Under the pieces are notes generated by a model. That model worked only from the letters and a program-made list of their open reading frames with translations. It made no database searches and was not told the origin of the DNA. From positions 1-20,657 of the IMG/VR virus record IMGVR_UViG_3300031801_000036: a stretch of 20,657 bases of DNA; one strand, 5' to 3'. The position numbers and the translations under genes were made by a program. Of the stretch, positions 1 through 20,657 are shown one piece after another. How positions within the stretch are numbered: the first letter of the stretch is position 1; every line of letters starts with the position of its first letter. The stretch comes from a virus.

Positions 1-98
1 ATGCGCCCACAACGAGTATTTGTAGCGTGCTTACCAACGCGTCTGGAGTCGTTGACGTTTCCGATGGCACTGCCATCTCAGAGACTGATTCCGACTAA
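1..98 (+). CDS. C-terminal end of an upstream virion gene (probably major capsid protein), partial
   Basis: The third frame is open from the window edge to a TAA at 96-98 and reads as the last 31 residues of a protein, rich in Ser, Thr, Val and Asp (it ends VSDGTAISETDSD). That composition suits the end of a phage structural protein. The gene lies directly upstream of a hairpin terminator and the tail tubular A gene, which is where T7-like phages have the capsid gene (gene 10). The capsid assignment is inferred from position only; a head decoration protein would fit equally well. The first frame is also open to 109-111 but reads as an arginine- and proline-rich shadow. Confidence 0.55.
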   Translation, partial: APTTSICSVLTNASGVVDVSDGTAISETDSD

Positions 99-114
99 GC
101 AGTTCTGTACATGA

Positions 115-131
115 TCCAGCCAAAAACTGGA
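115..131 (+). other. Small inverted repeat in the intergenic region
   Basis: TCCAG at 115-119 pairs with CTGGA at 127-131 across a 7-base loop rich in A. It is too short to be a terminator by itself. It may be a processing or regulatory hairpin in the 5' part of the capsid-to-tail intergenic gap, or it may be chance. No recognisable promoter was seen between 99 and 191. Confidence 0.25.
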
Positions 132-150
132 GAGTGTCACCTGGGGAGAT

Positions 151-178
151 GTGGGGGCGTTCGCGCCCCCACTCTTTT
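151..178 (+). terminator. Rho-independent terminator with UUCG tetraloop
   Basis: A perfect 9-bp stem, GTGGGGGCG (151-159) against CGCCCCCAC (164-172), closes on a TTCG loop (160-163) and is followed by TCTTTT (173-178). AGA just upstream can extend pairing to the TCT around a bulged T. This is a textbook intrinsic terminator. It lies between the probable capsid gene and the tail tubular A gene, the same place as the T-phi terminator of T7 between genes 10 and 11. There it lowers, but does not abolish, transcription into the tail genes, so capsid protein is made in excess. The role is inferred by that analogy. Confidence 0.85.
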
Positions 179-191
179 CACGAGGTAGGAA

Positions 192-743
192 ATGGCTACC
201 GATATTTCTTTATGTTCAAACGCCTTGCTACTGATAGGGCATGGCACGATATCCAGCTTTACCGAGGGCGGTGCCGGGGCAACCGTAGCGGCGAATCTCT
301 ACACCAGCAGTTATGAATCCTGTTTAACGATGCACCGCTGGCGCTTTGCCAGTGCGAAGTCGCAATTAGCACGACTGACGGCAACGCCGTTAAATGAATG
401 GACGTATGCGTATTCACTGCCGTCCGGTTATCTCCTAGGCATTAAGGTATACCCCGATGTTGAGTATGAGATATACGAGGACAAGTTATATGCACACGCG
501 AATACCGTCGCACTTGATTACATCTTTAAGCCCGACGAATCCCGGCTGCCCGCGTACTTTGTCAAGATGATGGAGTACAACCTGGCGTCCCAGTTTTCTG
601 TACCAGTGACCAGCAACAAGTCAACCGGTGAACTTTATGCGGCAATGTACGAGGCGCAATTAAGACGGTCAAAATTTCTCGATTCACAATCGCGCCCAAC
701 GAGCAGTATTATTGATTCTCCATTTACCGAGGTTAGGCAGTAG
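192..743 (+). CDS. Tail tubular protein A (T7 gp11-like adaptor)
   Basis: This 183-aa protein has the N-terminal pattern of the podovirus tail tubular A family: a short helix (DISLCSNALLLIG), then a Thr/Ala-rich turn and the segment YTSSYESCLTMHRWRFA. The length is close to T7 gp11 (about 196 aa). In T7 this protein forms the ring that joins the portal to the nozzle protein gp12. The ATG at 192 follows an AGGTAGGA ribosome binding site at 183-190 and is the first start after the terminator. The stop TAG shares one base with the GTG start of the next gene (TAGTG at 741-745), so translation of the pair is probably coupled. The gene pair TtpA-TtpB strongly supports the identification. Confidence 0.88.
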   Translation: MATDISLCSNALLLIGHGTISSFTEGGAGATVAANLYTSSYESCLTMHRWRFASAKSQLARLTATPLNEWTYAYSLPSGYLLGIKVYPDVEYEIYEDKLYAHANTVALDYIFKPDESRLPAYFVKMMEYNLASQFSVPVTSNKSTGELYAAMYEAQLRRSKFLDSQSRPTSSIIDSPFTEVRQ

Positions 744-2422
744 TGCCTCGGGTTCTAAACTTTCAGACGAATTTTGTTTCGGGGGTGTTAGACCCAAGGC
801 TGGCTGCGCGTACTGATATCAAACAGTATTACCAGGGCTGTGCAGAAGGCACTAACGTCCTGTCATTGCCGCAAGGCGGATTAAAGCGTCGCCCAGGCAT
901 GGCGTATCAGGCAACCCTGCCAGGTAAGTCGCGCATCTGTATGTTTGCGTTTAACGTCGAGCAAACGTATTTGATTTCATTCTCGAACAACAACATCGCA
1001 ATCTATAAAGACGGCGTTAAACAAGCGGACGTTACCTCGACCTACACCGAAGCACAGATATTCGATATTAACTGGACGCAATCAGCCGATACGATGATTA
1101 TCGTGCATGAGGATCATGCGCCCGCTAAGTTGGTGCGTGGTGCTTCACACACCTCCTGGACGTTATCGGCCATCACGCTAACAAACATTCCGACGTTTGA
1201 TTACGGGTCGGGTGCCGAGGCTGTGTGGAGTGCAACGAAAGGTTATCCTAAAACTGCCACATTCTTTGAGCAGCGGTTATGGTTTGGTGGATCGAAGAAT
1301 CGACCCCAAACAATGTGGGCATCGGTGATTGGTGATTTCTTTAATTTCAATGTAGGCACAGGTGCCGACGATGATGCGATTGATATTACGCTCGACACTG
1401 ACCAGGTAAACGCAATCAAAGCGGTATACGCCGGTCGTCATCTAACGGTATTCACTTCTGGTGCAGAGTTTTATATATCTGATTCACCGATCACCCCTGC
1501 GAAATCCGCTGTTAAACGACAAACGCAATACGGGTCGGGCAGTGTGCGCCCTATGAATATCGACGGCGCGATTCTATTTATTGAGCGATCTGGTAAGGCA
1601 GCGCGTGAGTTTCTGTGGACATACGAAGAAGAAGCATACACGGCTAATTCGTCGTCATTGATGGCGTCACATTTAATCAGCAGCCCGGTCGATATGGACG
1701 CCAGACGGGGCACTTCAACGGATGATGCTAACTATGTTTACCTCGTCAATAGCGATGGCACGATGGCGGTTTTTAACACTCTACGACATCAGGAAGTGGG
1801 AGGATGGACAAAGTGGAGCACCACGGGAACCATCGAGTCGGTCGCGGTTATTGTCGACGATGTTTACTTTTCCGTCTTACGCACCATTAACTCGGTTGCT
1901 GTCCGCTTTCTCGAGAAGGCGAACGAAAGCACATATACCGACGCCAACAAACTGCAAACCCTTGGTTCGCCAGGCACAGCAGTCTCGGGGCTTGCCCATC
2001 TCAACGGGGAATCCTGTCGAGTAAGAGCGGATGACGCGCTCATGGATGACGCAACGCCATCAGGCGGAGCGATTACCCTGGCGCGTAATGGAACAACGGT
2101 AGAGGTGGGGCTCGATTACGACATCATAGTTAAGACGATGCCGCTTAATTCGGATTTTCAAAACGGGCCGATACTGACCAGATATAAGCGTTTGGTGCGC
2201 GTAGTGACTGATCTTTATCAATCGCTTGGTGTGTATGTGAATGACATATACCTGGCCGATAGGGGTTTTGGCGAGGATGTTCTTGATGACACACCGCCAG
2301 GCTTTACCGGGATAAAGGAAACACATCTGCTGGGTTGGGATCGCCTGGCGCAAATCACTATCACTCAACAAGACCCGCAGCCGTTTACCTTGTTAGCGAT
2401 AGCGATTGAGGTGGAGGCTTAA
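743..2422 (+). CDS. Tail tubular protein B (T7 gp12-like nozzle)
   Basis: This 559-aa protein begins with the characteristic opening of the family (PRVLNFQTNFVSGVLDPRL), followed by DIKQYYQGCAEGTNVLSLPQGG and RRPGM, a block found in T7-like and marine podovirus nozzle proteins. In T7, six copies form the tapered tail tube below the gp11 ring. T7 gp12 is about 794 aa, so this is a shorter version. The remainder is beta-rich with repeated YxVNSDGT-like strands, consistent with a propeller-type fold. The start is GTG at 743, overlapping the previous stop by one base, with a GAGG motif at 729-732. An in-frame ATG far downstream would remove the conserved opening, so GTG is preferred. Confidence 0.9.
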   Translation: MPRVLNFQTNFVSGVLDPRLAARTDIKQYYQGCAEGTNVLSLPQGGLKRRPGMAYQATLPGKSRICMFAFNVEQTYLISFSNNNIAIYKDGVKQADVTSTYTEAQIFDINWTQSADTMIIVHEDHAPAKLVRGASHTSWTLSAITLTNIPTFDYGSGAEAVWSATKGYPKTATFFEQRLWFGGSKNRPQTMWASVIGDFFNFNVGTGADDDAIDITLDTDQVNAIKAVYAGRHLTVFTSGAEFYISDSPITPAKSAVKRQTQYGSGSVRPMNIDGAILFIERSGKAAREFLWTYEEEAYTANSSSLMASHLISSPVDMDARRGTSTDDANYVYLVNSDGTMAVFNTLRHQEVGGWTKWSTTGTIESVAVIVDDVYFSVLRTINSVAVRFLEKANESTYTDANKLQTLGSPGTAVSGLAHLNGESCRVRADDALMDDATPSGGAITLARNGTTVEVGLDYDIIVKTMPLNSDFQNGPILTRYKRLVRVVTDLYQSLGVYVNDIYLADRGFGEDVLDDTPPGFTGIKETHLLGWDRLAQITITQQDPQPFTLLAIAIEVEA

Positions 2423-2424
2423 TT

Positions 2425-3201
2425 ATGGGTGCTGCTGCTGGCCCGATGATGCAGTTGGGAATGGGTGTGGTATCGGCTGGGGTGTCTGCATCCTCTGGCA
2501 GTAAGGCCAAGGCCGGACTGTATGAACACGCGAGCCTGATCGAAGAATTCGGCGAAGTAGATGCAACGAATGTCGAAGAGTTTGGTGCGTTACAGGTTGC
2601 CTATCAGAAGTCCCAGGCGGGTTATAAACACGACTTCGCGATAAAGAGCTCCAGGCTCGAAGATAAAAAGGTCGATCTATTCGAGCAGGGTGTTAAAAAA
2701 GATATTCGCGATGAGAAACGCGCAGCGCGTGATCGAATGATGATGCGAACTAAAAGCATTCTCGACACACTCAGCACGCAAACGGCAGCTCGAAGTGCCC
2801 AGGGTATTGTGGCATTCGAAGGTAGCGCCTTACACATGCAGCGCGTTGATTTTCTCGAGTACGAGGCGGATAAAGCGATTGATCGAGGGGATACTGCCGA
2901 ACGTATCGTCGATCTCAAATTCTTTGGCGGTGAACGCGCGAAGCTGATGCGTGAACGTAATTCGCTATTGCGTGATATTGCTGGGGTTGAACTCGGCAGC
3001 GCGATGGCGTCGGCTGGCCTCACTGAAGATGCGTACGAAATGCAAGCCGGGAGTATGCGTCGATCTTATGCGCTCGAGGCGGGCTCTTACCGTATACAAG
3101 GACAATCCGCGCAGCGTCAGGGCTACATGAGCGGAATGAATTCATTGTTTAGTGGCATCAATCGTTATCAATCACTAGGCGGGACATTTGGGAATGGCTA
3201 A
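2425..3201 (+). CDS. Internal virion protein, gp14-like by position
   Basis: This 258-aa protein has a small-residue, Gly/Ala/Met-rich N-terminus (about residues 1-30), then a long charged, mostly helical region (about 40-185) and a Gly/Ser-rich C-terminus ending in GTFGNG. T7 gp14 (196 aa) is a similarly helical internal protein that is ejected first and forms a pore in the outer membrane. The position directly after tail tubular B and before very large core proteins matches gp14. No sequence motif proves the family, so the call rests on position, size and composition. The ATG begins two bases after the previous stop. Its TAA overlaps the next ATG (TAATG at 3199-3203). Confidence 0.6.
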   Translation: MGAAAGPMMQLGMGVVSAGVSASSGSKAKAGLYEHASLIEEFGEVDATNVEEFGALQVAYQKSQAGYKHDFAIKSSRLEDKKVDLFEQGVKKDIRDEKRAARDRMMMRTKSILDTLSTQTAARSAQGIVAFEGSALHMQRVDFLEYEADKAIDRGDTAERIVDLKFFGGERAKLMRERNSLLRDIAGVELGSAMASAGLTEDAYEMQAGSMRRSYALEAGSYRIQGQSAQRQGYMSGMNSLFSGINRYQSLGGTFGNG

Positions 3202-6200
3202 TGGTTGAACGTTACAAAAGCGACGCGCAATATAAGCCGGGGATGAATCCGTACCGTTACGCGGAAGGGATCACTACGCCCGCTGCACCCCAGTTAACGC
3301 CGCCACCGCCAGCACCTAATCTGCGACGACCGCGCACAACGCCAGGGCTTGCCAAGGCACAGGCAGCAAAGCAGGAAGGCTCGCAATTAACGCAGATGCT
3401 CGGTCAATGGTCGGATACGTTGTACGAGCAAGCGGCAGAAAAAATTGCAATCGAGGCCGAGGCTGAAGGGATCGAGGCGGGCAACCATACCGACGCAGAT
3501 GGGAACCTGATACCGCCAGAGCTTGATACGAACAATATCAACGTTCGCTCTAAAGCCTATTACAACGGGCAAGTGCTGGCCTATAGGAGCGCAACACAAA
3601 CCGACGTTATCACAACGATGGCGCGCCTGGAGCTCGAATCTCCAGAGGACGAGGATACTTATAGCCGTAACGTTGAGGCATATCGTTCGGGCATGACCGA
3701 CGGATTAACCGGCAAGCTCAAGCTGTGGGCTAATAACGAAATCAATACGCGGGCCGCACACGGATTGGTAAAGATTCGAGAGCGGGCGTTACAGAGTTCA
3801 CGCGAACAACAAAAGTCAGCGATTGTTGAAAATGCGAGAGTGTTAACCGAGGAGATAAACATAGACTCGTTTAATGGGGAAATGGAAGAGCAGTTTATCA
3901 AGCTCTCGCAACTCGAGAATATGTTGGATGAGGCGGTGTACAACCGATTACTAGATCAAGATGATGTTGATAAGGTGCTGTCCGAGTTAGAGGACGACAT
4001 GCTGGTTAATACATTAAAAGGCACGGTCGTTAGAACAATCACGAATGAGGGGCTACCGGCAGCAGAGGCGGCATTGCGGCGGTTTGAGGAAATGCCACCG
4101 GATCAGATTGGTATAGGCGTCCCTGTTGATAGAGATGGCAATTTCGACCCCGATGGAGAAGAAACCGGCGTTATGCACTTAACGCCCGCATTGCGTGAGC
4201 GATTGATTCGAGAAGCAAAAACCGAACTTAGCTCGGCACGCACACGGTTTAGTAAGGAGAAAGCACTCGCCAATGCAGAGCGGTCAGCGGTTAATGCACT
4301 GATTGCTAAAGAGTTAAGCAATATAGAAAACACAATTAAAAACGGAGAAGAACCGGTCAAGGCGAATATGGCCGCACTCGATAAAGCGACTCAAGAGAAC
4401 CCCAAACACCGCTCCCGTTTTACGAAGTGGAAAGAGATTCTCCAGAGGGTGCAGTATTGGAAGTCGCAGCCACTATTGAAGGTCGAGCAAAAGATTGCGT
4501 TGGCTAGAGCGCAAGATGAAGTAAGTGATATCTCAATGCGAACGCTCTTGATAATCGAGAAGATGTACAAGTCGCGCCAGGCGGAGACAACGGGAGATAA
4601 TCGCGCCGCCGTTGAACGTGTGGTTAACGAGATGAAGACGGCGGTGGCGTTGACGAGCCCCGGCAATACAGAGTTGAGGGTAGACCTCGAAAAACTTGAC
4701 GAGTTAGTTGGGGCAGTAAAAGGCACCTCGTTATATGAAAAGTTAGAAGACGAAAAGTATTATTACAAAACACTGAGCAAGATACTCGGCCTTTCAAAAG
4801 AGCAACGAGTAGCCATGATGGATCAGTGGGAAAAATCGAAAAAGTCAGACCCATACCGTGCAGAACTTTTCGCTCGCCTGGAGCCGCTACACAATGCACT
4901 GATAGCGGATAAGGAAACAGAGATAGCAGAGCAAGTTGGTCACATGAGAACTGCCCTGCTGTCGGATAAGAAAATCGACAAGAATGAATTACAGGCGCTT
5001 AAAGACGCTGCAAGACACACCAAATACGAAAAACCTCTCGCATTAGCACTTCAAAAATACGATGCACTCAACAGTTTTCAAATGATGCCAGTTGTCACCG
5101 ATGATGGCAGTCCGAATCAAAATGATTGGTTACTTGAACAAAGGGGTAAAACGTTTGGTGCGAGAGAGGCTGAAGTAATCGACCATCTTGCCGCCTTTCA
5201 CGATAAAGCACTAACCCGCATCAAAGCGGGCAAGGGTTTGGACGTTGCGATAGATATGGGCATATTAGATGAGCGTGATTTGCCCGCGCTGAACAGTGCG
5301 ATTGTAGGGAGCCGAGAGAACTTTAGCGCATTCCTCTCGCTGCGCGCGGATGCGGCGGCGAAAGCACAGGCGGGATTTGGGCCGCAAACAGTGGTAGGGC
5401 TAGAGGCGGATTTCGATCCAGAAGCAGAAACACGCATACCAGGGCGTAGGGGTGTTGGTTTTAATGTGCCCGCGTTAAGGCCCGCCGAGGTGGATTTATT
5501 AGTGGAGCAGATGACGGCCGCGAGCCCGGATGCCCAGGTGCAGATACTTGAGACACTGGTTGAGAATCTCGATACACAGGGAGCGATGCTGATTTTTGGG
5601 CAGTTCGATAAGAAGGGCGCGACCGTGTTGGCGATGGCGGGTTCGTTAATGACCGATGATGCTCCAGGTGTTGCGCGCGAAGTCGTGATAGGACGCACCA
5701 TGGTGAATGCACCATTCATGCCGGAAAACAAAAAACTGCGCTTGGAGATCATGCAAAAGTTAATGGGCGCAATGCCGGTCAGTACTAACTTAGAGTACGC
5801 ACAGTTAGATGCACTGACGGATACTATTGTCGCGAACATAGCATATAAGGCTGCTGTAAACATGAGCTCTACCGATTCATCGTATGATCCCACATCATTC
5901 AAGGACAATTATGAAACGACTTTAGATGCTGCGGTAGACGATGTCACGGGCGGAATCATTACGGTTCTTTGGGATGAATCGAGCGGGTGGGGTGATGCAG
6001 AATACAGGTTATTCGCGCCTCGACGCGGGTGGGATAGCGATGATTTTGTTCAAGCACGGCGAGCGATCACACCAGAGCATATTGTGGCGATGGGCGACCT
6101 CCACCCACATCACGACAAGGCGGCAGTATTAGCAGGGATTAGAGGCAGCATTGGGCTTGCAACTAACCAGGGTTCGGTTTATAAATTTGAGCCCGTCGGT

Positions 6201-6683
6201 GGATTGGGTGAACGCGGTAAGGGTTATTACTTAAAGCAGTCCGGTGCTGATGAGAAATATGTCGCTGGGAAAGACGGGAAGGCATTCGTGTTTCGATTCC
6301 CAGAGGGCAAGTATTGGCCGGATCGAACGCCGTCTGTTAAGAGCTTTTTCGGATTCAAAGATACTAAACCGTCTGCTACTGACCCCGGTGCTGGCATGGA
6401 GGAAGCGCTACCCGATGCGAAGCGTGATGAGTTAGCTCACGCGGCTGTCACTTCAATAATTGATGGCAAGGCTACGCTAGACATTATAGATGGGTTGCCT
6501 CAAAAAACTGCTGACGAGGTTGTTCGTCTTTTGGAGGAAAATTTAGAAGTAGCGGGAGAACACTTCAAACCATCAGGGGACGACGATAAAGGATCGACCC
6601 CATACCTTGACGAACTTGAAGATCGTTTGCGCGGAAAGAAGCTCGCCGAAGGCAAACCAATACTTGTGAAGAAGAAAAGGTAA
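3201..6683 (+). CDS. Large internal virion (core/ejection) protein, gp15-like by position
   Basis: This 1160-aa protein is predominantly charged and helical. It has a Pro-rich N-terminal arm (about residues 27-50, with a PPPPAP stretch), a long helical body rich in Glu, Lys and Ala, and a C-terminal part (about 890-1040) in which Gly- and aromatic-rich strands appear (GSVYKFEPVGG, then GKAFVFRFPEGKYW). T7 gp15 (747 aa) has a comparable layout, with helices and then a short strand segment near its end; it forms part of the periplasmic ejection channel. No lytic transglycosylase or other peptidase motif was found. The start ATG shares a base with the upstream stop and the stop shares a base with the next ATG (TAATG at 6681-6685), so it is coupled on both sides. 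Confidence 0.6.
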   Translation: MVERYKSDAQYKPGMNPYRYAEGITTPAAPQLTPPPPAPNLRRPRTTPGLAKAQAAKQEGSQLTQMLGQWSDTLYEQAAEKIAIEAEAEGIEAGNHTDADGNLIPPELDTNNINVRSKAYYNGQVLAYRSATQTDVITTMARLELESPEDEDTYSRNVEAYRSGMTDGLTGKLKLWANNEINTRAAHGLVKIRERALQSSREQQKSAIVENARVLTEEINIDSFNGEMEEQFIKLSQLENMLDEAVYNRLLDQDDVDKVLSELEDDMLVNTLKGTVVRTITNEGLPAAEAALRRFEEMPPDQIGIGVPVDRDGNFDPDGEETGVMHLTPALRERLIREAKTELSSARTRFSKEKALANAERSAVNALIAKELSNIENTIKNGEEPVKANMAALDKATQENPKHRSRFTKWKEILQRVQYWKSQPLLKVEQKIALARAQDEVSDISMRTLLIIEKMYKSRQAETTGDNRAAVERVVNEMKTAVALTSPGNTELRVDLEKLDELVGAVKGTSLYEKLEDEKYYYKTLSKILGLSKEQRVAMMDQWEKSKKSDPYRAELFARLEPLHNALIADKETEIAEQVGHMRTALLSDKKIDKNELQALKDAARHTKYEKPLALALQKYDALNSFQMMPVVTDDGSPNQNDWLLEQRGKTFGAREAEVIDHLAAFHDKALTRIKAGKGLDVAIDMGILDERDLPALNSAIVGSRENFSAFLSLRADAAAKAQAGFGPQTVVGLEADFDPEAETRIPGRRGVGFNVPALRPAEVDLLVEQMTAASPDAQVQILETLVENLDTQGAMLIFGQFDKKGATVLAMAGSLMTDDAPGVAREVVIGRTMVNAPFMPENKKLRLEIMQKLMGAMPVSTNLEYAQLDALTDTIVANIAYKAAVNMSSTDSSYDPTSFKDNYETTLDAAVDDVTGGIITVLWDESSGWGDAEYRLFAPRRGWDSDDFVQARRAITPEHIVAMGDLHPHHDKAAVLAGIRGSIGLATNQGSVYKFEPVGGLGERGKGYYLKQSGADEKYVAGKDGKAFVFRFPEGKYWPDRTPSVKSFFGFKDTKPSATDPGAGMEEALPDAKRDELAHAAVTSIIDGKATLDIIDGLPQKTADEVVRLLEENLEVAGEHFKPSGDDDKGSTPYLDELEDRLRGKKLAEGKPILVKKKR

Positions 6684-9600
6684 TGGTCGGTTTTTATGAG
6701 GAAGTGACAGACTATCGCCGACGGTTGGTGAATCGTAACGTTGTCAGCAGTCCAGAAGAAGCACAAGAAAGAGTCACGGGCGGTGATGTGTTCTCGGCGG
6801 TGCGTAAATCGTTCGCTACGGAAGACACGACAGGGGGTGTGCATCGGTTTACAGAGAAAGCAATTTACGACCAGATGGAGGCGATTGGAGAGGTCGATCC
6901 AGAGTTTAAGTATTACAACATCCCGTCATCTGGATCGATTCGGTCGAGTCAACTCGCCCATGCAACTGCTGGCATCCAAAACATAAATAAAGATAGTCCA
7001 AACGCGACTTGGTACAAATCTCAAAGCGAACGCATTAAGCAGCTAAACAAAGAACACGGCACGAACTTTCTAACCTGGGAAGAGCTCGAGCCAAAAACCA
7101 TTGCGGATATCAATTCGATGTTCAAGCGTGCCGAGCACGCAAAAGCCACAGCGTCGCCGCATGATGCGTTTTGGGGTGGGCTGGGTGGTGTGGCGGTGGG
7201 CGCACTGCAAGACCCCATAATAGCCGGTTCGATGTTTCTTTCCTGGCCGTTAACCGCAGCAAAGGCCGCGCATTTAGGTACTGCGGGCAAAATCTTTCAC
7301 GGAATGAAAACCGATGCAGCTATTTTCGGTGGCATCGAGGCTGCGATTATTCAACCTCATGTGTACTTTCAAAAGGATGCACTAGGCAGGGATTACACAA
7401 TAGGGCACGCTGCGATGGTCACGTTAATGGTGAGTGGCGGTGCGGCTGGGTTTCGCGGCATTCTCGAGGGTGCTGGCATGAGTGCCAAGGCGTTATATCG
7501 AACGTTACGCGACACACACACTAAAGAAGAAGCGGCGGCGGTGATTCGTGATACCGGTAATCAATTAAATGCCGCTGGAGAAACTAAAACCGCAGAGGTA
7601 ATGTGGCAATGGGCGGATGCGGTAGGGGAAACCCCGCGCGGTTGGGAAATAGGCCCAGACGGAACGATAACGATAACTGTGCGTCCTAGCGATGAGCTGC
7701 TACACGTTAGGAATCTCGATATTGCCTGGGATAATCTCGAGAGGGGTTTCGTTGAGCCATTCGAGGCGCCGACGGTTGCAATGCCGGTCAAGCCAGAGCA
7801 TCAACCGATACACCTGGGGGATGCCCCCGAGCCGGTGCGGGTCGATCCGAGAGAGATAAAGGTAGATGCGAAAACATTTCAATTCAAGGAAGGCGGCGAT
7901 GCGGCGGGAGTTACTGCCAGGCTAAAGGGCGTTAGTGAATGGGATGAAGTGTCTGCTGGAGTGATTATTGTTTTCGAGAATAAGGCGGGTGAGCGGTTTG
8001 TGGTTGATGGACACCAGCGCGTCGGCCTGGCTAATCGATTGATTGAAGAAGGTGCAGACCCGGACACCATTAGAATCGGCGCGCGAATCTATCGAGAGGT
8101 TGATGGGTACACCCAGCGCGAGGTGCGAATCCGCGCAGCCATTACGAACATTCAGCAGGACACCGGCAGCATTCTCGACGTTGCCAAGGTGATGCGTGAA
8201 ATGGGCGACCGGTACAACTCTGTGTTGCCACCCAACTCAGCCCTGGTGCGCGACGGTCGCAACATGGCGCGCCTTGACGATGATGCGTTTCAGTATGCAG
8301 CCAACGCACTCAAGCCAAAAGAGCATCGCCTGGCGGCAGTCGTCGGCGAGTTAATCCCGCAAGGGCCGGGACAGATAGCAGCCCTGCAAGCATTGGTAAG
8401 AAGTAAGCCCGCTAATCGCCTCCAGGCGCGAATGATTACAGAACAGATAAAGGTAGCGGGGTTTCAGCGCGTCGAAACACAAGACCTATTCGGCGGCATG
8501 ACGTTATCAGAAACATTGTTTAAGGAGCGCGCCCAGGTGCTCGAGAACTCGTTGCGTCTGCTTAAACAGAATCGATCATTACTTAGAACGGTACTCGACC
8601 GTGATGCGGAGTTAACCGGCCTCGGTAATCGAATGAACCGTGAAGCCAACCTAGAGAGGTTCGGAGAAGATGACACAGCAATCGAAGCCCTATCCAGACT
8701 CGCCAACACGAAAGGCCCAATCTCGGAAGCGCTCAACAAAGCGGCCCAAAGGATCAAAAACGGCGAAAACGTCGGACTTGTCACTCGGGCTTTTCTCGAG
8801 GGAAACGAATTTCGACTCGCTAGACGGGGAGGAGTTGTTAGCGATAGCGGAGGGGCTGCGGTTAGCCCTGGCGGACGCCCGCTCGAAACAACCCCAACCG
8901 CCGGTGATCGACCACCACTAAAGGATCAAGCGTTATACGACGACATCCGCGCGAAACTCGTGGAGGAGCGTCGGCAGCCAACTGATGCGGACTTGCCGCC
9001 AGAATTAGTTCCTGAAGTGGGGCGCCCGATTGCCTTGCAAACATTGCCCATTGCGGAGCAGAAATTAGTAGAAGCGGCGTTTAGGTCGTCACAGTACAAG
9101 GTTAAGACCATTCGCGGGTTGGTCGGTACTGACGACAAGATAGCAATAGCAAATCAGAACACGCTCGAGGGCGTCGCTGACGATATTGCTGCCGAGTTGG
9201 GTGTTGAGCACGTTCCACCACCGGCGCAAGAGGGAACAGGGTGGCGCCATAAAGAGCGCGACAGCATTGAGCGTAAGGTTAAGGATAAATTCGACGGTGA
9301 CTATTGGCAGGTAACCGACACGACGCGAACGTCGTTTGTGGTCGACACACCAGAACAAGCGGTGGCCATTATTGACGCATTAGGTAAGCGCCTGGCGCTA
9401 ATCGACGAAGGGTGGAATGTGCAGCCAGCACAAGGCTATTTAGACAACAAAATTCTAATTCGTCATTCAGACGGGCGAATCGCAGAGGTGCAAATTATTG
9501 GTCGTGAATTCTGGACGGCCAAATTCAAAGAAGGCGGCCACGATCTCTATTATCTGTGGAGAGAAACCTACGAGGTTGGCCCTGACGGTATAACAATAAT

Positions 9601-10246
9601 CAAGAATAAGGCCGAGTACGACCGATTACAGAATGAAATGGCGGCGCTTTATGCCGCTGCAAACCAGCGATCAAATGCAGCGTTCCAATCACTCTCGGAA
9701 AGGCTGCGTCCTTCGTCGAGTACGACGGGCCAGGGAACCGCTCGCCAACGCTTACCTGGTGATGAGCTAGACCAGGCAGACATTGCATTATCGCCTGGCT
9801 CGCGAGTTACTACGACGGGCATACCGTCCCAATCGAAAAGACCGACGATGTTATCCGAAGGTGGTGAATCTGGTGGCCCTGTCATGGGGGACATTATACC
9901 CCAAAGACAGGCCGAGGGGTGGGGGATTGGGGGTTGGGATGATCTCACAGTATCCCAACAATCTGATGAGATGTACCGCATGGAGTGGACTAAATTCGAG
10001 CGGGAATATAATGATAACGTTAAACAGTTATTAGAGGACGACCCCGAATTCACAGCATATACAGAATCGGAAGCGCTAGAGCTGCGTGAAACACTTAGAG
10101 AAAACCCCGACCTGGAAATACCCGCATCACGCGTTGATGAAAACGGCGAAATCATTACCGAAATCAGAACAGCACGCGAAGTTTTTGAGGAGCTGGCAGA
10201 AGAAGATGCACACACACTCGATCTATTTACTTGTATTAGAAGATGA
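6683..10246 (+). CDS. Giant internal virion/polyvalent protein with ParB-like and RelA/SpoT-like domains
   Basis: This is a 1187-aa protein. Residues about 155-270 are Gly/Ala-rich and hydrophobic, as in membrane-interacting parts of gp16-like ejection proteins. Residues about 388-500 are ParB-like, with VVDGHQR at 440-446. Residues about 800-960 match the RelA/SpoT synthetase fold: R855-x-K857-x3-S861-I-x2-K865, D879-x2-R882, GY at 918-919, E935-V-Q937-I and H953 in an H-x-L-Y-Y segment. Low-complexity Ser/Thr/Gly linkers lie at about 705-750 and 1010-1080, followed by an acidic helical C-terminus. Rel-family enzymes move pyrophosphate from ATP to GTP, GDP or RNA; the substrate here is unknown. 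Position among core genes suggests it is packaged and ejected. It starts in a TAATG overlap and ends in an ATGA overlap. An open +1 frame at 8787-8921 looks protein-like. Confidence 0.75.
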   Translation: MVGFYEEVTDYRRRLVNRNVVSSPEEAQERVTGGDVFSAVRKSFATEDTTGGVHRFTEKAIYDQMEAIGEVDPEFKYYNIPSSGSIRSSQLAHATAGIQNINKDSPNATWYKSQSERIKQLNKEHGTNFLTWEELEPKTIADINSMFKRAEHAKATASPHDAFWGGLGGVAVGALQDPIIAGSMFLSWPLTAAKAAHLGTAGKIFHGMKTDAAIFGGIEAAIIQPHVYFQKDALGRDYTIGHAAMVTLMVSGGAAGFRGILEGAGMSAKALYRTLRDTHTKEEAAAVIRDTGNQLNAAGETKTAEVMWQWADAVGETPRGWEIGPDGTITITVRPSDELLHVRNLDIAWDNLERGFVEPFEAPTVAMPVKPEHQPIHLGDAPEPVRVDPREIKVDAKTFQFKEGGDAAGVTARLKGVSEWDEVSAGVIIVFENKAGERFVVDGHQRVGLANRLIEEGADPDTIRIGARIYREVDGYTQREVRIRAAITNIQQDTGSILDVAKVMREMGDRYNSVLPPNSALVRDGRNMARLDDDAFQYAANALKPKEHRLAAVVGELIPQGPGQIAALQALVRSKPANRLQARMITEQIKVAGFQRVETQDLFGGMTLSETLFKERAQVLENSLRLLKQNRSLLRTVLDRDAELTGLGNRMNREANLERFGEDDTAIEALSRLANTKGPISEALNKAAQRIKNGENVGLVTRAFLEGNEFRLARRGGVVSDSGGAAVSPGGRPLETTPTAGDRPPLKDQALYDDIRAKLVEERRQPTDADLPPELVPEVGRPIALQTLPIAEQKLVEAAFRSSQYKVKTIRGLVGTDDKIAIANQNTLEGVADDIAAELGVEHVPPPAQEGTGWRHKERDSIERKVKDKFDGDYWQVTDTTRTSFVVDTPEQAVAIIDALGKRLALIDEGWNVQPAQGYLDNKILIRHSDGRIAEVQIIGREFWTAKFKEGGHDLYYLWRETYEVGPDGITIIKNKAEYDRLQNEMAALYAAANQRSNAAFQSLSERLRPSSSTTGQGTARQRLPGDELDQADIALSPGSRVTTTGIPSQSKRPTMLSEGGESGGPVMGDIIPQRQAEGWGIGGWDDLTVSQQSDEMYRMEWTKFEREYNDNVKQLLEDDPEFTAYTESEALELRETLRENPDLEIPASRVDENGEIITEIRTAREVFEELAEEDAHTLDLFTCIRR

Positions 10247-12681
10247 AATTTAACGATTGCCTAGAGGAATCTGTAGCCGCTGGTCGAATCACCAGGGCAG
10301 AGGCGCAGCATGTCGCTGGTCAAATTGACGCGCTACAAAACTCGCTAACACTCCGGGGTGAAGTATCACCAGAAGTAGCAAGAACACAGGCAGAGCAAGC
10401 GGTATTGCTTGCCAGGCAGAAACACACCGCGCTTAAACGTCGGCAAGCGGGACTGCAAGCCATTAGAACGCACCAGGCAACACAGGCTGCGCTCGCGCAT
10501 CCGAGGGGATTTGTCGAGGGGATTTGGGGATTATTAGCAAAAGACCCAGGGCGCGAGGCGCGAGTATCAAATATCGATCAACGCGCAACCGCTGTTAAGG
10601 GCTGGCTCCACTCGTTATTTGCTGATTCGATGGATAAGATGCGAACAAAAAACCTCGGTCTTTCTCAGGATATAGAGTTGCCTAGATTGATGCTGCGCGA
10701 GTTGATGGGCGAAAAAACAGGAAACGCGTCAGCTAAAGAAGCGGCGACGCTGTGGTCTGGAGTCGCCGAGGCTGCCCGTCTTCGATTCAATCGCGCCGGT
10801 GGTTCGATTCCCAAGCTAATCGATTGGGGTATGCCGCAATATCACGATCCGGCGTTAGTGGGGCGCATGGGTGCTGACGCATGGATTGACAAGATTACAC
10901 CGCTACTTGATCGCAGCAGGATGATAAACGAGGTCGGTATCCCGCTAAACGATGCAGAGTTTCGCATTATGCTCGAGAAAGCGCACAACACAATACGAAC
11001 GAATGGATTGTCAGACCTTACGCCTGGGCAAGTGGGGGGCAGCAAGTTAGCTAACCGTCGCCAGGATCATCGCGTACTACATTTTAAGAACGCTGATTCC
11101 TGGTTGAAGTATCACGATGAATTCGGGCACGCCGATCTCTATACGACGCTAACCGATCACCTCAACGGAATGGCGCACGATATAGCCAAGCTCGAAGTAT
11201 TAGGCCCGAATCCAGACGCGACGTTTCGTTACTTGCGCGATATGGCAATCAAGAGGGGCGAGCTCGATGGCGCGGGATTTTCGTGGAACAACAAAGAAAT
11301 GCTCGAGAGTCATTGGAATGTTGTGAGCGGTAAAGCCGACGCGGTTGAGCATGTGATGCTGGCAAACTTCGCCGGAGCGGTTCGCAATTATTTAACCGCC
11401 GCCCATTTAGGTGGTGCGATGCTGAGTGCAATATCCGATATCGCGTTTGTGCGCCAAACTGCCAGGTTCAACGGGATGAAAGCGACCAAGGTGTTAAAGC
11501 GCGGCCTGGAAATTATGTCGAGTGCTGACGATAGAATGTTTGCGGTGCGGGCTGGGCTAACTGCCGATGCGTGGATCGTGCGGGCATTGGGTGGTAATCG
11601 TCATGTCGAGGTAACGGGTGCGGGGTTCTCGTCAAAGGTATCCGATTTCACGATGCGTGCCTCTCTGCTATCCACCTGGACGGATTCGATGCGGAAAGCA
11701 TTCGGTATGGAGTTTATGGGGTACATTGCCGACAACGTACGCAGACAATTCAAAGATTTACCGAAACCGTTACGCGATACGTTCGAGGGTTATGGGATTA
11801 AGGCGAGCGATTGGGATGTGATGCGTGGCACAGATTTAATCAGTTATAAAGAGGTCGGGTTTTTTAGTGTCGAGAACCTAATGAAACGCGTCGACCTGGA
11901 CGAAGGCGCCAGAATGGATTTAATGACCCGTATACAGGAGATGATTTTTAGCGAAACAGATTTCGCCGTTCCTGTGCCGGATTCCAGAGCGCGGACATTT
12001 ACTACCTGGGGAAAAAAACGCGGCACGTTGGTCGGTGAACTTGCTCGAAGCGTCGGACAATTTAAGTCGTTTCCGATAACGATTATCACTTCTCATTTGA
12101 TGAGGGCAGCTCGCCAAAGTGGATGGCAAAACAAGGCGGCGTACCTCGGCAGCCTAGCGGTATCGACCACAGTGATGGGTGCTGTTGCGATGACCATGAA
12201 AGACCTGGCGAGAGGTCGCGATCCTCGAGATATGACCAGCGCGAAATTCTGGTCGGCTGCATTTATACAGGGCGGTGGTGCGGGAATATTTGGTGACTTT
12301 TTGTATTCTGCCGAAAGTAGATTTGGTAAAGGATTTGTCTCGACAGTGGCAGGGCCAGGGGTGGGTTTAGTTGACGACATGAAGGATATGGTCGTTGGAA
12401 ACCTGTATTCGTTGACACATGGCGACGATACCAACATCGGGCGAGAGGTGGTAAAATTCGCAGAGCGGTATTCCCCAGGTGGTTCACTATGGTACGCACG
12501 CCTCGCGCTCGAGCGGGCGATGTGGGATCAACTCCAGAACGCGGTTGACTCTAAAGCTGGTCGAGGGTTTCGACGCGAAAAACGCAACCGTCGAAAAGAT
12601 TATGGTCAGGAACATTGGTGGCAACCAGGACAAGCAGCACCGTCCAGGGGGCCAAACATAGAGGCACTGTTTGGGGGCTAA
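10243..12681 (+). CDS. Internal virion protein, similar to C-terminal part of gp16-like ejection proteins
   Basis: This 812-aa protein starts inside the stop of the previous gene (ATGA at 10243-10246). The N-terminal 100 residues are helical and charged. The middle contains WGMPQYHDPALVG (about 202-214). The C-terminal third has the pattern common to large podovirus ejection proteins: a basic helix with FKSFPITIITSHLMR, a hydrophobic stretch at about 631-655 (AAYLGSLAVSTTVMGAVAMT), GRDPRDM, then GGGAGIFGDFLY and the GP..GLVDDM segment. The protein ends in Arg/Lys and Trp-rich sequence. In T7 a single gp16 (1318 aa) spans the periplasm and inner membrane; here the equivalent appears divided between this gene and the preceding one. 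Family membership is a pattern judgement. Confidence 0.7.
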   Translation: MKFNDCLEESVAAGRITRAEAQHVAGQIDALQNSLTLRGEVSPEVARTQAEQAVLLARQKHTALKRRQAGLQAIRTHQATQAALAHPRGFVEGIWGLLAKDPGREARVSNIDQRATAVKGWLHSLFADSMDKMRTKNLGLSQDIELPRLMLRELMGEKTGNASAKEAATLWSGVAEAARLRFNRAGGSIPKLIDWGMPQYHDPALVGRMGADAWIDKITPLLDRSRMINEVGIPLNDAEFRIMLEKAHNTIRTNGLSDLTPGQVGGSKLANRRQDHRVLHFKNADSWLKYHDEFGHADLYTTLTDHLNGMAHDIAKLEVLGPNPDATFRYLRDMAIKRGELDGAGFSWNNKEMLESHWNVVSGKADAVEHVMLANFAGAVRNYLTAAHLGGAMLSAISDIAFVRQTARFNGMKATKVLKRGLEIMSSADDRMFAVRAGLTADAWIVRALGGNRHVEVTGAGFSSKVSDFTMRASLLSTWTDSMRKAFGMEFMGYIADNVRRQFKDLPKPLRDTFEGYGIKASDWDVMRGTDLISYKEVGFFSVENLMKRVDLDEGARMDLMTRIQEMIFSETDFAVPVPDSRARTFTTWGKKRGTLVGELARSVGQFKSFPITIITSHLMRAARQSGWQNKAAYLGSLAVSTTVMGAVAMTMKDLARGRDPRDMTSAKFWSAAFIQGGGAGIFGDFLYSAESRFGKGFVSTVAGPGVGLVDDMKDMVVGNLYSLTHGDDTNIGREVVKFAERYSPGGSLWYARLALERAMWDQLQNAVDSKAGRGFRREKRNRRKDYGQEHWWQPGQAAPSRGPNIEALFGG

Positions 12682-14343
12682 ATGGCGACGCTACTCGTTA
12701 ATGATGTAACGCCACGGGTGCAGTACACTGCAACCGGCGCGCAAACTGTATTCGCTTACGGTTTTTCGATCTTTGTTGATGCCGATCTAAAGGTATACAA
12801 GGGCTCAACCTTAATGACGTTGAGTGCGGCGTCAAATAATACGAGCTATCAAGTTTCTGGAGCAGCCACGACCGCTGGCGGTAACGTCACATTCGGGGCG
12901 GGTCTAACTGGTGGCGACATTGTTACCATCTACCGTGATTTGCCGGTATCAAGAACCTCTGATTATCAGACCGGTGGTGACTTGCTCGCCGAAACGCTGA
13001 ACGACGACCTCGATAAGATCGTGCAAATGGTTCAGCAAGGCGAGCGCGATATTAACCAGCGCACGCTACGCTTTGGGCAGTTCACGACGGGCATACCCCT
13101 GGCAGAGTTCACAGAATCCGCAACGGATCGAGCCAACAAAGTGCTGGGATTTGACTCCTCGGGCGATCCTAATATCACCCAGGAGCTGGGTACATTCCAG
13201 GGGAATTGGGCAGCGAGTACGGCGTACGTCATTCGCGACCTAGTTAAAGACACAAGCAATAATAATATTTACATCTGCACAGTCGCGCATACCAGTTCGG
13301 GATCACAACCACTGTCGAGTAATACCGACGTGGCTAAATGGTCGTTGATTGTTGATTCTGCGAGTGCGACGACTTCGGCCACAGCAGCGGCCACCAGTGC
13401 GACTGCATCGGCAACGTCGGCCACTGCATCAGCCACTAGTGCAACCGCAGCAGCCACTAGTGCGACAGCGGGAGCGACAAGCGCAACTGCATCAGCAACA
13501 AGCGCGACAGCGGGAGCGACAAGCGCGTCGGCAGCAGCGACATCTGCAACAGCGGCTGCTGCGTCTTACGATTCATTCGATGATCGCTACCTGGGGACTA
13601 AGTCCAGCGATCCAACAGTAGATAATGATGGTGCCACTTTGCTTGATGGTGCGCTGTACTTCAACACCACAAACAACGTGATGATGGTGTACGACCTGGG
13701 CGGTACAACCTGGAACAGAACGACACCAACCACATCAGACCAGACCAAGATCAACACGGTCAGCGGTATCGCGGCGAATGTAACGACTGTCGCTGGGATT
13801 TCCAGTGATGTGACGGCAACCGCCGGCAAGGCCACAGAGATTGGATTGCTGGGTGTTGCCGCAGTAATTACAGATATGGGAATACTCGGCACAGCCGATG
13901 TAGTCGCCGATATGAATACGCTAGGCACTGCTGACGTTGTTACAGATATGAACACGCTAGGCACTGCCGATGTTGTTGTCGACATGAACACCTTGGGTAC
14001 GGCAGATGTAGTCGCTGATATGAATACCTTGGGTACGGCAGACGTGGTTGTTGACATGAACACGCTTGGCACTGCGGCTAACGTCACTGCGATGGATAAC
14101 TGTTCAGGATCGATCACCAACATAAACACTTGCGCGACGAACCTGACCAACATCAACTCGTTTGCAAACACATACACAATCGCGGGTAGTGCTCCTGGTT
14201 CACCTGGGGCTGGCGACCTCTGGTACGACACATCTCTGAACAAACTTAACTTTTACACCGGATCAGCGTGGACAGAGATCGCGCCTGGAATCACAACTGA
14301 GGTCGACCCAAGCGCGGCGGCACTCGCACTGGCACTGGGGTAA
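12682..14343 (+). CDS. Tail fibre protein with T7 gp17-type N-terminal domain
   Basis: This is a 553-aa fibre. Residues 1 to about 145 form the T7-type tail-attachment domain (VQYTATGAQTVFAYGFSIF, then the YRDLPVSRTSDYQ and ETLNDDLDK blocks). Residues about 172-225 resemble a small carbohydrate-binding-like module (NWAASTAYVIRDLV, IYICTVAHTSSG). Nine SAT-type heptads follow at about 232-294, then DRYLGTKSSDP, seven 12-residue GTADVV repeats (about 391-474), an N/T-rich stretch, and a C-terminal strand block GDLWYDTSLNKLNFYTGSAW that is common at the ends of marine phage fibres. The attachment domain links the fibre to the tail nozzle. The short C-terminus with no obvious receptor-binding head suggests that later proteins in the cluster attach to it. 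ATG directly follows the previous TAA. Confidence 0.9.
   Translation: MATLLVNDVTPRVQYTATGAQTVFAYGFSIFVDADLKVYKGSTLMTLSAASNNTSYQVSGAATTAGGNVTFGAGLTGGDIVTIYRDLPVSRTSDYQTGGDLLAETLNDDLDKIVQMVQQGERDINQRTLRFGQFTTGIPLAEFTESATDRANKVLGFDSSGDPNITQELGTFQGNWAASTAYVIRDLVKDTSNNNIYICTVAHTSSGSQPLSSNTDVAKWSLIVDSASATTSATAAATSATASATSATASATSATAAATSATAGATSATASATSATAGATSASAAATSATAAAASYDSFDDRYLGTKSSDPTVDNDGATLLDGALYFNTTNNVMMVYDLGGTTWNRTTPTTSDQTKINTVSGIAANVTTVAGISSDVTATAGKATEIGLLGVAAVITDMGILGTADVVADMNTLGTADVVTDMNTLGTADVVVDMNTLGTADVVADMNTLGTADVVVDMNTLGTAANVTAMDNCSGSITNINTCATNLTNINSFANTYTIAGSAPGSPGAGDLWYDTSLNKLNFYTGSAWTEIAPGITTEVDPSAAALALALG
13375..13563 (+). repeat. Nine 21-bp units encoding SATAxAT heptads
   Basis: Nine in-frame 21-base units encode Ser-Ala-Thr-Ala-x-Ala-Thr heptads, with x being Ala, Ser or Gly. 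A 23-base stretch is duplicated at about 13462-13484 and 13503-13525, showing recent unit duplication. Such Ala/Ser/Thr heptads form an extended trimeric shaft or linker in phage and pyocin fibres. The repeat number is likely to vary between relatives. Confidence 0.9.
13852..14103 (+). repeat. Seven 36-bp units encoding GTADVVxDMNTL
   Basis: Seven consecutive 36-base units encode 12-residue repeats. The central five (13888-14067) are GTADVVxDMNTL with x alternating Ala, Thr and Val; the first (GVAAVITDMGIL) and last (GTAANVTAMDNC) are degenerate. Synonymous third-base differences between units show that they are not all very recent copies. They are continuous coding sequence in the fibre shaft without spacers. 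Confidence 0.92.
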
Positions 14344-14346
14344 ACC

Positions 14347-14694
14347 ATGGCAAACACGTTCAAACTGAAGACGGACACAGCGGTAGGCACCACACTCACG
14401 ACGGTGTACACGGTGCCAGCATCTCCCGCCACAACGACAATCATCATCGGTTGTTTGCTGGCAAACATTCACGCATCGGCACAGGTGAAAGCGAGTGTGC
14501 AGATCGTCACTTTGGCGACATCTGGTGAGAACGGTGACAACGTGTACCTGATAAAAGCAGTGCCAGTGCCATTTGGTTCGAGTCTCGAAATTGTCGAAGG
14601 CAAGATCGTCATGCAAGCCGGTGACATTATCAAGGTTGAGTCGGACACAGCGGCATCGATTGATGTTGCACTGAGCGTGCTGGAGCAGACCTGA
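14347..14694 (+). CDS. Small beta-rich virion protein in the fibre cluster
   Basis: This 115-aa protein alternates Thr/Val/Ile-rich strands (TAVGTTLTTVYTVPASPATTT, then KASVQIVTL) with a C-terminal block, PFGSSLEIVEGKIVMQAGDIIKV, followed by a strand ending SVLEQT. This pattern is frequent in small structural proteins encoded among tail-fibre genes of marine phages and suggests a beta-sandwich decoration or connector protein. The function is not known. The ATG lies three bases after the fibre stop, with a GGGG run at 14337-14340 as a possible binding site. Its stop TGA shares one base with the next ATG (TGATG at 14692-14696). Confidence 0.65.
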   Translation: MANTFKLKTDTAVGTTLTTVYTVPASPATTTIIIGCLLANIHASAQVKASVQIVTLATSGENGDNVYLIKAVPVPFGSSLEIVEGKIVMQAGDIIKVESDTAASIDVALSVLEQT

Positions 14695-16070
14695 TGGGCT
14701 TGATCGGAAAACAATATACGAGTGTTGCGCTGACTGCTGCGGATATTGCTGATGACGCAGTCACATCTTCGAAAGTCGCTGATGCCGCGATCACATCAGC
14801 GAAGATTGCTGATGGCACGATAGTCGATGCTGACATCAATACCGGTGCGGCAATCGCCGGGAGCAAGGTGTTGGTTGATACAGCGAGCCTTCGGAATGAC
14901 ATCGCCACTCTGGCATTACATTCTGCAATAGCAGATAACAAAGCGGCTTACAACTTATCTAATGCTTTTGTAGATCAGTATGAAGACAGCACTGGTATTG
15001 CCACAACTAGTACTGCAATAAGAGATGATGTTAATGAGTGTATGTCCGCAGGAGCCACAGGGACTGTAGAGTTTGTAAATGACTCAAATACTCAACTTTT
15101 ATACCACTTTAATGGCGCTGATGGCTCAACCACAATTACTGATGACTCGGGGAATAGCTTAACTGGAGTCGTTTATGGCAATGCACAGTTAGATACCGCT
15201 GTTAAAAAGATGGGCACGGCATCGTTGGAAGCGGCAGGAACAAACCCTTACATAGTAAGTGGTGCTTCAAGCCTTTTACAGTCAACAGGAGACTTTACGA
15301 TTGAGTTTTGGTTCAACAGTACTGATGCCAATGGTCGTGACTTTATAGATTTTAATCATGGTCACAGTGGTTTGTACCTAGATTGGCATGCGGGTGGAAC
15401 GACCGATCGAATCTCGACCGTGTTCGGCGGTGATGTTGCCGCATCAACTAGATATTTTATGTGTACAGATATGGAAGATGGAAATTGGCATCACTTTGCT
15501 CTCGTTAGAGATTCAAGTACATCTTGGTATTTTTATTACGACGGTGTTTCTATATCCCCTGTTAGTGGCGGCATGACGCATGATCTAACTAAGCAGATCA
15601 ACCCTCCAGCACTTGGACTTCGTATTAGTACAAATCCCGCCAGCACTGCTACACACCTCGGTCACAAAGACGAGTTGCGTTTTAGTAATGTTGTTCGGTA
15701 TCCGGGTGGAACGACATTCGTGCCTAATTATGGTGTTGTAACATCCGCATCTGGCAACTATACATCTACCACTGAGACAGCCTCTGCAACAGTCTCCAAG
15801 ATGGGGATTGTTGTGCTGTATAAGAATGCGTCAGGAACGGCAACGTTAGATACTGACTTGATTGTTCAAGTATCCGCTGATGGGGGTACGAACTATGTGT
15901 CAGCACCACTCACTGCTGGCGGCACATTCTCTACTGGAATCAATATTGCTAAGTCGAACAGCATAACAATCAGCAATACAGGAACAGCGCCAAAATACAA
16001 AATATCATTTGCGAATCAAGCGGCTGCATCGAAAGTCACAGAAGTGCATGGCGTTGCACTGCTTTATTAG
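14694..16070 (+). CDS. Tail protein with LamG/concanavalin A-like domain
   Basis: This is a 458-aa protein. The N-terminal 60 residues consist of ADIADDAVTSSKVADAAITS-type repeats found at the attachment ends of fibre proteins. Residues about 130-336 form a LamG-like jelly roll: LLYHFNGADGSTTITDDSG, DFTIEFWFN, the NWHHFALVRD strand, WYFYYDGV and the closing DELRFSNVVRY. These blocks are typical of LamG/concanavalin A lectin-like domains that bind carbohydrates. The last 115 residues are a separate beta domain (VVLYKNASGTATLDTDL). A receptor-binding or decoration role is inferred. Codon use changes within the gene: the LamG part is richer in A and T than the core genes, which suggests acquisition by domain swapping. 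Confidence 0.85.
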   Translation: MGLIGKQYTSVALTAADIADDAVTSSKVADAAITSAKIADGTIVDADINTGAAIAGSKVLVDTASLRNDIATLALHSAIADNKAAYNLSNAFVDQYEDSTGIATTSTAIRDDVNECMSAGATGTVEFVNDSNTQLLYHFNGADGSTTITDDSGNSLTGVVYGNAQLDTAVKKMGTASLEAAGTNPYIVSGASSLLQSTGDFTIEFWFNSTDANGRDFIDFNHGHSGLYLDWHAGGTTDRISTVFGGDVAASTRYFMCTDMEDGNWHHFALVRDSSTSWYFYYDGVSISPVSGGMTHDLTKQINPPALGLRISTNPASTATHLGHKDELRFSNVVRYPGGTTFVPNYGVVTSASGNYTSTTETASATVSKMGIVVLYKNASGTATLDTDLIVQVSADGGTNYVSAPLTAGGTFSTGINIAKSNSITISNTGTAPKYKISFANQAAASKVTEVHGVALLY

Positions 16071-16082
16071 GATGGAGTTAGC

Positions 16083-16520
16083 ATGGCACTAATCGGAAAC
16101 GTAGTAACCCAAAACAGATTCCCGTCTGTCGCGTATGTAGCAACAGCAGCGCAGACCACATTCCCTGCATCGGGCGCACTGCCTGAGACAGCGGTCAATG
16201 AGGCTGCGGCTATCGTCACGGTCAACGGACTGCGACAACACACGGATGCTTACTCCATAGGCACGACGCTTGTCTTCACGGCGGGGCTGACCGTTGGTGA
16301 TGCGGTTGAGATCATATGGCTGGGATTGAAGTCGATCACTGAGGTGTCAACCGCTAATCCCGACATCACAACGGAAGGGAAATATTTTGAGAATTACGCA
16401 TCGATCACTTCTAACTTAACCACAGCATCCAGTTCGCAGAACAGAGCGTTGATCGGTCCCATTTCTGTGTCAGGGGCGAGTACCGTCTGGACTCTGGCTG
16501 GCGAACTCAACATCCTTTAG
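16083..16520 (+). CDS. Short tail fibre-like protein
   Basis: This 145-aa protein has an N-terminal strand block resembling the T7 fibre attachment fold (VAYVATAAQTTFPASG, VTVNGLRQHTDAYSI, LVFTAGLTVGDAVEI). It ends with a compact beta motif, NRALIGPISVSGASTVWTL, of the kind that closes many phage fibre proteins (generally N..aGPI.i..g...t). It may be a short fibre, adaptor or tip segment. The ATG is preceded by AGGATGGAG, a good ribosome binding site. It sits between the LamG gene and another receptor-binding gene, so a place in the adsorption apparatus is likely. The exact role is unknown. Confidence 0.7.
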   Translation: MALIGNVVTQNRFPSVAYVATAAQTTFPASGALPETAVNEAAAIVTVNGLRQHTDAYSIGTTLVFTAGLTVGDAVEIIWLGLKSITEVSTANPDITTEGKYFENYASITSNLTTASSSQNRALIGPISVSGASTVWTLAGELNIL

Positions 16521-16529
16521 GGAAACATC

Positions 16530-17177
16530 ATGGCTTCAAAACTTTTAGTAGACGAAATTTCGCCCCAGTCACACGCGACAGATGTGACGCTTACCACGGG
16601 TAAGAACATCACAGGTGCTAATACCCAGTTTAAGATCACTGGTGGATCGGCTGATAATTTTCTTAAAACGGATGGCGCTGGTGCCTTGAGTTGGGGAACA
16701 CCTACGGCTGGAAGCACGATAAAGGTTGCTTATCTTGTAGATCAGAAAGCGCAAGGAACGGATGGTGGAACTTTTACTTCTGGCGCTTGGCAGCATCGTG
16801 ATTTACAAACTGAACACTACGACACGATAGGCATTACGTTCGGAACAAATACTTTTGTTATGCCTGTTGGAACATTTTACATAGATTGGAGTTGCCCCGG
16901 CATTGGTTGTTATTACCATAAATCCAGACTTTACAACATAACATCCGCTGCCGTGATTAAGTATGGTACATCTTCTCTGTCTAGGATCAATTCCGCTTAT
17001 GGTGACGCTCAGAACCAAACCCTTTCCAATGGTTCTGCTTTAGTAACCCTCTCAGCTACTGCGACATTTAAGATCGAGCATCGATGCTCTTTAACAGCAG
17101 CGACTAACGGCATGGGAAGCGACTCAGGTTTTGAAGTAGAAACTTACACCACCGTTAAAATTATGCAGATCGCGTAG
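16530..17177 (+). CDS. Tail fibre protein with C-terminal receptor-binding (jelly-roll type) domain
   Basis: This is a 215-aa protein. The first 65 residues are a fibre-type stem (KLLVDEISPQS, then TGKNITGANTQFKITGG and LKTDGAGALSWG). Residues about 66-215 carry a block familiar from phage and prophage fibre tips: DQKAQGTDGGTFTSGAWQHRDL, RLYNIT, the HRCSLTAATNG segment and a final YTTVKIMQIA strand, consistent with a C1q/TNF-like trimeric jelly roll. It is probably a host-receptor-binding tip. The ATG follows AGGGAAA. The following 71-aa gene resembles a fibre assembly protein, making a fibre-chaperone pair. Confidence 0.75.
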   Translation: MASKLLVDEISPQSHATDVTLTTGKNITGANTQFKITGGSADNFLKTDGAGALSWGTPTAGSTIKVAYLVDQKAQGTDGGTFTSGAWQHRDLQTEHYDTIGITFGTNTFVMPVGTFYIDWSCPGIGCYYHKSRLYNITSAAVIKYGTSSLSRINSAYGDAQNQTLSNGSALVTLSATATFKIEHRCSLTAATNGMGSDSGFEVETYTTVKIMQIA

Positions 17178-17186
17178 GAGAAAAGA

Positions 17187-17402
17187 ATGGATATTCATCT
17201 TGTAGTTAATCACTTAGGGTTAAACGGTAACTCTTATAGCCTAAGCCAAAGCAATGCTCCGCATGAAATCGTTAGGTGGGATGGTCCTGCTACGCAACCA
17301 ACTCAAGCAGAACTAGACTCTGCGTGGGCAGAGATTGAAGCGGATGAAGATTACCAAGCGCACGTTGCTGATCGCTCAAAAGCCTATCCAGTGCCGGGAT
17401 AA
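17187..17402 (+). CDS. Small XkdW-like / tail fibre assembly protein
   Basis: This 71-aa protein has a C-terminal segment HEIVRWDGPATQPTQAELDS followed by AWAEIEA. The pattern I.RWDGP..QPT.AEL..AW is shared by XkdW-like proteins and by the ends of small tail fibre-associated proteins. The first 20 residues (HLVVNHLGLNGNSYSLS) are a probable strand pair. A strong AGGAG site precedes the ATG. Position right after a fibre gene suggests a chaperone or assembly role. Function is inferred from pattern and context. Confidence 0.6.
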   Translation: MDIHLVVNHLGLNGNSYSLSQSNAPHEIVRWDGPATQPTQAELDSAWAEIEADEDYQAHVADRSKAYPVPG

Positions 17403-17408
17403 CTAGCG

Positions 17409-18311
17409 ATGGCACTGACTAAATTAAAATCAAGCGGGATCGCTGATGGCGCGGTGACTGCGTCCGACATTGCGGCTAACTCAATCACGGTCGCGCAAAT
17501 GTCTCGGGCTGGTACGAGCGGTCAATTGCTGACCAGCGCGGGTACTGGTGCTGATGCTGCTTGGGCTGCTGCTCCTGCCGGTGGTATAGCGGCATCTGAA
17601 ATGAAAGGTTGGCGTATCCGTCCAATTTTTACTTGGGAGAGTACAACAACCATTAAGTTAAATGGCGTTTTCTTGTACCAACATAATGGTACGACAACGC
17701 AAATCCTTACTGGGACAGATATTACTTTTACACGCTCCGATACAAGTAGTGTGGCTCAATATAATTATCTTTACATTGATGATAGCGCGGTTGTGACTGC
17801 AGGTAACACGACTATCACTGCTAGCGAATTGATTAGTAGCCCAACGGCACCCACACTCAACACAACTAAGGGTGGTTTTTACAACGGAAACGACAGGTGC
17901 ATATACGCATTCAAACAAGATGCGTCGGATGACATTGATCGTTTTTCAATTGCCGGCTTGCAACTTCCGGGAGTTATAGTGTCAGAGACCGCTTTCGGGT
18001 ATGAAAGTAATTCTGGTGCTGGTTATGGGACGGGTTGGCATCAGTATACTATTGCCGCAGCTAATCTACCACGACCTTGCGGCCCTGCTGGGTTGGCTGT
18101 TGGATTGTATACTAAACTCGGCGGTGCTCATTCAACTATGTATGTTGGTCCTGATTCACTGGATTGGGATATGTTTGTTGTCGCGGGTTCGTTCACCGTG
18201 AATGCACCAGTAAACAGTAGTGGCCGGCTTAATGTCAGATCAGATTATGCGCACTCTTCGTATTCGCACGTCTTTACTGCCATAGGATGGGCAATGAGTC
18301 CATTTTTATGA
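17409..18311 (+). CDS. Tail fibre / receptor-binding protein
   Basis: This is a 300-aa protein. The N-terminus (KLKSSGIADGAVTASDIAA, SITVAQMS, QLLTSAGTGADAAW) uses the same SGIADGAVTASDIA-style repeats as the LamG protein, which suggests a shared docking mode. Residues about 60-300 are beta-rich with WRIRPIFTWES, YLYIDDSAVVTAGN and a final HVFTAIGWAMSPFL strand, a plausible receptor-binding head that I do not recognise. The codons in the C-terminal two thirds favour TTT, TAT and GTT more than the core genes do, as in the LamG domain. It is followed by a chaperone-like gene, giving a second fibre-chaperone pair. Confidence 0.7.
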   Translation: MALTKLKSSGIADGAVTASDIAANSITVAQMSRAGTSGQLLTSAGTGADAAWAAAPAGGIAASEMKGWRIRPIFTWESTTTIKLNGVFLYQHNGTTTQILTGTDITFTRSDTSSVAQYNYLYIDDSAVVTAGNTTITASELISSPTAPTLNTTKGGFYNGNDRCIYAFKQDASDDIDRFSIAGLQLPGVIVSETAFGYESNSGAGYGTGWHQYTIAAANLPRPCGPAGLAVGLYTKLGGAHSTMYVGPDSLDWDMFVVAGSFTVNAPVNSSGRLNVRSDYAHSSYSHVFTAIGWAMSPFL

Positions 18312-18320
18312 GGAAGAAAA

Positions 18321-18536
18321 ATGTTTAAAACATGGCAAGACGTACGAAAAGTACGCGATCAACTTTTGCAGATGAGCGACGGAGCATTCTTTGTTGCGGC
18401 GGAAGCAGGAGTGGAACTGGATGGTGTTATGAAAACCTACCGCAATGATTTACGAGATGTAACTGATATTTTTGCTAACCCAGAAGACGTGATCTTGCCT
18501 GATCCGTGGGCTAATCCTCCTGTTGAGATTCGCTAA
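18321..18536 (+). CDS. Small phage tail assembly chaperone-like protein
   Basis: This 71-aa protein matches the layout of small tail assembly chaperones located after fibre genes: a helical start with VRDQLLQMSD, then MKTYRNDLRDVTDIFANPED and a Pro-rich tail LPDPWANPP. In the family the core is R..LL..sD ... YR..LRD. The tail fibre chaperone role is inferred. A GAGGAAG binding site precedes the ATG. The stop overlaps the next ATG (TAATG at 18534-18538), so it is translationally coupled to the small membrane protein downstream. Confidence 0.6.
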   Translation: MFKTWQDVRKVRDQLLQMSDGAFFVAAEAGVELDGVMKTYRNDLRDVTDIFANPEDVILPDPWANPPVEIR

Positions 18537-18697
18537 TGTTCGTCTTCGCCTTCTCAGTGCTTCGCACGATCCACTGGTTCTTGATCCCGGCGCTTGTGAT
18601 ATGGATGGCAGTGGCACCGGATAACTTTTTACCCGCCTGTCTCGAAGAGGCAAAAGAGGCAATGAGCCAGCGGTTCAGCGGTGGGTACTTCGGATAA
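18536..18697 (+). CDS. 53-aa single-span membrane protein
   Basis: The frame starts with ATG at 18536 inside the previous stop and ends at TAA 18695-18697, which overlaps the next ATG. The first 28 residues (FAFSVLRTIHWFLIPALVIW and a few more) form one strong hydrophobic segment. The rest is a short polar, partly acidic tail with FLPACLEEAKEAM. Both TAATG junctions and the gap-free packing argue that this is a real gene. It is in the position of the small lysis-region membrane proteins of podoviruses; function is unknown. A holin accessory, antiholin or superinfection role would all be possible. Confidence 0.6.
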   Translation: MFVFAFSVLRTIHWFLIPALVIWMAVAPDNFLPACLEEAKEAMSQRFSGGYFG

Positions 18698-19053
18698 TGA
18701 AACGCCCGCTCTTCGCTCTGGCATTACTCTTCGCAGTGTCAAGTGCGTCAGCGCAACTGTATCCGCAACGTGGAATGTTCAACATGTTATGCGCGAAGGA
18801 ATCATCGGAGATGTTCGATGCGCTGGAGAAGAGGGTAGGCGAACGAATTGCATATCATCTCGTGCTGACCTCAACAAAGAGCGTTAACTTCTCAATGTGG
18901 ATAACCGAGAACAAAGCAAACAAAACAATCACTGTACTTGTGACGCGCACAACCGCAGCGGGGTCAGAGACATGCATGGTATGGGGTGGCTCGGAGATAA
19001 TACCGCTCGACAATCCACCAATCGGCACACCAAAGAATCAAACCGATGTCTGA
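18697..19053 (+). CDS. Exported small protein with signal peptide and two cysteines
   Basis: This is a 118-aa protein. Residues 1-19 are a clear Sec signal peptide: basic MKR, a Leu/Ala/Phe core, and an ASA cleavage motif before Q20. No lipobox cysteine is present, so a soluble periplasmic product is expected, of about 99 residues. Two cysteines (C32 and C93) could form a disulfide. The mature part contains a helical stretch (SSEMFDALEKRVGERIAYH) and strands (ITVLVTRTTAAGSETCMVWGG). The family is not recognised. The position between membrane-protein genes and the holin suggests an envelope or lysis function. It overlaps the next gene by 8 bases. Confidence 0.65.
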   Translation: MKRPLFALALLFAVSSASAQLYPQRGMFNMLCAKESSEMFDALEKRVGERIAYHLVLTSTKSVNFSMWITENKANKTITVLVTRTTAAGSETCMVWGGSEIIPLDNPPIGTPKNQTDV

Positions 19054-19330
19054 GTACACCGGGCCCGAGCGTCGTGGTAATGGCGGTGGGTTCACCTTTT
19101 CCAAATCATTGAATCTAAGCCATTTATTAGTGACTGCAACCATGGTGTTCGGGGGTATTAGTTATGTGTCGGGCATCGACACCGAGGTTCAACTACTCGA
19201 AACCAAGTTACTCGCGCTCGAGCGTTCGGTAGATAAATCCGAAGAACGTGCGGGTGAGGCGTTCAACGAACTAAAGACCGCAATCCAGAGGCTCGGAATA
19301 AAGATCGATAGACTAACCGTAAGAGGATAA
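19046..19330 (+). CDS. Single-span membrane protein with coiled coil (spanin-like or holin accessory)
   Basis: This is a 94-aa protein. A polar N-terminus begins SEYTGPERRG, typical of small phage membrane proteins with a cytoplasmic N-terminus. One hydrophobic span lies at about residues 24-44 (LSHLLVTATMVFGGISYVSG). Residues 45-92 form a heptad-like helical region (VQLLETKLLALERSV and onward), predicted to lie in the periplasm. This layout resembles an inner-membrane spanin or a holin-associated protein, but no partner lipoprotein was seen. The start overlaps the preceding stop by 8 bases. Confidence 0.6.
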   Translation: MSEYTGPERRGNGGGFTFSKSLNLSHLLVTATMVFGGISYVSGIDTEVQLLETKLLALERSVDKSEERAGEAFNELKTAIQRLGIKIDRLTVRG

Positions 19331-19332
19331 CG

Positions 19333-19446
19333 ATGAAACAACTAAAAGTGTGGTGGAACAATCAATCGACGAGCTTTAAGTTAGTCGCTGGTGTTGCAGC
19401 GTTCGCCGTTGCCATCGCGATTTTCCAAGGGATAACTGGCGCGTGA
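19333..19446 (+). CDS. 37-aa small membrane protein
   Basis: The ATG at 19333 has a good AGAGG binding site at 19322-19326, six bases upstream. The product has a short basic, Trp-containing head (KQLKVWWNN) and one hydrophobic span at about residues 17-31 (LVAGVAAFAVAIAIF). Its TGA overlaps the GTG start of the holin gene (GTGA at 19443-19446). The tight junctions on both sides support it as a real gene. Coupling to the holin suggests an antiholin or holin partner; that role is not proved. Confidence 0.6.
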   Translation: MKQLKVWWNNQSTSFKLVAGVAAFAVAIAIFQGITGA

Positions 19447-19847
19447 AACTCGACCTCTTCGGTGTTGGCAAGGTTGCCGACTCCGTGATGGGTGGACTCG
19501 ATGAGCTCTTTACCTCTGATGAGGAGCGAGCCCTAGCGCGAATACGCGTACTCGAGATTCTTGCAAAAGCAGATAACGCGCAGACCTACATCAACGCAAT
19601 CGACGCGCAGTCAAATCATTTTTGGCAGTACGGGTGGCGCCCGTCAATCGCCTGGGCGGGTACTGCTGCCCTGGTGTATTCGTGGATTGGCAAACCGCTC
19701 TTGTTAACCATCTACGCGGCGACCGGATGGGCACCGTTAATTCTTTCTTTGCCTGATGTCCCAATGGACGCGATCACACCCATCATCATCGGTATGCTGG
19801 GTCTTGGCGCGATGCGTTCTTTTGACAAAAATAAAGCGCGCCAGTAA
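19443..19847 (+). CDS. Three-transmembrane phage holin
   Basis: This 134-aa protein has the GTA/phage 3TM holin pattern: an N-terminal amphipathic and acidic region (residues 1-55), then FWQYGWRPSIAW (W65-R66-P67), hydrophobic helices at about 68-83, 84-100 and 109-126, and the closing LGLGAMRSFDK. The WRP and G.RS signatures are diagnostic for the family. Holins permeabilise the inner membrane to time lysis. No endolysin gene lies in the window. The GTG start at 19443 overlaps the preceding stop by four bases and keeps the conserved N-terminal length. Confidence 0.85.
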   Translation: MKLDLFGVGKVADSVMGGLDELFTSDEERALARIRVLEILAKADNAQTYINAIDAQSNHFWQYGWRPSIAWAGTAALVYSWIGKPLLLTIYAATGWAPLILSLPDVPMDAITPIIIGMLGLGAMRSFDKNKARQ

Positions 19848-20103
19848 ATGCTCCCACACTCTCATCCGAGTTGTGTGGGTCGATTCAGACCAGACAGCGG
19901 GTTGGTCTGAGCATAAGCGCGACCAGGCGCAACACAACCTTCTCTATTCCTACGGGCTACTCGTCGATAAAGACGAGGACTACCTCTATATCGCAGACAC
20001 GCACATGGGCGGCGACACCTGGGGTGGCTTATCCAGGTTCCCCCTGGGGTGCGTGCATAAGGTTGAAACAATGATAAAGGGAGTTCCGTGCAAGCCATGT
20101 TAG
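19822..20103 (+). CDS. Small conserved phage protein with V-W-V-D-S ... G-W motif; start uncertain
   Basis: The open frame ending at TAG 20101-20103 carries a compact beta-rich sequence: RVVWVDSDQTAGW at about 19867-19905, then a helix, SYGLLVDKDEDYLYIADTH and WGGLSRFPLG. Small phage proteins with V.W.DS...GW followed by an aqueous strand set are common beside lysis or replication genes; the function is unknown. The start is unclear. The only ATG in frame is 19756, which would overlap the holin by 92 bases. TTG 19822 and GTG 19873 are alternatives, and none has a good ribosome binding site. The C-terminal part is the well-supported portion. Confidence 0.6.
   Translation: MTKIKRASKCSHTLIRVVWVDSDQTAGWSEHKRDQAQHNLLYSYGLLVDKDEDYLYIADTHMGGDTWGGLSRFPLGCVHKVETMIKGVPCKPC
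19853..19879 (+). promoter_or_regulatory. Hairpin at the holin stop / downstream gene start
   Basis: CCCACAC (19853-19859) pairs perfectly with GTGTGGG (19873-19879), and CTC (19861-19863) with GAG (19868-19870) around an ATCC loop. No T-tract follows, so it is not a typical terminator. It covers the GTG at 19873, a possible start of the next gene, and could control its translation or stabilise RNA after the holin stop. Confidence 0.45.
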
Positions 20104-20657
20104 AAGCTAAAGTCGTCCTTAATGCACTCGAAGAAACAGATGGCAACCAAAGCGCTGCCGCAAGATTGTTGCAAGTGCCGCGTACCACATTCCGCAAAGC
20201 GATTAAACGGATTCGTACGGCAGGAACAATAGAAAAGAACGGTATCGATTTTCCAGAGATACCCGAGGACGATATACCCGTCGATCAAATCATCGATCAG
20301 ATGTCGCGACGATTCACACGGCGACAACAAGCCTACCGCGCCAGGCAGTGGATGCGTTACAAGGTGAAAGAAAAGAAACCTATCGGCATTGCGTGGGTCG
20401 GTGATCCTCACGTTGACTCGAACGGTTGCAATTGGCCGCTGCTGCGCGAGCACTGTCGGATCATGGCAGATACCCCTGGACTGTACGGCGCGTCGATTGG
20501 CGACCATAGCGACAACTGGGTGGGGCGTCTTACCCGCCTGTACGCAGAATCAGAACAGTCTCGGAGCACGGCAATTAAGCTGGTCGATTGGCTGCTGCGT
20601 GATAGCGGTGTCAACTGGATGCTATTGTTACGCGGCAACCATGACATGTGGACAAAC
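20088..20657 (+). CDS. HTH plus calcineurin-like metallophosphoesterase, partial at window end
   Basis: The frame runs open to the window edge (190 residues seen). Residues about 12-40 form a Fis-type helix-turn-helix (NQSAAARLLQVPRTTFRKAI). A basic linker follows at about 70-95. The catalytic domain shows three metal-binding motifs of calcineurin-like phosphoesterases: G105-D-P-H108-x-D110, G138-D-H-S-D142-N143 and G183-N-H-D186. Such enzymes cleave phosphodiesters or nucleotides. The DNA-binding head suggests DNA or nucleic-acid substrates, an inference. GGGAG at 20079-20083 fits GTG 20088; ATG 20097 is the alternative start and would shorten the overlap with the upstream gene from 16 to 7 bases. 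Confidence 0.85.
   Translation, partial: MQAMLEAKVVLNALEETDGNQSAAARLLQVPRTTFRKAIKRIRTAGTIEKNGIDFPEIPEDDIPVDQIIDQMSRRFTRRQQAYRARQWMRYKVKEKKPIGIAWVGDPHVDSNGCNWPLLREHCRIMADTPGLYGASIGDHSDNWVGRLTRLYAESEQSRSTAIKLVDWLLRDSGVNWMLLLRGNHDMWTN

What the first reader, a model, noticed from the sequence alone, without database searches (positions are those of the whole stretch)
9080..9570. RelA/SpoT-type nucleotidyltransferase domain inside a probable ejected virion protein
The protein at 6683-10246 sits among the T7-like internal core genes, which are normally packaged and injected, yet residues about 800-960 show the Rel synthetase signatures in order: R-x-K-x3-S-I-x2-K (855-865), D-x2-R (879-882), GY (918-919) and E-V-Q-I (935-938). 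A phage that injects a (p)ppGpp, ppApp or RNA pyrophosphokinase with its genome could reset host metabolism or block translation before any phage gene is expressed. It could equally be a degenerate domain that only binds nucleotides.
Basis: partly seen in the sequence, partly recalled or inferred. Interest (0 to 1): 0.85.

Follow-up and report, generated by a model that had tools for sequence, protein, structure and literature searches.

The report
Phage ejection protein carrying alarmone-synthetase cassette
A bacterial virus protein that is probably shot into the host cell together with the viral DNA carries an exchangeable enzyme domain of the same fold as bacterial toxins that turn ATP into the alarm nucleotide (p)ppApp; related marine phages carry a different toxin, or nothing, at the same spot.

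Summary
The motifs are at the stated coordinates. AlphaFold2 folds residues 780-1000 with confidence (pLDDT 91.6). All 46 solved structures matching at E<=1e-3 are alarmone-synthetase-type enzymes, Tas1 first. A family profile matches Tas1, a (p)ppApp-making antibacterial effector, at E=3e-21, and RelA only weakly. Across about 68 related phage proteins the catalytic Asp (D879) and Glu (E935), the lysine K857 and R882 are essentially invariant, so a degenerate domain is unlikely. The acceptor-site motif is GYFDRK-like, neither the RelA type (GYxSxH) nor the Apk2 type (GYxGxN), so the product is open. The protein sits at the epsilon15 gp16 position. Its N-terminus matches phiVC8 gp18, its middle is ParB/Noc-like, and the enzyme is an exchangeable ~300-residue cassette. 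Of 66 homologues fetched by the ParB region, 31 carry a zeta toxin there, 15 this domain, 6 a divergent Rel-like domain and 10 nothing. RelA/SpoT domains in phage 'polyvalent' proteins were predicted in 2017, and MuF-linked (p)ppApp toxins are known. This is a new variant of a known kind. Ejection and enzyme activity remain untested.

The parts
6683..10246 (+). P0001, 1187-aa multidomain protein: N-terminal ejection-protein part, ParB/Noc-like domain, Tas1-like synthetase cassette, conserved C-tail
6683..7834 (+). aa 1-384, ejection-protein part; aa ~27-361 homologous to Vibrio phage ZCVPP1 XRM24277 (E 2.8e-48) and phiVC8 gp18 (E 1.5e-27)
   Evidence: iterated HMM search
7835..8800 (+). aa 385-706, ParB/Noc-like (probably DdrB-like) domain with VDGHQR motif at aa 441
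   Evidence: PHROG 10691 E 1.2e-50 and ParB PHROG 1033 E 0.0024; AF2 model pLDDT 82.8, only PDB match E<=1e-3 is ParB-family Noc 7nfu
9020..9682 (+). aa 780-1000, Tas1-like pyrophosphokinase (SYNTH) domain
   Evidence: purifying selection dN/dS 0.22, core 0.18
9251..9277 (+). syn1 / ATP-donor motif K857...K865 (invariant lysines of the family)
   Evidence: K857 67/67, K865 65/67 of aligned relatives
9317..9328 (+). syn2: catalytic Asp D879 and R882 (D-x2-R, as in Tas1 DLAR)
   Evidence: 67/67 each; Tas1 alignment
9434..9451 (+). syn3 (acceptor site): G918-Y-L-D921-N-K923; family consensus GYFDRK
   Evidence: Y 66/68, D 67/68, K 66/68
9485..9496 (+). syn4: catalytic Glu E935 in E-V-Q-I
   Evidence: E 68/68, Q 67/68
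9953..10246 (+). conserved C-terminal tail (aa 1091-1187, ends ...FTCIRR), also kept by homologues without a cassette
   Evidence: alignment A5; dN/dS 0.05
10243..12681 (+). downstream ejection/virion protein, homologue of epsilon15 gp17, phiV10p20 and phiVC8 gp19
   Evidence: phrog_684 E 6.9e-193; epsilon15 gp17 E 2.7e-66
3201..6683 (+). large protein (1160 aa) upstream, probable tunnel/ejection protein by position
   Evidence: position and synteny; no informative Pfam hit
2425..3201 (+). 258-aa protein, probable gp14-like internal virion protein by position
   Evidence: position; only a weak PHROG 418 'internal virion protein' hit E 0.89
743..2422 (+). tail nozzle protein (T7 gp12 / epsilon15 gp12 type)
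   Evidence: Pfam Phage_nozzle 1.6e-13, PHROG 376 6.7e-149

Best explanation
The stretch encodes a Tas1-type nucleotide 3'-pyrophosphokinase domain. It is a ~300-residue effector cassette in a podoviral ejection protein (epsilon15 gp16 position) that also has a ParB/Noc-like domain. The protein is packaged and ejected with the DNA. In the cytoplasm the domain binds ATP and moves its beta,gamma-pyrophosphate to the 3'-OH of an acceptor, most likely ADP/ATP, making (p)ppApp and draining ATP, and so throttles host metabolism and defence while the genome enters. Shown here: the fold, closest relative, conserved catalytic set, purifying selection, operon position and slot exchange with zeta toxin. 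Inferred: packaging, ejection, activity, acceptor and benefit to the phage.
For: Profile hit to Tas1 E 2.9e-21, SaEAS 1.3e-7. AF2 pLDDT 91.6 and Foldseek top hit Tas1, all E<=1e-3 hits being synthetases of this fold. D879, R882, E935 and K857 invariant in ~68 relatives. dN/dS 0.18-0.22. The same slot holds zeta toxin (PF06414, best E 1.8e-38), a divergent Rel-like domain, or nothing. N-terminus homologous to phiVC8 gp18 and downstream gene to epsilon15 gp17. Prior literature: RelA/SpoT in phage polyvalent proteins (PMC5512222) and (p)ppApp-making MuF phage toxins (PMC12226406).
Against: The acceptor motif GYFDRK matches neither the (p)ppApp enzymes (GYxGxN) nor the RSH (GYxSxH), so the product is not predictable from sequence. 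No virion proteomics. No immunity gene was seen next to the gene, unlike Apk1/Apk2 (only 20.6 kb of genome available). A toxin that drains ATP might also harm phage replication unless copy number is low or its action brief.
Confidence: 0.55

Rival explanations
1. Same fold and delivery, but the acceptor is not ATP/ADP: it pyrophosphorylates the tRNA CCA end or another molecule and blocks translation.
For: The acceptor motif GYFDRK is unlike both nucleotide-specific types (signatures in PMC12226406). tRNA-modifying toxSAS share the fold (PMC11782079). A Rel-like domain with GYRATH occupies the slot in L083.
Against: By sequence the closest solved enzyme is the nucleotide-specific Tas1. CapRel ranks far lower by fold (E 1.5e-3).
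Confidence: 0.15
2. It makes (p)ppGpp and mimics the stringent response.
For: Same SYNTH fold; the Tas1-related SaEAS prefers guanylate acceptors and VpEAS makes only (p)ppGpp (PMC12691689).
Against: Lacks the RSH syn3 SxH and syn4 QIR signatures; RelA proper is only a weak profile hit.
Confidence: 0.1
3. An active synthetase that is not injected but acts late in the producing cell, or acts on competitors or superinfecting phage.
For: No virion evidence here; MuF toxins are discussed as polymorphic toxins in competition (PMC12226406).
Against: The domain is covalently part of a protein whose N-terminus is homologous to an ejection-cluster protein and whose gene sits between ejection genes; a free late enzyme would not need that.
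Confidence: 0.13
4. A catalytically dead nucleotide- or DNA-binding domain used structurally in the ejectosome.
For: Part of the canonical syn1 (R, S) is not conserved in the family.
Against: The catalytic D and E and the ATP-site lysine are invariant across strongly diverged relatives; homologues exist without the cassette (short forms), so it is not structurally required.
Confidence: 0.06

Closest known systems
Tas1 / Apk1 (T6SS (p)ppApp synthetase effector, PDB 6ox6)
   Same: Fold, D-x2-R, E-[IV]-Q followed by SPEM-like and ...AK...GH..Y...R elements; best sequence and structure match
   Different: Carrier is a phage ejection protein, not a PAAR T6SS protein; syn3 GYFDRK instead of GYSGVN; no adjacent immunity gene seen
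Apk2 (MuF-linked (p)ppApp synthetases of temperate phages)
   Same: Alarmone-synthetase effector fused to a phage head-associated protein (PMC12226406)
   Different: No MuF domain; ejection protein with ParB/Noc-like domain; Apk2 syn2 RYT, syn3 GxN and syn4 YH not present; no adjacent iapK/aph1-like gene recognised
Phage 'polyvalent proteins' with RelA/SpoT and DdrB-like ParB (Iyer et al. 2017, PMC5512222)
   Same: Multidomain, phage late-gene context, ParB plus RelA/SpoT-type domain, predicted co-injection with DNA
   Different: There described for spirochaete and epsilonproteobacterial (pro)phages and MuF fusions; here mainly metagenomic podovirus-type contigs, a Tas1-like clade with its own acceptor motif, and slot exchange with zeta toxins (the paper's main text does not mention zeta toxin)
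epsilon15 gp16 / phiVC8 gp18 ejection-cluster proteins
   Same: Gene position before the gp17-type gene; N-terminal homology to phiVC8 gp18
   Different: phiVC8 gp18 is only 390 aa and has no room for the ParB and synthetase parts
BFVD A0A6J5KIV2, 'DdrB-like domain-containing protein' (uncultured phage)
   Same: Best viral fold match (E 1.6e-11), 1129 aa, DdrB-like
   Different: Its synthetase-like domain is not reflected in the description

Membership tests
Tas1/Apk toxic (p)ppApp synthetases | SYNTH pyrophosphokinase fold with Tas1 as nearest relative | tested here: met
Tas1/Apk toxic (p)ppApp synthetases | Catalytic Asp (syn2) and Glu (syn4), donor-site lysine | tested here: met
   D879, E935, K857 invariant
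Tas1/Apk toxic (p)ppApp synthetases | Acceptor motif GYxGxN (syn3) | tested here: not met
   GYLDNK here, GYFDRK in 53 of 68 relatives
Tas1/Apk toxic (p)ppApp synthetases | Makes (p)ppApp | not testable with these tools
   needs an assay
Tas1/Apk toxic (p)ppApp synthetases | Cognate immunity gene next to toxin gene | tested here: inconclusive
   the next ORF overlaps by 4 bases and is the gp17-type gene; genome incomplete
Pfam RelA_SpoT PF04607 | Match above the curated cut-off | tested here: not met
   no hit for the window protein; best of 17 relatives E 0.021
Phage polyvalent proteins | Two or more effector-type domains in one large phage late protein, incl. ParB-like | tested here: met
Phage polyvalent proteins | Packaged in the virion and injected | not testable with these tools
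   needs virion proteomics or a delivery assay
Podoviral ejection (internal virion) proteins | Homology and synteny with ejection-cluster genes | tested here: met
   N-terminus vs phiVC8 gp18 and ZCVPP1; neighbour = epsilon15 gp17
MuF polymorphic toxins (Apk2) | N-terminal MuF domain | tested here: not met
   no Pfam hit in the protein; N-terminus is ejection-type
ParB/Noc superfamily (DdrB-like) | ParB fold with GxxR-type motif | tested here: met
   DGHQR invariant; fold match to Noc E 4.8e-4; the DdrB subtype itself was not tested

The most novel reading that the evidence does not exclude
A separate clade of ejected pyrophosphokinases, marked by the GYFDRK acceptor site, uses an acceptor not known for any alarmone synthetase. 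It is swapped with zeta-toxin kinases in one slot of a podoviral ejection protein, so these phages run a polymorphic-effector system delivered at genome entry, before any phage gene is expressed.
Probability: 0.25. Interest if true: 0.85.

Novelty: new variant of a known kind. Interest (0 to 1): 0.62.

Why it matters
If the domain is active and ejected, a phage would attack host nucleotide pools at the moment of DNA entry, mirroring how bacteria use Tas1 on rivals and CapRel against phages. The slot exchange (synthetase, zeta toxin or empty, with the same flanks) turns a general idea, that phages inject polymorphic effectors, into a testable set of natural gene pairs. The altered acceptor motif offers a handle on how this fold chooses ATP, GTP or tRNA, which motif swaps in Apk2 did not solve (PMC12226406).

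Tried and rejected
Single-sequence searches of Pfam, PHROGs, PDB and phage records gave no hit for the domain; only a family profile did. A weak carbamoyl-phosphate synthetase match (E 0.005) was rejected: with the 35-sequence profile it fell to E 0.18 while Tas1 rose, and the fold disagrees. Chance motif: rejected (0/20,000 shuffles, plus structure). A degenerate-codon pattern of syn1 was too loose to be allowed. The Foldseek TM-scores against PDB are moderate (0.5-0.6 for the best), so the ranking and the unanimity of the matches, not the TM value, carry the argument. The ejection-protein table in PMC8954989 numbers epsilon15 genes differently from the AY150271 record, so I used the record.

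Full report
OBSERVATION. The relaxed ordered motif set was absent from 20,000 shuffles of the protein. Single-sequence searches found nothing for residues 780-1000, so the claim needed relatives.

RELATIVES. One close relative exists in IMG/VR (L001, 80% identical in the domain). Scanning with the ParB-like region gave 80 loci, and iterated HMM search of their ORFs found some 15 diverged copies of the domain. A profile scan found 67 loci, giving 68 non-redundant domains. In these, K857, D879, R882, E935, Q937 and Y919/D921/K923 are essentially invariant. R855 and S861-I862, which made the window look RelA-like, are not conserved. 57 of the 68 domains lie in ORFs with the ParB-like region. Selection between the window and L001 is purifying: dN/dS 0.22 for the domain, 0.18 for its core, 0.50 for the linker before it.

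IDENTITY. A 35-sequence profile matches Tas1 (PDB 6ox6) at E 2.9e-21 and SaEAS at 1.3e-7, with the Tas1 alignment running over nearly the whole domain (D-x2-R, GY, GE-[IV]-Q, the AK and GH..Y..R elements). The AF2 model has pLDDT 91.6 and pTM 0.86. Its 46 PDB matches at E<=1e-3 are all members of this synthetase fold, Tas1 first. Pfam RelA_SpoT is not reached. In the viral structure library the best match is an uncultured-phage 'DdrB-like domain-containing protein' of 1129 aa, followed by proteins called RelA/SpoT and Tas1 among others.

ACCEPTOR SITE. Published signatures are SxH (syn3) and IR (syn4) for (p)ppGpp enzymes and GxN and YH for Apk2 (PMC12226406). Here syn3 is GYLDNK, with GYFDRK in 53 of 68 relatives, and syn4 is EVQII or E[IV]QIW. 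The domain therefore resembles Tas1 in fold and catalytic residues but fails one Apk signature. I call it Tas1-like, not a member of Apk1 or Apk2, and leave the acceptor open.

CONTEXT. The neighbours are tail tube and nozzle, a small probable internal protein, a large upstream protein, and downstream the homologue of epsilon15 gp17, phiV10p20 and phiVC8 gp19. The N-terminus of P0001 is homologous to phiVC8 gp18 (E 1.5e-27) and a ZCVPP1 protein (2.8e-48), which lie in the corresponding gene clusters. Epsilon15 ejects its internal proteins (PMC8954989). The middle domain folds like ParB-family Noc.

THE SLOT. Homologues keep the N-terminus, the ParB-like domain and the C-tail, but the stretch between varies. 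L086, whose downstream protein is 62% identical to the window's, lacks residues ~734-1030 altogether; L009 has a zeta toxin there. Among 66 distinct homologues fetched by the ParB region alone: 31 zeta-type, 15 Tas1-like, 6 divergent Rel-like, 10 without cassette, 2 other, 2 cut by contig ends. Pfam Zeta_toxin reaches E 1.8e-38 and one cassette hits DUF3990. An exchangeable toxin slot is the strongest sequence argument that the domain is an effector and not part of the ejection machine.

PRIOR ART. Iyer et al. 2017 predicted RelA/SpoT domains in phage polyvalent proteins, including with DdrB-like ParB, and proposed alarmone action after injection. MuF-linked Apk2 toxins of temperate phages make (p)ppApp and kill E. 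coli when expressed. The 2025 survey of 1,369 Apk1 homologues lists Sec, LXG, XopAD, MuF, DUF4157 and Rhs/PAAR carriers, not this one. Hence 'new variant of a known kind'.

LIMITS. No enzyme assay, no virion proteomics, partial genome (20.6 kb), host unknown (a Rhodobacteraceae MAG contig carries a relative). Counts come from pattern-seeded scans capped at 80 loci, so proportions are indicative only.

Noticed in passing
L009, L006, L019, L031 and others (e.g. L009:6964-8415): Zeta toxin (PF06414) in the same slot of the ParB-type ejection protein; more common than the synthetase (31 vs 15 of 66).
   Followed up: partly
L083:4729-8121 (aa 869-1077): A divergent Rel-like domain with RelA-type GYRATH acceptor motif occupies the same slot; L049, L051, L060, L062, L081 have weaker Rel-like matches.
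   Followed up: partly
L154:4180-11628 and L097:3964-8424: Large proteins in which the synthetase domain appears to lie before the ParB-like region, so domain order is not fixed.
   Followed up: no
L130, L141, L155: Copies of the domain in viral contigs whose IMG ids look like isolate genomes (possible prophages); no ParB-like region detected in these ORFs.
   Followed up: no
window 20088-20657: ORF cut by the window end: Fis-type HTH (PF02954) followed by what reads by eye as a calcineurin-like phosphoesterase motif set (GDPHVD, GDHSDNW, RGNHD).
   Followed up: no
window 12682-14343: Tail-fibre-like protein with a repeated 'GTADVVxDMNTL' unit in its C-terminal half.
   Followed up: no
window 19443-19847: Gene-transfer-agent-type 3TM holin (PF11351, E 1.2e-10), perhaps a hint of an alphaproteobacterial host.
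   Followed up: no
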